From Bacteroidaceae bacterium (lineage in GTDB: Bacteria > Bacteroidota > Bacteroidia > Bacteroidales > Bacteroidaceae), in the NCBI GenBank assembly GCA_017541025.1, contig JAFXZY010000011.1, forward strand, positions 53,604-117,603: a stretch of 64,000 nucleotides of DNA, in the 5' to 3' direction. Positions 1-64,000 of the stretch are shown here, in pieces. The translations under genes were made by a program, and so were the position numbers. The notes beneath the pieces were generated by a model that saw nothing but the letters and a program-made list of their open reading frames with translations, was not told the origin of the DNA and made no database searches. Positions within the stretch are counted from its first letter, which is position 1, and each line of letters starts with the position of its first letter.

Positions 1-1818
1 TCCCGTATCATCGACGCTCCACAGGAAGTAGTAAAGCCCCTTCCTATAGAATACATAAACGCCCTCGCGGAAAGCGTAGTCGGCCAACGAGCCTCCCTTG
101 GGAGTAATGGTGAATTCTTCTTCTCCGATGCTCGTCATATCGTCGGAGAGCAGACGGTAGTGCAGGTGTCCGTTACCATAATACAGATAGGTCTGGCCGC
201 TCTTGGGGTCGGTAAACACATCTGAGTCTATCATCTGACCGCCTGAGGTGGTGGTGAACAATGGTTTTTCCGAGGCTTTGAAAGGCCCTGTGGGAGAATC
301 GGCCACAGCTACACCTAAGGTCTTTTTGTTTAGCTCTGGGTTGTGGGCGCTGAAGAAGAAGAAATACTTCCACTTGCCGCCAACCTGTTTTTCCTCGATA
401 CAGGGTGCCCATGCATTGCCCGATGCCCAAGGAGCATCACCGCCTGCAGAAAGGTTCAGGATGGTTCCTTCGTTGCGGAAGTGTACAAGGTCGTCGGACG
501 AGAAAACATCGAAGCTATATCCGCCCCAGCCTGGATAGCCGTCGGTAGTGGGGTAAATGTAGAAGCGTCCCGTATTCTTGGAATACAGCACCTCGGGGTC
601 GGCATGGAAGTCGGGCAGAGCAGGATTTCCGTAAACCGAAACTTCCACTGGCTGCTGGCATGCCTGCATGAAACTGGTTATGCGTAGCTGCCATTCGGCC
701 TGACTGCGGACGTCGTATTGGCTCCAAGCTGAACCAAAGTAATAGGTAAACGGCTCATCGTTGTGCAGATTCTGGTGAATACCCACGGCATGGCCGGCAT
801 TCCCGTTTGCGGGTTGCTGGTACATCAACTTCTTGGTTGTGCTGATGCCTGCAGGATAGAGTGTGGCAACGTAAATCTGGCAGTTGTATCGTTCGGGGTC
901 GCTTGTGGGGTCGGCATAGTGCATATAGTCGCGTTCCACCACCACGCTTTTTGTGTCGGCTGCATGAATCACGAAACCCGATGCCACATCGGCAGGCTTC
1001 TTAAGACCCGTGTACCAAACCTTCATCTGGCAGAAATTGGAACCGCGGTCGAGTGTTACGATACGATGTTCGGTAACCGTTCCTAAGGAACCACGATCCG
1101 TGGGGGCAAAGTCCATCTGTACAGAAACGCGCAGGGGGCCTTGGTCGAGCACCTTATACGTATCGTAGCACCAAGGGAAGAGGAGCGAGTCGCCCACCAT
1201 GATGGATGGTGTACCACAACCCAGCGTAGGACCTACGTTATAGCAATCCATTCCCATACCATGGTTCAGGTGGTAGCTGGTAAGTGTGGTTATCAATTCG
1301 GCTTCTCGTTGTTTGCCTTGCTTTTTCAGGGCAGAAATCTCTGGATGGCGCGAATACTCCAGTTTGTAGATATTGTCGACAATCATATCGGGCGTACTCT
1401 TCAGCCAGATATCTATACCATATCCTTGTTGTCCCATCCGCTGAAGGGCGGGACCATAGAAGCGGTAAGCAGTGCGGTCGTTCTCAATCATAATGTCATC
1501 CAACCGCTCGGGGTAATGTTTGACAAACACGAATGGCTTAGCCGTAGAGGGCTTGCCGGGTTTCAACTTGTACGTAGCTGTACCGTTCGGTCGGATGCTG
1601 GCAAAAAGCAGCAGCTTACCGTCGTATGTCCATTGATAGGGCTGTTCTACGCCGAATGTGTCGAACAGCACCAACTGCGAATCTACCTTAAGATTCTCCA
1701 CCTCTACTACTTCATGGCGTTGTAATGCCGTGTTGTTCTTTAATACAATGGTCTGGCTCTTTGCCGAAAGACTCAGCAAAAGGCACAAAAGGGGCAGAAA
1801 TACGGTTTTATGGTTCAT
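1..1818 (-). CDS. DUF4861 domain / glycoside hydrolase family 43 fusion protein (C-terminus outside window)
   Basis: The open frame runs from the ATG at 1818 off the window edge at base 1, giving 606 codons without a stop. It starts with a signal peptide (MNHKTVFLPLLCLLLSLSA). Residues of about 25-390 resemble DUF4861, a domain found with polysaccharide-degrading enzymes. From about residue 400 there is a five-bladed-propeller GH43-type domain: a catalytic-base region reading PDFHADPEVLY, the core FYIYPTTDGYPGWGGYSFDV, an IDSDVF segment carrying the likely pKa-modulating Asp, and an REGVYVFYRKGLYYFLWS segment with the likely acid Glu. GH43 enzymes usually act on arabinan or xylan side chains as arabinofuranosidases or xylosidases. 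The substrate cannot be read from sequence. The protein is probably exported. A good Bacteroidetes promoter lies about 60 bp upstream. Confidence 0.85.
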   Translation of the reverse strand, partial: MNHKTVFLPLLCLLLSLSAKSQTIVLKNNTALQRHEVVEVENLKVDSQLVLFDTFGVEQPYQWTYDGKLLLFASIRPNGTATYKLKPGKPSTAKPFVFVKHYPERLDDIMIENDRTAYRFYGPALQRMGQQGYGIDIWLKSTPDMIVDNIYKLEYSRHPEISALKKQGKQREAELITTLTSYHLNHGMGMDCYNVGPTLGCGTPSIMVGDSLLFPWCYDTYKVLDQGPLRVSVQMDFAPTDRGSLGTVTEHRIVTLDRGSNFCQMKVWYTGLKKPADVASGFVIHAADTKSVVVERDYMHYADPTSDPERYNCQIYVATLYPAGISTTKKLMYQQPANGNAGHAVGIHQNLHNDEPFTYYFGSAWSQYDVRSQAEWQLRITSFMQACQQPVEVSVYGNPALPDFHADPEVLYSKNTGRFYIYPTTDGYPGWGGYSFDVFSSDDLVHFRNEGTILNLSAGGDAPWASGNAWAPCIEEKQVGGKWKYFFFFSAHNPELNKKTLGVAVADSPTGPFKASEKPLFTTTSGGQMIDSDVFTDPKSGQTYLYYGNGHLHYRLLSDDMTSIGEEEFTITPKGGSLADYAFREGVYVFYRKGLYYFLWSVDDTG

Positions 1819-1875
1819 AGAATAGTTTGTTTATAGCTTAGTAGCTATGATTAGATTGTAATAATATTCTTAGTG

Positions 1876-1906
1876 CAAAGGTAGTGCAAATCGTGCGTAA
1901 TACAAA
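1876..1906 (-). promoter_or_regulatory. Bacteroidetes-type promoter for the GH43 gene
   Basis: On the minus strand TTTG (1903-1906) is followed after 19 bp by TACCTTTG (1876-1883). This matches the TTTG-N19/20-TAnnTTTG pattern of Bacteroidetes housekeeping promoters. It sits 58 bp upstream of the GH43 start codon. Confidence 0.75.
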
Positions 1907-1972
1907 ATAAAAAGTGTTTTATTTTTATTACCAAGATGCAGTCCATCTTCGGGACGAAGTTTCAAAGATGCA

Positions 1973-2004
1973 AAAATTAGGGCGCCTGCTTTCGCAAACG
2001 CCCC
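1973..2004 (-). terminator. probable intrinsic terminator of the large surface-protein gene
   Basis: Read on the minus strand, a GC-rich hairpin (GGGGCG with CGCCC arms around a TTTGCGAAAGCAGG-type loop, 1980-2004) is followed by TAATTTTT. It lies 3' of the gene ending at 2105 and before the promoter of the next gene. Confidence 0.6.
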
Positions 2005-2011
2005 AATTTTG

Positions 2012-2096
2012 GGTTAGAGGTTATAGGTTATGGGTTATAGAAACCTTGAAACTTTTAACCTTTTAACATTTTAACCTTTTAACCTTTTAACTGTCC
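2012..2096. repeat. degenerate heptamer/octamer tandem repeats
   Basis: Two blocks lie back to back. 2012-2040 reads as four copies of a GGTTATA-like heptamer (GGTTAGA, GGTTATA, GGTTATG, GGTTATA). 2050-2092 reads as about five copies of TTTTAACC with one-base variants. The tract lies between the stop of the large surface-protein gene and its terminator, so it would be in the 3' untranslated part of that mRNA. See the heptamer findings. Confidence 0.8.
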
Positions 2097-2104
2097 CGTT
2101 AACG

Positions 2105-5100
2105 TTACATAACCACAACTTTCTTACCGTTGATGATATTGAGACCCTTCTGCACCTTGCTCAGACGCTGACCAGCCAGATTGTAGATACCGCCATTGTT
2201 AAGGTTAACGTTAACGTTATCGTTGAAGTCAACGTTTTCAATTCCATCGGGGTCTTCCTCTGCATTGTAGTAGCCCTTAGCCTCGTCGTATAGAACCACC
2301 AGATGAGTTTTATCCAATACGGGATGAGCATCCTCGCCCAGAGTCTGGAACCAAACAACATTCTCGCCCTGATTGTCACCATTCAGACTATAGCAGATTT
2401 CTCCGCTTGCCAACTGAGCATCAGTAGCCTTTGTACCACGCTCAACAGCACCCGGAACCAGGCTCTGCTCTGCATAGTATACATTATTAACGGTGCAGCC
2501 ATTACGCGAGAGTACGTCAGAAGGATATGAGGTAGGTTCTGTGGCAGTATCATACTGAGAAAGAACCAGGACATTAGTGAGAGTGAGGCTTCCATCGCGC
2601 CAGCCACATACACCTCCGAAAGAGTTTGCATTCGGAGCGATGACTGTACAGTTGATAAGACAGTTGCTGACAGTAACATTACCACCGCCTCTGCTACATC
2701 CCGTGATACCGCCACTGGTGGCATCACCTTCTATGTCATTGTGCATCACAACGGCAATCTCACAGTTCTCAATCTTTGTAGAGCCTGATGTATAGCGAGT
2801 TAGACCGCCCATGCGCTGCATATCGCCGTAGTATTCACCTGTAAGTTTCAGATTCTTGACGGTAGCGTTTTCCAGCTCGTAGAATAGAGCACAGCCACGT
2901 CCGCCTAAGAACTTGATATAAACGTTCTCCAAAGCATGGCCCTGACCGTCAAGTGTACCGCTATAGTTAATACCACTATCATTATTTCCTTCGGTGTTAT
3001 TACCGAAAGGCTGCATCCCAATGCCTGTCATATCGATGTCATTCACAAGCTTTGCCTTGATAGAGTGGTTATAATTAAGGAAAAGGGCACGATATGCAAC
3101 GAACTGCTCGGGAGTGGAGATGAGGTAGTAGCCATCATTATCCACTTTAGGAACAATGTTGGCAAAGGCCTCAGCTACCTCGCCTTCCATTGCTGTGGAA
3201 GGATTCAGAGCCTCTTCCGTGCTGAAAGTTCCGTCGCGGAATGCTGAAAGCATTGTTTGGGAAGCATCGAAGATGGCATCACGGGCTGCTTCACTGAATA
3301 CCATTTCACCAGTTTCGTACCACTCTCCGTCATCCTCCTTTGCAACCAAAGGCAGATTTCCACCCTCGATGTATTCAAGCGTAGATGCAAATTTGTAAAG
3401 GTCAACGTAAGCACGCTTGCCTTTGTAAACATCCTGGAAGAGTTCAGAGAACTTTCTTGCAAGATTGGCTTTATCTTCAACTGTCTCTGCTGTCTCAATG
3501 GCAACGATGACTTCATGAAGCTGAATCTTTAGTTCTGCTGGGAAGTTTGGACTTGCCGCAGGATCATCAAAGTCTTCATCAATTGTGTAATCGATGATGG
3601 CCTGAGCACGGGCTTTCATGTTCTCAAGCACAATGCCGAGAGCATCGCCAGCCTCTTCTCCACAGTAGATCACCTTGATGGGACCCCAGCCTGTCCAGTC
3701 GTTGCTGTACTTTGTACCTTGGCTCTTTATACCGATGGTGAGTTTACCATCCTCACCTACGTATGCAATGGTGTATGCCTGATAGCGGCCTGCATTTGCA
3801 GCAGCAGCCATTCCATAAGGACCATGAACGGCAAAGCCGAGGAGTTCTGCGCCATTGTTTTCTGCCTGTTCCTCATCGGTAGAGGAGAAGTCATCGTAGA
3901 TAGGGAGGTCCAATGCACCCTGACCATGCAGGTTACAGTTTATCTGATCGATGGTGTCAGCAACGGCAATGTAGTCCTCAATGACAGCGGGGAAGTAATT
4001 GAAGATTCCGTTAGCATAGACACCTGCAGCATAGTTGGTGCTGTAGCGGTTGTTACTGGGACGGAAGGCACCGCTCAAGCCTACGAGGTAGTAACCGGAC
4101 TTCATGCCTTCAACAGTCTGATACATATCGCCAGTTCTGTTCCAGGCCTCAACGCCCACAATATCCTTATCGTTTTCATCCTTGACTGTGCCGTATGCAT
4201 TGCACCAAGCACCAGTCCAATATTCTGTGTTCTTCTTTGCGAAGTCGCTATTGGGAATCAGCCAGCTAATGTCAGTGCCAGGAACATAATCCTCGGCAAT
4301 GGCATGCTTCAGCCACTCGTCAACACGCTCAATCTCGGCTTGTATTTCCTCAGCGGTAGCGGTATGCTCTTCGATGATATACTCGTAGGTGCCGAGGGGA
4401 TTGTCCTCGTTGGGTTCTTCATTCTCAGAGAGATAAGCTTCGAGAGATGTACGAAGGTTGCCGGAGAAGGTCTGGTCATTCTCGAGGAATGTCTTCACCT
4501 CTTCGCACTTGTCGATGTAGGCCTGGTATACCGCTGCATTCTCCTGAACGTCAGCCTTCACAGCGTCAAGAGCATCGTAAGCGTCAGCAAGGCCAATGAT
4601 AGTAGTAGCACTACCCAGATCCTCTGCTACGGTCTTCCATTCGTCAAGCAAAGCCTGAGTGGCAATGACATCTTCTGCTGCCTTTCCCTCCTCGTAAGAC
4701 TGAATCACAGGAGCAATGCCCTTGATGTCTTCATCCTTCGTAGCAGTGAAGTATTGTTCTGCACCATAGATAACAATACCCTGTGTGGGGGATGGCACAG
4801 GATTTTCATTAGTACCGATAGTCTGATACCAAACGGGATTACGGAACTGACTGCCGTTTGCCTTCCAGGCGAGGGAACCGGATGCTATATCTTCCCCAGG
4901 TAGGAAAGTTACATCTTCAGGATTATTGTCATAACCAGTCTCCGTAACGCCTGAACCTTCCAAGGCATAGCAGTTCTTGATAACAACTGTATTATAATTG
5001 GGGTGACGTGCCCAGCTGCGAGCAGGATCGGGGTATGCATCAATCGTACCCATAGCGAAGCAGTTGGTTACCTCGGCATACTGACCCAGCCAGCCGGAGA

Positions 5101-7819
5101 ACAAACCATTCTCTGTATGAGTATCGTTTAGGACATGTACGTTACCAATGAAACCGCAATTGCTGATAGTCATGTGGCAAGCAGAACCCATAGCACAACC
5201 AAAGAGACCTGCACCGTTAGTACCGCCATCAACTGTTGCATCGCCCATATTCTGCACACCACTGATGGTGATATGACCTGGCCAGTTGGCCGACATACCT
5301 ACGACACCTGTGTAACCCTGACCCAGGATAGAGCATGTTTTGTCCAACACGACATTTTTTACAAACACACCTTCTGCTGCCCGTGCGTCTTCTGCGCTAA
5401 GGCCGCCAAAACCATTTGATGGCTGGCTGTTCATTACACCGATAAGACCTGCGCCCCTCTTTCCAGGTAAATTGATTTGGAGGTTACTGATGGTGTGGTA
5501 CTGACCATCGAAATTGCCATAGAAAGGAGTCGTCTCATTACCGATTTGCGGATAGCTGCGATCGGGATAGGTCGCACTGTACTCTTCCATGTCTATATCG
5601 GCAGTCAGACGTGCGCTGACACCCAAGTTCACCTCGGCGGCATAGTGGGCCCACCACATAAGCTGAGCGGCATTGCCAATCTCGTACCAGCCATCAACGG
5701 GAGTCATGTAGTTTTCATCCAAATGTCCGCAAATAGTACATATACCATCACTATATTGATGGCTGGGAACAATAGCACTATACGTATTGGAATATGTTAC
5801 ATCGCCTATAGGCTTGCCGTCGCAGCCATAGTTTTCGGCAGAGGTATAAACCAACGCGCCCTCCTTCTTAATAGGCAATGGGTATTCATCTTCGCCAATC
5901 TTCTGATAGAAGCGGTCGAGTCCTTCCTCCTTCTCATTCAGTAAATAGGCAAGTTCGCCACTCTTAACGGCATCTTCATTCTCTAATAAGGTGTATAGGG
6001 ATACGTCCCCGCCTACATTATAATTATGAAGGCTATAGACATTTTTAGCACGAATAGAGCCAGGATTACGGGAGATAGTCTGCGTGTCACCACCTACGTT
6101 GTTAATCGTTCCGATGAAAGCACAGTTGGTTAAATAGTTGGTTCCATTGGCCCAGCCGCAGATACCACCGACGGCTTCTGAACCTTCTACACCATTGATG
6201 TCGCCCGCATAGATACAGTTTTCAAAGGAAGCATTGGTGCCACCACAATTCAACAGACCACCGTGAGAACAGTCACCGGTATGGGTGGTGTTGATGGTAA
6301 TATCGGAGAATACGTTGCGCACCTTATGGTTGCTGCCATAGATACGGCCGACGATAGAACCGGCATTTCGTGCGTCAGTGCTAATCGTACCGTGCATAAC
6401 AACATTCTCGAACACGGCTCCAGTTCCAGTAGCTAAGTACCATTTCGGGAAGAAGGCGGCATAGTCTTCTGTGATATCTACCATCTCGATGGTGAGCGTA
6501 TGGCCCTGACCGTTAAAGCTACTCTCTATCCAGTCGTTGGTGTTGAAGATAACCTGACCAGGTTCGGGCTTGCACTCAACATCGTTCGTCAGTTTCAAAT
6601 TAAACTTACAACCGTTCTGAAAGCGGTTCCAGCTTTCTGCCAGGAAAAGGTCTTCTCCACTGCTGATAAGGAAAGACTTATCGGAAATATCGAATCTTTC
6701 GGGATTGTTGAAGTCGAAAGCGTTCCAGTTGAACTGGCCGCAAGTGGTGCAGACACCATACTTGTCGTATGTGTGCTTTGTTGCTGTGTCGCTACCAGTA
6801 TTGGAGAAGGTAAGCGCACCTTCAGCCAGACCTTGGCAATTGGTAGCAGCAGATGCATAAACCTGACCTGTGCCAAATACGGCTGGCACAGGATAGGGGT
6901 CTGTACCAATCCTCTGCACCCAACGAATCTGACTCTGGTCGCTGTTCAGCTGATAGCAAACCTTTCCGCTTGCCACATCTGCAGAAGACACAAGGGTTGT
7001 TGCCAAGCCGAGCTTGCCCCAGTCGTTGGTGACATAGTTATTGGCGCTGGCACCCGTGGGACGGTTTTTGTAGCTGTCGGCATTGTAAGTTTCCAGGTTC
7101 AATACTTCTAGAGGGGCATCGCTATAGCGTACGAGGCCGGCACTCTTGCCGTCTGACCAATTGAAGTCACTTTCTGCATCATTAATGACCAGACAGTTTG
7201 CAATATTTACGCGTGCAGCATCTATCCAGGCAGCAAGACCACCGCATCTATGCGTGGTGGAGCCAGTAATCTTGATTTTAGAAAGGCAGTTCTCGATGAG
7301 TGCTACCTTGTTCAGCTGACCGGCAATACCACCAATGCTGGCATCTGCATTATCCTCAAAACTGGCTTCGACATTCACATCAACGAAGCAGTCGCGGATG
7401 ACACCTGAACTGTAATTGGCAATAGCAGCAGTATGCTTATACTTCCCTGCCCTAAGGGTTCCCTGCACCTTCAGTCTTTTGATGATGGCACGCTGATCAA
7501 TAGAACGGAAGAGCGCAGGACCTTCACCGTCCGTACCTTCCGAGAAATCGATTGTAATGGTGTGACCTGCGCCATCAAAAGTGCCGAGATAGTTAGAATT
7601 GTTGGCGGCAATCTTGGTGTTGTTGGTGCCGAGGTCAATGTCAGCCGTGAGGATGGCATTGGCGTCCTTTTCACCACCATTGACGAGTTCGACGAAAGCA
7701 AAATAGTCTTCCGTCGATCTGATCTGGTAAACGCCGTTTATTTTGTCCAGCGCATACGCAGACATGTTATAGACCACCATGATGGTCATCAAGCATGTGT
7801 TAAGTAGTTTTCTTCTCAT
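2105..7819 (-). CDS. giant exported surface protein with GLUG-type beta-helix repeats and C-terminal sorting-like motif
   Basis: The frame is open to 7945, but the start is placed at 7819, where a signal peptide begins (MRRKLLNTCLMTIMVVYNMS). This gives 1904 residues. Most of the protein (about 30-980 and 1560-1840) is made of short glycine-rich strand repeats (NCAFIGTIN, NVVMHGTIS, GGICGWANG patterns) typical of GLUG/right-handed beta-helix surface proteins. Two short Cys-containing repeats, VCTTCG near residue 354 and ICTICG near 690, each follow an HxY element. Residues of about 990-1180 are helical and FIVAR-like. About 1186-1400 resembles a carbohydrate-binding jelly-roll found in Prevotella secreted proteins. 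The last 35 residues (GIYNLAGQRL, then NGKKVVVM) match the C-terminal motif of many secreted Bacteroidetes proteins and resemble a type IX sorting signal. Adhesion or glycan binding is an inference, and no catalytic motif is visible. Confidence 0.85.
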   Translation of the reverse strand: MRRKLLNTCLMTIMVVYNMSAYALDKINGVYQIRSTEDYFAFVELVNGGEKDANAILTADIDLGTNNTKIAANNSNYLGTFDGAGHTITIDFSEGTDGEGPALFRSIDQRAIIKRLKVQGTLRAGKYKHTAAIANYSSGVIRDCFVDVNVEASFEDNADASIGGIAGQLNKVALIENCLSKIKITGSTTHRCGGLAAWIDAARVNIANCLVINDAESDFNWSDGKSAGLVRYSDAPLEVLNLETYNADSYKNRPTGASANNYVTNDWGKLGLATTLVSSADVASGKVCYQLNSDQSQIRWVQRIGTDPYPVPAVFGTGQVYASAATNCQGLAEGALTFSNTGSDTATKHTYDKYGVCTTCGQFNWNAFDFNNPERFDISDKSFLISSGEDLFLAESWNRFQNGCKFNLKLTNDVECKPEPGQVIFNTNDWIESSFNGQGHTLTIEMVDITEDYAAFFPKWYLATGTGAVFENVVMHGTISTDARNAGSIVGRIYGSNHKVRNVFSDITINTTHTGDCSHGGLLNCGGTNASFENCIYAGDINGVEGSEAVGGICGWANGTNYLTNCAFIGTINNVGGDTQTISRNPGSIRAKNVYSLHNYNVGGDVSLYTLLENEDAVKSGELAYLLNEKEEGLDRFYQKIGEDEYPLPIKKEGALVYTSAENYGCDGKPIGDVTYSNTYSAIVPSHQYSDGICTICGHLDENYMTPVDGWYEIGNAAQLMWWAHYAAEVNLGVSARLTADIDMEEYSATYPDRSYPQIGNETTPFYGNFDGQYHTISNLQINLPGKRGAGLIGVMNSQPSNGFGGLSAEDARAAEGVFVKNVVLDKTCSILGQGYTGVVGMSANWPGHITISGVQNMGDATVDGGTNGAGLFGCAMGSACHMTISNCGFIGNVHVLNDTHTENGLFSGWLGQYAEVTNCFAMGTIDAYPDPARSWARHPNYNTVVIKNCYALEGSGVTETGYDNNPEDVTFLPGEDIASGSLAWKANGSQFRNPVWYQTIGTNENPVPSPTQGIVIYGAEQYFTATKDEDIKGIAPVIQSYEEGKAAEDVIATQALLDEWKTVAEDLGSATTIIGLADAYDALDAVKADVQENAAVYQAYIDKCEEVKTFLENDQTFSGNLRTSLEAYLSENEEPNEDNPLGTYEYIIEEHTATAEEIQAEIERVDEWLKHAIAEDYVPGTDISWLIPNSDFAKKNTEYWTGAWCNAYGTVKDENDKDIVGVEAWNRTGDMYQTVEGMKSGYYLVGLSGAFRPSNNRYSTNYAAGVYANGIFNYFPAVIEDYIAVADTIDQINCNLHGQGALDLPIYDDFSSTDEEQAENNGAELLGFAVHGPYGMAAAANAGRYQAYTIAYVGEDGKLTIGIKSQGTKYSNDWTGWGPIKVIYCGEEAGDALGIVLENMKARAQAIIDYTIDEDFDDPAASPNFPAELKIQLHEVIVAIETAETVEDKANLARKFSELFQDVYKGKRAYVDLYKFASTLEYIEGGNLPLVAKEDDGEWYETGEMVFSEAARDAIFDASQTMLSAFRDGTFSTEEALNPSTAMEGEVAEAFANIVPKVDNDGYYLISTPEQFVAYRALFLNYNHSIKAKLVNDIDMTGIGMQPFGNNTEGNNDSGINYSGTLDGQGHALENVYIKFLGGRGCALFYELENATVKNLKLTGEYYGDMQRMGGLTRYTSGSTKIENCEIAVVMHNDIEGDATSGGITGCSRGGGNVTVSNCLINCTVIAPNANSFGGVCGWRDGSLTLTNVLVLSQYDTATEPTSYPSDVLSRNGCTVNNVYYAEQSLVPGAVERGTKATDAQLASGEICYSLNGDNQGENVVWFQTLGEDAHPVLDKTHLVVLYDEAKGYYNAEEDPDGIENVDFNDNVNVNLNNGGIYNLAGQRLSKVQKGLNIINGKKVVVM

Positions 7820-8132
7820 TGAATAATGAATTAAAATTAACAAAAAAAATGTATAATGTATATTTTCCGACGCAAAAGTAGTGAATATTTGCTTATGTTT
7901 ATGCCTTTTCAGATGAGTTTTTTTTAATGTGGATATATGATGCAAAATAAATGCACGAAGGCGGCAAAAATTATATAATTTAACCTTAATAGGTTATAGG
8001 TTATCGTTAAGGTTAATGTTGAAAAAAGTGAACTGCACCATGGTGATTCCTTGTTACATTGAGATTCTTTACTATCTTTACTAGGTTGATTGGAGTTCTT
8101 TAAAAATAGTGTGGCATTTTTTTGTGTTTTAT
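7820..8132. other. intergenic region between divergent genes
   Basis: This AT-rich stretch separates the large surface-protein gene (minus) from the GH20 gene (plus). On the minus strand a TACTTTTG -7 element lies at 7873-7880 without a good -33 partner. A short heptamer-like tract (GGTTATA, GGTTATC, then GGTTAATG) is at 7991-8018. No RNA gene was recognised here. Confidence 0.5.
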
Positions 8133-8163
8133 TTTGTTTATCTCTCGCTTATTCGTAACTTTG
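8133..8163 (+). promoter_or_regulatory. Bacteroidetes-type promoter for the GH20 gene
   Basis: TTTG (8133-8136), 19 bp, then TAACTTTG (8156-8163). The spacer contains CTCGCTTATTCG, almost the same as the spacer of the promoter at 13313-13343. The start codon is at 8294, so the mRNA would carry a leader of about 125 nt. No known riboswitch was recognised in that leader. Confidence 0.75.
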
Positions 8164-8293
8164 CAACCACCAATCTGGGACGCAGTCAGCATGGTGGCGA
8201 AAGGTACAAAATGGATGTGCTTACTTTGACAATTTTGCATGGCATGAGTGACATGCTATTAATTTGTTCGATCATAAATAATATGGTAGTAAA

Positions 8294-9835
8294 ATGAAGA
8301 GTCTTAATCATTGGGTATTGTTGGCGGTGTTATATTTCATGGTGCTTCAGGCAGAAGCACAGCCCCAAACAACAGATTTGATTCCGGCTCCAGTAGCTTA
8401 TTCGGTACGCTCTGGAAGCATTTCTGCCAATAAGATGGCCAGCCTGCACGAAAAGGTGCGTCTGTCGGAAAAGGCTCTCCTCCGTCGTTTGGAGGGCAAG
8501 AAACTGGCAGATTGGCAGTTGAAGTCGGCCTATTGGCTGGAAATTGGGAAGAAGGGTGTAAAGATTGAGGCTGCTGACGAGGAAGGCGTCTTTTATGCCC
8601 GTCAGACGCTCAAGATGATGGCTTCCTTAGACAGCTCGGTAAGTTGCTGCACCATCCTTGACTGGCCACGTTTCCGCTACAGGGGCGTGATGCTAGACGA
8701 GAGCCGGCATTTCCAAGGTAAGGACTTTGTGAAGAAGCAGTTGGAGATGATGGCCCTCCTGAAGATGAACCGCTTCCATTTCCATCTGGTGGATAATCCG
8801 GGCTGGCGTGTGCAGATTGATGCTTATCCACGACTCACCAAGCTGACGGCTTGGCGTCCTGAAGCCTATTTCTGGGATTGGGAAAAGAACGAGATAGGCG
8901 GGCTTTTCGTCGAAGAGGGAACCCCTGAGGCTTACGGAGGATACTATACCAAGCAGGATATTGCCGATATTCTCTCCTTTGCCAACGAGAGGCATATCGA
9001 GGTGATTCCCGAAATAGAGATGCCTGGGCATAACTACGAGACCCGTGCCGCTTATCCCGAAATGGCTTGCAGTCTGCCAAATGGTGGAAAAGACCCTTGG
9101 GAACTGTGTCCTGGCAAGGAGAGCACCTTTGAGTTCTTGGAAAAGGTACTGCTGGAGGTTTTCGACATGTTTCCATCGCAGTACATCCATATTGGCGGTG
9201 ACGAGGCTCGCAAGAACAACTGGAAGATTTGTCCGAACTGTCAGGCTCGGATAAAGGCCGAAGGGCTGAAGGGCGTGGAAGAGCTTCAGAGTTACATGAT
9301 CAAGCGCATAGAGCGGTTTGCCCATGAACACGGCAAACGTATCATCGGTTGGGACGAAATCCTGCAAGGGGGATTGGCTCCAGATGCTACAGTGATGTCC
9401 TGGCACGGAGTGGAAGCTGGCAAGCAGGCTATCCGGGAAGGTCATGATGTGATTTTTACACCCACGCATTACTATTACCTGGACTATCACCAAGACCCGG
9501 CTCAGTTCCGACCAGTGGGACGTCTTGTATCTCTGGAGAAAGTCTATTCCTTCGAACCAATGGCAGAGGGCATTTCCGAGGCAGACGCCCATCATGTCTT
9601 AGGCGTGCAGGGCAACCTGTGGACAGAGCATGTTCAGGATGCTTGGCATGCCGAGATGATGCTCTATCCCCGTGTATTCGCTATTGCTGAAACGGGCTGG
9701 AGTCAGGCTGAAAAGAAAGACTGGACAGACTTCGAGCTAAGAGCCTCTCTCTTGTCGGCTATCGCTCGCAAATGGGGATACACCGTGTACCCTGCAAAAA
9801 CAATTAATAATGAACAATTAATAATGAATGAATAA
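8294..9835 (+). CDS. GH20 beta-N-acetylhexosaminidase, exported
   Basis: This 513-residue protein starts with a signal peptide (MKSLNHWVLLAVLYFMVLQA, then EAQ). The alpha/beta N-terminal GH20b-like region covers about 25-125 and the TIM barrel about 128-490. GH20 motifs are clear: FHFHLVDNPGWR, EIEMPGH, YIHIGGDEAR with the catalytic Asp303-Glu304 pair, VMSWHGVEAG and GNLWTEHVQD. The family removes terminal GlcNAc or GalNAc from glycans by substrate-assisted catalysis, here probably in the periplasm or on the cell surface. The last 11 residues (TINNEQLIMNE) are encoded by an AACAATT-type heptamer tract, so the natural C-terminus has probably been extended or replaced by repeat sequence. The promoter is at 8133-8163. 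An esterase remnant and a GH127 gene follow on the same strand. Confidence 0.93.
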   Translation: MKSLNHWVLLAVLYFMVLQAEAQPQTTDLIPAPVAYSVRSGSISANKMASLHEKVRLSEKALLRRLEGKKLADWQLKSAYWLEIGKKGVKIEAADEEGVFYARQTLKMMASLDSSVSCCTILDWPRFRYRGVMLDESRHFQGKDFVKKQLEMMALLKMNRFHFHLVDNPGWRVQIDAYPRLTKLTAWRPEAYFWDWEKNEIGGLFVEEGTPEAYGGYYTKQDIADILSFANERHIEVIPEIEMPGHNYETRAAYPEMACSLPNGGKDPWELCPGKESTFEFLEKVLLEVFDMFPSQYIHIGGDEARKNNWKICPNCQARIKAEGLKGVEELQSYMIKRIERFAHEHGKRIIGWDEILQGGLAPDATVMSWHGVEAGKQAIREGHDVIFTPTHYYYLDYHQDPAQFRPVGRLVSLEKVYSFEPMAEGISEADAHHVLGVQGNLWTEHVQDAWHAEMMLYPRVFAIAETGWSQAEKKDWTDFELRASLLSAIARKWGYTVYPAKTINNEQLIMNE

Positions 9836-9840
9836 CAATG
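9799..9840 (+). repeat. heptamer tract at the end of the GH20 gene
   Basis: Tandem heptamers AACAATT, AATAATG, AACAATT, AATAATG, AATGAAT, AACAATG span the last codons and the stop of the GH20 gene and the start codon of the following pseudogene. Confidence 0.8.
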
Positions 9841-10058
9841 AAAAAAACATTCTTTATCATCATGATGAGCATGGCTCCATTTGCTATGGCTCAGACTATC
9901 GTCAACCCCATGGTGGCGAGTTCTCGGTAGTCGCTCTGGCTTGGCTTGACTGGCAATTGAAGAAGAATCGCGAAGCTGCCAAGATGTTTGTCGGCAAGAA
10001 AAATCTGCTCTCGCAGCGCAAGGAGTGGACGTTAGAGAAGAACAAGAAAATGAAGTAA
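9838..10058 (+). pseudogene. remnant of an exported alpha/beta-hydrolase (esterase) gene
   Basis: A 30-codon frame from 9838 encodes a clean signal peptide (MKKTFFIIMMSMAPFAMAQ) and stops at 9928-9930. In another frame (reading through 9909-10058) the DNA encodes HGGEFSVVALAWLDWQLK and a lysine-rich tail ending in KNKKMK. This resembles the end of Bacteroidetes dienelactone-hydrolase or PHB-depolymerase-like esterases, starting at the catalytic-His region. The whole middle of the enzyme is missing and the two ends are out of frame. The simplest reading is an internal deletion plus frameshift. A 76-codon frame starting at 9828 covers most of the region but lacks a signal peptide and is not taken as a gene. 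The assignment to an esterase family rests on recall of the C-terminal pattern. Confidence 0.6.
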
Positions 10059-10079
10059 AATAACAAATCATCGAACAAT

Positions 10080-13000
10080 ATGAAACGAATCATCTATAGC
10101 ATTTGCGTGTTGCTTACGGCGCTGACGAGCACCGCATCAGCTATAGATGTTCATTATATTGATAAGGTGGAGGAGGTCAGCGTAGAGGTACCAGTAGGCA
10201 ATGCGCCTAGGTTGCCTTACCAGTTATGGGTGACATACTCCGACGGAAAGGGTGAGTACCGACAGGTGAAATGGCTCAACGCATCGGAGGCTTTGGAAAA
10301 AGCCGAGGCTAACCCTGCTATGAATCCTGTGGGTACTATTTATAAGGTACGCGGCTTCATCATTGGCGACAATAGCACACCTAATGGTTTTCCCGTATCG
10401 GCTGACGTAAAAGTTGTGGATTCAAGTTTCAAGATTCAAGATTCAAGTTCCAAGTATCAAGATTCAAACATACTGAAGGCTGAGCCTTTGCCTCTGAATC
10501 AGGTAAGCATCGATGGTGACAACCGCTTGACATGGAACCGCGATCTCGACATTGACCATCTGCTCACGCTGCCCGTAAAACAGCAATTGTATAATTACCG
10601 CGATACATACGGTCTTTCTACCGAAGGGTATCCAGAAGCTGACGGCTGGGACTCGCCTACCACAAAGCTCAAAGGGCACGGCTCAGGACACTACATGTCG
10701 GCCTTGGCATTTGCTTTCGCCAGTTGTCAGGATGCCGCAAAGAAGGCTGCTCTACGCCAGAACATCAAGGAAATGGTGGACGGACTGCGAGAGTGTCAGG
10801 AGCGTACATTTGTCTGGAACGAGGAATTGGGGCGCTATTGGGAAGCACGCGACTTTGCTCCCGAAGAGGAACTGAAGCAGATGCAAGGCACATGGGCTGA
10901 TTTTGATAAATACAAAAAGGAATACCAGAAATATGGTTACGGTTACCTTAACGCCATTCCTGCCCAGCACTGTGTACTGATTGAAATGTATCGGGCTTAC
11001 AACAACGAGAGTTGGGTGTGGGCACCTTATTATTCCGTTCACAAGCAACTGGCTGGACTCATAGACATTGCCACCTATATCGATGACAAAGAGATTGCCG
11101 ACAAGGCGTTGCTCATTGCTAAGGATATGGGCCTATGGGTATGGAACCGACTGCACTACCGCACATACGTCAAGAGCGACGGCCCACAGAATGAACGTCG
11201 TTCCCATCCGGGCAATCGCTACGAAATGTGGAATATGTACATTGCCGGTGAGGTAGGGGGGATGGCAGAGTCTTTGGCGCGTCTGTCGGAGATGACAGAC
11301 AATGCAGAGGATAAAGCACATCTCCTTGAGGCCGCCACCTATTTCGATAGTCCGGCATTCTTCGATCCTCTGTCTAAGAACATTGACGCCATCCGTACAC
11401 GTCACGCCAACCAGCACATACCTATGGTGACAGGGGCGCTGCGTGTCTATCGCGGCAACAATAATCCGTATTATTACAACCTTGCCCAGAACTTCTGGAC
11501 GATGATTCAGGGTCGTTACCGCTATGCTATGGGCGGCGTGGGTAATGGCGAGATGTTCCGTCAGCCCTATTCGCAGATTACCTCCATGCTTCCTGAGCCT
11601 ACCCTTAACGAGACGTGCTGCGCCTATAACCTGGCAAAGCTCACGAAGGACCTTAATTGCTTTAATCCCGACGATGCCCGATATATGGACTACTACGAGC
11701 GTCTGCTTTATAACCAGATTATCGGCTCCGTGAATCCACGTAAGTATCAGACTGTCTATCAGTATGCTGTGGGATTGGATGCCTCCAAACCTTGGGGCAA
11801 CGAGACACCTCAGTCCACCTGCTGCGGTGGCACAGGAACTGAAAACCACGTAAAGTACCAGGAGGCAACATACTTTGTCAGTTCCCCCTCTATGGGAGGG
11901 GGCCAGGGGGAGGCTTGTCTATGGATCGCCCTCTATATGCCCACCACTGCCTACTGGGCACAACAAGGCGTTATCATCAAACAAGAATGCCAATGGCCTG
12001 CCGAACGCTCAACCATACGAATTATACCTAATTCAAGTTCCAAGTTTGCCACTTCGTTCTCGCTTTTAGCTCGCGACCCCTTCGGCGTTCAGGTTTCAAG
12101 TTCCAAGAACCATAATTCTCAATTCTCAATTGTCAATTCTCAATTTTCAATTAAATTCCGCGTTCCCTATTGGGCAACAGAAGGTTTTGACATCAAACTC
12201 AACGGCAAGAGCATCGCACGCCATTATCAGCCCTCCAGCTATGTGGAGATTCCTGCACGGAAATGGAGTGAGAAAGACGTGGTGGAGGTCGTTATGCCGT
12301 TTATCAGGCATATCGACTATGGTCCCGACAAATTGGAGGGCCATTGGGTAGGCGCTTTTATGCGTGGACCGCTTGTAATGGCTGCCACAGGCATTAGTAC
12401 GTGGGACGAAGCCACCGTAGATGCAGACCACGATCTAAGCTCTTTCATCCCCGACTATGATGGCGACCAGCACCTGACTCACTACTTCCGTTTACGCGAT
12501 GATTCGCTCTCGGTTCATAATGAACAATTAAGAATTAACAATGAACAATTAACCGATTCTCAACTTTCAACTTTCAATTCTCAACTTTCAACTCTCCAAG
12601 AACTTCTTCTCATTGCCAAAAGCCGTGCCGATGAGCAACAGGCATGGGAGGCACTTGCTGTGAAGGTGCCGGAATATGCTCCTTGGGCTAAACATGGCTA
12701 TGCCCGTATGATTGAACAGATGAAAAAGGCACAGTCTATTATGGATGCCCCCAAAGACAAGTATAGTCAGGAGGAGATAGACAATGTCGTCGATGCACTG
12801 AACGCCGTTATCAACACCATGCGCCCAGGCAATCTGGCTGAAGTGGAGGATTTAGAAGAATTGAAACAACTCGTTGATAAAGCCAAAAGTCAACTTAAGA
12901 TTCAAGTTTCAGGTTTCAAGATTCAAGATTCTCAAGTATCAACTCGTCAACTAAAAACCAACTCTCAACTCAGCACCCCCCCAAGGGAAAGGATGGAGGG

Positions 13001-13118
13001 GGCTTCTCAACTTTCCACAGCCATAGATTACGCCAATATGGTGATACGCTACGTCACAGACGGCAGTGGTACTTACGACATGATTGAACGTGCCACCAAA
13101 CAACTGAAAGAATTATAG
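10080..13118 (+). CDS. GH127-type beta-L-arabinofuranosidase (DUF1680) carrying repeat-encoded insertions
   Basis: The 1012-residue protein begins with a signal peptide (MKRIIYSICVLLTALTSTASA) and an N-terminal Big_4-like Ig domain (about 25-120). The catalytic (alpha/alpha)6 domain follows: KGHGSGHYMSALAFAF, then LNETCCAYNLAKL with Glu511 and Cys513, and STCCGGTGTENH with Cys581-Cys582. Glu-x-Cys plus Cys-Cys is the zinc/catalytic signature of the GH127 family, which includes GH146-like enzymes releasing beta-L-arabinofuranose. A helical FIVAR-like segment lies near 870-950. At least four stretches look foreign: SSFKIQDSS-type, NSQFSIV-type, NSQLSTF-type and SGFKIQDSQ-type peptides, all encoded by heptamer DNA, plus two GC-rich hairpin insertions. 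All keep the frame and sit in predicted loops or linkers. Whether the enzyme still folds is not known. Confidence 0.9.
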   Translation: MKRIIYSICVLLTALTSTASAIDVHYIDKVEEVSVEVPVGNAPRLPYQLWVTYSDGKGEYRQVKWLNASEALEKAEANPAMNPVGTIYKVRGFIIGDNSTPNGFPVSADVKVVDSSFKIQDSSSKYQDSNILKAEPLPLNQVSIDGDNRLTWNRDLDIDHLLTLPVKQQLYNYRDTYGLSTEGYPEADGWDSPTTKLKGHGSGHYMSALAFAFASCQDAAKKAALRQNIKEMVDGLRECQERTFVWNEELGRYWEARDFAPEEELKQMQGTWADFDKYKKEYQKYGYGYLNAIPAQHCVLIEMYRAYNNESWVWAPYYSVHKQLAGLIDIATYIDDKEIADKALLIAKDMGLWVWNRLHYRTYVKSDGPQNERRSHPGNRYEMWNMYIAGEVGGMAESLARLSEMTDNAEDKAHLLEAATYFDSPAFFDPLSKNIDAIRTRHANQHIPMVTGALRVYRGNNNPYYYNLAQNFWTMIQGRYRYAMGGVGNGEMFRQPYSQITSMLPEPTLNETCCAYNLAKLTKDLNCFNPDDARYMDYYERLLYNQIIGSVNPRKYQTVYQYAVGLDASKPWGNETPQSTCCGGTGTENHVKYQEATYFVSSPSMGGGQGEACLWIALYMPTTAYWAQQGVIIKQECQWPAERSTIRIIPNSSSKFATSFSLLARDPFGVQVSSSKNHNSQFSIVNSQFSIKFRVPYWATEGFDIKLNGKSIARHYQPSSYVEIPARKWSEKDVVEVVMPFIRHIDYGPDKLEGHWVGAFMRGPLVMAATGISTWDEATVDADHDLSSFIPDYDGDQHLTHYFRLRDDSLSVHNEQLRINNEQLTDSQLSTFNSQLSTLQELLLIAKSRADEQQAWEALAVKVPEYAPWAKHGYARMIEQMKKAQSIMDAPKDKYSQEEIDNVVDALNAVINTMRPGNLAEVEDLEELKQLVDKAKSQLKIQVSGFKIQDSQVSTRQLKTNSQLSTPPRERMEGASQLSTAIDYANMVIRYVTDGSGTYDMIERATKQLKEL
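10419..10469 (+). repeat. in-frame heptamer tract in the GH127 gene (linker after the Ig domain)
   Basis: Seven consecutive heptamers of the form NNTCAAG (TTTCAAG, ATTCAAG, ATTCAAG, TTCCAAG, TATCAAG and so on) encode SSFKIQDSSSKYQDSN between the Ig-like and catalytic domains. Confidence 0.85.
11882..11914. repeat. in-frame GC-rich hairpin insertion in the GH127 gene
   Basis: A palindrome CCCCCTC-TATG-GGAGGGGG followed by CAGGGGGAGG encodes SSPSMGGGQGEA just after the conserved CCGGTGTENH region. It resembles the hairpin in pyrF at 47771-47802 and the one at 12975-13003. Confidence 0.7.
12031..12154 (+). repeat. in-frame heptamer tracts in the GH127 gene
   Basis: ATTCAAG/TTCCAAG heptamers at 12031-12046 and 12092-12108 flank about 45 bp of unrelated sequence. 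Five TNTCAAT heptamers follow (12115-12151), encoding the seven-residue repeat NSQFSIV/NSQFSIK. Confidence 0.8.
12516..12600 (+). repeat. in-frame heptamer tracts in the GH127 gene
   Basis: Four AACAATT-type heptamers encode NEQLRINNEQL. Six TTTCAAC/TCTCAAC heptamers directly after them encode DSQLSTFNSQLST. Two different heptamer families are joined in one insertion. Confidence 0.85.
12886..13018 (+). repeat. composite heptamer and hairpin tract near the 3' end of the GH127 gene
   Basis: TTCAAGA-type heptamers are followed by TCAACTC-type heptamers, then a GC-rich hairpin (CACCCCCCCAAGGG with GGATGGAGGGGG, about 12975-13003), then TCTCAACTTTCC. All of it is read in frame as low-complexity peptide. 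Confidence 0.75.
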
Positions 13119-13259
13119 ACGTAGACTTTTTATTTCGCCAGTTCTTTTTCGATGCTTTCATGGAAATAATGATTGGTTTTGGTTATATTGAGTGCAAATA
13201 TAAGCATTTTGTTAATCACCTAACATTCTGCCCACAAAAACAAGGAAATTCGTAATTTT

Positions 13260-13295
13260 GAGGCTTCGCCTCGAAAATACTCTCGCTCGGGAGTA
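13260..13295. repeat. pair of short hairpins upstream of the promoter
   Basis: Two perfect or near-perfect hairpins lie side by side: GAGGCTTCGCCTC (13260-13272) and TACTC-TCGCTCGG-GAGTA (13278-13295). They sit 18 bp upstream of the -33 box of the promoter for the gene at 13366 and may form part of a promoter-carrying repeat. Confidence 0.65.
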
Positions 13296-13312
13296 AAAAT
13301 AAATCCATTTAT

Positions 13313-13343
13313 TTTGTATTCCGCTCGCTTAATCGTATTTTTG
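13313..13343 (+). promoter_or_regulatory. Bacteroidetes-type promoter for the OYE-family reductase gene
   Basis: TTTG (13313-13316), 19 bp, TATTTTTG (13336-13343), with CTCGCTTAATCG in the spacer. The start codon is 22 bp downstream of the -7 box, which implies a very short leader. Confidence 0.8.
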
Positions 13344-13365
13344 CACCGCAATAACAAATAAGTAT

Positions 13366-15318
13366 ATGATGACAAATAACAAATATCCAAATCTCACAAG
13401 TCCCATTCAGCTGGGCAAGGTGACTTTCCGTAACCGTATCTTCTCTGCACCGATGGGTGCGACAGATATTACTGCAGACTGCTGTCCAGGCCCCCGCACC
13501 CAAGGGTTCTATGAACTTCGTGCCAAGGGCGGCGCAGCAGCCGTGACCGTCAGCGAACTCGTGGTTCATCCTGAAACCGACGGCAGCCACATGCTGCATC
13601 TCGACCTGGAGACGGTCGGCTGCTTGGCTGCCCATACCTTTGTGGCCGATGCCATCCGTAGGCATGGGTCTGTCCCAAGCATCGAACTGTCGCACTCTGG
13701 GCAGTATGCCGGCACCTATATGTCGGACAAAAACAAGAAGGCCAGCCTGAACCAATGGGGCCCCAGCGATGGCACACGTCCTGATGGCCGTCCTGTAAAG
13801 GCGCTCTCTAAGGAACAGATTGCCGACATCGTGAAGGCATACGGTGAGAAGGCTGCGCTCTGCAAGCGTGCCGGCTATGAGATGATTATGGTGCACGCGG
13901 GTCACGGATGGCTCTTGCATCAGTTTCTCTCGCCCTATCTGAATCATCGAACCGATGAGTACGGAGGCTCCCTTGAGAACCGTATCCGCATTGTCCGTGA
14001 GGTGCTTGCCTCAGTACGCAATGCCGTAGGCCCAGGCTTCCCTGTGGAGGTGCGTCTGAGCGGCAGCGAACTGTTCGATGGCGGCTATGGCATTGAGGAC
14101 GGTATCAAGATTGCGCAGGCAGTAGAAGAGTATGTCGACCTGATTCACGTCTCTGCCGGTTCTTATCAGTTTGGCTTCTTCAACACCACACCTCCTATGT
14201 TCGATGAACACGGCGTGAATGTATGGCTGGCTGCTGAGATTAAGAAGCACGTCAGCAAACCTGTTGCCACGATTGGTGGGCTCAGCGATCCTGAGCAGAT
14301 GGAGCGTATCATCGCTGAGGGAAAGGCCGATGTGGTGTATATGGCCCGTCAGTTGTTAGCCGATCCGTTCCATCCGCAGAAGGTGATGGCTGGCCAGGAA
14401 GACCGTATCGTGAAGTGTTTGCGTTGTTACACCTGTATGGCGGAACGCCCAGTCACCTTCACCCGCCGTTGTGCCGTCAATCCGTTGATTGGCCGTGAGA
14501 TAGAGGGTATGGAGGTGTTGCCTGCCCGACAGAGTAAGAAGGTGATGGTGGTAGGTGCTGGTGTTGCCGGACTCAAGGCTGCCATTACGGCTGCACAGCG
14601 CGGTCATCAGGTCATTCTCTGCGAGAAGACAGACAAGGTGGGTGGTATCCTGAAGTCGGAACAGGCGCTCCCGTTCAAGTATGAGATGTATGAGCTGGGT
14701 GTTGTCTTGGAACGTCTGGCCAAGGATGAGGGTGTAGAGATTCGTCTGAACACCACCGTTACGCCTGAGTATGTGGCCCAGGAGGGCGTAGATGCGCTCA
14801 TTCTGGCTGTTGGTTCCACACCGCTCGTTCCACCCATCCCAGGTATCGATGGTGATAATGTGATTATCGTCAATGAGTATTATCTCAACAAGGATAAGGT
14901 TGCTGATAGCGTGGTTGTGCTGGGTGGTGGTCTGGCAGGCTGCGAGTGTGCCATCCATCTGGGTATGGAAGGCAAGAAGGTGGAACTGGTTGAGATGCGC
15001 GACACGTTAGCTGCCGACTGTAATATCCGTCAGCGTCCCATCCTGATGCGTAAGGTAGCTGAGTTCTCTACGACCCATACCGAGTATGTTGGTCAGAAGA
15101 TTACTGCCGACGGTGTCATCTGCAAGGATAAGGACGGCAATGAGGTGCTTGTTCCTGGAAAGACCGTCATCTGCGCCCTTGGTCAGCGTGCCAATCGTGC
15201 CGATGTGGATGCCCTTCGTGGATGTGCCCCGTTTGTCCGCGAGGTAGGTGACTGCGTGCGTCCCGCCAACATCACCAAGGCTATCTACGAGGCCTATCAC
15301 GCTGCCTTGGATATTTAA
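13366..15318 (+). CDS. old yellow enzyme / 2,4-dienoyl-CoA reductase-type FMN-FeS-FAD oxidoreductase
   Basis: This 650-residue protein has the three-part layout of the FadH/BaiCD/trimethylamine dehydrogenase family. An FMN-binding TIM barrel spans about 8-345, with the active-site region HAGHGWLLHQFLSPYLNHRT (177-196) followed by EYGGSLENR. A 4Fe-4S site is formed by Cys351, Cys354, Cys357 and Cys369. An FAD/NAD(P) module covers about 390-650, with GAGVAGLKAA and GGGLAGCECA dinucleotide-binding motifs. Such enzymes reduce the C=C bond of an enoate or enone using NAD(P)H. Candidate substrates include unsaturated fatty acyl-CoA and bile-acid or steroid enones, and the sequence does not decide between them. 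It is a single-gene unit with its own promoter, convergent with the next gene, and has no export signal. Confidence 0.88.
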   Translation: MMTNNKYPNLTSPIQLGKVTFRNRIFSAPMGATDITADCCPGPRTQGFYELRAKGGAAAVTVSELVVHPETDGSHMLHLDLETVGCLAAHTFVADAIRRHGSVPSIELSHSGQYAGTYMSDKNKKASLNQWGPSDGTRPDGRPVKALSKEQIADIVKAYGEKAALCKRAGYEMIMVHAGHGWLLHQFLSPYLNHRTDEYGGSLENRIRIVREVLASVRNAVGPGFPVEVRLSGSELFDGGYGIEDGIKIAQAVEEYVDLIHVSAGSYQFGFFNTTPPMFDEHGVNVWLAAEIKKHVSKPVATIGGLSDPEQMERIIAEGKADVVYMARQLLADPFHPQKVMAGQEDRIVKCLRCYTCMAERPVTFTRRCAVNPLIGREIEGMEVLPARQSKKVMVVGAGVAGLKAAITAAQRGHQVILCEKTDKVGGILKSEQALPFKYEMYELGVVLERLAKDEGVEIRLNTTVTPEYVAQEGVDALILAVGSTPLVPPIPGIDGDNVIIVNEYYLNKDKVADSVVVLGGGLAGCECAIHLGMEGKKVELVEMRDTLAADCNIRQRPILMRKVAEFSTTHTEYVGQKITADGVICKDKDGNEVLVPGKTVICALGQRANRADVDALRGCAPFVREVGDCVRPANITKAIYEAYHAALDI

Positions 15319-15479
15319 GATTCAAGATACCAATGGTTAAAATGATAGCATCATTGTTCATGGATGGTATTCGTACAAAATGGCGGATTCCCAAGGCGTT
15401 TAGAATCTCGCTTATCCTGATAGCACAGATAGCGTTTGTATTCCTGTGCTCATGCTGCGTTTGGCTTTGCATAAATAAG

Positions 15480-16250
15480 CTACTTCCCTACGCTGATGTA
15501 GTAGCGAGGTCCGGCCAGGAAGTAGTTCATGTAAGCTTCTGCACGCGAGACAGCAGTCTGAAGGTCAACACCTTTTGCCAGATGGGTAGCAATGGCGGAG
15601 GCAAGGGTGTCGCCTGTGCCATTGCGGTCGGTAAGCATAAGTTTCTTCTTGGGGTGGGGTATAACCACGTCGGACTCCCTGTCGTAAAGGTAATCAACCA
15701 GGTATTTGCCTTCATCCACACTCTTTACAATAACGGAACTACCCCAATGACTGAGCCATCGCAGGTCGGCCTCAATGTCTTGCAGTTTATGGCCCAGCAG
15801 GAATTCTGCCTCGCGGAAGTTAGGCGTGATGATGGTTGCCAAAGGGAATAGCTGCTCCTTATAGGCCAGGATGGCTTCGTCGCTCACCAACTGTTCTCCT
15901 GCAAAGTTTACAATCACCGGGTCGATAAGGATAGGCTGCTGGTTGTACTTGCGGAGCACGCCAGCCACACCGTTAATGATTTCGGCACTGGGCAGCACGC
16001 CAGTCTTGATACAGTCGGCTCCTACGGTACTGAGGAAGGATTCTGCCTGAGAGATAATAAGGTCTGTAGGCAGATGGTGAATACCTTTTATCTGGTTTAC
16101 ATCCTCATCTACTATACAGGTGAGGGCTGCGGCAGCCCACCCGCCACAGCGTGTTATAGCCTTTATGTCGGCCTGGACGCCAGCGCTGCCCAATGGCTCA
16201 CTGCCAGCTATAAGAAATACCTTTCCGGTATTGACGAGTTCACAATTCAT
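15480..16250 (-). CDS. PfkB/ThiD-type kinase (hydroxymethylpyrimidine or pyridoxamine kinase)
   Basis: The 256-residue protein belongs to the ribokinase superfamily. It has an N-terminal AGSEPLGSAGVQADIKAI motif like the AGSDSSGGAGIQAD of ThiD, a central LIDPVIVNF and TPNFREAEFLLG, and a C-terminal GTGDTLASAIA anion-hole motif. The family phosphorylates HMP and HMP-phosphate for thiamine, or pyridoxal/pyridoxamine in the salvage of vitamin B6. The GTGDTLASAIA motif is closer to ThiD than to PdxY, but the usual ThiD GTGCTLSSA has Cys where Asp is found here. No other thiamine gene is near. The 161 bp between this gene and the convergent reductase gene holds no clear terminator. Confidence 0.78.
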   Translation of the reverse strand: MNCELVNTGKVFLIAGSEPLGSAGVQADIKAITRCGGWAAAALTCIVDEDVNQIKGIHHLPTDLIISQAESFLSTVGADCIKTGVLPSAEIINGVAGVLRKYNQQPILIDPVIVNFAGEQLVSDEAILAYKEQLFPLATIITPNFREAEFLLGHKLQDIEADLRWLSHWGSSVIVKSVDEGKYLVDYLYDRESDVVIPHPKKKLMLTDRNGTGDTLASAIATHLAKGVDLQTAVSRAEAYMNYFLAGPRYYISVGK

Positions 16251-16261
16251 TTTATTTAGTT

Positions 16262-16343
16262 GACGGTTTACTATTTATGAGTCTTATGGGGCTTATAGGT
16301 CTTATGGGGTTTATGAGCCAAAGGCCAATAGCCAACAGCCAAA
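16262..16343. repeat. mixed degenerate tandem repeats (nonamer, then heptamer)
   Basis: The first half is built from GTCTTATGG/GGCTTATAG-type units. The second half (16315-16343) is four heptamers GCCAAAG, GCCAATA, GCCAACA, GCCAAAG. The tract lies between the ThiD-like gene start and the GC-rich element beside it. Confidence 0.75.
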
Positions 16344-16465
16344 GTCTATTCCCCCTAAAGGGCGACTGGGGTCTTTAGAGTAGCCACTGAATGTGGCTGC
16401 GACCCCACAAAGGGGAGCGAATCCCCATTCGCGACGGAGGGGCCCGAAGGGCAAGGGGGTCTTTT
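16344..16465. repeat. GC-rich multi-hairpin element
   Basis: About 120 bp of stacked inverted repeats: CCCCCT/AGGGCGACTGGGG, AGCCAC-TGAAT-GTGGCT (16382-16398), GGGGAGCGAATCCCC, GCGAATGGGG, and an outer GACCCC/GGGGTC pair. It starts 3 bp beyond the agcS stop codon (on the minus strand). It may act in 3' end formation or be a non-autonomous mobile element. No transposase is nearby. Confidence 0.65.
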
Positions 16466-16467
16466 TT

Positions 16468-17859
16468 TCAATCCCATCCCTCCAAATCAGCATCGGGGAA
16501 CAGGTCTTTATGGAATACCGGTTCTTTTCCTTCCTTTCGCTGCTTCTGGAAATCCTGTAGCAGACGGAAAGCGTATTTGCTGAGCAATACAACGGCAATG
16601 AGATTGAGGATTGTCATCAGAGCCATAGCAAGGTCTACGATGCTCCATGTCTGTTGTAACGTCATAAAGCCTCCTAACAGGACCACAATACCGCTTAAGA
16701 TTCGGAAAACAAAGACAGCCCAGGACTTGTTGCAGATGTAACGGATATTTGTCTCGCCGTAGAAGTAATTTGCGATGATGGTGCTGTAAGCAAACAGGAA
16801 GATAGCTGCCAACAGGAACCAGCCGCCGAAGCTCCCCAAGTGATGCTCCATAGCATGACCGGTGAGGATAATGCCATCTTCGCCATTGGTGTACAGTCCG
16901 CTCAGCAGGATGATGAAGGCGGTGCAGGTACAGATGACGAGAGTATCGGTAAAGACTCCTAAGCTCTGCAAAAGACCTTGTGTAACGGGGTGTGGAATCG
17001 TGGCTGTGGCAGCAGCATTAGGAGCGCTACCTTCGCCAGCCTCGTTGCTAAAAAGACCACGTTTCACACCTTGCATAATGGCCATACCGACGGCTCCACC
17101 TGCCGCCTGTTCCCATCCGAAAGCACTGCGGATGATGAGGCTAAGCATAGCAGGAATCTCCGTAAGATTGGCGACCAGAATATAGATTGCCAGAAAGAGG
17201 TATCCTAAGGCCATGAAGGGTACAATCCATGCACAGAAGCGTGCAATACGCTTTATGCCGCCAAAGATGATGAGTAGCGTTACCAGCGCCAGTCCACCGG
17301 CCACGTATCTCGTGGGAATCTGGAATGAATTGCTGATGGCATCGCAAAGGGTGTTGCTCTGTACCAGTTGGTTTGCCAAACCGAAACCGAAGATGATGAG
17401 AACGGCAAAGAGAATGCCCATCCAAGGGCGCTTCAGACCATACTTCATATAATAGGCCGGACCACCATAGAAACTCTCCTTGCCCTTACGTTTGAAGAGC
17501 TGAGCCAAGGTTGCTTCCATAAAGGCGGTGGCAGCACCTAAGAGAGCCATAATCCACATCCAGAAGACTGCTCCGGGGCCACCGACGAAGATAGCACTGG
17601 CTACGCCTGCCAAGTTGCCTGTCCCCACACGACTGGAGAGACTGATGGCAAAAGCTTGGAAGGAGGATATCTTAAGTTTGCCAAAACTCTCAAATGGTTG
17701 GTCGCTCGGCTTAAAGAGGTTGCGTATCATTGTTGGCAGCATGGTAAACTGCACCGCACGAAGGTTCCAAGTGAAATACAGGGCGCATCCTACCAACATG
17801 GTGATTACCACGTATGTCCAGAGTGCATTGTTTATGGCGTTTAATAGTTCGTAGTTCAT
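16468..17859 (-). CDS. sodium:alanine/glycine symporter (AgcS family)
   Basis: This is a 463-residue inner-membrane protein with about ten hydrophobic helices. Family motifs visible are VGTGNLAGVASAIFVGGPGA near residue 85, FMEATLAQLFK, YYGG-like YGGPAYYMKYGL, and NEAGEGSAPNAAATA near 275. AgcS proteins import alanine or glycine with sodium or protons. The length matches the family (440-540). Start at 17859 gives the usual short N-terminal helix (ELLNAINNALWTYVV). Just upstream, 17863-17883 is a three-unit heptamer tract (GTTTACT, GTTTATG, GTTTGCG), which leaves only 28 bp to the stop of the upstream gene. Cotranscription with that gene is possible. Confidence 0.92.
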   Translation of the reverse strand: MNYELLNAINNALWTYVVITMLVGCALYFTWNLRAVQFTMLPTMIRNLFKPSDQPFESFGKLKISSFQAFAISLSSRVGTGNLAGVASAIFVGGPGAVFWMWIMALLGAATAFMEATLAQLFKRKGKESFYGGPAYYMKYGLKRPWMGILFAVLIIFGFGLANQLVQSNTLCDAISNSFQIPTRYVAGGLALVTLLIIFGGIKRIARFCAWIVPFMALGYLFLAIYILVANLTEIPAMLSLIIRSAFGWEQAAGGAVGMAIMQGVKRGLFSNEAGEGSAPNAAATATIPHPVTQGLLQSLGVFTDTLVICTCTAFIILLSGLYTNGEDGIILTGHAMEHHLGSFGGWFLLAAIFLFAYSTIIANYFYGETNIRYICNKSWAVFVFRILSGIVVLLGGFMTLQQTWSIVDLAMALMTILNLIAVVLLSKYAFRLLQDFQKQRKEGKEPVFHKDLFPDADLEGWD

Positions 17860-17887
17860 TTGTTTACTGTTTATGGTTTGCGCCGCC

Positions 17888-20866
17888 TCAACTCTCCATC
17901 ACCACAGCTTCTTTCTTGAAGCCATCCACTTTAATAGTCAGAGGATGGGGGAAGCGGACATGGCGGACATGATTGGTTTCCTCGATGGCGGGAAGCTGAT
18001 TGAGGATTTCCTGCCTGTAAATACCATCGCCGCGGAAGGCATCTATGGTAAGGTAGCATACGCCCAAAGAGGTCAGGTTCTGGAAGAAATGGGTTCCTTG
18101 GCTGGGGTCAACCTGATAGTTGTCTAGTCCCGCCTCGATAATAATTTGTGAGGCGCTGATGTGAGGCCATTTAACGGGGATTCCTAACCAAGAATCGCTG
18201 CTGCCCCAGCGCCCAGGACCTATCAGGATGTAGTTCTGCCCTTGCTGGGCATTCTCGTCATTGATGTTCGGCAGTTTGCTGGTATTAAGGAAGCTACGGT
18301 TGATATGTTCAATTTCCTCAGCAATCTCGTTGTTCTGGTTGGGAGAGTAACCGTCGGTTTTTACATATACCACATCTCTTATTTCTGTGAAGATTCCCTG
18401 TCCGATAGCGTTGTGGGACCGCAGCAGACATTCCTCGTCGGGAATCTGGGTAATATCTTCGTTGAGTTCCATACGGTTGTCCACCATAGGACGTATTTGT
18501 AGCATGTAGAACTCGCCTGTCTTGTCGGCATGCAGATTAACGGCAAATTCAATTTCCACGGGTCGCTTCATCTCGTCCTGTCCGTACTTGAGCACTTTCT
18601 GCATAATTTCCGGCAATGGGAATACATCATGTTTCAGTACACCGGCGAAGGAGATAATCTTGCGGTTCTTGCCTTCGTAGTATCCGTCGTAGATACACTG
18701 GTCGCATGGGTCGAAGGTAGAAGTAATCCATTGGAGGGTACCATCCTGTTCTGCCTCACGTACGGGTACCTTAACCAGATTAAAGCCGTCGTCCACTTTG
18801 AATTCCTTGTCGCTTTCCTCTTCCTTGGTTCTGAGAGCAAGGAAACTGGTCTGTGTATCTCGGAGCGCTATTTCCATCTCGCTCATCTGCAATACCTGAT
18901 GTGGGTGATAGGGGCATACGCGCAGACTTACGCCACCATCCACAATATATTTTCCAAGTCCCATGGCAAGGGAAACGGTTCCCTCCTCGGCTTTCTCGTC
19001 ACCGATGGGGTAGTAGTTGATACTACGTGCCACACCGCTTATTACAGGATAAAATCGTTCTCCATGCTGTTCACCCACTACCTCTTGCAAAATTACGGCC
19101 ATCTTTTCCTGGTCAATGACGTTGCTGGTCGCTGTCATGTAATCCTTGCTCCCTTGGTAGAAGACGCTGGCATAGACGGCTTTTATGGCTCCAGCCAACA
19201 AAGAGAGACGTTCGTACTTGTCTGTAGTGTACGGAATCATATAAGTGGTATAGACACCGGCAAAGGGCTGATAGTGCGAGTCTTCCAGCAAGCTACTGCT
19301 GCGGATGGCAATGGGGGTGCTTACTACAGAGAGGAAAGCCTCTAAGTCGCCTAATAGTCGCATGGGAAGGCGTGCTCTAAGGAAATGCTGGAGAATAGTC
19401 TCGTCGGGCAAATCGCTCAGCGCTATCTGGTAGAGTTCATTGGTGTCCATAAACTCATCAAAGATATCGGTACATAGCACAACGGTCTTGGGGATGCGTA
19501 CCTGCGCACCAGGGTATTCGTTGAGGTCGGTATGGCGCATCAGAATGTGGTCTATGAAGGCCAGACCACGTCCCTTTCCGCCTAAGCTGCCGTCGCCGAT
19601 TCGGGCAAAGTTGGAATACTGGTCGAAACGTTCGCGCTGGAATACGGCTACTACACCCTGATTCTTCATCCTACGGTAAGCCACAATGGCATCCAGGATA
19701 ATCTGGCGGTGCGCATCAACGTCCTGCAAGCTTTCCCATGTGATATTCTTCAGGAACTCTGAGATGGGGAAGAGGGCTCGACTGGCCAGCCAACGACTCA
19801 CATTATTGTGACTGATATGATAGAGCAGGCTTCTGGCAGGTACGGTCATAATATTGTCCTGCAAATCCTTCAGATTATGAATTCGGACCACCTCCTCCAT
19901 AGTGTCGGGGTTGCGGAAAACAAAATCGCCAAAGCCAAAGAATCGCTGTACCAGACCTCGCAGGTCAACGGCCATCTTCTTGGAGTTCTTGTCGATAAAA
20001 TGTGCGTGACATTTATCGGCTAACTTAGCCTTCTCCGTCTCAGAGGAGTTCAGAATAAGGGGTATATAGGGGTCGTTGGCTCGGATGGCACTTAGCAATT
20101 TGAATCCGGCATCTTCATCTTTCTCTGTGTCTGGCACCAGGGGGAACCGGCAGTCGCTGATGACTCCCAACGTATTGTTGGCAAATCGGCTGTACAGGAG
20201 CCACGCCTCTTCGTAGTTACGGGCCAGCACAATCTTTGGACGGCCTCGCATACGCAAGGTTTCCAGACTGGTATTCAAGGCCTCTGTAGCAAACTCAAGG
20301 CTCTGTTGCAAGACAAAGTTGTAAAGGCTGGGCAGGATACTGCTGTAAAAGCGGATGCTGTCCTCCACTACCAGTATCATCTGTACGCCTGCACTCCTGA
20401 TGTCGTGCTCCAGATTCATGCGGTCCTCCATCAACTTGATGATAGAGAGCAACAGTTCAGTGTTACCTAACCAGCAGAATACATATTCAAAGACTGAGAG
20501 ATCCTCGTTTTCCATGCGTTTGGTGATACCATGACTGAACGGGGTAAGCACCACAATGGGAATATTGACGTACAGCTGCTTAATGGAGCGGGCAATGTCA
20601 AAAACGCTATTATCCTCAGCTGCAGGCATACAGATTACAAGGTCTATATTACCTGCTGCCATTTGCCTTTCAGCTTCTTCCTTGCTGGCAACCTGAATGA
20701 ATCGGGGAGGGAAGCGTAGTCCCAATCGGGCATATTCAGAGAATATCTTCTCATCTACTCTACCATCATCTTCCAGCATAAAAGCATCATACGGATTGGC
20801 TATCAGCAGCACGTTACAGATGCGGTTCAGCATCAAATCAACAAATGAGGTATCTTTCAGTTGCAT
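17888..20866 (-). CDS. two-receiver / PEP-pyruvate-binding fusion protein lacking the phosphohistidine domain
   Basis: This 992-residue cytoplasmic protein has a rare layout. Residues about 15-145 look like a degenerate response-regulator receiver: the expected phospho-acceptor Asp is Cys79. Residues about 160-310 look like a complete receiver, with Glu168-Asp169, Asp238 in a VISDCRFPL context, Ser274/275 and Lys293. Residues about 425-850 are the PPDK N-terminal ATP-grasp domain (LGGKGRGLAFID, AIRSSSLLEDSHYQPFAGVY, EFYMLQIRPM). PEP synthase and PPDK need a swivelling phosphohistidine domain and a C-terminal PEP barrel, and I see neither. Residues 850-992 are a conserved tail (IGPGRWGSSDSWLGIPVKW). 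Annotation pipelines would probably say PEP synthase, but PEP synthesis is unlikely for this protein alone. A TACTTTTG -7 element lies at 20888-20895. The gene is single or leads into agcS. Confidence 0.8.
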   Translation of the reverse strand: MQLKDTSFVDLMLNRICNVLLIANPYDAFMLEDDGRVDEKIFSEYARLGLRFPPRFIQVASKEEAERQMAAGNIDLVICMPAAEDNSVFDIARSIKQLYVNIPIVVLTPFSHGITKRMENEDLSVFEYVFCWLGNTELLLSIIKLMEDRMNLEHDIRSAGVQMILVVEDSIRFYSSILPSLYNFVLQQSLEFATEALNTSLETLRMRGRPKIVLARNYEEAWLLYSRFANNTLGVISDCRFPLVPDTEKDEDAGFKLLSAIRANDPYIPLILNSSETEKAKLADKCHAHFIDKNSKKMAVDLRGLVQRFFGFGDFVFRNPDTMEEVVRIHNLKDLQDNIMTVPARSLLYHISHNNVSRWLASRALFPISEFLKNITWESLQDVDAHRQIILDAIVAYRRMKNQGVVAVFQRERFDQYSNFARIGDGSLGGKGRGLAFIDHILMRHTDLNEYPGAQVRIPKTVVLCTDIFDEFMDTNELYQIALSDLPDETILQHFLRARLPMRLLGDLEAFLSVVSTPIAIRSSSLLEDSHYQPFAGVYTTYMIPYTTDKYERLSLLAGAIKAVYASVFYQGSKDYMTATSNVIDQEKMAVILQEVVGEQHGERFYPVISGVARSINYYPIGDEKAEEGTVSLAMGLGKYIVDGGVSLRVCPYHPHQVLQMSEMEIALRDTQTSFLALRTKEEESDKEFKVDDGFNLVKVPVREAEQDGTLQWITSTFDPCDQCIYDGYYEGKNRKIISFAGVLKHDVFPLPEIMQKVLKYGQDEMKRPVEIEFAVNLHADKTGEFYMLQIRPMVDNRMELNEDITQIPDEECLLRSHNAIGQGIFTEIRDVVYVKTDGYSPNQNNEIAEEIEHINRSFLNTSKLPNINDENAQQGQNYILIGPGRWGSSDSWLGIPVKWPHISASQIIIEAGLDNYQVDPSQGTHFFQNLTSLGVCYLTIDAFRGDGIYRQEILNQLPAIEETNHVRHVRFPHPLTIKVDGFKKEAVVMES

Positions 20867-20930
20867 TTCTTATTCCTAATTTTGTTGCAAAAGTACGAAA
20901 AAAGAGTGAAAAATGAAAGAATGAAAAGTG

Positions 20931-20973
20931 AAAAAAATGAGCCTCAGTTTAGCGTTTCGCTGAACTGAGGCTC
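20931..20973 (-). terminator. strong intrinsic terminator of gdhA
   Basis: Read on the minus strand, GAGCCTCAGTT-CAGCG-AAA-CGCT-AAACTGAGGCTC (20939-20973, one bulged or mismatched base in the middle) is followed by ATTTTTTT (20931-20938). It lies about 95 bp 3' of the gdhA stop. Confidence 0.88.
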
Positions 20974-21008
20974 TACATATAGTTTGCTATGGTAGATAAT
21001 ATATACTG

Positions 21009-21096
21009 TAATCGAACTTAAACAATACCCTGTAGGCATCATTGTGTGAACTTTGACTTCGTCGAACTTACACAATGCCCTGAGCCATCATGGCCT
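21009..21096 (-). repeat. degenerate duplication of the gdhA 3' end
   Basis: A segment of about 35 bp covering the last gdhA codons and stop (21061-21096) recurs 50 bp downstream (21009-21044) with about eight substitutions. Both copies contain TTAAGTTCGA or TGTAAGTTCGA and an ATGATGxCT-CAGGGxATTGT core. The second copy is not translated. Confidence 0.65.
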
Positions 21097-22408
21097 TAGC
21101 AACTTTCATGAAGCCTGCCACGTTGGCACCCTTTACGTAGTTAACGTAACCGTCAGCCTCTGTACCGTACTTCACGCAGTTCTCGTGGATGTTCTCCATA
21201 ATCCAGAGCAACTTGGCGTCAACTTCTTCTGCTGACCAGCTGAGACGCTCTGAGTTCTGTGACATTTCCAGACCAGATACAGATACACCGCCGGCGTTGC
21301 TTGCCTTACCTGGAGAGTATAGAATCTTAGCCTGCTGGAATACCTTGATAGCTTCGGGGGTAGTAGGCATGTTAGCACCTTCGGCAACGGCAATAACACC
21401 GTTGGCAACCAAAGCCTTAGCCTGCTCCTCGTTCAACTCGTTCTGGGTAGCGCAGGGCAGAGCGATGTCGGCCTTCTCGAACCAAGGCTTAGCACCGTCG
21501 CCTACATACTTGGCTGTAGGATATTTGTCAGCATATTCCTTGATACGGCCACGGTAAACCTGCTTCAACTCCATGATATAATCCAACTTCTCGCGGTCGA
21601 TGCCATCGGGATCATAGATATAACCGTCAGAGTCTGACATGGTCATTACCTTACCACCCAGCTGTAGTACCTTTTCGGCGGCATACTGTGCAACGTTTCC
21701 GGCTCCGGAAATCAGCACTTTCTTGCCTTCGATGGTATCACCCTTGGTCTTCAGCATGGCACGCAGGAAATATACGGTACCATAACCGGTAGCCTCGGGA
21801 CGAATCAGTGAACCACCAAACTCTATACCCTTACCTGTCAGCACACCACTGTACTCACGGGTCAGCTTCTTGTACATACCAAACATGTAGCCAACTTCAC
21901 GACCGCCTACGCCAATGTCACCTGCAGGTACATCTACGTCGGGACCAATGTGACGAGTTAACTCCAGCATGAAAGCCTGGCAGAAACGCATTACCTCAGC
22001 GTTGCTCTTTCCACGGGGAGAGAAGTCGGAACCACCCTTGCCACCACCCATAGGCAGTGTGGTCAGCGAGTTCTTGAAAGTCTGCTCGAAGGCAAGGAAC
22101 TTCAGGATACCTAAGTTTACACTCTTATGGAAACGGATACCGCCCTTGTAGGGACCAATGGCGTTGTTGTGCTGGATACGGTAACCCATGTTGGTCTGAA
22201 TCTGACCCTTGTCATCCATCCATGTTACACGGAACTGGTAAACTCTGTCGGGGATACAGAGGCGCTCAATCAAATTAACCTTGTCAAACTCAGGGTGCTT
22301 GTTGTACTCTTCTTCAATGGTACCAAGAACCTCTTCTACTGCCTGATGATACTCAGGTTCGTTGGGGAAGCGTCTTTTCAGGTCTTCCAATACTTTTTTT
22401 GCGTCCAT
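21068..22408 (-). CDS. gdhA: NADP-type glutamate dehydrogenase
   Basis: The 446-residue protein is full length for the hexameric, short GDH class. Visible landmarks are GPYKGGIRFH, the catalytic-lysine loop TTLPMGGGKGGSDFSPRGKS, the Rossmann motif ISGAGNVAQYAAEK, and PCATQNELN and EGANMPTTPEA near the C-terminus. It makes glutamate from 2-oxoglutarate and ammonium, the main ammonia-assimilation step in Prevotella and Bacteroides. The Ser-Asp after the second glycine-rich strand (TMSDSDGYI) favours NADP(H) over NAD(H) only weakly. It has its own promoter (22459-22489) and terminator (20931-20973), so it is a single-gene unit. Confidence 0.96.
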   Translation of the reverse strand: MDAKKVLEDLKRRFPNEPEYHQAVEEVLGTIEEEYNKHPEFDKVNLIERLCIPDRVYQFRVTWMDDKGQIQTNMGYRIQHNNAIGPYKGGIRFHKSVNLGILKFLAFEQTFKNSLTTLPMGGGKGGSDFSPRGKSNAEVMRFCQAFMLELTRHIGPDVDVPAGDIGVGGREVGYMFGMYKKLTREYSGVLTGKGIEFGGSLIRPEATGYGTVYFLRAMLKTKGDTIEGKKVLISGAGNVAQYAAEKVLQLGGKVMTMSDSDGYIYDPDGIDREKLDYIMELKQVYRGRIKEYADKYPTAKYVGDGAKPWFEKADIALPCATQNELNEEQAKALVANGVIAVAEGANMPTTPEAIKVFQQAKILYSPGKASNAGGVSVSGLEMSQNSERLSWSAEEVDAKLLWIMENIHENCVKYGTEADGYVNYVKGANVAGFMKVAKAMMAQGIV

Positions 22409-22458
22409 TCTGAAATGTTTTTAACTTATGATTTTACCTTTGTTTGTAATTGCGTGTG

Positions 22459-22489
22459 CAAAATTACACATTTTCTTTTAATCTGCAAA
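22459..22489 (-). promoter_or_regulatory. Bacteroidetes-type promoter of gdhA
   Basis: On the minus strand TTTG (22486-22489), 19 bp, TAATTTTG (22459-22466). It ends 50 bp before the start codon. Confidence 0.8.
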
Positions 22490-22533
22490 CGATTTGTAAG
22501 AAAAAGTGTCGAAATTTATTCAAATAGATATTA

Positions 22534-23220
22534 TTATCCGTCGTAAGCAAGGGTAAAAATGCTTATTGTTGCCTTCGAATCTTCGTTTAACAAGGTTCGT
22601 GCACAGTTGCCGATGGTGGCTCCGGTGGTGAGCACGTCATCTACCAGAAGTATGTGTTTTCCCCTCCAAAACTGGGGGATGCTAGCTTCATATTTTCCTG
22701 TTGCATTCTCGCGGCGTTCCCTTTTGCCAAGTTTGGTCTGTGATGTTCCGGTCTTGCTTCTTGTAAGGAATGTCTCTACAGGCCGTTGCATAGCATTGCC
22801 CAAACCTCTTGCTATCAGTTCTGCCTGATTATATCCTCTCTTGTTTTCTCTTTTGCTGTCAGACGGTACGGGAACTATTACATCTATTTTCTCGGCAAGT
22901 TGCCAGTGTGCCATCTCCATTGCAGCCCATTGTCCAAGTTTAATACCTAATTGTTCGCCCCCGCGATACTTAATGTCGGTAATCATCTTATGATAGTCCG
23001 ACTGGGGCCTATAATATAATAATGTAGCGCCGTATTGAACAGGTGCAAAGTCCCAGACCTTTCTCAGTGGTTCGTTGTCCTCAATGCTTTTTAAGGGATA
23101 GCGTGGCATTTGGATGGAGCAGGAAGTACAGATATATTGCTCGTGAGGTTCCAATATCCCTTGACATACCACACATTTGCGAGGCATGAGGATGTTGTAT
23201 AAGTCTTTTAGGATTTTCAT
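22534..23220 (-). CDS. comF: ComF family phosphoribosyltransferase-like protein
   Basis: The 228-residue protein begins with a zinc-finger-like region (CVVCQGIL and CTSCSIQMP, two CxxC pairs, residues 15-37). It continues with the ComF/GntX core: IKYRGGEQLG, VPVPSDSKRENKRGYNQAE, and a PRPP-binding loop ILLVDDVLTTGAT near residue 190. ComF proteins are needed for DNA uptake in naturally transformable bacteria and are present in many others with unclear function. The length is normal. Upstream of the start lies a seven-copy palindrome array (23245-23386), so its promoter must lie in or beyond that array. Confidence 0.9.
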   Translation of the reverse strand: MKILKDLYNILMPRKCVVCQGILEPHEQYICTSCSIQMPRYPLKSIEDNEPLRKVWDFAPVQYGATLLYYRPQSDYHKMITDIKYRGGEQLGIKLGQWAAMEMAHWQLAEKIDVIVPVPSDSKRENKRGYNQAELIARGLGNAMQRPVETFLTRSKTGTSQTKLGKRERRENATGKYEASIPQFWRGKHILLVDDVLTTGATIGNCARTLLNEDSKATISIFTLAYDG

Positions 23221-23244
23221 CTTCTGTTGTGTGTTCCGAAAATG

Positions 23245-23386
23245 CCTTAACCAAGGAGTTTTTGCTCCTACGTTAGGAAAAACTTTTTCCTACGTGTAGA
23301 AAAAATATTTTCTATGTTAAGGAAAAAAAAAGTTAAGTTAGATAATTTTTTTTCTATGTTAGAAACGGAACTTTTCTAAGTTGATT
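23245..23386. repeat. seven-unit array of 12-bp imperfect palindromes spaced 21-22 bp apart
   Basis: Unit starts are 23245 (CCTTAACCAAGG), 23267 (CCTACGTTAGGA), 23289 (CCTACGTGTAGA), 23311 (TCTATGTTAAGG), 23332 (GTTAAGTTAGAT), 23353 (TCTATGTTAGAA) and 23375 (TCTAAGTTGATT). Steps are 22, 22, 22, 21, 21, 22. The spacers are A/T runs. The array lies between the terminator of the SusCD operon and the comF start. Confidence 0.8.
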
Positions 23387-23399
23387 TTTTTGATTATCC

Positions 23400-23433
23400 A
23401 AAAAAGAGCGCTCGGATTGCTCCGGGCGCTCTT
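23400..23433 (-). terminator. intrinsic terminator of the six-gene fasciclin/SusC/SusD operon
   Basis: On the minus strand AAGAGCGCCCGGA-GCAA-TCCGAGCGCTCTT is followed by a T run (23400-23405). It starts 20 bp after the last SusD stop codon. Confidence 0.9.
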
Positions 23434-23452
23434 CCTATTATCAATATGGATT

Positions 23453-25912
23453 TTATTCAGTAGGGAAGGGAAGATACCAGTTATTCTGGTTCAAAAGGAT
23501 ATTGTACATAGTCATATCCATGGTTCCCTTACGCTTTGCTACGCGAGATGCCAGGAAGCTGGGATCGTTACGACGAATGGCAACACGAGCCAAGTCAGAG
23601 AAACGACATCCCTCAAAGGCAAGTTCCAGAGCGTCCTCATCAATGATAAGGTCCTCAACGGCTTCCTTAACCCATTCATCATAGCTTCCGTCATAAATCT
23701 GATCCTTGGTTATTGTTACACCATGGTTCTCCTTAATCTTCTTGGTAACCAGTTTAACATAATCGTAAGAACTCCAGCGCTCAGGATCATCTGGCTTCAG
23801 AATACCGCAACCACGTGAGTGAACACCGATGGTCAGGAAATCAGTTGTAGATGATGTGTTGTTCAGATTATATGAATCTGCAGGGTAGTAACCACGGGTA
23901 TCATAGATGTTTCTCTTGTATAAGGGAGAGATAGATCCTGTGTAGCCACGCAGATAGGGACGGTTGTTATAGTTCATGTATTCCGTTGTAGCAGCCTTTC
24001 TTACCTCACGACGATCCAGATACCAGAGAGCCTTCTGGCAGATTTCTGAAGGATAGTTGTAGAATGTCTTGGCAAAGAAGCCTACGTAAGCCAGGTTGAT
24101 TTCCTTTGGTATAACGGGCTCTGCATCCTCGGGTAGGGTGCTGTTGATAGAATCAGCTATAGCCTGATATTTGGCATTAACGTATTCTTTCAGCTTGTCA
24201 AAAGAGGTAATGTATTCTTTTACATCTGTGTCATATCCAGGTAAACCCCATACGTATTGGGTAGAGTCATCAACTTGTTCAATGTAAACAAAGACAGAAT
24301 CCTTTACACCATAGTCCAGACTGGCACCGGAGAGGTAGCTGAATGGCCTGTTTGCATAATCTTCTTCCTCAACATTGCTGGGGAACCACATGTTATGGTT
24401 ACTAACCAGACCGTTCTTCAGGATGGCAAATGCATAGCTGGGGAATCCGGCACGGTTGATAGCCTCGGCATAACGCAGCCAGATGGTTGACTTGCGGTAA
24501 ACCAATGGGTAAACGGTGCTGAATGAGCTATTAGGATTCTGTTTGCTAATGAGCTTGCCATACAGTGTATTCTCACCCATAGGCAGGGTGTACTGCTCGC
24601 TGCGGGGAGTGAGAATGACAGCATTCCTCTCAGCAAAAGCAGTTGGTCTGTAAATCCATACGCGACGTGCGTCACCAACATCGGGCAGTACGGCAAGTTC
24701 CTGATAAGGTTCATTATCTTTTGGTCCGGAACCAATGTAGCACTCGTACTTCTGGCTGTCACACAATGCCTCATAGCCTCTACTGGGGAGAAGTTCGCGG
24801 CGGTAACCATTGTCGCGGTAGTTCAGGCTAACGGAAGAGGTGGTAGCCTTTGCATCTTCATCGGCAATACCACTACCACTTGCACTCAGGGTTGCCTCAA
24901 AACCGAACAAACGGTTGATGTCGGTAAATACATGACCGTCCAAACGACCCCTGTTGCTGGGGATGCAGGTAATGGCTTCATTGCGGTAACGACCGCCAGT
25001 TAAAGAATAGCCGGTTTCATTATAGGGAACAGCTCCATAGTAGCCGTACTGCGGGTCGTCAATACTTGCCACGCGGTCACCCAAGCTAATATAATTGGTT
25101 GTTTCCAGAGGACCGCAGAACTTGGAGTTCAGGAACTTGTAATAATAGCTGGCAGCTTTCTTGCAAGCAGTCTCATCGCCCTGCATCAGATAGAGGTCAC
25201 CAATTACAACGTCTAATGGGAACATCACACGCATACTGTGGCAAACGAGTTCATATTCGTTGTACTGGGGGAACATATCCTCTGGGTCAAGCTTTGCATA
25301 CACTTCCTCCAAATCAGCTCCCAACAGGTCTGCCAGTGTCTTGGCATCAGCCATGGTATGATTGGGATCCTTAATGAACTTGTTGATGTCATCTGTAGTA
25401 AGCAATGGCTCCTTGTAGAAGGGAACTCTACCGTATGCATACACGAGCTGCATATAAACCCAGGCACGAATGGCTTGAACCTGAGCGCACTCCTGCAGCA
25501 TATACCTCTTTTGCTGACCGGTAGATAGCATCAAGGCTGTATCACATTTGGCAATATAGGCATTACAACTGTTGATAACGTGATAGTAATCACTGACCTT
25601 CAGGTATGCACAGGCACCATCCTTGTACTTGTCCTGATAACCGTTCTGACCAAAGTTGATGATGGCTGCAATGGTGTCACTTACATAAGCGGAACCTTCT
25701 ACCAAGTCACCACGGCACTCATTGAGAATCACATAACGCTCTGCTATGTTCTGCAGAGACTTTAGAATACCCCAGTAAGAGTACAGGGTATCCTTAGCCA
25801 CTTCATAGGCGTGGCGTTCACTATCTGGGGTTAGCATGTCCTGGCATGATGTATTCATCATACCCAGTGTCATGCAGCAGATAAGCAAGCTTATAATTGA
25901 TTTCTTTTTCAT
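23453..25912 (-). CDS. SusD/RagB-like nutrient-binding outer-membrane lipoprotein
   Basis: At 819 residues it is long for SusD (usually 500-650). It has a lipoprotein signal with the likely lipidated Cys in GMMNTSCQD. The N-terminal SusD helix region carries the family pattern (NIAERYVILNECRGDLVEG, YHVINSCNAYIAKCD, AQVQAIRAWVYMQLVYAYGRVPFY). Towards the end are LRYAEAINRAG and an EDALELAFEGCRFSDLARVAI segment, typical of the SusD C-terminus. SusD lipoproteins cap the barrel of a SusC transporter and capture oligosaccharides or peptides. It is the last gene of the operon, 18 bp after its SusC partner, and is followed by a strong terminator. The ligand cannot be deduced. Confidence 0.93.
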   Translation of the reverse strand: MKKKSIISLLICCMTLGMMNTSCQDMLTPDSERHAYEVAKDTLYSYWGILKSLQNIAERYVILNECRGDLVEGSAYVSDTIAAIINFGQNGYQDKYKDGACAYLKVSDYYHVINSCNAYIAKCDTALMLSTGQQKRYMLQECAQVQAIRAWVYMQLVYAYGRVPFYKEPLLTTDDINKFIKDPNHTMADAKTLADLLGADLEEVYAKLDPEDMFPQYNEYELVCHSMRVMFPLDVVIGDLYLMQGDETACKKAASYYYKFLNSKFCGPLETTNYISLGDRVASIDDPQYGYYGAVPYNETGYSLTGGRYRNEAITCIPSNRGRLDGHVFTDINRLFGFEATLSASGSGIADEDAKATTSSVSLNYRDNGYRRELLPSRGYEALCDSQKYECYIGSGPKDNEPYQELAVLPDVGDARRVWIYRPTAFAERNAVILTPRSEQYTLPMGENTLYGKLISKQNPNSSFSTVYPLVYRKSTIWLRYAEAINRAGFPSYAFAILKNGLVSNHNMWFPSNVEEEDYANRPFSYLSGASLDYGVKDSVFVYIEQVDDSTQYVWGLPGYDTDVKEYITSFDKLKEYVNAKYQAIADSINSTLPEDAEPVIPKEINLAYVGFFAKTFYNYPSEICQKALWYLDRREVRKAATTEYMNYNNRPYLRGYTGSISPLYKRNIYDTRGYYPADSYNLNNTSSTTDFLTIGVHSRGCGILKPDDPERWSSYDYVKLVTKKIKENHGVTITKDQIYDGSYDEWVKEAVEDLIIDEDALELAFEGCRFSDLARVAIRRNDPSFLASRVAKRKGTMDMTMYNILLNQNNWYLPFPTE

Positions 25913-25930
25913 AATCTTATATTCTTCTGA

Positions 25931-28900
25931 TTACAGGTTGATGGTTACACCAAAGTTGAAACTGCGACCACGAGGAATAAGTCCGGTGTCAATACCCTGA
26001 TAAAGAACGCCATTGTGGCTGCTCATCTCAGGATCAGTTCCCAAGTACTTGGTTATACAGAATATGTTATTAGCCTCACCCCATACCTTCAGACCTAACA
26101 GCCAGCTGTTGCTGTAAGGTATTTTATAGGTAAGACGAACGTGCTTCAGTTTCAGGTAACTGCCGTCCTCAATCCAGCGGTCAGACATACGCTCGTTGTT
26201 GCGCCAGTCTTCTGTATCGGCGAAGCAGGCACGAGGCATATCAGTAACCTGACCTTCGTAGGTCCAGCGGCGCAGGGCTGCACTTGACTGATTGTAGGTA
26301 GTGTTCAAACCTTCAATTCTGGAACGCTGGTAGTTGTAAACATCGTTGCCAAGGCTGTACTTGAAGTTCATATCCAGGCGGAGATTCTTCCAGGTAAGGC
26401 TGGTGAAGATGTTACCATAGATGTCGGGGTGGGGGTTGCCAATAACAACCTTGTCGGCGTCATCAATTACGCCATCACCGTTCTGGTCGATGAAGTGAAC
26501 ATCACCGGCCTGGAAGTTGGCGTACTTCTTGTCTTCGTCGGCAATACCGGTAGGATACTTCAGGTAACCCATCTTGCCTGCCTGACTTGCCTCTTCATCT
26601 GAAGCGAATACACCGTCGGTTTTCCATCCGTAGAAGCTGCCTACTGCATAGCCTACAGCAGTAAGGATGTTATCCTTGCCATAAACACTGTTGGTATAGC
26701 CGTGGATGTACTGTACGTTGTTGCCGTTTACATCGGTCAGTACCATGGTGTTGCTCAGGCTGACGGGCAACTCGGTAATCTTATTTCTGTAGTGACCAAG
26801 GCTGGCGCCAAGTTCCCACTTCCAGTCCTTCTTATTGATAATGGCAGCATTGACATTAAACTCAACACCCCTGTTGGTGAGCTGGCCCTCATTGGTCCAG
26901 TACTGAGTCATACCAGATACAAAGCTAAGCTCCTTCTGTGTAAGCAAGTTGCTAGTCTTATGCCAGAAGATGTCAATACCTGCCTGCAAGCGGTTGTTCA
27001 GGAAGCTTCCCTGCAGGCCGATGTTCCACTTGGTAGTAGTTTCCCACTGTATACCGCTGTTGGCAATATTCTTCAGGTAGAGACCTACGGTGGTGCGGCT
27101 CACTCGCTGGCTTTCCCAGTAGGTACGTGCTGCATAGTAGTCAAGGTCATCATTACCACTCATGTCAAAACCGGCGGTCAGCTTCAGGTAGTCAATACCC
27201 TTGCACTTGAACCACTTCTCGTTGCTGACGAGCCATCCTAACTGCAGTGAGGGGAAAATACCCCAGCTTACACCGAATGCCTTGATACCAGAGTTGGTAT
27301 TTTCACCGAAACGGCTGGCAGCCTGAGCACTTACTGCAAATTCTGCAAAGTAACGGTTCTTGAAGTTGTAGCCGGCATTCAGGTAGTAAGTCATATCTGA
27401 CCATTCATCATTGGTACCACCATAATGGATGTAGTCCATGTTCTTGTTGATGATGGGCAGTTTATCGTTCTCGTTGTTATAACCGCTCATGTAGTTGTAG
27501 CTGAAGGCGTACTTGTTATAGCGCCAGCCGCCAAATACATCTACGGTATGGGCTCCGTAATTCTTTGCCCATTCCAGACGCAGGTCGTTGTTAAGGGTAG
27601 TCTCCTTAGAGAAGAGGGTCTTTTGCATACTGTCAATGTAACCCAAGTCTGTCAGGAAGTAAGGTGTTGTACCATTTACGGGAAGGAAGTACTTCTCGTT
27701 GTTACGGTTCATCTGGAAGTTGAAGCGGTCGCTGATACTGAAGGTATTGGTAACCTGCCACTTAGGACTTACATTAATGTTAACAACCGTATTCTGAGCG
27801 TAGTTCTTGGTTTTGCCATCACCGTTCTGAAGAATCCAGTAGGGATTACGCAGGGACTCGTTCAGGCGGGTTCCGCCAATTGCATTGTTGAACTGGAAGG
27901 GATTAACAATGAAACTTCCCCCGTCTGCAGCGTACTTACCTGCATATTCACTGGAGAGTTGCAGACGGTTTGATGCAATAGGATCGGTAGAAGTCTCGTC
28001 GTAGTACCAGGCATACCTGTTGATGAATGGAGCCTGTACCACACCCAGTACGTTGGGAGAACCTATGTTCTGCATAGAGTAATCCTCGCTCCAGCCCTGG
28101 TCAAGCAAATCATAGCTTACCTGGTTGTAGGCAATATCCAAACCTGTCTTCAGTTTCGGGAATATCTCAATGTCCGTATTGAAACGCAGGTTCAGACGGT
28201 TCATGCCGGTACCCTTGGCATTGGCATTGCTGGATGCATAACCCAAAGAGAGGGCATACATACCTACGTCATCACCACCTTCTACACTCAGCTTGTAGTT
28301 TTGGGTTGCGGCTGTCCGATAAAGGCCGTCCTGCCAATTCTCGTTATTGCTAAATACCTTGCGGTAATAGTTAGACGGGCTCTTGTCGAGGAAGCGGAAA
28401 TTATTCAACTGGTTGGCTTTCATGTTGTCCAGTGTACTGATAACATCACCCAGATAAGTTGAATACTGGTCACCGTTCAGCATAGGCAATGTAGAGGGCA
28501 TGAGTTCCACACCTCCGTAGATACGGACGTTAATCTTGGTAGCCATGCTCTTACCGCGTTTGGTGTTGATGATGATCACACCGTTACCCCCCTTGGCACC
28601 ATACAGGGCGGTACCATTCTTCAGTACTTGGATGGATTCGATGTTTTCCGGGTCAATACCGGCAATCAGGTTATTGAAGAAACCTTCGTGAGCAGACATA
28701 CGGTCATACTGGGCATCCATGATATTGCCGTCCAGAATAATCAGGGGCTGCACATTGGCATTGATAGAGTTAACACCACGGATGGTCATAAAGTTACCGA
28801 TACCAGGTGTACCGTTACGCAGAACGGTGTGGATGTCACCTGCCAGTTTCAGTTCGATGTCTTCATCGGCACTTATACTGCTGGTCTCACTCAACGTAAT

Positions 28901-29368
28901 CTTCTTCTGTGCGGTAATGGTGGTACCTTCTGTGAAGTAAGGATTGAAGTTGGTGTCGATAAGCTTTATATTAGCTTCACCGTTCTTAACTGCACACTGA
29001 ATGGGGTTGTATCCATCAGCGTAAGCATAAACAGCATCAGAGAAAACGGGGATGTCGAGGGTATAGGAACCATCCTCCTCAGTCAGTGTAGAGTATCTTG
29101 CCAGACCTAAGGCCTGAACACGTACGCCACCCATTGGCTCACCGGTTGCATCATCGGTGACAACACCCTTCACGGTTTTTGTCTCGTACACTTTCTCGGG
29201 CTTTTTGGGAGCCTTTCGTACGACAACCTCCTCTTCTTCTCCGTCAGTACTTTCCACTTCATCCTGCGCATATACGCTGGGGATGCTCAAACCGGAAAGC
29301 AACAGGAAACACAGACCTGTTTTCAGTGTCTTGTGCATGAATGTATCATTTAATATATTTTTCATCAT
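25931..29368 (-). CDS. SusC/RagA TonB-linked outer-membrane transporter
   Basis: This 1145-residue protein has a signal peptide (TGLCFLLLSGLSIPSVYAQ) and a short acidic stretch (DGEEEEVVV). A carboxypeptidase-D-like regulatory domain follows (VKGVVTDDATGEPMGGVRVQ, about 65-140), then a plug (FMTIRGVNSINANVQPLIIL; ESIQVLKNGTALYGAKGGNG) and a 22-strand barrel ending in NFGVTINL with a terminal aromatic-rich strand. It imports the ligand captured by the SusD partner immediately downstream. The start at 29368 has alternatives a few codons in (MHKTLK). It lies 9 bp after the fasciclin gene. Confidence 0.95.
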   Translation of the reverse strand: MMKNILNDTFMHKTLKTGLCFLLLSGLSIPSVYAQDEVESTDGEEEEVVVRKAPKKPEKVYETKTVKGVVTDDATGEPMGGVRVQALGLARYSTLTEEDGSYTLDIPVFSDAVYAYADGYNPIQCAVKNGEANIKLIDTNFNPYFTEGTTITAQKKITLSETSSISADEDIELKLAGDIHTVLRNGTPGIGNFMTIRGVNSINANVQPLIILDGNIMDAQYDRMSAHEGFFNNLIAGIDPENIESIQVLKNGTALYGAKGGNGVIIINTKRGKSMATKINVRIYGGVELMPSTLPMLNGDQYSTYLGDVISTLDNMKANQLNNFRFLDKSPSNYYRKVFSNNENWQDGLYRTAATQNYKLSVEGGDDVGMYALSLGYASSNANAKGTGMNRLNLRFNTDIEIFPKLKTGLDIAYNQVSYDLLDQGWSEDYSMQNIGSPNVLGVVQAPFINRYAWYYDETSTDPIASNRLQLSSEYAGKYAADGGSFIVNPFQFNNAIGGTRLNESLRNPYWILQNGDGKTKNYAQNTVVNINVSPKWQVTNTFSISDRFNFQMNRNNEKYFLPVNGTTPYFLTDLGYIDSMQKTLFSKETTLNNDLRLEWAKNYGAHTVDVFGGWRYNKYAFSYNYMSGYNNENDKLPIINKNMDYIHYGGTNDEWSDMTYYLNAGYNFKNRYFAEFAVSAQAASRFGENTNSGIKAFGVSWGIFPSLQLGWLVSNEKWFKCKGIDYLKLTAGFDMSGNDDLDYYAARTYWESQRVSRTTVGLYLKNIANSGIQWETTTKWNIGLQGSFLNNRLQAGIDIFWHKTSNLLTQKELSFVSGMTQYWTNEGQLTNRGVEFNVNAAIINKKDWKWELGASLGHYRNKITELPVSLSNTMVLTDVNGNNVQYIHGYTNSVYGKDNILTAVGYAVGSFYGWKTDGVFASDEEASQAGKMGYLKYPTGIADEDKKYANFQAGDVHFIDQNGDGVIDDADKVVIGNPHPDIYGNIFTSLTWKNLRLDMNFKYSLGNDVYNYQRSRIEGLNTTYNQSSAALRRWTYEGQVTDMPRACFADTEDWRNNERMSDRWIEDGSYLKLKHVRLTYKIPYSNSWLLGLKVWGEANNIFCITKYLGTDPEMSSHNGVLYQGIDTGLIPRGRSFNFGVTINL

Positions 29369-29377
29369 TGTAATGGT

Positions 29378-31366
29378 TTACTGAGGGTCGAGAATTGTTT
29401 CTTCACCGGTTTCCTTACTTTTCAGTATCACGCGGTCGATATACATGTGATAAATGAATCCCTTCTTGGCGGATGCACTCTTGGTGGCTCCTTCAAGAAT
29501 CAGGGTAGGATAACTGAAGCGCATGTTCTTGTAAGAATAGGGGAACTCAAAGTCTTCAAACACCAGCAGGGTGTCCACCTTTGTTCCGTCATATTCTATA
29601 ACAGCAGACTTCTTGTTGGTTACATCCTTACCGTTGGCGGCATTGTTGTTGTAACGAATCTGGCCAGTGAAACTCTGCTTGGTAATAGCCGAAATAGAGT
29701 CAATGTACTGCTCGTTGATTATTTCTGTGCCAGTAGAGTCTTTGATTAAGAAATCGTCGATATTTCCCTTGTTAGAAATCAAACTGTACCAGTAAGGAAC
29801 ACAAACTACATAGACATCATACTTTCCACTCATCACCTCGGCATCCTGTCTACGCGTAACTACGGGAGAGGTGCTGGTAAGGTTGCCCAGTAACTTAACC
29901 TCTGCGTGAGGAGCGGCAGTAGGACCATAGGCAGCCAAATAGTAGAAGTTATTATGGCTTACGTGTCCGTACTTGTCAGCAATCTTAGAAAAGAGAGAGT
30001 TGTTGAAGCTGATGGTTTTAGTATCAGAGCCTACCTTGAAATATGTATTACTGGTGGTATAGAAGAAGTTACCCAAACCATCAATTTCAACTTCAATGTC
30101 AGGATTGTACAGTTCTCTCGGGAATGCCCATTCTGTTGCCTCGTAAGCGTAACCGTTACTCATTTCAACCAAATTACCGTTGAAGATGCTGGTCTTGTCC
30201 CAAGTGGCTGTATTACGCAAGGTATCTCCGAAAGTATTCAGCAGATATTCTGCGGCGGCTCCCTTGTTGGCAATGAAATCCTCTAACGTCCAGAGCTTGC
30301 TGCCTACCTTAGGCTGCTTGTTTACGTTGAAAACCAATGGAGTGGTAAGATCCATGTCCATACTCATTTTTGCCAAAGAGTCCGGGTCTGCAATGGTACG
30401 AATAACGGAAGTACCTTCATTACCTTTTTCCTTGTCCTCATACTTCTCTGGATACTTGTACAGATGTCCGATCTTCTGCTTAGCAGCAGTCCAGGCTGCA
30501 TCTGTGGGCAGAACCATGATGAAGGCAGAGTCTTCCTGGTTGATACGGGCATCGAAACATTCCTGGAACATATCCCAAGTCTCAGCTCCTGAATTTGGTC
30601 TGTAGAAGTCATGGTCAAACAGGATGTTGGTAGTCCTGTACACACTGTCAACGTAAGAAGGATTACCATCCTTGTCAGGAAGACCTTCTATACTGCCGTC
30701 CTTGTAAAACTCTGTGGTATCCTTGGATACTACATATTCGGACATAAGGGGCAGGGAAGGACTGAACTTCAGATACTCATAGAAGTTGTAGTGGAAGGGC
30801 GTAGTTCCCAGAATGGTATGCAAGGTACCATTCATGGCGGCTATGTTCTTCTTGTTGAGGTCAACTCCCTGAATCTTACATTTTGTAGTATCTGTCTTGT
30901 CAAAAACCATGTTCTTGCCGTTAATCATCTTAATGGTATCAATACCGGGATTAGAGATGTTTCTGCGCCAAAGAGCAATGTGGTTGCTGATGAACTGCTG
31001 CTGTAAATTGTAACCGTCCGTTGCACAGCGTTCCAAGAGAATCTGATATTCTGCATCTGTGATAGCGCTATTCTCCGGTGCCCATACGGTAGTCAACTGA
31101 CCGCTCTTCAGCACATCGGCATACGTCCAGTTATTTACAGGGTGGGTCTCGTCTTTCCAATATTTTGCCGTTTCTGCTATGGTCTTGAATTTACTCAGAT
31201 TGGGGTTGTCGTTAATGAGTTCCCAAAGAGTCTTTGTAGCAACAGCAGAGTTTTCATCACCTCCGTAATTTATATCGAAGTGATCATCGGAGCAACTGGG
31301 CACTGCCAGAATGGCAGCTCCCAGAGCAATCGCTCCAATGTATTTGTTGAATTTATTGTTAGCCAT
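29378..31366 (-). CDS. fasciclin-domain surface lipoprotein (short form)
   Basis: This 662-residue lipoprotein has its likely lipid-anchor Cys in ILAVPSCSDD. It contains at least two FAS1-like regions: TLWELINDNPNLSKFKTIAETA with a VWAPENSAITDAEYQILL strand, and a later one around VMVLPTDAAWTAAKQKI-type sequence (FIMVLPTDAAW). FAS1 domains mediate adhesion in many organisms. In Bacteroidetes they occur beside SusC/SusD pairs with no assigned function. Its position inside the operon, 42 bp after SusD of set 1 and 9 bp before SusC of set 2, suggests that it is a third component of the second transporter. Confidence 0.85.
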   Translation of the reverse strand: MANNKFNKYIGAIALGAAILAVPSCSDDHFDINYGGDENSAVATKTLWELINDNPNLSKFKTIAETAKYWKDETHPVNNWTYADVLKSGQLTTVWAPENSAITDAEYQILLERCATDGYNLQQQFISNHIALWRRNISNPGIDTIKMINGKNMVFDKTDTTKCKIQGVDLNKKNIAAMNGTLHTILGTTPFHYNFYEYLKFSPSLPLMSEYVVSKDTTEFYKDGSIEGLPDKDGNPSYVDSVYRTTNILFDHDFYRPNSGAETWDMFQECFDARINQEDSAFIMVLPTDAAWTAAKQKIGHLYKYPEKYEDKEKGNEGTSVIRTIADPDSLAKMSMDMDLTTPLVFNVNKQPKVGSKLWTLEDFIANKGAAAEYLLNTFGDTLRNTATWDKTSIFNGNLVEMSNGYAYEATEWAFPRELYNPDIEVEIDGLGNFFYTTSNTYFKVGSDTKTISFNNSLFSKIADKYGHVSHNNFYYLAAYGPTAAPHAEVKLLGNLTSTSPVVTRRQDAEVMSGKYDVYVVCVPYWYSLISNKGNIDDFLIKDSTGTEIINEQYIDSISAITKQSFTGQIRYNNNAANGKDVTNKKSAVIEYDGTKVDTLLVFEDFEFPYSYKNMRFSYPTLILEGATKSASAKKGFIYHMYIDRVILKSKETGEETILDPQ

Positions 31367-31408
31367 ATTTGATATTTCTTTAAATTCCTGATATCTGTTT
31401 ATACAAAC

Positions 31409-33361
31409 TTACTGTTCATACCTTGATTTGTTCCATACAGGATTCTGAAGAACTACACCGCGGCTTGCCTTTACTTCCTGCTCATAGATAGGACAGTAGA
31501 GACCCCAGCGATTCTTGAACCTGTTAATCAGGGTACTATAGGAATTGCTAACAGAGTTCTGCATGAAGCACTCTACTACGGCGCTCATACCAGAAAATCC
31601 ATTGCCAACGTATCCGGGTTCACCCTTCTGTACACCTTCAGGATTCTCGCGCTCGTCTGGTGAATCTGCATTGTTGTTGCTGATTCGCTCTGCGAGACGT
31701 ACAAGGTCAAACCAACGCTTTCCTTCAGCTAATAGTTCAATCTGACGCTGGTTCATAACGGTCTTTATTAAACCGTTAACCTTAGGTGTGGTTGACTTCT
31801 TTCCAGACCAGTCAGAAGCAACCTTTACATCACCAATTGTACCGGAACCATCCTCTGCGGGCTGCTTACCTTCCTCAATGTCGCAATAAGAACGGCGGTT
31901 GATGGCGTTCAGGATGCTCTTTACCGTTGGAGTTTCCTTCTTGGCACATGCTAAAGCCTCAGCCTTCATAAGCAAGACATCTGTAGTACGATAGATAATC
32001 CAGTTGTTATACTCTGTACTGGGATTTGATTCGTTAAAGTATGCATACATTACCTTACGATTGGCTCCCTGTCCCTCTAATTGGAAGCGGGGATTCTGAT
32101 ACTTCAGGCAGTAGTAGCCCGATTTGGCTTGCGTGTCTTCGATATACACCTGACAGCCAACCCACAGACGGGTATCGAACTTCTGCAGTTTTTCGTCTTT
32201 TTCGCAAGCTTCCTTCATGGCATCCTCAGCAACCATCAGGTTAGTACCTCTTGTATAGCCATACAAAGAATTAACGATTCCGTTCTTTAAACCGTCGCTC
32301 ACCCTATATTGCAACTCAAGGATACTTTCTATACTGTTTCCATCATAGAATATATCTCGTTGAGACGTTAGACTGGGATTGGTACTTTGGTGAGCACCCA
32401 CGAAGTTGTTCTTAATAAGGTCAACGTTGGGTAAACCGTAAGAAACAACCTCCGTAGAAGTTGAACCACCAAAAGACATTGATGAGAAGTAGTCCTCTAC
32501 CTGATTGTGGTGTGCATCAAGTGCCTTGTCGGCCCACTTAACTGCTAAGTCATAGTCACCAACGGGAGTATGGGCGATAGAATCCACGGTTCCGTCGGGC
32601 TTCACAACTCTTACTGTATCGTTCTTGATAGCACGACCTTCGTGCAGTGATCCACGCCATAGGTACATATCAGCCAACATGGCATAGATAGCCGCATTGG
32701 TAATCATACCCTTGGTATCAGTATTGTTGGCAAAGCGGTTACGTGCCTGGCCTGCTACGCTTTCACAATCCAGGATGATAGAGTCCAGCACCACTAACTG
32801 GTTGGTGAGGGGGAATAATTCCACATCTTTGTCGCTATTGATAACCTTTGTGGTGTAAGGTACATCCTTAAAGGCGCGAATCAGATAGAAATAGTTGAGG
32901 GCACGGAGGGCAGTCATCTCAGCACGCATGTATAACCACTCTGTGGTGGTAAACTGCTTGTCCCTCTCCAGTACTTCGGGACCATGTTTCAACACCTTGT
33001 TACAGAAGTTGATGGTCTTGTAAACGCCTTCCCAGTCATAACAAGACATACTGGAGTCAGGCATACCAGCTAATATGTTACTGTACCTGTCATGGTTAGC
33101 CTGCTCTGAATGTGTTTCAGTGTTCAGCTTATAGGAGTCTGAACGCAGGTCGCCCCATATAAACATATTATCTATAGTACTTGCCATTTGCTTGTAGGCG
33201 CCGTAGCGAACGCCGTTAAGGTCGTTCATGTCTTCCCAGAAATCTTCCTCAACAACCTTGTCTGTAGGATAGATTGTCAGGTAGTCTTCGCAGGATGCCA
33301 ATCCTACAGCCAGCAATCCAAACAAGCAGGCAGATTTATATATATGATTGATCTTTTTCAT
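31409..33361 (-). CDS. SusD/RagB-like outer-membrane lipoprotein
   Basis: The 650-residue protein has a lipobox in LLAVGLASCEDYL and strong SusD features: DDFW-like EEDFWEDMNDLNGVRYGAYK, EMTALRALNYFYLIRAFKDVPY and, near the C-terminus, MNQRQIELLAEGKRWFDLVRLAE. The length is typical. It sits 12 bp after its SusC partner. This SusD and the one at 23453-25912 differ in length and sequence, so the two transporter sets are not a recent duplication. Confidence 0.95.
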   Translation of the reverse strand: MKKINHIYKSACLFGLLAVGLASCEDYLTIYPTDKVVEEDFWEDMNDLNGVRYGAYKQMASTIDNMFIWGDLRSDSYKLNTETHSEQANHDRYSNILAGMPDSSMSCYDWEGVYKTINFCNKVLKHGPEVLERDKQFTTTEWLYMRAEMTALRALNYFYLIRAFKDVPYTTKVINSDKDVELFPLTNQLVVLDSIILDCESVAGQARNRFANNTDTKGMITNAAIYAMLADMYLWRGSLHEGRAIKNDTVRVVKPDGTVDSIAHTPVGDYDLAVKWADKALDAHHNQVEDYFSSMSFGGSTSTEVVSYGLPNVDLIKNNFVGAHQSTNPSLTSQRDIFYDGNSIESILELQYRVSDGLKNGIVNSLYGYTRGTNLMVAEDAMKEACEKDEKLQKFDTRLWVGCQVYIEDTQAKSGYYCLKYQNPRFQLEGQGANRKVMYAYFNESNPSTEYNNWIIYRTTDVLLMKAEALACAKKETPTVKSILNAINRRSYCDIEEGKQPAEDGSGTIGDVKVASDWSGKKSTTPKVNGLIKTVMNQRQIELLAEGKRWFDLVRLAERISNNNADSPDERENPEGVQKGEPGYVGNGFSGMSAVVECFMQNSVSNSYSTLINRFKNRWGLYCPIYEQEVKASRGVVLQNPVWNKSRYEQ

Positions 33362-33373
33362 CTGTTTGTAATT

Positions 33374-36300
33374 TTAGAATCCGATGTTTAAACTGCAAGT
33401 GAAGGATTTGTTACGTGGAGTCTTACTTCTGTCGACTGCACAATCGTAGCCTGTGGGAGATACATCGGGATCAACACCCGTGTACCTTGACCATACGAAT
33501 GGGTTTTGAACTGAAGCAAACAACTTGAGGTTGTTGATACCGTACTTCTTTAACTTCTTCGCATCGAAATCATAGCTAATCTGAATATACTGTAAACGCA
33601 GATAGTTTCCTTTCTCAATGTAACGGTCGCTCATCAGAGAGTTGTAGCTCTTGTAACCGGTTCCGTAGTTGTTGAGGGCACGGGGAATAACGGTTATGTC
33701 ACCGTTCTTACGCCAGCGCCAAGTACTTGCGTAGCTCTGGTTGTTGTTGTTGTACATGCTCTCGTACTCCATACGGGCGTAGTTGAAAATCATGTTACCC
33801 ACACGGAAGTTGAAACCTGCGTTAATAGAGAACTTACCATAATAAAGCTGGATACCGAAACCTCCGTTGCACTTGGGGTTAGAGTTACCAAGGTAAACCA
33901 TATCATAACGGTCAATCTGACCATCGTGGTTTATATCCTCATAGATGGCATCACCACCGGAGAACTTCTTACGGTATCCTTCGTTGTAGCAGTAGTACAT
34001 GGGTAGAGGCTCACCCTTGGCATTGGTAAGCATGTTACCGTCTGCATCGAATGCAATAGGACAGGTAGCATTCTCGCCACGACGAGCTGCTGCTGCTGCT
34101 GTGTTGATGGGGTTACCCTTGGCGTCATAACCGGTGTTACCAACTTCGGCATATCCATAGTCTGCAATAGACTTAGTGGTATAACCGTTGTGGTCATAAT
34201 CGTAACGGTAAACACCTAAGTAGTGAAGACCGTAGAATGAGCCCAGGGCATTTCCAATCTGTACACGTCTGTTCCAGTCCATGTTGCCGGGCTGGTAAGT
34301 GTCAGAACCGTTCAGGTTCTCCAGAAGGATAGGATTCATCTCCTCAACCTCGTTGAAGTTCTGTGCCAAGTTACCACGTAACTTCATAGAGAACTTACCA
34401 ATCTTACAAATCTTACCGGTGTTGAAGTTGATTTCCCAACCCTTGTTACGCATAGTACCACCGTTTACTGTTGCCAAATTGCTGAAACCGTTGGCACTGG
34501 GGATGCGAAGATTACTCATAATAAGATCTGTAGTCCTATGGTCGTAGATTTCTCCGTCGAAGTTAATCAGACCGTCAAAGAGTTCCAGGTTGAAACCGAC
34601 GTTGATCTTGCGAACCTTCTCCCAGCGGAGGTCTGTAAGTGACAGGTTCTCAGGAACGATTACCTGCTTACCGTTGTAGTAGCCGTCCGTTCTGTACTTG
34701 TTGTACTGGTTGCTACCGCTACCGCCGGTGTTACCTACGATACCCCAGCTGAAACGAACAGCCAACATGTACAACCATTTCTTACTCCAATCCATGAACT
34801 TTTCGTCGCTGATATTCCAACGTCCTGCAACAGAGGGGAATGTAGCGTATTTATGACCGGAACCGAAGCCTGTGCTACCGTCGATACGGACAGAGGCATC
34901 CAGGTTATACTTACTCTTATAAGAATAGTGTGTATTAAAGAAGAAGGATTGGCTACGCCATTCGCTGGTTCCTGCGCTGGCAGAACGGAGCAAACCTTCA
35001 ACGGTAGGATCGGTAATGCCGTCGGGCACGTTCCACAATCCCATTGCCTGATCGCTTCCGCTACCTGTTACCAACTCAAAGCGAGCCAATGCAGAAAGGC
35101 TGTGGTCCTTGTTGGGGAAGGCTGAGTAGAAGCGCAAGTCATGACGGGTTGAGAACTGGAGTGACTTGGCCTCGTCGTTACTTACGTAGTTACGTTCGTT
35201 AGAGGTAAGTTTTGCTGCGTGATCACCACCCCAGACCCATTCCATGGTCTTCAGGTAGCTGGGGCAGTAGTAGTCGTTACTGGTATTGAATACCTGTAAC
35301 TCAACATCGCCCACATAATCCAAGCGATAGTGGTCAGGGTCCTTACCAAGCAGTTTGTACTCAATGCTGAACTGTGGCTTCAAGTTGTATTGCTTCATCT
35401 TCCACCAAGCCAACTGGGCACGTGCTACGGGGTTGCCGTTTACGAACATATCGCGTAATGAATAAGAGGTATGGTAACCATCGTTCACCTTTTCTCTTGT
35501 ATCCGTTGTTGAATAGGTAGCCGCCAAGGGAAGCATGTTAAAATAGTTTCCGGTAAGATAACCCTGAGAGTCATATTCCATAACGCTCATGTTAGGCATG
35601 GCCTTATAAGCACGGTTCAGAATATCGTTACCATAGTTCTTGTTGTTGGTATAGAAACCTAAGTCGATGGTAGAGCTGAACTTGATACGGTCACTTACCC
35701 AATAGTCCAAAGCGGTATTGGTAGTGAAGCGGTCCATGGTCTGGCCAATGATGTTACCTTTACTCTTATCGTAGTTGGCACTGATACGGAACAGAGCCTT
35801 CTCACCACCACCGGTAAGGTTTACTGAGAATCTGTGCTCCTGACCGAACTGCTTGACTTCCTTCACCCAATTGGTGTTCTTGTTGTAGTTGTAGTAGATG
35901 TTTGGCTTAGAACGGTCATAGTCCAGCTCATAGAGTCCGTACTCGGTAGTAGGACGCTGGTAGGGGTTGTAGTATGACTCTTTCATATACATGGTATAGC
36001 CATCACCATCCAACATCTTGTAGCCTTCTGGCTGCCAGGTACCTGTGAACTTGTAGCTGAAGTTAACACGTGTCTTACCGCGCTTACCACGCTTTGTCTT
36101 AATTTCGATAACACCGGCGGCACCCTTCATACCCCACTTGGCTGTTGAAGCGGCATCCTTCAGAACGGTGATACTTTCAATATCCTCGGGGTTCACACTG
36201 AGGAGGGTAGAGAACTGCTCCTCGTTGTCGTAATCCTCGAAATTCTCTTCCTTGTACTCATCGGGTATTTCGAAGATGTGGTCGTTCAATACAATCAGAG

Positions 36301-36865
36301 GCTGCTTGTTACCATTGATGGTGGTAATACCACGCAGACGCATGGTGGTACCGGAACCAAGGTTACCAGAGTTAGGCACAATGTCAAGACCGGCAATCTG
36401 ACCCTGCAAAGCCTGGTCGACAGACTCGAAGGGAAGACCTTCCATGTCCTCCATGCTGAATTTCTGAACAGCACCTGAATACTCACGAGCGGGAATGTCC
36501 AAACCTGTGGTGGGGGCAGACTTCTTACCAACAACGTCCAGGGGCTTCAGAGTCTTAGTGGCATCTTGAAGTGTTACGGTGAATTTGGACTTGTTGCCAA
36601 TCTTTTCCAGATGTGGTTTGTATCCGATATAAGAAATCTTAATGGTATTGTTAGGATCCTTGATATTCATGGTAAAGTTACCGTTCATATCAGTTACGGT
36701 CTGACTAACAATACGGTTGTTCTTGTCATACTCTGCGACGTTGGCACCGATGATGACGTCGATGTCATCAGATACAGTACCGGAAATACGCCGTTGCTGT
36801 GCACTTGCGGGCAAAGCCATCAGGGCTATCACCCATAGCAATATAAGCTTTGTTATTTTATTCAT
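33374..36865 (-). CDS. SusC/RagA TonB-linked outer-membrane transporter
   Basis: The 1163-residue protein has a signal peptide (ILLWVIALMALPASAQ) and an N-terminal CarboxypepD_reg-like domain (ISGTVSDDIDVIIGANVAEY, about 25-110). A plug follows (TTMRLRGITTINGNKQPLIV; DIESITVLKDAASTAKWGMKG), then a long barrel ending in FTCSLNIGF. It is full length. It is the second gene of the operon, 12 bp after the large fasciclin protein and 12 bp before SusD. The regulatory domain has no N-terminal signalling extension that would point to a sigma/anti-sigma switch. Confidence 0.95.
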   Translation of the reverse strand: MNKITKLILLWVIALMALPASAQQRRISGTVSDDIDVIIGANVAEYDKNNRIVSQTVTDMNGNFTMNIKDPNNTIKISYIGYKPHLEKIGNKSKFTVTLQDATKTLKPLDVVGKKSAPTTGLDIPAREYSGAVQKFSMEDMEGLPFESVDQALQGQIAGLDIVPNSGNLGSGTTMRLRGITTINGNKQPLIVLNDHIFEIPDEYKEENFEDYDNEEQFSTLLSVNPEDIESITVLKDAASTAKWGMKGAAGVIEIKTKRGKRGKTRVNFSYKFTGTWQPEGYKMLDGDGYTMYMKESYYNPYQRPTTEYGLYELDYDRSKPNIYYNYNKNTNWVKEVKQFGQEHRFSVNLTGGGEKALFRISANYDKSKGNIIGQTMDRFTTNTALDYWVSDRIKFSSTIDLGFYTNNKNYGNDILNRAYKAMPNMSVMEYDSQGYLTGNYFNMLPLAATYSTTDTREKVNDGYHTSYSLRDMFVNGNPVARAQLAWWKMKQYNLKPQFSIEYKLLGKDPDHYRLDYVGDVELQVFNTSNDYYCPSYLKTMEWVWGGDHAAKLTSNERNYVSNDEAKSLQFSTRHDLRFYSAFPNKDHSLSALARFELVTGSGSDQAMGLWNVPDGITDPTVEGLLRSASAGTSEWRSQSFFFNTHYSYKSKYNLDASVRIDGSTGFGSGHKYATFPSVAGRWNISDEKFMDWSKKWLYMLAVRFSWGIVGNTGGSGSNQYNKYRTDGYYNGKQVIVPENLSLTDLRWEKVRKINVGFNLELFDGLINFDGEIYDHRTTDLIMSNLRIPSANGFSNLATVNGGTMRNKGWEINFNTGKICKIGKFSMKLRGNLAQNFNEVEEMNPILLENLNGSDTYQPGNMDWNRRVQIGNALGSFYGLHYLGVYRYDYDHNGYTTKSIADYGYAEVGNTGYDAKGNPINTAAAAARRGENATCPIAFDADGNMLTNAKGEPLPMYYCYNEGYRKKFSGGDAIYEDINHDGQIDRYDMVYLGNSNPKCNGGFGIQLYYGKFSINAGFNFRVGNMIFNYARMEYESMYNNNNQSYASTWRWRKNGDITVIPRALNNYGTGYKSYNSLMSDRYIEKGNYLRLQYIQISYDFDAKKLKKYGINNLKLFASVQNPFVWSRYTGVDPDVSPTGYDCAVDRSKTPRNKSFTCSLNIGF

Positions 36866-36877
36866 AGTGATAGTAAA

Positions 36878-39800
36878 TTATTTGTTTGCTACAATGGCGT
36901 ATCTCTTAATATATTTCCTTGCATTAGCCGTTGTGCTCCAAGTGCTGTCATGACGACCGTTTTCCAATGCAGTGTGGTTCAGCACACCGTTAATCTGATG
37001 GATTACGGCAGCACTTGATGCATCAAGTACAACCCCTGTCATGGCGATACCTCTGGGAGCCTTGTTACAAGAAATGTCACGTGCAAGAACGTTCTTCTCT
37101 CCAACGGTTGGCATCTTGTTGCTGCGATCTGTCTTGTATGTTACATCGTCGCAAACACGCAGGAGAGTTCCGTCACCGCTCTTGATACGGTCAACGTGAA
37201 TCTTGCAGAACAAGCCAGTTTCGTGGTCGTAACTTGAAGTAACCATTTCGCCGTTTGCATCAGAAAGCTCTGACTTGTCGGCAAATACAGAGTTATCTGC
37301 GAAGTGATAACGGATGAAGTTGGTGAGATAGGTAATCTTGGCCTGAATACGAATACTGTCTTCGTATGTCTCCAATTCATTTGTGTAAGTGTATTCACCA
37401 TCAGCATCTTTCTCCCATTCTCCTGTTTCTGAGTTCACCTCATGCTTGCAGTGTGAATGATAGTCTTCAAATATTTCATCCCATGTGGGCAGACCGTTGG
37501 CAATAGCTTCGCGTACAGCCTCGTTAGTAGGAACAAAGATGGTGTAGCGGTAGTTGTTAAAGAACTGGATGTTATAGTCAAGACCATTGTCCTTGGTGAA
37601 CACCAGGAACTTCTTCTTGGCGGCCTTCTTTTCAGAGTCGGTCAGCTTGGCATCAACCAAACCGCAACCGATAATCTCATTTTCGTATGCGTCTGCCTGG
37701 CAGAGATCATAGAAAGCGCTATAGGGATTAGCTTCCCATGCAGCATCTGAATAACCCTTAGGATTGTAAGCAGCATCATCCTTCATGTCGTCGGTGAAGA
37801 TACTCCATACGCTGCGGTATGTGGGAACCAGAGGAGAGTTCAATACGTAGGTACTACCATTCTTCAGGTTGGGGAATGGGTCGGTTACCGTACAGCTGGT
37901 AACACCGGGATTGTTAACAGTGACACCGTTGCGCTCGTTCTCAATTTGGAAACCACCCTTAGCTGCGATGATGTTGTTCTCCTCATCGCGAACCACCTTG
38001 ATGGCATTACCATTCTTTGAAAGGAAGTATTCGTCCTCTCCGTCGATGGGGTTGGTACCGTCATGTACAATAGTGTGGCTCTCCAAGATATCCTTCAAAC
38101 GGTTGGTAATATCACTGGCGTCAATCTTACCGGAAGTACCAACAAGCTGCTGGCCCTTAGAACCGATTTCTCCAGGATTAATCTTATAAGGATCGCAGTA
38201 CTTCCAGCAGTTAGCCTGAACAGCAACTTCGCCGGAAGGTACGTTCTTATACTTCATTTCTATAACACGAGGTGTCTTACTCTTAATACTGGTGGGGTCG
38301 TAATACCATGCAAGACCTTCGTCGCTTGGCATAAAGAAGGTAAATCTACTCTGCATAGCCTTCAGGTAAGCATAGTAGTTCAGTCCCATCTTGTTCTGGT
38401 CGTAAATAGCCCAACTCATAATCTTGTTGGTTGTACTGATGAATGCAGGGGCTGTAACAGAAGTAAAGTCTGCAGGACCGTAAATCTGGTTCATCAGATA
38501 TACTGCACCGTTACTTGCCATCAAGCAAGTGTCAATCTTGTCGATATCCTCGGGATAGAACAACTGCTCCAGCGCATCGTCCTTCTGCTTTGTCATCTTG
38601 CTGGGTACTGAACCGACAAATGAACGTAACATTATTATATTAATAAGCTTCTGCAGAACGGTCAAAGGAATACAGTCAATCTGCTCGTATAATTCATCAA
38701 GGGTTGTGGGAACAGTATAGGGTCTGTCATGTACGTTACCTCTACCGCCTACGATACCGTTTGGAATCTGATATTCGGTCTTCTCGCGTACATAATATGT
38801 TTTAACCAACTGCATACCACCGGCACGTGTGAAATAGTCCCAAAGGGTTGAGTCGTTGGGAACGAACATGGCTGCCATGTCTTTCTCACGGTTTTCGGGG
38901 TGCTGAGGATCTTCATAAAACTCATTCCAGGAGGGGTCGTACTTCAGACTGGGTTCACCTGAACCAGCATAGTCCTTGTATTCCTTTGGCATAAGGTCAG
39001 AAGGCCACTTAAACGGATAGTATTTAGTATAAGTACCTCTGGGGCCTGGCTCAGAATTCAGTGTTCTTCCGCCAGCACTTATTTCGGAGATATAGCGCTT
39101 GGTAAAGATTGAATCCTGGAATTCAGGATGAAGCACCTTGTAATCCTCCGTTAGTTTGCGGTTAAAGTAAGGAGCACTGTAACGGTCCAGCATGTGGCTG
39201 AAAATATTGGTCTGTCCGTTGGTACGAATCACTTCAGCCATACTGGGCAATGGGCAGAGAGGTTTCTCTGTCATGTTAACGTATCCGTTCTGACAAACAA
39301 TGTCCGTGCTGTCAAGATGTGCATCATAGATGTGAACATCGCTGGTGATACGCTCGCGGCCCATGAATTTGGGGAAGTCGAAGTCACTGTCGATGTTGTT
39401 CCTTGACATGTGCTCCTGTGTAAAGTGGAGCATCATGGTAAGACTGGAGTCAGTAACCAAATATACACCATTACCACCATTTTCCTGACGGAAACGTGCC
39501 CAGTAGTCCTTGTCAACGGGGCTATAAGTGTATGGCATTTTATCTGATGGAATGTAGGAGACTGTATCGGTGGTTGCTACATCAGTGAAACGACGCATGT
39601 ACTCACCACGGGTGGGTGAGTTGTCACCACTTGCTTCACTACTTGCCAGGTTTTCCATAACGATGGCATTGTTGAGCATACTGGTGTGAATCATCAGTTT
39701 TTTCTGCGCAACACTCAAGTTCTCATACGATGTGGCATAATGCCAAGGGTTACTCTCTGGCAGCGTTGCATTTCTCTTGAAGAACGCTTCCCATGCGGCA

Positions 39801-40090
39801 TCATCTGCAACGAAGACGGTCTTAGAACCAGTTTTCTTCAACTCGTCTGTCAGATTACGTGATGCGTCATTCTTGGGATTAACGTCCTCGTCGGCAAGCA
39901 ATCTCAAATAGGTTTTGAAATTGCCATCCTTTTCCAGGCTTTCGTAAATGCTTGCATTCAGCCAATCAGGTTTCGCATCATCATAGATGAAATCGTCTGA
40001 ACAAGCATACATCAGCCCGCAAGCTGCCATTAGGCCAATCATCCGTGATGAATGCCTACTCCATTTGCTTAAACGGTTTGTCATACGCAT
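36878..40090 (-). CDS. large fasciclin-domain surface lipoprotein
   Basis: The 1070-residue lipoprotein has its likely anchor Cys in ACGLMYACSDDF. It contains several FAS1-like units: an N-terminal one with KTVFVADDAAWEAFFKRN and SYENLSVAQKKLMIHTSMLN, a central one with FTFFMPSDEGLAWYYDP, and a later one with NNYRYTIFVPTNEAVREA. Each begins with a helix and a (T/F)xFxPxxxA strand as in FAS1. It is the first gene of a six-gene operon (fasciclin-SusC-SusD, fasciclin-SusC-SusD). Adhesion or a substrate-capture role next to SusD is an inference. The start at 40090 is supported by the signal peptide; Met3 is an alternative. Confidence 0.85.
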   Translation of the reverse strand: MRMTNRLSKWSRHSSRMIGLMAACGLMYACSDDFIYDDAKPDWLNASIYESLEKDGNFKTYLRLLADEDVNPKNDASRNLTDELKKTGSKTVFVADDAAWEAFFKRNATLPESNPWHYATSYENLSVAQKKLMIHTSMLNNAIVMENLASSEASGDNSPTRGEYMRRFTDVATTDTVSYIPSDKMPYTYSPVDKDYWARFRQENGGNGVYLVTDSSLTMMLHFTQEHMSRNNIDSDFDFPKFMGRERITSDVHIYDAHLDSTDIVCQNGYVNMTEKPLCPLPSMAEVIRTNGQTNIFSHMLDRYSAPYFNRKLTEDYKVLHPEFQDSIFTKRYISEISAGGRTLNSEPGPRGTYTKYYPFKWPSDLMPKEYKDYAGSGEPSLKYDPSWNEFYEDPQHPENREKDMAAMFVPNDSTLWDYFTRAGGMQLVKTYYVREKTEYQIPNGIVGGRGNVHDRPYTVPTTLDELYEQIDCIPLTVLQKLINIIMLRSFVGSVPSKMTKQKDDALEQLFYPEDIDKIDTCLMASNGAVYLMNQIYGPADFTSVTAPAFISTTNKIMSWAIYDQNKMGLNYYAYLKAMQSRFTFFMPSDEGLAWYYDPTSIKSKTPRVIEMKYKNVPSGEVAVQANCWKYCDPYKINPGEIGSKGQQLVGTSGKIDASDITNRLKDILESHTIVHDGTNPIDGEDEYFLSKNGNAIKVVRDEENNIIAAKGGFQIENERNGVTVNNPGVTSCTVTDPFPNLKNGSTYVLNSPLVPTYRSVWSIFTDDMKDDAAYNPKGYSDAAWEANPYSAFYDLCQADAYENEIIGCGLVDAKLTDSEKKAAKKKFLVFTKDNGLDYNIQFFNNYRYTIFVPTNEAVREAIANGLPTWDEIFEDYHSHCKHEVNSETGEWEKDADGEYTYTNELETYEDSIRIQAKITYLTNFIRYHFADNSVFADKSELSDANGEMVTSSYDHETGLFCKIHVDRIKSGDGTLLRVCDDVTYKTDRSNKMPTVGEKNVLARDISCNKAPRGIAMTGVVLDASSAAVIHQINGVLNHTALENGRHDSTWSTTANARKYIKRYAIVANK

Positions 40091-40165
40091 TTTTTGTGTT
40101 ATTTTTAGTTTAAATTATTTATGTTTCTTATTCACTTTTTTGCACAATTTATGTGCTTAACAGAG

Positions 40166-40173
40166 CAAATTTA
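40166..40173 (-). promoter_or_regulatory. -7 element of the fasciclin/SusC/SusD operon
   Basis: TAAATTTG on the minus strand, 75 bp upstream of the first start codon. No good TTTG is seen 19-20 bp further up, so an activator may be needed. No regulator gene is adjacent. Confidence 0.5.
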
Positions 40174-40255
40174 CGTTTTTTTACTGAATCCCCGTTAGGG
40201 AAGTGGTTTTTCGTGCCTAAATTTAAGACAAATTAACATATCGGATGCTACTTTT

Positions 40256-42667
40256 TCATTCTTGCGGTGTCAATAGCTCTGTTTGTGACTCAATATTGTT
40301 GCTATTTGATGATGTTTCATCACTTGAAAAATCAGAGGTTTCAATATCGTCTTCAATTGTACTGTCCGGTTCCTCAATATAATCGCTGCAATTCCACAAA
40401 CTGGGATCAAGATCTTTGGGCTCCGGGAACTTAACTTTGTATTTGCTGAACCTCTCATCGTGCAGCACTTTTTTAATAAACTCTCCGAATATTGGCAAAG
40501 CGGCTTTTCCACCCTGACCTAAGGCTCCGGTTCTGAAATGTATGCTTGGGAATTCTCCTCCAACCCATACACCTCCAACCAATTTCGGTGTGACACCAAC
40601 GTACCAGGCATCGGCATGATTGTTGCTGGTTCCGGTCTTGCCGCCAAAGTCTGTTGTCTGGGTGAGGCCGCCTATATATTCCCACATAGGGCCAGAAGTT
40701 CCATGAAGTCCTGCCCGAAGCATAATTTGCATAAGGTAGGCAGACCTGTATGGAATTGCTTGTTTCTCATGCCTGTTTGATTTGTAAATAATATTCCCGT
40801 CTTTGTCTTCGATGCGGGAAATCATTATCGGCATATTGTATTTTCCGTCATTAACAACGGTGCAATAGCTGTTTGTAAGTTCCAGCAGATCCACTTCGCT
40901 GCTTCCCAGGCAGATGGATTTTGCTACTTGCAGTGGAGTCTGTATGCCCATGTCGTAGGCTGTTTTTATTATGTTCTTTACCCCTACTTCCATTCCTACT
41001 TTCACGGCCACACTGTTTATACTGCTGGCAAAGGCTCTTTTGAGTGTCATTTCTGTGTCGGAGAATGTGCCGTCGGCGTTATGGGGCGCCCATGCTTTTT
41101 CTTCCCCCGGGTCTTGGTAGGAAGCCCAACTGTCCAGTCTTCGCGTACATGGAGTAAGCCCCTGTTTCATGGCTTCGGTATAAACGAAGAGTTTGAAGGT
41201 GGAACCCGGCTGGTGCTTGGCTGTTATATTGTCAAAGTTCCATGTGTCGTAATCAATGTTTCCTATCCATGCTTTAACTTCTCTGGTGTCTGGTTCCATA
41301 GCGATGAAACCGCAGCGCATGAATCTAACCAAATACCGTATGGAGTCCATGGTGCTTAACTCTTTGACGGTAGGTCCGTCGTAAGAGAATACTTTTACGG
41401 GATGCGGTAGATTCATGTAGTAGTTGATGGAGTCCAAATTGTCGGAATATTTCTTCTTTAATCTTTGGTATTCCGGCGTTTTCCTTGCAATGTTTTCTAT
41501 GAAGTTCGGGATTTCCTTGTGTTTGCTGTCTTGCCAAGGTGCCGTGTTGCCCCAATGTGCATTAAATTGATTCTGCAATGACTGCATTTTCTTCCTGACA
41601 GCTTCTTCGGCATACTTTTGCAATCGTGTATCCAATGTAGTGTATATCTTTAACCCGTCTGAATAAAGATCTAACTTGTTTGCGGCATCATAACCGGAAA
41701 CTTCTCCGATTTCGCAAAGCATATCTATGTAATCAACCAATTCGTCGCGGAAATATGGTGCAAATTCATTCGGTGATTTTTCTTTGTTTTTTGAGGCTAA
41801 TTCCAAAGGCAGGGATTTCAGGGAATCCAGTTGTGTGGGATTGGCTTTCATGCCGTTGATTACGATGTGGTTGTGTTCGTAAACAACATCAAGAACCGTG
41901 TTGCGTCTTTCAAGGCAGTTTTGGGGATTCTTCTGTGGATTGTAGATGCTGGTTGCTTTTAACAATCCTACCAGTATGGCAGCCTGTTCGTAAGTAAGGC
42001 GGTCGGGGGATGTGTCAAAATACCTTGCAGAAGCAGTTTTGATTCCGAATGAGTTGCTGCCAAAATCAACGGTGTTGAGATACATGGTCAGAATGTCTTC
42101 TTTACTGAAGACCATTTCCAGTTTTGTAGCCACAATCCATTCTTTTGCTTTCATGATCAGGATTCTGACTCCGGGTATTTTTCCTAACAGTCCAGTACGG
42201 TTTTTCGTACGTACACGGAACATGTTTTTAGCCAACTGCTGGGTGATGGTGCTGGCTCCGCGTGCGTGGCCGGAAAATATATCCTTAACAGCGGCAAACA
42301 GTCCTTGGAAATCTATGCCGTGATGATGATAGAACCTTTCATCTTCCGTATCTATCAGCGTTCGTATTAATATGGGAGAAATATCATTGTATTCAACAGG
42401 TGTCCTGTCCTCATTATAATATCTTCCTATCAGTTGGCCGTCTGCGCTATACACTTCGGAGGCTTCGCTGACGGTGGGGTCTTTTATTTCGTCAAAGCCT
42501 GGTGTGCTGCCAAAGAGATTGAAAAGATTGCAGTCGACAGCACCAAAGAACAGAATGACAGAAAGAAGAATGGTGCATGTCCATACGATAACTCTTTTAT
42601 ACCAAGGTCCAGTGTAAAATTTATTTAGAATGGCCTTGAATTGGGTCCAGCTGGCTTTTGACTTCAT
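40256..42667 (-). CDS. class A penicillin-binding protein (PBP1a-type glycosyltransferase/transpeptidase)
   Basis: The 803-residue protein has a short cytoplasmic head and one membrane helix (about 24-46). The GT51 domain has the catalytic Glu in [15 protein letters not shown] and [13 protein letters not shown]. The transpeptidase has the active Ser in [14 protein letters not shown] and the KTGT box in [18 protein letters not shown]. It polymerises and cross-links peptidoglycan in the periplasm. The C-terminal 40 residues are acidic and Ser-rich. It is the last gene of the lpx/miaA operon and overlaps miaA by four bases (ATGA), so the two are translationally coupled. No clear terminator is seen in the roughly 80 bp downstream, where the next operon's leader begins. 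Confidence 0.95.
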
Positions 42668-43569
42668 GGCGTTGTTTGTTTATGTTCTGCAATAAAGTTT
42701 ATGATTTCTGTTTCATTCTCAGGGGAAAACCAGCGTATTTCACTGTCATGAGCAAACCAAGTCATTTGCTTTTTGGCATAATCTCTGGTATTCTTCTTGA
42801 TTTTCTCAATGGCAAAGTTTAAATCCCAGGAGTGGTCGATATAATGAAAAATCTCCTTGTATCCTACGGTGTTCAGGGCGTTCAGATGACGATAAGGATA
42901 AAGTCTTTCTGCTTCATCAACCAGGCCTTCTTCTATCATCATATCCACTCGTGTGTTGATTCTCTCAAAGAGGTTTTCCCTCTCTCTCTTCAGCCCAATC
43001 TTGATTATCTGGAAGGGTCTTTCCTTCTTTTTATTAACGCGGAATGAAGAGTAGGGCTTCCCTGATGTGTAACATATTTCCAGTGCGTGTACGATTCTTT
43101 TCGGATTCTTGAGGTCTGCAATGCTATAATATTCGGGATCGAGTAGTTTCAGCTCGTGTCTTAAAGTTTCCAATCCCTCTGTTTGTAACCGTTCTTTTAG
43201 TTCCTTTCGTATTTCGGCATCAACGTTCGGGATGTCATCTATACCATTACAGATAGCGTCTATATACATCATGCTTCCGCCGGAAAGCAATATGTTGTTA
43301 TGTGTATGCTGAAGTTGGTTTAAAAGTTGGAGAATATCTGCTTCATATTGGGCAGCGCTGTAATAATCCTGAAGGTTTAGCATCTTTACAAAATAATGCT
43401 TGACTTCATTGAGTTGTTCTTTTGTGGGAGCTGCCGTCCCAATACTCATGTCCTTATAAATCTGACGACTATCGCAGTTGATGATGGGGCTGCCCAGTAA
43501 TTTGGCAACTTTTAGCGATAGGGTTGTCTTGCCCACTGCTGTCGGACCTAAAAGGACAAAAAGTTTCAT
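42664..43569 (-). CDS. miaA: tRNA dimethylallyltransferase
   Basis: The 301-residue protein has the P-loop [17 protein letters not shown] at the N-terminus, the substrate loop [35 protein letters not shown] and the C-terminal [14 protein letters not shown]-like motif ([20 protein letters not shown]). It adds a dimethylallyl group to A37 of tRNAs that read UNN codons. It overlaps the upstream and downstream genes by 4 bp each, which indicates tight coupling. Confidence 0.96.
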
Positions 43570-44099
43570 TCGTCTATCTCGAATCCTTCCATATCTAATT
43601 CACCTTCTTCAAAATCATCTTCCCCATAAAAGTCTTCCTCGGTATCTTCATCTGAAGATTCTGCAATGGGTTGGATAGTGGAATCATCTGCTAACTGTTG
43701 TTCAGGTGGTATGCCGTGCTTCCTGCTTATTCTCCCTTCATTCTCGGGTTGTCCGAATAGCAATTCACTGATTTCCATTAAGAAAAATCTTTTACCTTCC
43801 GGATCAAAAATGTATGCTATCCGTTGTCCTTCTTCATCAAGGAAATCCCTAAGGGAGGTGTTTTGCATGAGGTTGATGTCTTCCTCTGCGTCGATGTTCT
43901 GAGGACAGGTCTGGCGTATATGGTTCTTTACATGCCATTCGTCGTCGCAGATGAGGAATCCGTGGCTTCCCATGTCCTGATAATTGCAGGTCTTTAGTAT
44001 AAGGTTGTGGAGCTCTGCGAATTTTGCTTCAGCATCTATCTTAGCTTCCATCACAAAGTCTTCCACTTCTTGACTGAATATCGTAATTTTAAATGTCAT
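43566..44099 (-). CDS. small acidic protein, pRiA4b ORF-3-like fold
   Basis: The start is set at 44099 (MTFKITIF), 13 bp after the lpxA stop. The longer frame from 44153 would overlap lpxA. The product has 177 residues. The N-terminal 110 residues ([36 protein letters not shown]) look like the plasmid pRiA4b ORF-3 / IS1096 passenger family seen in many Bacteroidetes. The C-terminal 45 residues are extremely acidic ([21 protein letters not shown]) and probably disordered. A gene of this kind sits between lpxA and miaA in relatives. Its function is unknown, and the family call is from pattern only. Confidence 0.75.
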
Positions 44100-44112
44100 C
44101 TGCTTTAATGTT

Positions 44113-44886
44113 TTATCTGATGAATCCCCTGTTGCTTGATCTGATGAAATCAAGAATATATCTGATTTCGTCCGACATAGGTATTTCCTCTTCTACTCGG
44201 GCCAACAGCTCGTTTAGCTTACCTGTTCCTTGTAGAATAATCTGGTATGCCATGTGGATGTTATCAATGATTTCTCTGTCAAAGTTTCTTCTTCTGAGGC
44301 CTATTGTGTTTAAGCCGCAGAATGAAGCAGGGTCTCTTGCACACAAGCTGAATGGTAATACGTTCTGGCTGAATCTGGTGCCGCCTCCCACCATGGTATA
44401 GCTTCCTACTCTGCAGAACTGGTGCATGAGTACTCCAGCACTCAGAATGGCATTATCGTCTATAATAATTTCGCCAGCAAGTTTTGTGCTGTTACCTATA
44501 ATACATCCGTTTCCAACAAGAGCGTCATGGGCAACATGTGCGCCTTCCATCAGAAGGTTATTATTGCCGACAATAGTCTTTCCTTTGGCAGCCGTTCCTC
44601 TGTTGATAGTCACATTCTCGCGAATCTTGTTGTCGTTTCCAATTTCCGCTGTCGTATCCTCACCTCTGAATTTCAAGTCCTGGGGAATGGCGCTGATGAC
44701 TGCTCCTGGGAAGAAGATGTTTCCGTTTCCCACGCGTGCACCATACAGCATCGTTACACTGTTCATAAGTGTGTTGTTGTCTCCCATCACTACACCTTTG
44801 TCAATGTAGCAGAAAGCACCGATTTCACAGTTTTCTCCGATAACGGCTTCTGGGTGAATATATGCTAAAGGGCTGATTTTGCTCAT
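44113..44886 (-). CDS. lpxA: acyl-ACP:UDP-N-acetylglucosamine O-acyltransferase
   Basis: The 257-residue left-handed beta-helix protein has hexapeptide repeats from residue 1 (ISPLAYIHPEAVIGENCEIG) to about 190 and a helical C-terminus. The catalytic His is in EGAHVAHDALVGN, and IGLRRRNF is the usual motif before the C-terminal helices. It carries out the first step of lipid A synthesis. It lies 9 bp after lpxC-fabZ. Confidence 0.96.
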   Translation of the reverse strand: MSKISPLAYIHPEAVIGENCEIGAFCYIDKGVVMGDNNTLMNSVTMLYGARVGNGNIFFPGAVISAIPQDLKFRGEDTTAEIGNDNKIRENVTINRGTAAKGKTIVGNNNLLMEGAHVAHDALVGNGCIIGNSTKLAGEIIIDDNAILSAGVLMHQFCRVGSYTMVGGGTRFSQNVLPFSLCARDPASFCGLNTIGLRRRNFDREIIDNIHMAYQIILQGTGKLNELLARVEEEIPMSDEIRYILDFIRSSNRGFIR

Positions 44887-44895
44887 ATAGTATTC

Positions 44896-46281
44896 TTATT
44901 TGTTTTTAATAACTTGTGCAGTAAAGGTTGCTTCAGCAACACAGTTCTCTCCGATGAAAGCATATCCTTGCATGCTTCCGATATTATGACGTAATGGTCC
45001 TAATGTTTCGACTTTGAAAATCAGTGTGTCGCCAGGTACTACTTTCTGTTTGAACTTTACATTATCTATCTTAATGAAATAGGTGCTATAGTCAGCCCCG
45101 TCCTCCAAGTTATTGATTACTAGAATTCCGCCAGCCTGTGCCATAGCCTCAATAATCAGCACACCTGGCATGATGGGTTCAGCAGGAAAATGCCCTTGGA
45201 AGAATGGCTCGTCACTGGTGATGTTCTTAATGGCAACAATGCTGTCAGCCTTCATCTCGATTACTTTGTCAACAAGTAGCATGGGGAATCTGTGTGGCAG
45301 AAGTTGGCGTATCTGGTTGGTGTCCATTATTGGTGGCTTGTTAGGGTCATACTTTGGCGCCTGTATTTCATGTTTGCGAATTTCCTTACGCATCATGCGA
45401 GCGAACATGTTATTGATGGTATGACCAGGTTTGGTGGCTATTATACGTCCTCTGATAGGTTTTCCGATTAAAGCCATGTCACCAATAATGTCCAAAAGCT
45501 TATGTCTGGCAGGCTCATTGTCCCATACCAGTTTCTTGTGTTGCAGATATCCTAATTCCTTGGCATCGTGATGTTCGGCACCTGTGAGTTCGCAGAGTTT
45601 GTCCAAATTTTCCTGGCTTGTTTCTTTTTCGTAAATTACAATGGCATTGTTCAGGTCACCCCCTTTGATGAGTCCTGCTGTAAGTAGTGGCTCTATTTCC
45701 CTTACGAAAACAAATGTTCTTGCTGCAGCAATCTCTGTGGCGAAATCATCCATGTTGTCAAGCGTGGCAAACTGGCTACTCACGAACTTGCCGTCAAAGG
45801 ATATCATACTGGTGATGGAGAACTCCTCGTCGGGTAGGAGTGTGATGCAAGCTCCGGATTCTTCGTCCTTAAACTCCATCTTCTTGGTGATGTAATAGAA
45901 GTCCTTTTCGGCATCCTGCTCAATGGTGCCTACGCGTAAAATTTCTTTTACATATTGGCCGGCACTGCCATCCAGGATGGGGAACTCTGGACCGTCAACT
46001 TGTATCAGCACATTGTCAACTCCTAAAGCATATAATGCCGCCATGGCGTGTTCGATGGTGCTGCATTTAATGTCGCCTTTTCCTAACACGGTTCCCCTTT
46101 TGGTGTCTATCACATTTTCGGCAATAGCATCCAAAACAGGTTGTCCCTCCAGATCAACTCTTTGGATTTTATATCCATGATTCTTGGGAGCTGGTATGAA
46201 GGTGACTGTTAGGTTAAGTCCTGTATGCAAGCCTTTTCCACTTAGTGAAAAGCTATCGTTTAATGTTTTTTGTTTCAACAT
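44896..46281 (-). CDS. lpxC-fabZ: bifunctional UDP-3-O-acyl-GlcNAc deacetylase / 3-hydroxyacyl-ACP dehydratase
   Basis: The start is placed at 46281 (MLKQKTLNDSFSLSGKGLH), 2 bp after the upstream stop, and the product has 461 residues. The frame is open to 46353, but that would overlap lpxD. Residues 1-300 are LpxC (SGKGLHTGLNL, STIEHAMAALYALG with a zinc His, NEPARHKLLDIIGDMALIG with the other zinc ligands His and Asp). Residues about 320-461 are FabZ (LLPHRFPMLLVDKVIEM, FFQGHFPAEPIMPGVLIIEAMAQ with the catalytic His and Glu). This fusion is characteristic of Bacteroidetes and Chlorobi. It links lipid A deacetylation with fatty-acid elongation. Confidence 0.96.
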   Translation of the reverse strand: MLKQKTLNDSFSLSGKGLHTGLNLTVTFIPAPKNHGYKIQRVDLEGQPVLDAIAENVIDTKRGTVLGKGDIKCSTIEHAMAALYALGVDNVLIQVDGPEFPILDGSAGQYVKEILRVGTIEQDAEKDFYYITKKMEFKDEESGACITLLPDEEFSITSMISFDGKFVSSQFATLDNMDDFATEIAAARTFVFVREIEPLLTAGLIKGGDLNNAIVIYEKETSQENLDKLCELTGAEHHDAKELGYLQHKKLVWDNEPARHKLLDIIGDMALIGKPIRGRIIATKPGHTINNMFARMMRKEIRKHEIQAPKYDPNKPPIMDTNQIRQLLPHRFPMLLVDKVIEMKADSIVAIKNITSDEPFFQGHFPAEPIMPGVLIIEAMAQAGGILVINNLEDGADYSTYFIKIDNVKFKQKVVPGDTLIFKVETLGPLRHNIGSMQGYAFIGENCVAEATFTAQVIKNK

Positions 46282-46283
46282 GA

Positions 46284-48221
46284 TTATTTCTTTGCTGCAA
46301 GCTCTTCTTTCAGAACTTTTATCTCTTTTTTCATATCGTTCATATCCGCCCACATCTGATACAGATTCTTGAATAAGGCGCTGGACTTCCAGAAAGTCCT
46401 GGCGTCAATAGCCGGCGTACCTTGTACGGCTGTTCCTGGTTTCTTTATACTGTTTGGGATACCGGCCTGTGCTCCTGCCATGGTCTTGTCTGCAATGGTA
46501 GCGTGTCCGGCAATACCAACTTGACCGCCAAACATACACCATTCTCCAACCTTGGTGCTGCCGGCAATACCAACTTGTGCTGACATAACAGTGTGGCATC
46601 CAATCTCATCGTTATGGGCAATCTGTACCAAGTTGTCCAGTTTCACCCCTTTATGTACAATTGTCTCACCCATGACAGCTCGGTCTACGCATGTGTTGGC
46701 ACCAATCTCCACATCATCCTCAATAACTGCAATACCTATCTGAGGTATCTTGATGTATCCTGCCTCTGTTTGCTGGAAACCAAATCCGTCAGCTCCAATC
46801 ACACAACCTGCATGCAGGATACAGTTGTTGCCTACTTTACAATCATGATATATGACGGCATTGCTGTATATTTCTGTGTTGTTGCCTACTTTTGCGTTTC
46901 TGCCAACGGTTACATGAGGATGGAACACACATCCGTCGCCAATCTCCACACCTTCGGCAATGGCAACAAAGGGACCAATGTAGCAATCTTTCCCGATTTT
47001 TGCTGTTGGGTCGATGAATGCCAGTTCGCTGATGCCTTGTCGTTTAGGCTTCATGCTTTCGTAAATCTGGAGCAGTTTTGCAACAGCCTCTCTGGCGTTG
47101 TCGACTTTTATCAGCGTAGCCTTTATCTCTTGTTTGGGCTCAAAATTACTGTTGACGAGTACTATACTACTTTCTGTATCATAGATGTATTGCTCGTATT
47201 TGTCATTGGCAAGGAAACTGATACACCCAGATTTCCCTTCCTCAATCTTTGCAAAGTTATTAACTGTTACCTTAGGGTCACCAACAACGGTTCCACCAAT
47301 AAGGCCTGCTATCATTTCTGCACTAAATTCCACCTTAATATAAATTTGTCTAATCTCTAACCTCTCAACTAAAAGAGCCATCTGTTGCTGAACCTCTTTG
47401 GCTTTTTCGCCAGCAACCGTGGCAAAGTTTTCTGTATTGTCTGCATAGATAATGGCTCTGCTGCTGTTTACAATCAGACCACAGTCATCTATCATTCCGT
47501 ATTTGCATACTTCTTCAAGACTACCGCCTTGTGCACCTATGCCGGGAACAAGGAGGAACGCTTTGGGGGCAACCTTGCGGATGTCCTTGAACATTTCGCC
47601 GCGTGTAGCGCCCACAACATACATCATGTTCTCGTCATTTCCCCACTCCTGGCTCTTGCGGATTACTTTCTCAAACAGACGCTCTCCGTCTTTGTCCTCT
47701 GTAAGCTGGAAATCAAAGGAACCCTTGTTGCTGGTCAGCGCCAGCAGAATTACCCAGTGGTTCTTTGTGGCTCCCTCGCCTTTGGAGAGGGCTGGGGTGA
47801 GGCTTTCTAGGAAGGGTGTGACGCTGTCTTCTCCCATATATGGGGCAACCGTCAGAGCATCCACATCATATTCGCCAAAGAAAGTGCGGGCATACATCTT
47901 GCTGGTGTTACCGATATCCCCACGTTTGGCATCTGCTATGATGAACTGGTCGGGATAGTTCTCCTTTAGGTATTTTACTGTCTTCTCAAATGCTATCATG
48001 CCTTTCACCCCAAATGCTTCGTAAAATGCCAAATTAGGCTTGTATGCCACACAATAGGGAGCTGTGGCATCTATGATAGCCTTGTTGAAAGCAAATATGG
48101 GATCTTCTTCCTTCAGCAGATGTTCAGGAATCTTCTTTAAGTCAGTATCCAAACCAACGCAGAGGAAACTCTGCTTCTTCTTTATGTTTTCAAATAATTC
48201 TTTCCTTGTCATAACTTTCAA
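46284..48221 (-). CDS. pyrF-lpxD: PyrF-LpxD fusion: orotidine 5'-phosphate decarboxylase joined to UDP-3-O-acylglucosamine N-acyltransferase
   Basis: One uninterrupted 645-codon frame contains two enzymes. Residues 1 to about 282 are PyrF of the long type-2 class ([28 protein letters not shown] with the catalytic Lys/Asp set, VPGIGAQGG). Residues about 297-645 are LpxD ([14 protein letters not shown], then hexapeptide repeats, catalytic His in [10 protein letters not shown]). The joint ([14 protein letters not shown]) is encoded by DNA resembling a heptamer tract (GGTTAGA, GATTAGA). Val297 is GTG at 47331-47333 in the place where LpxD normally has its ATG, so LpxD may also be made separately from that GTG. 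PyrF also carries an in-frame GC-rich hairpin insertion at residues 140-153. A sequencing or assembly error at the joint cannot be excluded. Confidence 0.88.
47771..47802. repeat. GC-rich hairpin repeat inserted in frame in pyrF
   Basis: The segment CTCCCTCGCC-TTTGGAGAGGG with CTGGGGTGAGG encodes [11 protein letters not shown] on the minus strand, between TPFLE and the core strand [13 protein letters not shown]. The peptide is the well-known translation of a dispersed hairpin repeat seen in many bacterial genomes. The insertion is about 14 codons long and keeps frame. Confidence 0.8.
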
Positions 48222-48286
48222 CTTTCAATTTTCCAACTTTCAATTTCCTAACTTTCAATTTCCCAACTTTCAACTTTCAACTTTAC
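48212..48286. repeat. heptamer tract between prfA and pyrF
   Basis: About ten units alternating AACTTTC and AATTTTCC/AATTTCC fill the whole 61-bp gap between the prfA stop (48283-48285) and the pyrF start (48221). The last unit overlaps the prfA stop codon. Confidence 0.85.
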
Positions 48287-49392
48287 AACGCTGCTTCTTT
48301 CATTCTTTCTGCATTTTCTGCCACAATCAGGTGGTCTATGCAGTCTTGTATCTGTCCGTCCATAAAGGCGTTCAAATTATATATGGTATAGCCAATGCGG
48401 TGGTCTGTGATACGTCCTTGAGGATAGTTGTAGGTGCGTATTTTGGCAGATCTGTCGCCTGTTGAAACCATGGTTTTTCGCTTTGATGCAATATCGTCCA
48501 GGTATTTCTGGTGTTCCTTATCATATATAAATGTGCGCAGGCGCGCGAGGGCCCGTTCCTTGTTTTTGGGCTGGTCACGCGTTTCGGTACATTCTACAAG
48601 AATCTCTTCATCTTCGTTGGTGAAGGGGTTGCGCCACATGTATCGGGCACGAACACCGGATTCTACCTTGTTCACATTCTGACCGCCCGCTCCACTGCTT
48701 CGGAAAGTATCCCATTTGATGGCACCTTCGTTAATCTCCACGTCAAACTCTTCAGCTTCGGGTAATACAGCTACGGTAGCTGCACTGGTATGAACACGTC
48801 CCTGAGTTTCTGTAGCAGGAACACGTTGTACACGGTGAACGCCGGATTCATATTTCAGAATTCCATAAACGCCTTCGCCTGTTACGCTGAAGATGATTTC
48901 CTTGAATCCGCCGACGGCACCTTCCGAGAAACTGCTCACAGCCATCTTCCAGCCTTTCAGTTCTATGTACTTGCTGTACATACGGAACAGGTCGCCGGCA
49001 AACAGGGCAGCCTCATCACCACCTGTACCGCCTCGGATTTCCATGATGACGTTCTTGTCGTCTTCGGGGTCGGCAGGGATGAGCAGCAGTTTTATTTCCT
49101 CTTCCAGTGCAGGGATTCGTTTCTCGCTTTCTGCCATTTCCTCGCGCAACATCTCCTTCGTGTCGGCATCTTCCTCTATGGCAAGCATCTCCTTGGCATC
49201 CTCGATATTCTGCAGACAACCTACGTATTCCTTCCGGGCAGCAACAATTTTACCCAGGTCCTTATATTCCTTGGTCAGTTTTACGTAACGCTTTTGGTCG
49301 GCAATTACGGAAGGGTCCGTGATAAGCGTACTCACTTCCTCGTATCGGGAAACAAGTCCTTCCAGTCTGTTTAAAAGATTATTTTCGGCCAT
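48283..49392 (-). CDS. prfA: peptide chain release factor 1
   Basis: The 369-residue protein has the RF1 codon-recognition tripeptide PAT in RVQRVPATETQGRVHTS and the peptidyl-tRNA hydrolysis loop RSSGAGGQNVNKVESGVR with the GGQ motif. It ends translation at UAA and UAG. The N-terminal coiled-coil domain is present. It is part of the purM-prfA-pyrF run; the small upstream gene ends 8 bp before its start. Confidence 0.96.
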   Translation of the reverse strand: MAENNLLNRLEGLVSRYEEVSTLITDPSVIADQKRYVKLTKEYKDLGKIVAARKEYVGCLQNIEDAKEMLAIEEDADTKEMLREEMAESEKRIPALEEEIKLLLIPADPEDDKNVIMEIRGGTGGDEAALFAGDLFRMYSKYIELKGWKMAVSSFSEGAVGGFKEIIFSVTGEGVYGILKYESGVHRVQRVPATETQGRVHTSAATVAVLPEAEEFDVEINEGAIKWDTFRSSGAGGQNVNKVESGVRARYMWRNPFTNEDEEILVECTETRDQPKNKERALARLRTFIYDKEHQKYLDDIASKRKTMVSTGDRSAKIRTYNYPQGRITDHRIGYTIYNLNAFMDGQIQDCIDHLIVAENAERMKEAAL

Positions 49393-49399
49393 GTTACTA

Positions 49400-49618
49400 T
49401 TAATCCAGAGGATTCCTCTTGTCTATATCTTTCTGTAAAATAAAATATACGATTGCCCATCCGACAATACCGACGACACATATAAATGTGCTGACATAAT
49501 CTTTGTTTATAAAACAGGAGCGAGCGGCATACATCCCTAATCCGGTTAAACAGAACCAAACACCCATTCCTTTCAACCAGTCCTTAGTGGTGTAATTGAC
49601 AATCTTTCTATGTTTCAT
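49400..49618 (-). CDS. small two-helix membrane protein of unknown function
   Basis: This 72-residue protein has two hydrophobic segments (GMGVWFCLTGLGMYAA and VSTFICVVGIVGWAIVYFIL) and a charged C-terminus (KDIDKRNPLD). It lies 6 bp after the purM stop and 7 bp before the prfA start on the same strand. That spacing and the complete absence of another frame in the gap support a real gene. I do not recognise the family. Confidence 0.65.
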   Translation of the reverse strand: MKHRKIVNYTTKDWLKGMGVWFCLTGLGMYAARSCFINKDYVSTFICVVGIVGWAIVYFILQKDIDKRNPLD

Positions 49619-49624
49619 TGCATC

Positions 49625-50791
49625 TTAATATTCAAATTCGCCGTACTCGCTCTTGATGAGCAAACTCTTCTGTCCCTCCTCGATGCGGCCGATCACTTGA
49701 GCATCAATGTTGAAACTCTTGCTGATTTCTATCACCTTCTCGGCATCTTCGGGAGACAGATAAACCTCCAGGCGGTGGCCCATATTGAATACCTTGTAAG
49801 CCTCGGCATAGTCTGTCCCACTCTCCTTGATGATAGCCTTGAAGAGGGGAGGAACGGGGAACATGTTGTCCTTGATAACCCTGCAGTTGTCACCCACGAA
49901 ATGTAGCACCTTTGTCTGTGCTCCACCTGTGCAGTGCACCATACCATGAATCTTGGGGCGAAGTTCATCCAGCAGTCTCTTTACCACAGGAGCATAGGTA
50001 CGGGTGGGGGAGAGGACCAGTTTGCCTGCATTGATAGGAGAGCCTTCTACCTCGTCTGTCAGTTTGTAGGAACCGCTATAGACAAGTTCTTCAGGCACGG
50101 CCTTGTCGTAACTCTCGGGATATTTCTCAGCCAAGTATTTGCTGAATACATCATGGCGGGCGCTGGTCAGACCGTTGCTGCCCATACCGCCGTTGTATGC
50201 TGTCTCGTAGGTGGCTTGTCCGCAAGAAGAAAGGCCTACAATTACATCGCCCGGACGGATGTTGGCATTGTTAATCACATCGCTGCGTTTCATACGGCAG
50301 GTAACGGTGCTATCTACAATGATGGTGCGAACCAAATCGCCAACATCGGCTGTCTCGCCGCCAGTGGCATAAATGCCGATACCCATATCACGCATCTGCT
50401 GTAGGAGCTCATCGGTTCCGTTGATGATAGCGGAAATCACTTCGCCGGGAATCAGCATCTTGTTTCGTCCGATGGTACTGCTTACCAGAATATTATCCAC
50501 AGCACCTACGCAGAGCAGGTCATCTGTATTCATGATAAGTGCATCCTGGGCAATGCCTTTCCATACGCTTAGGTCGCCAGTTTCTTTCCAGTACATATAA
50601 GCCAGGCTCGATTTCGTTCCGGCTCCGTCGGCATGCATGATATTGCAATATTCAGGGTCGCCTCCTAATATGTCTGGAATGATTTTGCAGAATGCTTGAG
50701 GGTATATTCCTTTGTCTATGTTCTTGATTGCATTGTGGACGTCTTCCTTGGCAGCACTGACGCCGCGCATCATATATCTTTGGTTGCTCAT
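49625..50791 (-). CDS. purM: phosphoribosylformylglycinamidine cyclo-ligase (AIR synthase)
   Basis: The start is taken at 50791 (MSNQRYMMRGVSAAKEDVHN), giving 388 residues. The frame is open further up, but the promoter -7 box at 50816-50823 would then lie inside the gene. PurM motifs are CNIMHADGAGTKSSLAYMYW, DALIMNTDDLLCVGAVDNI, ATGGETADVGDLVRT and GMGSNGLTSARHD. It makes AIR in purine synthesis. It opens the long housekeeping operon, whose genes are separated by 0-70 bp. Confidence 0.93.
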   Translation of the reverse strand: MSNQRYMMRGVSAAKEDVHNAIKNIDKGIYPQAFCKIIPDILGGDPEYCNIMHADGAGTKSSLAYMYWKETGDLSVWKGIAQDALIMNTDDLLCVGAVDNILVSSTIGRNKMLIPGEVISAIINGTDELLQQMRDMGIGIYATGGETADVGDLVRTIIVDSTVTCRMKRSDVINNANIRPGDVIVGLSSCGQATYETAYNGGMGSNGLTSARHDVFSKYLAEKYPESYDKAVPEELVYSGSYKLTDEVEGSPINAGKLVLSPTRTYAPVVKRLLDELRPKIHGMVHCTGGAQTKVLHFVGDNCRVIKDNMFPVPPLFKAIIKESGTDYAEAYKVFNMGHRLEVYLSPEDAEKVIEISKSFNIDAQVIGRIEEGQKSLLIKSEYGEFEY

Positions 50792-50815
50792 TATAATATG
50801 TTTGTAATTGCCGTG

Positions 50816-50847
50816 CAAAGATAATACAATTATCTTATATACGCAAA
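50816..50847 (-). promoter_or_regulatory. promoter of the purM-to-PBP operon
   Basis: On the minus strand TTTG (50844-50847), 20 bp, TATCTTTG (50816-50823). It ends 24 bp before the purM start. No other promoter of equal quality was seen inside the operon. Confidence 0.8.
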
Positions 50848-50875
50848 TTCCCCATGCATGTACATCCAATAATTA

Positions 50876-50906
50876 TTGTTTTTTAGAAAAAAAGTTTCTA
50901 TCTTTG
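50876..50906 (+). promoter_or_regulatory. promoter of the TonB-dependent receptor gene
   Basis: TTG (50876-50878, in TATTG), 20 bp, TATCTTTG (50899-50906), with the start codon 25 bp further on. It is divergent from the purM promoter, with about 28 bp between the two -33 regions. Confidence 0.7.
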
Positions 50907-50931
50907 CAGACGCAAAACAATTTGGAGAAGA

Positions 50932-52890
50932 ATGAGAATAGCTCATTTTGTTATATTTTTTTTTCTGACTCAGGGCATTTTCTCTCAAAATGCCATGCTT
51001 CTTAATGCTGACGAAATAAGGGAGCGTGGCATCTTTGATATCCGAGACCTGACAACTGTCGTTCCAGGACTTTTTGTCTCTTCATTAGGTAGTGCTCATT
51101 CGACAGCTGTGTATATGAGAGGCGTGGGAAGTTGTGGAAATTCACCAGCTGTAGGTCTGTATGTAGATGATGTTCCTTGGTTGAATAACAGTTCTTTTAA
51201 TTCCAAGATTAGCGAGATTGAGCAGATTGAGATTTTACGAGGACCGCAAAGTACACTGTATGGCAGAAACGCGATGGGGGGACTTATCTGTGTTACGACC
51301 AAGAATCCCATAGATTACCAAGGGACGGTAATAGAACGTTCCATGGCCAATCATTATGCTCATTATACCAATGTCTCTCATTATCAGCGTTTTTCTGAGA
51401 AGTTGGGTCTTTCGGCTGGCGTGGCATATCGTTCTGGGGGGCAGTTCTTTAACCATAGTATTTCTGGTTTGAAGGTGGATGCAGGCCGGTCGCTGCGAGC
51501 ACACACAAGGTTGTTGTACCGTCCCGACGAAGCGTCGAAAATAGATTTCTTTGCCAACTATGAACTTTGTTCACAAGATGCTTTTCCGTTTTATTTGGAG
51601 AGTGTTTCTGATAATGATTATTTCAAAGATCAGCTGACTCAGGATATCGGACGTATAACAAGCAACGACGAAAATACTTATCTGCGCCACTTACTGAACA
51701 TCGGTCTTAAAACCGAATATAACTGGCCTAACGTGATACTCGGCAATGTGCTCGGATTCCAATTGTTGAATGATGAGCTGAAGATGGACGGTGATTTCAC
51801 GCATCTTAGTATCTGTAGGGTTCAGCAAATGCAACACAGTCGTACACTAACCGATGAGATAACGGTTAAAAGCAGACCGGGTGTTTGGCGTCATTGGGAA
51901 TGGAGCACGGGAGCCAGTTTTTCCTATCAGTGGTTGCTTCAGCAATTTTTGCCGGGGGCAGATTCGCTCCGTTTTTTTGACACCCCAACCAATAGTGCCG
52001 CACTATACCATCAAAGTAAGTTTTGCGACATTTTTAATGCAATGGGGTTGGATGTTACCTTGGGACTTCGGTTGGAATATGATCATGCGAGCTTTTCCGG
52101 TGATAGCAACGACTGGTGGCAGCTGATGCCCTGTTTCTCGATGCAGTACTCTTTTGCCAAGGGAGATGTGTACGGAACCATATCAAGAGGTTATAGAAGT
52201 GGAGGGTATAACAGTCATGTCTCGGATGTACCTTCTTTGGCTCTGTACAAACCGGAATATGCTTGGAATTACGAGTTGGGGACGCACCTCAATCCCATAA
52301 AGAATAAGCTGTTTATAGATGCGTCTGTTTTCTTGACAAACGTATCGGATTTGCAGACAGGTCAGATAGATCCTTTCGGGTTGGGTGAAATAATCAGTAA
52401 TGCGGGGCGAAGCAGATCTTTCGGAGGCGAACTTTCTATGCGTGCTCAACTTACAGACCATTTACAGGCACATGCCAGCTATGGCTATACACATGCATCG
52501 TTTACGGAGAACGTTCTTTCTTCGGGTGTTTCATGCGAAGGCAATCGCGTTCCTTTTATCCCTCAGCATGCGGTCGATTTAGGCGCCAACTATACTATAT
52601 CCTTGCCTAAGATACTTGACCGACAACTTTTAGACCATATGGTGGTAAGGGCCAACTGGCATGGATTGGGAAAAATCTATTGGACGGAAGATAATCAGGT
52701 CAGTGAGCCGTTCTATACAGCTCTTGATGCAAAAATTTCGTTTTACCGTAAGCACGTGGAATTTGGAGTGTGGGCGGCAAACATTTACAACAGTCGTTGC
52801 AGGACATTCTATTTCCAAAGTATGAACAGGGGCTATTATCAGATGAACAAGCCCTTCCAATGTGGATTCGAATTAAAGCTTAACTTCTAA
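50932..52890 (+). CDS. TonB-dependent outer-membrane receptor (non-SusC type)
   Basis: The 652-residue protein has a signal peptide (MRIAHFVIFFFLTQGIFSQ). The plug starts almost at once (RGIFDIRDLTTVVPGLFVSS, VYMRGVGSCGNSPAVGLYVDD, IEQIEILRGPQSTLYGRNAM). The barrel ends in CGFELKLNF with a terminal Phe. Unlike the SusC proteins here it has no CarboxypepD_reg domain and no SusD partner. It resembles receptors for siderophores, cobalamin or small oligosaccharides. There is no visible Fur box or riboswitch in the short leader, so the ligand is unknown. It is a single gene, convergent with aroE and only 8 bp from its stop. Confidence 0.93.
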   Translation: MRIAHFVIFFFLTQGIFSQNAMLLNADEIRERGIFDIRDLTTVVPGLFVSSLGSAHSTAVYMRGVGSCGNSPAVGLYVDDVPWLNNSSFNSKISEIEQIEILRGPQSTLYGRNAMGGLICVTTKNPIDYQGTVIERSMANHYAHYTNVSHYQRFSEKLGLSAGVAYRSGGQFFNHSISGLKVDAGRSLRAHTRLLYRPDEASKIDFFANYELCSQDAFPFYLESVSDNDYFKDQLTQDIGRITSNDENTYLRHLLNIGLKTEYNWPNVILGNVLGFQLLNDELKMDGDFTHLSICRVQQMQHSRTLTDEITVKSRPGVWRHWEWSTGASFSYQWLLQQFLPGADSLRFFDTPTNSAALYHQSKFCDIFNAMGLDVTLGLRLEYDHASFSGDSNDWWQLMPCFSMQYSFAKGDVYGTISRGYRSGGYNSHVSDVPSLALYKPEYAWNYELGTHLNPIKNKLFIDASVFLTNVSDLQTGQIDPFGLGEIISNAGRSRSFGGELSMRAQLTDHLQAHASYGYTHASFTENVLSSGVSCEGNRVPFIPQHAVDLGANYTISLPKILDRQLLDHMVVRANWHGLGKIYWTEDNQVSEPFYTALDAKISFYRKHVEFGVWAANIYNSRCRTFYFQSMNRGYYQMNKPFQCGFELKLNF

Positions 52891-52898
52891 CGGTATAA

Positions 52899-53627
52899 TC
52901 ATTCGTTCCAGAATTCCCAGCTGGCAATAGCCTGTAGGTGAAGCATCTCCAAACCGTTCTTGACAACAGCGCCTTGGAGCGCTCCTTTTTTCATAAAGAG
53001 TGTGGATTCGGGATTATATACCAAATCATAGAGCAGGTTGTCTGACGACAAATAATTATAAGGTATTGCCGGGCATTCGTCAACTTTAGGAAACATTCCC
53101 ACAGGACTGCAGTTGACGATTACTTCATACTCCTTAAAGGTTTCTGATGTGATGTCGTTATAGGTAAACATACCTTCACGTGGGGAGCGACTAACATACT
53201 TCCATTCTAATCCTAATCGTGTGAGACCCACACGTATGGCTCTGCTGGCACCACCGGTTCCCAGAATTAAGGCTTTTCTGTGATGAGGCTTCAGTAATGG
53301 CTGTATGCTTCGTGTAAATCCAATGATGTCGCTGTTGAAACCCTTCAGATGACCATTGCGGATTTGAACGACGTTTACTGCACCGATTTCTTGTGCTTCA
53401 TCGCTCAGTTCGTCAAGGAATGGAATGACTTCGGTCTTGTAGGGAAGTGTAACATTCAGGCCCCTCAGTTCCGGATTTTCTTTCAGGATTTCCGGAAGTT
53501 TGTTTATGTTGGGAATCTGAAAGTTAAGATACTGGGCATCGATGCCTTCCTTGGCAAATTTTTCGGTAAAAAAACCTTTACTAAAACTATGCCCCAAAGG
53601 GTTGCCTATAATTCCGTATTTATCCAT
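52899..53627 (-). CDS. aroE: shikimate dehydrogenase
   Basis: The 242-residue protein is slightly short for AroE but complete. The N-terminal substrate domain has IIGNPLGHSFSKGFF and NVTLPYKTEV with the catalytic Lys, followed by GFNSDIIGF. The Rossmann motif is LGTGGASRAIRVGL. It reduces 3-dehydroshikimate in aromatic amino-acid synthesis. It is the last gene of the phoH-purC-ubiE-aroE operon, separated from ubiE by a heptamer tract. Confidence 0.95.
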   Translation of the reverse strand: MDKYGIIGNPLGHSFSKGFFTEKFAKEGIDAQYLNFQIPNINKLPEILKENPELRGLNVTLPYKTEVIPFLDELSDEAQEIGAVNVVQIRNGHLKGFNSDIIGFTRSIQPLLKPHHRKALILGTGGASRAIRVGLTRLGLEWKYVSRSPREGMFTYNDITSETFKEYEVIVNCSPVGMFPKVDECPAIPYNYLSSDNLLYDLVYNPESTLFMKKGALQGAVVKNGLEMLHLQAIASWEFWNE

Positions 53628-53634
53628 TTCTTTT

Positions 53635-53700
53635 TGGCGGTTAGGGGTTAGTGGTTAGCGAACACCGCGGTAGCAAATTCTTCACTCTTCATTCTTCATT
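53635..53700. repeat. two heptamer tracts between ubiE and aroE
   Basis: 53637-53659 is three GGTTAGN heptamers (GGTTAGG, GGTTAGT, GGTTAGC). 53677-53703 is four CTTCATT/CTTCACT heptamers. They fill most of the 75-bp gap between the two genes. Confidence 0.85.
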
Positions 53701-53702
53701 CT

Positions 53703-54434
53703 TCACTTTGAAGCCAGATACATGGTGCAGAGGCCAAAAGTAAAACGTTTCCATTCTATTTGTAGAAAACCGGCTTTCTTCAGTATTTCTTCCATCACTT
53801 CTCCTTGCGGAAAGGCTTCCATCGAAGAGGGCAGGTATGTGTATGCGCTGGCATCGTGACTGATAAGCTTTCCGATAACAGGCATCACGACATGAGCATA
53901 TACCCAGAAAAGCTGTTTCATTGGAAAATGGGGTGGAGTGCAGAGTTCCACTATCAGCAGATGCCCACCTGTGCGCAGTACACGGCACATTTCGGAAAGT
54001 CCGGCATCCAAATCTTGAAAATTACGTACGCCGTATGCTGATGTCACGGCATCGAAACTTTCGTCTGGAAAGGAAAGGTGCATGCAGTCTTCTCTCTGAA
54101 ACGAGATAATATTCTGCATGTTTTTCTTCTTGACTTTTTCGCGCCCTACGGTCATCATTCCTTCGCTGATATCAGCTCCTATAATCTGTTGGGGTTGAAT
54201 GCGTTTGGCACTTAGGATGGCAAAGTCTCCTGTTCCTGTGGCAATATCCAGTATGCGTCTGGGGTGGTGAACCTTCAGGGCATCGATGGCCTTGCGTCTC
54301 CATCCTCGGTCTATGCCCAGAGAAAGGGCGTGGTTCAGGAGATCGTAAGAGTGAGCAATGTGGTCGAACATTTTCTCCACTTGCTCACCCTTCTCCCCTT
54401 CGTGATAGGGATTTATTGTCTCCTGCTTGTACAT
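53703..54434 (-). CDS. ubiE: demethylmenaquinone methyltransferase
   Basis: The start at 54434 ([15 protein letters not shown]) gives 243 residues and a TAATG overlap with the purC stop, which supports it over the ATG at 54452. The class I methyltransferase motifs are [17 protein letters not shown] and GADISEGMM, with [21 protein letters not shown] at the N-terminus, the UbiE/MenG family signature. In this anaerobe it would methylate demethylmenaquinone. Confidence 0.95.
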
Positions 54435-55381
54435 TATCTGTTTTGCAACCAAGTGGTTACGTTTTTCTCAATGCGTGCAGCAATGTCGCCTTCTGCCTCT
54501 GCAGGTGTGAACTTCTCGCCTACAATGTGCTCGTAAAGTTCGATGTAACGATCAGCAACGCTCTGAGCATATTCATCAGTAATCACAGGCATCACCTGAC
54601 CGGGCTGGTTCATAAAGTTGTGCTCAATCAGCCACTGGCGTACAAACTCCTTGCTCAACTGCTTCTGAGGCTCGCCCTTGGCAAACTTCTCTTCGTAGCC
54701 GTCGGCATAGAAGTAGCGGCTGCTGTCGGGAGTATGAATCTCATCAATCAGGATGACCTTTCCGTCGCGCTTGCCAAATTCATACTTGGTATCAACCAAT
54801 ATGAGACCCTTGCTAGCAGCTATCTCGCTACCACGCTTGAACAGAGCGCGAGTGTACTTCACCATCGTCTCCCAATCCTCCTTGCTTACCAAGCCCTGCT
54901 TGATGATTTCCTCGGCAGAGATGTTTTCATCGTGTCCTTCCTCAGCCTTTGTGGTGGGGGTAATAATGGGTTCGGGGAACTTCTCGTTCTCACGCATTCC
55001 TTCGGGCAGTTTTACACCGCACAGTTCACGACATCCGTTCTTGTATTCGCGCCAAGCCGAACCTGTCAGATAGCCGCGGATAATCATCTCCACGCGGAAT
55101 CCTTCAGCTTTCAGTCCAACGGTAACCATAGGGTCGGGAGTAGCAAGTTTCCAGTTGGGTACAATGTCTGCTGTGGCATCCAGGAAACTGGCAGCTATCT
55201 GGTTCAACACTTGTCCTTTGAAGGGAATTCCCTTAGGCAATATTACGTCGAAGGCGGAGATACGGTCTGTTGCAACCATAACCATCAGGTCATCGTTGAT
55301 GTTATATACGTCGCGTACCTTACCATGATAAACACTTACCTGTCCGGGCAGGTTGAAGTCAGTTCTTGTTAAAGCTTTCAT
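54434..55381 (-). CDS. purC: phosphoribosylaminoimidazole-succinocarboxamide synthase
   Basis: The 315-residue protein has the N-terminal SAICAR synthetase motifs [23 protein letters not shown] (shown in part: [18 protein letters not shown]), [28 protein letters not shown] and [15 protein letters not shown]. It joins CAIR and aspartate in purine synthesis. It lies 7 bp after phoH and overlaps ubiE by one base. Confidence 0.96.
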
Positions 55382-55388
55382 GTTCCTA

Positions 55389-56375
55389 TTATTTATTTTG
55401 TTTGTTATTATCCTCTATGTATTGCTTTCCTCGCTCAATTTCAGCCTCATATTTGTTGTAGGCATTAACAATGCGAGTTACTAGTTTGTGTCTTACGATG
55501 TCCTTCTCGTTCATCTCTATAAAGCTGATGCCGTTAATCCCTTTCAGAATCTTACTGGCTTCGCGCAGACCGCTCCTGACACCATGGGGAAGGTCTATTT
55601 GCGTCATATCACCCGTAATAATCATCTTGGTGTTTGTGCCCATACGGGTCAGGAACATCTTAATTTGTGCATTGGTGGTGTTCTGCGCTTCATCCAGAAT
55701 CACCACGGCATCGCTCAGTGTCCTGCCTCGCATAAAGGCCAGGGGGGCAATTTGAATAATGTTCTGCTCCATCATCTCGCGTAGTTTCTGCGTGGGAATC
55801 ATATCTTCCAACGCATCATACAGTGGTTGCAGATAGGGGTCTATCTTCTCCTTCATATCGCCAGGCAGGAAACCTAACTTTTCTCCTGCTTCCACAGCTG
55901 GACGCGAAAGGATGATCTTCCTCACCTCTTTGTTCTTCAGCGCTCTTACCGCCAGCGCTATGCTGGTGTATGTTTTACCGGAACCTGCAGGTCCAACGGC
56001 AAAAATCATGTCGTTTTCCTGATAGGCTTTCACCAGTTCCTGCTGGTTGATGCTTCTGGCAGTGATGGGCCTGCCTGTTACGCTATATACGATAACGCCT
56101 TCCACGCCCTCCTTATTTGTCTTTTCGCCTTTCAGAATCTGGAGGATTTCCTCTTCCGTCAGGCTGTTGTATTTCAGAATGTGCTTCTGCAGCTTGTCCA
56201 GATTCTCCTCAAAGGCGCACATCTCCAATTCGTCGCCCATCACATGTACCACATTTCCTCTTGCCACAATGCGTAGTTTAGGATAAAGCGCCTTAACCAT
56301 TTGCAGGTTAGAATTGCCTACACCATATAGAATTACCGGGTCTATATCCTCTATTACAATATGTTTTTCTATCAT
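55389..56375 (-). CDS. PhoH-like ATPase
   Basis: The 328-residue protein has a KH-like N-terminal part (about 1-105) and then a PhoH ATPase core: [18 protein letters not shown] (Walker A), [22 protein letters not shown] and [13 protein letters not shown] (Walker B). PhoH proteins are probable RNA helicases or RNA-processing partners of the YbeY and RNase machinery. It is the first gene of the operon. A TAATTTTG -7 box lies at 56394-56401 on the minus strand without a clear -33 partner. Confidence 0.93.
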
Positions 56376-56410
56376 CTATTTTATAATTTGCTGCAAAATT
56401 ACATATCTAT

Positions 56411-56441
56411 TTTGACATTTCCGCTTTTTTATGTAATTTTG
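56411..56441 (+). promoter_or_regulatory. promoter of the DUF5715 gene
   Basis: TTTG (56411-56414), 19 bp, TAATTTTG (56434-56441). The start codon follows only 12 bp after the -7 box, so the mRNA is probably leaderless or nearly so. Confidence 0.78.
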
Positions 56442-56453
56442 TTCGCGAAAAAT

Positions 56454-57200
56454 ATGAGAAGACTTAAGAAAAAGATATTTTACGGCCTTTGCGGCAGTAC
56501 TGTAGCAGTCCTTGCTACGGTTAGATTTTGTAATCCCAGTGTTATTAATCCTTCTTCTGGCGAAGTCTGTCAGGCCGATACTATTGTTGAGGTGGTAGAG
56601 AAACCCGCCCCTTTGGTGCGCAGGCCTCATCACCGTGTTCTTGGCGTGCATTCTTACGAGGAAAGTTTCCCCGATGTTCAGGATGTGCAGATTGTGGCAG
56701 CCCGTCGCTGGGGTGTTAAGCCTGTCCAGAACCGGCAGGCAGCGGAACGGCGTAAGCAGGACTTGGTGTATGTGGGTGCTAATCCCTATTATTGTGTTGA
56801 CAGGTCCATGAGGCAGAGCATTCCATACCTTGTGCCTCGCGCTTCCGATCTGTTGCAGCAGATTGGGAAAAATTTTATTGACAGTCTGTATGTAAAGAAC
56901 ATCCCCCTTCATCGTATCATTGTATCCAGCGTTTTGCGTACCGAGGACGATGTGGCGCGCCTCCGTCAGTATAATGGCAATGCCAACGAGCAGAGTTGTC
57001 ACAGGTTCGGTACCACCTTTGATATTAAATATGTATTCTACGATGCTGTCCGACCTTCCGACGGCTCTCCCTGCGTATATGTATCCGATGCAATCTTAAA
57101 GCCGGTTTTGGCTGAAGTGCTCAGAGATTTGCGTCTGCAGGGAAGGTGCTACGTCAAGCATGAACGCAAGCAATCTTGTTTTCATATCACTGTCCGTTAA
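56454..57200 (+). CDS. DUF5715 protein with M15-type peptidase motif
   Basis: The start is set at 56454 (MRRLKKKIFYGLCGSTVAVL), downstream of the promoter. An earlier in-frame ATG at 56361 lies upstream of it. The product has 248 residues and an N-terminal membrane anchor or signal peptide. The C-terminal half contains IIVSSVLRTEDDVARL, NANEQSCHRFGTTFDIKY and KQSCFHITV. His183, Asp190 and His244 fit the SxHxxGxxxD...H zinc-ligand pattern of M15 D-Ala-D-Ala carboxypeptidases such as VanY. A role in peptidoglycan trimming in the periplasm is inferred. The pattern is complete, so activity is plausible. Confidence 0.75.
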   Translation: MRRLKKKIFYGLCGSTVAVLATVRFCNPSVINPSSGEVCQADTIVEVVEKPAPLVRRPHHRVLGVHSYEESFPDVQDVQIVAARRWGVKPVQNRQAAERRKQDLVYVGANPYYCVDRSMRQSIPYLVPRASDLLQQIGKNFIDSLYVKNIPLHRIIVSSVLRTEDDVARLRQYNGNANEQSCHRFGTTFDIKYVFYDAVRPSDGSPCVYVSDAILKPVLAEVLRDLRLQGRCYVKHERKQSCFHITVR

Positions 57201-57280
57201 ACCTTTTTCTCTTATTTCGGTCATAGAAGTAGTGAGACAAACAAAAATGTTTATACGTAAATCTTTTAAAACCAATTAAG

Positions 57281-57835
57281 ATGAAAAAATTATTTATCGT
57301 TTCCGCTTTCACATTCCTTTTCGTAGGAAATGTATGCGCACAGCAGGGACAGCGTTCCGAGGAAGAACGTGCAGCACAGCGTGCCGAGATGATTCAGCGT
57401 GTTGCTGAACGTACAGCAAAGGATTTTGACCTCAAGGGTGATGCCAAGGAGGCGTTCATGACTACTTTTAAGGCATATCAGACTGAAATGTTCCAGACCA
57501 ATATGGGTGGTATGCGTCAGCGTCCCAACGAGGCTGACGAGAAGAAAGAACTAACCGACGAAGAAGCAAATGCTAAGATTCAGGAGCAGTTCACTCGTCA
57601 GGAGGAGCAGATCGCTACCATGCAGAAGCGTTTGGAAATCCAGAAGAAGTATCAGGCAGAGTTTGCCAAAGTGCTCACTCCCCAGCAGGTACTCAAAGTG
57701 TTGACACCTCAGCGCAACGGCCAACGCAACGGCCAGCGTGGACAAGGTGACGGCCAGCGTGGCTTTGGTGGAGGTCGTGGTGGCTTTGGTGGCGGCTTCG
57801 GTGGTCCTGGCGGCTTCGGTGGTCCCGGCTTCTAA
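57281..57835 (+). CDS. exported Spy/DUF4890-like protein with glycine-rich tail
   Basis: The 184-residue protein has a signal peptide (MKKLFIVSAFTFLFVGNVCA). Its charged helical body (about 24-135) has LTPQQVLKVLTPQ, which resembles the LTxxQ motif of Spy/CpxP-type periplasmic chaperones. The C-terminal 50 residues are low complexity (QRNGQRNGQRGQG, then GFGGGRGGFGGG). Its role is unknown. It is followed by a strong terminator. Confidence 0.75.
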   Translation: MKKLFIVSAFTFLFVGNVCAQQGQRSEEERAAQRAEMIQRVAERTAKDFDLKGDAKEAFMTTFKAYQTEMFQTNMGGMRQRPNEADEKKELTDEEANAKIQEQFTRQEEQIATMQKRLEIQKKYQAEFAKVLTPQQVLKVLTPQRNGQRNGQRGQGDGQRGFGGGRGGFGGGFGGPGGFGGPGF

Positions 57836-57865
57836 TCACCTACTATCCATATTATATATGTAAAC

Positions 57866-57892
57866 AAAAAAAGGGCATGCATGCCCTTTTTT
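57866..57892 (+). terminator. intrinsic terminator
   Basis: A-run, GGGCATGCATGCCC palindrome, T-run. It lies 31 bp after the stop of the glycine-rich protein gene. The A and T runs extend the stem, so it could act in both directions. Confidence 0.88.
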
Positions 57893-57916
57893 CTGTTCAA
57901 TGAATTTACAGGTATA

Positions 57917-57976
57917 ATGTAATGAGTTAACTCCCAACATGTAACGAGTTAACTAATTACATGTATCGAGTTAAGT
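57917..57976. repeat. three-unit 22-bp-period array (ATGTAACGAGTTAACT family)
   Basis: Units begin at 57917, 57939 and 57961, exactly 22 bp apart. They read ATGTAATGAGTTAACT, ATGTAACGAGTTAACT and ATGTATCGAGTTAAGT. Each contains a palindromic core (AGTTAACT). It lies 25 bp beyond the terminator at 57866-57892. Confidence 0.85.
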
Positions 57977-58060
57977 CCCTGTTTTTGGGGCCCATTTTCG
58001 TTCTAAATAAAGAGTATATAGAATGTCTGTTTTTTTTTACCAAAAGACCCCCGAAAAAGC

Positions 58061-58116
58061 TGGCTCTAGCCAAATAGGGTATTGGCTCTAGCCAAAAGGG
58101 GAAATGGCTCAAGCCA
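58061..58116. repeat. three-unit 22-bp-period array of TGGCTCTAGCCA palindromes
   Basis: Perfect or near-perfect 12-bp palindromes lie at 58061 and 58083 (TGGCTCTAGCCA) and 58105 (TGGCTCAAGCCA), exactly 22 bp apart. The 10-bp spacers differ (AAATAGGGTAT type). The array is in the convergent gap between the glycine-rich gene and the DMP19 gene. Apart from this and the array at 57917, nothing else was recognised in the 351-bp gap. Confidence 0.88.
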
Positions 58117-58186
58117 TTTTGGGCATACCCTAAAAGCCAATAAAAAACATCATATGAGTTTGGAGCTTGAATTCAACTCAAGGTAA

Positions 58187-58693
58187 TTAGTTTTTGTTGA
58201 TGAGGGCAAAATGGTCAAGATGCTCGTCGATGTAGCGGGCTACGGTTTCTGTGACCTCTTCTTCCATCTCTATAAAGGTGTCGTCAAGGTCGTCAAACTC
58301 GGGGTACTTCTCAAAGAGGACCATGAACTCCTCATCGGAACACTCGCGGGTAAGTTCCTCCCCGTACTTCTCAAAGAGCTTCCTACCTTTATATATAAGT
58401 TTACAGAAATCCTTGGCTCCCCACAGGCGCATGGCCTTGGCAAAGGGATTCAGGAAAATAAAGGGGCCGTAGCCGTTGTGAATGAGTTGCACAAAGCCGC
58501 CATCCATCACCTCCTCGCGGAAAATCATATAGGCAAGCAGGGTAATCTGGTCGGGCTGCAACTGCTGCATACCCTGGGCATTCAGCTCGCCTCCGATGCT
58601 GTCTAAGATGTGCTTGTAGAAGACATCTACAAAGGCATCCATTCCCAGACTGGCAGCCTGCATAATTTCGGCTTCTTGAATCTTAACTTCCAT
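58187..58693 (-). CDS. DMP19 family protein (DUF4375)
   Basis: The 168-residue, strongly acidic helical protein has the family core FREEVMDGGFVQLIHNGYGP followed by FIFLNPFAKAMRLWGAK. DMP19 proteins have been described as DNA mimics; DMP19 of Neisseria binds a repressor. For this protein only the family is supported. A TACCTTTG -7 box at 58716-58723 on the minus strand may be its promoter. It is a single gene. Confidence 0.85.
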   Translation of the reverse strand: MEVKIQEAEIMQAASLGMDAFVDVFYKHILDSIGGELNAQGMQQLQPDQITLLAYMIFREEVMDGGFVQLIHNGYGPFIFLNPFAKAMRLWGAKDFCKLIYKGRKLFEKYGEELTRECSDEEFMVLFEKYPEFDDLDDTFIEMEEEVTETVARYIDEHLDHFALINKN

Positions 58694-58772
58694 AATATGA
58701 TGTTTGTTTGTAATGCAAAGGTATCAAAAATAATCATAAAAGGGTAGGAGTTGACAAAAATTAGGGCCCTTT

Positions 58773-58804
58773 TTTGTGTATTAGTGCAAAATTTACTACT
58801 TTTG
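58773..58804 (+). promoter_or_regulatory. promoter of the NifU-like/GGGtGRT unit
   Basis: TTTG (58773-58776), 20 bp, TACTTTTG (58797-58804), 51 bp before the start codon at 58856. Confidence 0.75.
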
Positions 58805-58855
58805 CATGGTTTTTGGATAATATTAACACCTAATTATTAATTATAAAAAGTAAAC

Positions 58856-59557
58856 ATGGTTTATTCACACGAAGTACAAAACATGTGTTGCGTGGCAAAA
58901 GGCCCCAACCATGGTCCTGCTCCCATTCCAGAAGAAGGTAAGTGGGTACAGGCAAAGGAGATTAAGGACATAAGCGGTCTGACACACGGTATCGGCTGGT
59001 GTGCTCCACAGCAGGGTGCATGCAAACTGACCCTCAACGTAAAGGACGGCGTTATTGAAGAGGCTTTGGTTGAGACTATCGGTTGCTCTGGTATGACTCA
59101 CTCTGCTGCTATGGCAAGCGAGATTCTGCCTGGCAAGACCATTCTTGAGGCTCTGAATACCGACTTGGTTTGCGATGCTATCAACACAGCTATGCGTGAG
59201 TTGTTCCTGCAGATTGTATATGGTCGTACACAGAGTGCCTTCTCTGAGGGTGGCCTGATGATTGGTGCCGGTTTGGAAGACCTGGGTAAGGGTCTTATCT
59301 CTCAGACAGGTACCTTGTATGGTACCAAGGTTAAGGGTACCCGTTACCTGCAGCTGACCGAGGGTTACATCACCAAGATGTATCTGGACAAGGACGATCA
59401 GGTTTGTGGTTACGAGTTCGTTCACATGGGCAAGTTCATGGATGCTATCAAGAAGGGTATGCCCGCAGACGAGGCTTTGAAGAGTGTTACAGGTACCTAT
59501 GGCCGTACAAAGGCTGAGGATGGTGCTGTTAAGAGTATTGACCCACGTAAAGAATAA
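58856..59557 (+). CDS. NifU-like iron-sulfur scaffold-type protein
   Basis: The 233-residue protein has an IscU/NifU-like core. The likely cluster or metal ligands are Cys in IGWCAPQQGACKL, ETIGCSGMTHSAAMASE and NTDLVCDAINTAM, the three Cys positions of NifU-type scaffolds. The remainder (GLMIGAGLEDLGKGLISQTG and a C-terminal KSVTGTYGRTKAEDG) is specific to this family. It occurs next to a GGGtGRT protein, as it does here, so the two probably act together, perhaps in building or delivering a metal cluster. The partner reaction is unknown. Confidence 0.82.
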   Translation: MVYSHEVQNMCCVAKGPNHGPAPIPEEGKWVQAKEIKDISGLTHGIGWCAPQQGACKLTLNVKDGVIEEALVETIGCSGMTHSAAMASEILPGKTILEALNTDLVCDAINTAMRELFLQIVYGRTQSAFSEGGLMIGAGLEDLGKGLISQTGTLYGTKVKGTRYLQLTEGYITKMYLDKDDQVCGYEFVHMGKFMDAIKKGMPADEALKSVTGTYGRTKAEDGAVKSIDPRKE

Positions 59558-59570
59558 TCTCATTTACCAT

Positions 59571-59599
59571 TGAGCTATTTACCATTTACCATTTAAGTT
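59571..59599 (+). repeat. left heptamer tract of the four-helix-bundle unit
   Basis: ATTTACC-type heptamers (ATTTACC, a variant, ATTTACC, ATTTACC, ATTTAAG) end one base before the start codon at 59601. Their sequence is the reverse complement of the tract on the other side of the gene. Confidence 0.85.
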
Positions 59600-59600
59600 A

Positions 59601-59972
59601 ATGGAAAGCATTGAACTGAGATTAAGGTTAAAGGAATTTGCTATCCGTATTATAAAAATGGTAGATTGTATGCCCAGGACAATTTCGTCCGACGCTATAG
59701 CAAGACAAATAATACGTTCAGGCACTTCACCATCGGCTAATTACAGAGCTGCACTTTTGGGAAAATCCGATAAGGATTTCCTGAACTAGTTAAAGATGGT
59801 TGAAGAGGAACTTGACGAAACACTTCACTGGTTGGAAATCATTATGGAAACAGAAATGATGAAACCTGAAAGGTTGCAAGACTTGCACAATGAATGTCAT
59901 GAATTGTTAAAGATTATTGTCAGCACAATTATAATTATGCGGAATAAGATTAACGATAAAACATTATGGTAA
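59601..59972 (+). pseudogene. four-helix-bundle (23S rRNA intervening-sequence/bS23-type) protein gene broken by a nonsense codon
   Basis: The frame from 59601 encodes IELRLRLKEFAIRIIKMVDC, RQIIRSGTSPSANYRAAL and GKSDKDFLN, then stops at TAG (59787-59789). The same frame continues without further stops to TAA at 59970-59972, encoding LKMVEEELDETLHWLEII and a helical end. Family members read NKLKxVEEExDET at this place, so one base change (AAG to TAG) explains the break. The readthrough length of 123 residues is normal. These proteins are known from 23S rRNA intervening sequences, and their Avd relatives take part in diversity-generating retroelements. Here the gene splits the NifU-like/GGGtGRT pair and is flanked by heptamer tracts. 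Confidence 0.88.
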
Positions 59973-60025
59973 ATAGTATGGTAATAGGTAAAAGTATTAA
60001 ATGGTAAATGATTAAATTGTAAATA
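59967..60025 (+). repeat. right heptamer tract of the four-helix-bundle unit
   Basis: TGGTAAA/GGTAAAT-type units (TGGTAAA, TGGTAAT, AGGTAAA, TGGTAAA, TTGTAAA) start on the stop codon of the pseudogene and end 5 bp before the start of the GGGtGRT gene. They are the inverse of the left tract. Confidence 0.85.
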
Positions 60026-60030
60026 CTATT

Positions 60031-61050
60031 ATGATTAGAGAAGTAAAATTCGAGTCACAAGACCGTCGTATCAAGCAGATTCTTGCTTGTTTGAACGCAC
60101 ACGGCATTGCTTCCATCGAGGAGGCTAACCAGATTTGCGAGGCTGCTGGCCTTGATCCATACAAGACCTGTGAGGAAACACAGATGATCTGCTTCGAGAA
60201 TGCTAAGTGGGCTTACGTAGTAGGTACTGCTATTGCTCTGAAGGAGAAGGCAAAGGATGCTGTTGAGGCAGCTAACTATATCGGTGAGGGTCTGCAGAGT
60301 TTCTGTATTCCAGGTTCTGTAGCTGACGACCGTAAGGTTGGTATCGGCCACGGCGAGCTGGGTGCTCGTCTGTTGTCTCCCGACACCAAGTGTTTTGCAT
60401 TCCTGGCTGGTCACGAGTCATTTGCTGCTGCCGAGGGTGCTATCAAGATTGCTCAGATGGCTAATAAGTCAAGACCAGCTGACAAGCCCCTCCGTTGTAT
60501 CCTGAACGGTCTGGGTAAGGATGCTGCTATGATTATCAGCCGTATCAATGGTTTCACATACGTACAGACACAGTTCGACTACTTCACAGGCGAGCTGAAG
60601 GAGGTTAAGCGTATTGCTTACTCTAACGGTCCCCGTGCTGCTGTTAACTGCTATGGTGCTGACGATGTTCGCGAGGGTGTAGCTATCCTTTGGAAGGAGG
60701 ATGTAGATGTTTCTATTACTGGCAACTCTACCAACCCCACACGTTTCCAGCATCCCGTTGCCGGTACATACAAGAAGGAGCGTATTCGTGCTGGTAAGGC
60801 ATACTTCAGCGTAGCCAGTGGTGGTGGTACAGGTCGTACCTTGCATCCCGACAACATGGCTGCAGGTCCTGCTTCTTATGGTATGACCGACACCTTGGGT
60901 CGTATGCACTCAGATGCACAGTTCGCCGGTTCAAGCTCAGTACCTGCTCACGTAGAGATGATGGGCTTCCTGGGTATTGGTAACAACCCAATGGTTGGTT
61001 GTACCGTTGCTTGTGCAGTACAGGCTGACTTGTATCTGAACAAGAAGTAA
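60031..61050 (+). CDS. GGGtGRT family protein
   Basis: The 339-residue protein contains the name-giving motif ASGGGTGRTLHPDNMAAG. Other conserved parts are GIGHGELGARLLS, GHESFAAAEGAIKIA, CILNGLGKDAAMIISRINGF and GFLGIGNNPMVGCTVACAVQ. I know the family only by this motif and by its co-occurrence with the NifU-like protein upstream. No catalytic mechanism has been assigned to my knowledge. The regular glycine-rich loops suggest nucleotide or cofactor binding, as an inference. A terminator follows at 61085. Confidence 0.88.
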   Translation: MIREVKFESQDRRIKQILACLNAHGIASIEEANQICEAAGLDPYKTCEETQMICFENAKWAYVVGTAIALKEKAKDAVEAANYIGEGLQSFCIPGSVADDRKVGIGHGELGARLLSPDTKCFAFLAGHESFAAAEGAIKIAQMANKSRPADKPLRCILNGLGKDAAMIISRINGFTYVQTQFDYFTGELKEVKRIAYSNGPRAAVNCYGADDVREGVAILWKEDVDVSITGNSTNPTRFQHPVAGTYKKERIRAGKAYFSVASGGGTGRTLHPDNMAAGPASYGMTDTLGRMHSDAQFAGSSSVPAHVEMMGFLGIGNNPMVGCTVACAVQADLYLNKK

Positions 61051-61084
61051 TATCTCTGCCCAAGTGCAGTTAAATACTTTCATT

Positions 61085-61115
61085 AAATCCCCGCTGATTT
61101 CCCTCAGCGGGGATT
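61085..61115 (+). terminator. intrinsic terminator of the GGGtGRT gene
   Basis: AAATCCCCGCTGA-TTTCCC-TCAGCGGGGATTTT: a perfect 13-bp stem followed by a short T run, 34 bp after the stop codon. Confidence 0.9.
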
Positions 61116-61190
61116 TTGTGTTATTGAAGTTTTGCCTTTCTCCCGAAATAAACTCTCCTTGCGATAATTAACATGAGTTCGACGAAAATT

Positions 61191-61228
61191 GGAACTTACT
61201 ACCTCCGGAGTACCTCCGATGTAAGTCC
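61191..61228. repeat. nested inverted repeat
   Basis: GGAACTTAC (61191-61199) and GTAAGTCC (61221-61228) form outer arms around TACCTCCGGAGTACCTCCGAT, which itself contains CTCCGGAG and two direct copies of TACCTCCG. This 704-bp gap (61051-61754) holds no gene that I can support, only the terminator, this repeat, two palindrome arrays and a promoter. Confidence 0.65.
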
Positions 61229-61243
61229 GATCTCAAAAATCGT

Positions 61244-61297
61244 GAATTAATTCAAATCATCCATCGAGTTAATGAAATTGATTAATTGAATTAATTC
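61244..61297. repeat. three-unit 22-bp-period array of GAATTAATTC palindromes
   Basis: Units at 61244 (GAATTAATTC), 61266 (GAGTTAATGA) and 61288 (GAATTAATTC), exactly 22 bp apart. Confidence 0.78.
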
Positions 61298-61358
61298 ACC
61301 GTATTTCATACGCTAATATACATAGCGAATTACTGACTCCTCAATAGTCCCAATAAGC

Positions 61359-61414
61359 TGGCTCGAGCCAAAAAGGGATTTGGCTCGAGCTAATGCCCCT
61401 TTTGGCTTGAGCCA
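61359..61414. repeat. three-unit 22-bp-period array of TGGCTCGAGCCA palindromes
   Basis: Units at 61359 (TGGCTCGAGCCA), 61381 (TGGCTCGAGCTA) and 61403 (TGGCTTGAGCCA), exactly 22 bp apart. The palindrome is closely related to the one at 58061-58116, 3.3 kb away. Confidence 0.88.
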
Positions 61415-61698
61415 ATTTGACCTATATAAGTCAAATAGCCTGCTCTTTAGATGATGTAAGGAAGGTAGAGCACAGATTGGCAAACGAAGAAAAAAAGATG
61501 TTGGGAAAGAAGGGAAAATAGGACTATCATATCCCCGTGTTTTGAAAGTATAACGATAAGCCAATAGTCAAAGTTTGCTACCTCGGGAGTCTCGTGTGCT
61601 ATGCCAAGTAGTCTGCACGTGTAGGCTTGAGGAATGTGTAAATGTGAGATAGTCTTTTTTTTGATTTTGTTCCTGTTGTTGAAAAGTTCATAGGAAAA

Positions 61699-61730
61699 TT
61701 TGGTGATGTAGAGGTTTTTGTTTATCTTTG
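61699..61730 (+). promoter_or_regulatory. promoter of the toxin-antitoxin pair
   Basis: TTTG (61699-61702), 20 bp, TATCTTTG (61723-61730), 24 bp before the antitoxin start codon. Confidence 0.78.
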
Positions 61731-61754
61731 CGGCGAGAACTACATGTTAATATT

Positions 61755-61958
61755 ATGTGTACAGTAACATTAGAATATAATAAAAGCAATGCGTTGGCAC
61801 GACGCAAGCTCGCCGCACTGCTGGCTACGGGCCTCTTCTATCAGGTCAAGTCTCAGGAACCAACACCCGAAGAGGTTGAGGCACATCGTGAACTAAGGGA
61901 TGCTGTTCTTGAACATTCTCGCAAAACCATGTCTCATATGATTGCTCGTTACTTATGA
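61755..61958 (+). CDS. putative antitoxin of a MazF-type module
   Basis: The start is taken at 61755 (MCTVTLEYNKSNALARRKLA), downstream of the promoter; the frame is open to 61728, but that would overlap the -7 box. The 67-residue product has a short beta strand (TVTLEYNKSNALA), a helix (RRKLAALLATG) and a charged C-terminal helix. Similar small proteins precede MazF-like toxins in Bacteroidetes. It overlaps the toxin gene by four bases (ATGA). The antitoxin role is inferred from size and coupling. Confidence 0.7.
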   Translation: MCTVTLEYNKSNALARRKLAALLATGLFYQVKSQEPTPEEVEAHRELRDAVLEHSRKTMSHMIARYL

Positions 61959-62296
61959 AGTATCACCAGAAAGACATCGTAGAGGTCAACTTCCTCTTTC
62001 CTGACGGCACTTTTAAGCCGCATCCTGCCATCATCGTGTCAAACGACGAGCTGCAGGAGGACGAGGACGGCATGTTTTACCTTGTACTCATCACCTCCAA
62101 CGACTGGCTCAATCCTCAATACTCCTATCCGCTGACAGACGAGATGATTGAGGGTCACACGTTTACCAAGCCCAGCCTCGTAAAGTGTCAGATTCTCACT
62201 GGTAACATTGAGCGAGATGTTACGCGTCGCCTTGGTAGCATCAAGGAGAAGTACTTCAATGAGATTGTAGATAAAATAATAGCTTCGATATTCTAA
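61955..62296 (+). CDS. PemK/MazF-like toxin with an altered active-site position
   Basis: The 113-residue protein has the MazF SH3-like fold pattern: KDIVEVNFLFPDGTFKPHPAIIVSN (shown in part: KDIVEVNF, HPAIIVSNDEL), VLITSNDW and VKCQILTGNI. MazF toxins cut mRNA and usually carry Arg-Pro in the RPALVIS motif. That Arg is catalytic in the B. subtilis enzyme. Here the pair is His-Pro. The conserved Thr in LITS is kept. The toxin may be inactive, altered in specificity, or use another Arg. It is followed by a terminator at 62390. Confidence 0.8.
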   Translation: MKYHQKDIVEVNFLFPDGTFKPHPAIIVSNDELQEDEDGMFYLVLITSNDWLNPQYSYPLTDEMIEGHTFTKPSLVKCQILTGNIERDVTRRLGSIKEKYFNEIVDKIIASIF

Positions 62297-62389
62297 CAAT
62301 AATTGTTGAACTAACTAAAATTTGAATGCCTATAAGATAAGATTACGTAAGAAATAAATAAACATAAAGAAGCGTCCGCTTAGAATTAG

Positions 62390-62421
62390 CCTTTCCTGAT
62401 TTGCATAGGAAAGGTTTTTTT
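62390..62421 (+). terminator. intrinsic terminator of the toxin-antitoxin operon
   Basis: CCTTTCCT-GATTTGCAT-AGGAAAGG followed by seven T, 94 bp after the toxin stop codon. Confidence 0.85.
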
Positions 62422-62438
62422 GTGCCAATCAATAGAAA

Positions 62439-62485
62439 GGTATATGATAGGTATATGTCGGGTACATGTTATACAGACATATACC
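62439..62485. repeat. 11-bp direct repeats with an inverted copy
   Basis: GGTATATGATA (62439), GGTATATGTCG (62450) and GGTACATGTTA (62461) lie exactly 11 bp apart. The complement AGACATATACC follows at 62475-62485. A further related GGTACATGTCT lies at 62528-62538. The block starts 18 bp beyond the terminator. Confidence 0.75.
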
Positions 62486-62592
62486 ACAGTTTCATCCTGC
62501 TTGGTTATCGGACCGAATGTACTCACAGGTACATGTCTCAATTTTTAACATGAAAACCAATATCAATGGTTTTCTTTGCTTATCACAGATAG

Positions 62593-63693
62593 CTATTTTT
62601 TGCTGTTCGTATTGAAATAATCACTATTGCTTTCTATGTGTATTTCTATTGGATTCTTTAAAAAACTGTCTATACCCATCAAGATTTCGTAAGTCGGTTT
62701 AACTGTTGCAATATCAGTGAGGGCGCTTGAATGTCCGTGTTCAATAGATGTTATGAAGGATTGTATCTCGCTGTAGTAGCCTTGCGAATAGATTTGGTTG
62801 TTAGGAAATATGGGAGTAAAGTTGTTATGGGCAGAAAGGTATTCGATGGTTTTGTTATGCTTGTGGACTTTCTCGATAGGAATGCCGAGGATGGTGGAAG
62901 GTTTTGGCTCGAAAGTCAATTCTTCCATCTGAGAGAGACGGTAGATGCCCTTCGATGTGCAGACTTTGAGGGATTCTTCGGCAGAAGTCCAGGTGTAGGC
63001 GGTTGAGAGTTCGAGGGTGCCGACGATGTGGGGATGACTCAGCATGAGGATATAGGACGCAGGGACGACTTGCTGGCAGGCGATGATTTCGGGCTTGCTG
63101 AAGAGATAAGTAACGAGGTCGAGGGGATGGATGTAAAGGTCGAGCAAGGCATTACCCTCTGGATAGTTGCCAGTGAGATAATGGAGGTCATAACTGACAA
63201 GATGCTCATTGCGCAGTCGCTTACATAGGATTTGCACGGCAGGTGCATAGCGTTTTTGCAAGCCGACCATAGCGACGGACGAGCCGTAAAGTCGCTGTTT
63301 GTCTATGAGGGCATCAAGTTCCTGCAATGACTGGCAGGGTGGTTTCTCGATGAACAATGACTTGCCGCTTTCCAGGACGCGCAAGGCGATGGAGAAATGG
63401 GCAGCAGGAGATGCAGAGACAAAAACGCCTTTGACGGTTTCGTCGGTGAGGATGTCATCAAGCGAGGTGGTGGCTTTCACATAAGGGAACTTCCGTTCTA
63501 TCAGCCTGGCCTTCCTTTCCGACGTGACGCAGATGTATTTCAGCGGCAAGCCAAGGTAGTGGAGCATGGGATAAAGGTTGTTGAGCGAGTGTTGACCCAT
63601 GCCGACGAATGCATAAGAACATTGGTACGTTTGGGCAAGGAAACGCTCAGTACGGAGGCGTTTGTAACGGTCAATCAATTGCTGTATCATCAT
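62593..63693 (-). CDS. Gfo/Idh/MocA family oxidoreductase
   Basis: The start at 63693 (MMIQQLIDRYKRLR) gives a four-base ATGA overlap with the upstream gene and 366 residues. The frame is open to 63741, but that would lie inside the neighbour. The N-terminal Rossmann fold has AFVGMGQHSLNN, followed by VKGVFVSASPAAHF and the LFIEKPPCQS motif, in which the Lys of EKP is catalytic in the family. The C-terminal half is an alpha/beta substrate domain. Members oxidise or reduce sugars or inositol using NAD(P). The tight link to a radical SAM gene suggests a shared pathway, perhaps modification of a surface sugar. The substrate is unknown. Confidence 0.88.
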   Translation of the reverse strand: MMIQQLIDRYKRLRTERFLAQTYQCSYAFVGMGQHSLNNLYPMLHYLGLPLKYICVTSERKARLIERKFPYVKATTSLDDILTDETVKGVFVSASPAAHFSIALRVLESGKSLFIEKPPCQSLQELDALIDKQRLYGSSVAMVGLQKRYAPAVQILCKRLRNEHLVSYDLHYLTGNYPEGNALLDLYIHPLDLVTYLFSKPEIIACQQVVPASYILMLSHPHIVGTLELSTAYTWTSAEESLKVCTSKGIYRLSQMEELTFEPKPSTILGIPIEKVHKHNKTIEYLSAHNNFTPIFPNNQIYSQGYYSEIQSFITSIEHGHSSALTDIATVKPTYEILMGIDSFLKNPIEIHIESNSDYFNTNSKK

Positions 63694-64000
63694 AAGTTTC
63701 TGAAGTATTGGTGATAAGTTGTGCGCGAGTCTTCGGTCCACTGATATGGGCCGTAGAACTTCTCAATGAGTCGTTTGGGCAGCAGTCGCTCCATGTTGCG
63801 TAGGAGGATGATGTCGTATTTGCGGTGGAAATTAATCCAGCAGCCGTTGCAGTTCTTGGAATAGTGGCACTGGGTTTGACAGGATGTCATGCCATTGAAA
63901 ATCTCGTCAAGTGACTGGCGGTGGATATTTCCCAATACGACATCAAGGTTCTGGCAGAGCGGCACGTCACCATTGCTATGGATGACGAGGCTGCTCATGA
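63690..64000 (-). CDS. radical SAM/SPASM protein, C-terminal part (gene runs off the window)
   Basis: This is an open frame from the right edge of the window to TGA at 63690-63692, about 103 residues. The SPASM-type region reads SLVIHSNGDVPLCQN, LGNIHRQSLDEIFNG, then CQTQCHYSKNCNGCW. The five Cys spaced this way are the auxiliary 4Fe-4S cluster ligands of SPASM proteins. The AdoMet-binding CxxxCxxC part lies outside the window. Proteins of this group modify peptides or sugars. The C-terminal tail (YGPYQWTEDSRTTYHQYF) is variable. Confidence 0.85.
   Translation of the reverse strand, partial: MSSLVIHSNGDVPLCQNLDVVLGNIHRQSLDEIFNGMTSCQTQCHYSKNCNGCWINFHRKYDIILLRNMERLLPKRLIEKFYGPYQWTEDSRTTYHQYFRNL

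Follow-up and report, generated by a model that had tools for sequence, protein, structure and literature searches.

A probable decaying copy of a minute four-helix-bundle mobile element, framed by inverted heptamer arrays, between a NifU-like and a GGGtGRT gene

Results

An interrupted four-helix-bundle gene between inverted heptamer arrays

The window, which is the whole 64,000-nucleotide stretch of Bacteroidaceae DNA analysed here, carries a short four-helix-bundle (FHB) gene between a NifU-like gene and a GGGtGRT gene, with an array of tandem heptamers on either side of it (Table 1). This arrangement, proposed in a first-pass annotation, is recovered by open reading frames (ORFs) and by matches to TIGR02436/PF05635 and PF14057, the NifU_N match of the NifU-like gene (21.4 bits) falling just below the cut-off of 22; a NifU-like gene stands upstream of the GGGtGRT gene in all 30 genus loci inspected. 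The FHB frame is interrupted by a single in-frame TAG at 59787-59789, in agreement with its earlier reading as a pseudogene. TIGR02436 recognises the 62-aa front piece with 36.9 bits (cut-off 24), and no Pfam model matches this piece alone; the region reaches 54.6 bits against PF05635 in a whole-genome search, and a close relative carries a copy (L039) whose 123-aa frame is open. FHB is the sole gene seen in the unit, inside which ORF and profile searches find no transposase.

Table 1. Features of the insert and its host genes, in window positions
Feature	Position	Strand	Description
NifU-like host gene	58856..59557	+	ORF and NifU_N; stop codon TAA at the 3' end; upstream of the insert
Left arm	59561..59595	.	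TRF 7-mer array CATTTAC (= ATTTACC), ~4.9 copies
FHB frame (TIGR02436/PF05635)	59601..59972	+	ATG at 59601; TAA at 59970-59972
Right arm	59966..60024	.	GGTAAAT units, imperfect reverse complement of the left arm
GGGtGRT host gene	60031..61050	+	PF14057, 602 bits; downstream of the insert

The left arm begins 3 bp past the stop codon of the NifU-like gene. In the right arm, TRF calls a 7-mer array of TAAATGG (59998-60024) inside a looser period-15 array that spans the arm, and the FHB stop codon is located within one of the GGTAAAT units. That ATTTACC on the left and GGTAAAT on the right form inverted tracts, as first noticed, is upheld by the TRF arrays and by the scores of the two intergenic stretches, 18 as inverted and 5 as direct repeats; dinucleotide shuffles average 10.4 and reach 18 in 6 of 2000. 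The compact unit described earlier stands, with limits nearer 59561-60025 than the 59571-60025 originally assigned. Considered singly, the window locus exceeds chance only to a moderate degree, and the strength of the case comes from the FHB family, in which 82 of 86 genes have matched arms. The source genome has seven PF05635 matches at six loci, all six with inverted tandem arms, each of its own word, as judged by eye. A repeated palindrome of the type TGGCTC(T/G)AGCCAAAA flanks the NifU/GGGtGRT pair on both sides (window 58061-58116 and ~61360-61415).

Filled and empty gene junctions

The GGGtGRT protein was searched in 61 genomes of the genus and matched in 46, and the best 30 loci, the window included, were inspected. 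The two partner genes, which the first-pass annotation expected to be adjacent, are separated by a gap of only 11-44 bp in 26 of the 30, usually containing an AGGAGG-like stretch, and these empty junctions lack the arms as well as the FHB gene; the tracts at FHB-less sites that would have spoken against the first-pass proposal are thus not seen. The other four are filled: besides the window genome, the close relative G051 has the same insert with an open FHB frame; G013 (L045) has the same arms with most of FHB gone, and is taken as an internal-deletion copy because part of the gene remains; G059 has a different FHB gene with a different, AGGTTTT-like word. These fillings imply that arms and gene arrive together and that one junction has been entered twice.

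The junction between etfA and an acyl-CoA dehydrogenase gene measures 0-14 bp in 19 of 30 loci and holds an FHB element in six, which do not amount to six events because their words are related and may be partly inherited. Its other fillings comprise a DUF559 element in one locus (L292), an unrelated small ORF in one, a 138-139 bp GC-rich gene-less hairpin in two, and in one a unit of 267 bp that lacks an FHB gene and has inverted ends built of tandem CGGATTT-type repeats.

A third junction, between a TraM-domain gene and a hypothetical gene, was compared on Nostoc plasmids. Both plasmids of strain C057 (L404, L405) are empty there, the two genes being 52 bp apart. In C052 and N. edaphicum (L290, L403), an FHB element with GGGAACA arms occupies the site, and ATCC 53789 (L402) retains decayed arms but has lost the FHB gene. 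A related FHB gene of Geminocystis (L401) lies at another site with GGGAAAA-type arms. Because the Nostoc plasmid records are complete, an assembly artefact is argued against. By eye, about 40 bp of target appears replaced at the Nostoc site, and no target-site duplication is visible there or at the NifU-like–GGGtGRT loci. Against the proposed mobility, no fresh transposition was caught, as all three FHB pairs above 90% aa identity look same-site. The empty and filled junctions show that arms and gene are present or absent as one unit.

Inverted arms around FHB genes

The inverted-arm score compares the 230 bp upstream of a gene with the reverse complement of the 230 bp downstream, with a threshold of 16. 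Such a score is reached by 82 of 86 FHB genes of the genus (median 28), versus 84 of 688 crossed arm pairs, in which the upstream stretch of one locus is set against the downstream stretch of another (8 random partners per locus), and versus 7 of 229 ordinary genes from the window genome (median 10), a set in which 3 of the 57 genes encoding 90-200 aa do so. The 86 genes were kept from 97 HMM hits, after omission of L005/L007 (the broken copy on C54), partial matches and hits with less than 230 bp of flank; the window copy (L006), which had no HMM match in the genus locus search, is not among them, and 60 extra genus loci were taken as the top by E-value among the matches listed, not at random. 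The earlier expectation of an excess of inverted flanks around such genes is borne out by these counts. Tandem tracts lie on both sides of 55 of the 86 FHB genes versus 8 of 229 ordinary genes, a period of 7 is found for 48 of the 61 upstream tracts and for 47 of the 69 downstream ones, and 40 distinct words occur among 48 upstream arms. In design, the element is a single Avd/S23-type FHB gene with an array of a short, mostly 7-bp tandem word on each side, the two arrays being inverted relative to each other.

Elsewhere in the phylum, which was taken as Bacteroidota, 23 of 30 FHB genes score at least 16 versus 94 of 870 crossed pairs. Among named genomes, from which the best 80 of 580 candidates were taken and 4 of these 80 omitted from the arm count, 58 of 76 do so versus 555 of 5700 crossed pairs. 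By record title, 16 of the same 80 fall outside Bacteroidota and near kin, and 10 of the 14 scorable ones reach 16; these records are metagenome bins, for which a misplaced contig is possible. In complete records of cyanobacterial plasmids, 8 of 35 hit records being examined, five of eight FHB loci reach the threshold and a sixth scores 15. These plasmid genes are framed by tandem intergenic heptamers of the type named STRR, the cyanobacterial heptamer repeats. A Pseudanabaena plasmid (L285, 1486-1845) carries an FHB element with long AAAGCTA-type arrays between cas6 and cas4. Rfam places none of the 20 FHB loci searched, out of 80, in rRNA, and the only RNA that it finds is a 6S RNA in L247. 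FHB genes below the arm threshold (4/86 in the genus, 7/30 in the phylum, 18/76 in named genomes and 3/8 on plasmids) reflect either decay or FHBs that live otherwise.

These data bear on the simplest alternative, in which a slippage-prone genome has common intergenic tandem heptamers that happen to flank immobile FHB genes. Solo tracts are indeed common in the source genome (84 tracts in 348,599 bp); yet chance flanking by common heptamers is contradicted by the crossed-pair control, where arms match their own partners far more often than foreign ones, and the empty sites lack arms and the same design is present in distant bacteria. We regard such a coincidence as highly improbable.

Arm words and protein lineage

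FHB loci are treated as lying at different sites when both flank alignments score at most 60. Both arms are alike (score of at least 18) in all eight different-site pairs above 80% aa identity, which represent four FHB clades; the fraction is 0.61 for the 18 pairs at 70-80% and ~0.01 under 40%. In particular, L129, L131 and L109 occupy three different sites, each opening with an identical GTTGAAA array where the host gene ends. Percentages of arm identity say little alone, since local alignments of unrelated pairs also attain 0.78, although over no more than 24 bp in the median; they were dropped as evidence, and exact repeated words were counted in their place. Of the 18 pairs at different sites with 75% identity or more, 14 have an identical repeated 7-mer on the same strand in their upstream arms (versus 83 of 2642 pairs under 40%), 12 in their downstream arms (versus 134 of 2642) and 11 in both (versus 29 of 2642); four of the 18 close pairs have no exact repeated word common to their upstream arms. 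A new word at every insertion is rejected, as close FHB lineages mostly keep their word at different sites.

At fourfold-degenerate sites, 12 close different-site pairs are only 0.23-0.50 identical. With silent positions so near saturation, the persistence of a word from site to site is hard to explain unless the word is under selection, for which the FHB protein would be the simplest partner. FHB itself is under purifying selection, with dN/dS of 0.03-0.15 in eight of the nine pairs with finite dS (15 were tried and dS was saturated in six; values are rough where dS exceeds 1), and 0.54 in one very close pair that includes a broken copy. The arms of one element match each other though the words differ between FHB lineages. 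At a junction interpreted as ychF–lgt, both arms of L087 carry one and the same word change compared with five relatives. Fold-back templating between arms, together with slippage within arms, would keep them alike in this manner.

Position in host operons and predicted RNA folding

FHB elements lie mostly between co-directional genes. With strands of the two neighbours given relative to FHB, 94 genus loci comprise 65 ++, 16 +-, 3 -+ and 1 --; 80 named-genome loci (the best 80 of 580) comprise 65 ++, 3 +-, 3 -+ and 2 --; and 30 phylum loci comprise 26 ++, 2 +-, 1 -+ and no --, with one open, as is the rest of the other two sets. The sum over the three sets is 156 ++ and 3 --, versus 31 ++, 5 --, 9 -+ and 8 +- (rest open) for 61 short control genes, in a comparison that uses a simple longest-ORF caller for both and in which same-junction loci across species are not independent. 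In loci with both a left tract and an upstream gene called in the same direction, the tract begins a median of 3 bp past the upstream stop codon, between -20 and +31 bp in 52 of 56 cases. For 40 right tracts, the median distance from the end of the tract to the following start is 12.5 bp (range -96 to 309). A clear antisense element (L284) lies between ribonucleotide reductase genes in Nostoc. Related FHB elements occupy different sites, mostly filling the gap from a host stop codon to the next start and nearly always in sense orientation to the host operon.

Predicted RNA folds contain 27-97 arm-to-arm pairs in the 12 first-chosen elements. In samples of 30 each, FHB loci have a median of 40.5 such pairs (range 10-85) versus 9.5 (0-59) for short control genes, so that the ranges overlap. 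Sequence and predicted folds both point to complementary ends that could pair as a stem.

As the first-pass annotation suggested, the protein has kinship with Avd: all three FHB proteins tested, the window copy not being among them, match PHROG 3206, "Avd protein of DGR", with E-values of 1e-7 to 1e-10. The FHB profile also finds two solved structures, 2gsc and 2rld. No catalytic family matches FHB in the libraries searched, and the chemistry must therefore fall to another, unnamed enzyme. A defence role was set aside, as PADLOC gives no match for any of the three FHB proteins submitted.

Sense bias, arm pairing and Avd kinship would also suit an element that acts at the RNA level, as an intervening sequence (IVS) within mRNA. 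Its arms would form an RNA stem cut by RNase III or another nuclease, insulating the host messages, and it would spread through an RNA intermediate and a reverse transcriptase acting in trans. In diversity-generating retroelements, Avd partners a reverse transcriptase, and an IVS of Coxiella of similar size, a 428-nt selfish element with an S23 ORF and complementary borders, is excised by RNase III (PMC4990558). On the other hand, RVT_1 is matched in only 19 of 61 genus genomes; it is not detected in the window's genome (~84% complete) or in any of the five genomes with at least nine listed FHB matches (G005, G045, G046, G051 and G059), although it is present in G050 (eight FHB matches) and G014 (seven), all within incomplete assemblies. 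This distribution weakens retro-mobility by a resident reverse transcriptase, and the Nostoc element L284 is antisense. We consider an RNA-level element unlikely.

Solo tracts, gene-less units and DUF559 cassettes

The earlier proposal of a non-transposase mobile or tract-generating system is supported for insertion as a unit and finds no support for genome-wide tract generation: across 24 genomes, tract density shows no significant rise with FHB number (Spearman 0.30, p 0.15). With genomes that have only weak PF05635 matches counted as having no FHB, the pooled counts are 44 tracts in 786.8 kb without FHB over the cut-off and 107 in 1,084.6 kb with it. Tract density as a by-product of FHB number was rejected, as the near absence of tracts in four genomes without FHB (2 tracts in 387.8 kb) does not carry over to the 24; two genomes, G041 and G060 (stretches L372-L380), have no FHB over the cut-off and 138-210 non-ORF tandem tracts per Mb. 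Because tract density does not significantly follow FHB number, many solo tracts are of other origin or have outlived their elements. Solo tracts match resident arms better than foreign arms in only five of seven genomes, so that a descent of mini-hairpins from resident FHB elements is suggestive only.

Within the window, solo heptamer-type tracts away from FHB lie at 2012-2091, 10419-10467, 12114-12152, 12519-12593, 48213-48289 and 53679-53707. The AATTCTC tract at 12114 has the word of the resident FHB element L004.

Gene-less units of ~80-270 bp with inverted tandem or hairpin ends were observed at L045, L302, L299/L303, L358, L368, L373, L374, L381, L390-L392 and L394, and are probably miniature or dead forms. 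Genes for DUF559, a Vsr-like nuclease (L143-L172; in the source genome L071:5170-5545), have inverted GC-rich near-palindromic ends, for example GCCTCACCCCCGGCCCCTCTCC. Their inverted ends score at least 18 in 23 of 26 loci (4 of 30 omitted at contig edges) versus 137 of 650 crossed pairs, a crossed rate that arises because the ends of different DUF559 loci resemble one another. DUF559 cassettes look like a second small mobile family, and at least one of them occupies an insertion junction common to FHB elements, that of etfA and acyl-CoA dehydrogenase.

The sharing of this junction by FHB elements, a DUF559 nuclease element and gene-less hairpin units could also be understood if a transposase or nuclease encoded elsewhere recognised hairpin-like ends, FHB being cargo with some host benefit. 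Of 21 inverted tract pairs in 1.94 Mb, 12 are gene-less compact hairpins (a simple A-rich run among them), which such an enzyme would accommodate. A trans-acting enzyme should, however, prefer one end sequence, whereas the 40 words among 48 upstream arms follow the FHB lineage, and the DUF559 elements have ends of a different, GC-rich type. We judge this explanation quite doubtful.

Discussion

We propose that the feature in the window is probably a decaying copy of a family of minute FHB mobile elements of ~450-550 bp, IVS-like in kind, in which the FHB protein would recognise the arms of its own element. Copies that have arms and a deleted gene look like its miniature or dead forms. As a kind, the element is closest to IVSs, and it would deserve a class of its own if the pairing of FHB with word is confirmed. 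Like 23S rRNA IVSs, it combines a protein of the S23/IVP family and a similar size with complementary stem-forming ends around the gene, a patchy distribution and decaying copies. Unlike them, it sits at protein-gene junctions rather than in rRNA, such as NifU-like–GGGtGRT in the window, it ends in tandem arrays of a heptamer that changes from lineage to lineage, and up to 17 FHB matches occur in one genome among the matches listed. It shares an Avd-type protein with diversity-generating retroelements and differs from them in having no reverse transcriptase. Terminal inverted repeats are a feature that it has in common with insertion sequences and MITEs. MITEs, REP/RAYT and foldback elements resemble it in being short, in having inverted ends that contain tandem sub-repeats, and in having gene-less derivatives; unlike these, the FHB unit has no transposase and its end sequence varies by lineage.

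Several components have been described separately. The resemblance of Avd to PF05635 has been noted (PMC10053308), and an FHB gene between a guanylate kinase gene and a nadD-type gene appears in two Flavobacterium columnare genomes (PMC5524665). In crystals, S23 forms a homopentamer, and its function is described as not established (PMC4990558). In one Xanthomonas genome, 186 GGGAATC repeat sites were counted, with inverted neighbours in 70 cases, and these repeats are reported as in general not associated with mobile elements (PMC4692102). TAACTGA heptamers occur in Beggiatoaceae, cyanobacteria and Bacteroidetes, reportedly with no evident transfer mechanism (PMC4679880). The STRR, GGGAATC and TAACTGA heptamers of cyanobacteria and xanthomonads are likewise intergenic tandem heptamers, and the papers cited here do not appear to link them to FHB genes. 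Among the papers listed by searches of titles and abstract openings, in a literature with most subscription papers outside it, none links heptamer arrays or tandem inverted ends to FHB/S23 genes. The framing of FHB genes by heptamer arms is real, general and, in the literature searched, apparently unreported.

Mechanistically, we envisage that the arms fold back into a hairpin, in RNA or in single-stranded DNA, and enclose the gene as a loop, which is the arrangement of 23S rRNA intervening sequences. An FHB oligomer would recognise the arms of its own lineage, as a hairpin or as an array, and this recognition, which we infer from co-variation, would be the reason why word and protein change together. 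The FHB-arm complex may let the element enter transcribed gene junctions by means of host replication, repair or RNA-processing enzymes. Slippage within the arms and fold-back templating between them would then account for changes in copy number and for the matching of arm to arm.

A broader and more tentative extension, which we think possible but would not yet favour, is that these elements represent a widespread transposase-free mobile class, in which an Avd-like FHB protein and the heptamer arrays at the ends form a co-evolving recognition pair with one word per lineage. Many orphan heptamers of Bacteroidota, cyanobacteria and perhaps xanthomonads would then be ends, miniatures or fossils of such elements.

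If this is true, the S23/IVP protein would act as a mobility factor, working through hairpins and host enzymes in place of a transposase. S23/IVP proteins have solved structures and reportedly no known function (PMC4990558), and the intergenic heptamers of cyanobacteria, Xanthomonas and Beggiatoaceae are reported with no mechanism yet settled (PMC4692102, PMC4679880). Joining the two gives each a testable role, the protein as an end-binding mobility factor and the repeats as its ends. The lineage-specific word would be a ready candidate for a binding code, and junctions that are empty in one species and filled in a related one would serve as natural before-and-after pairs.
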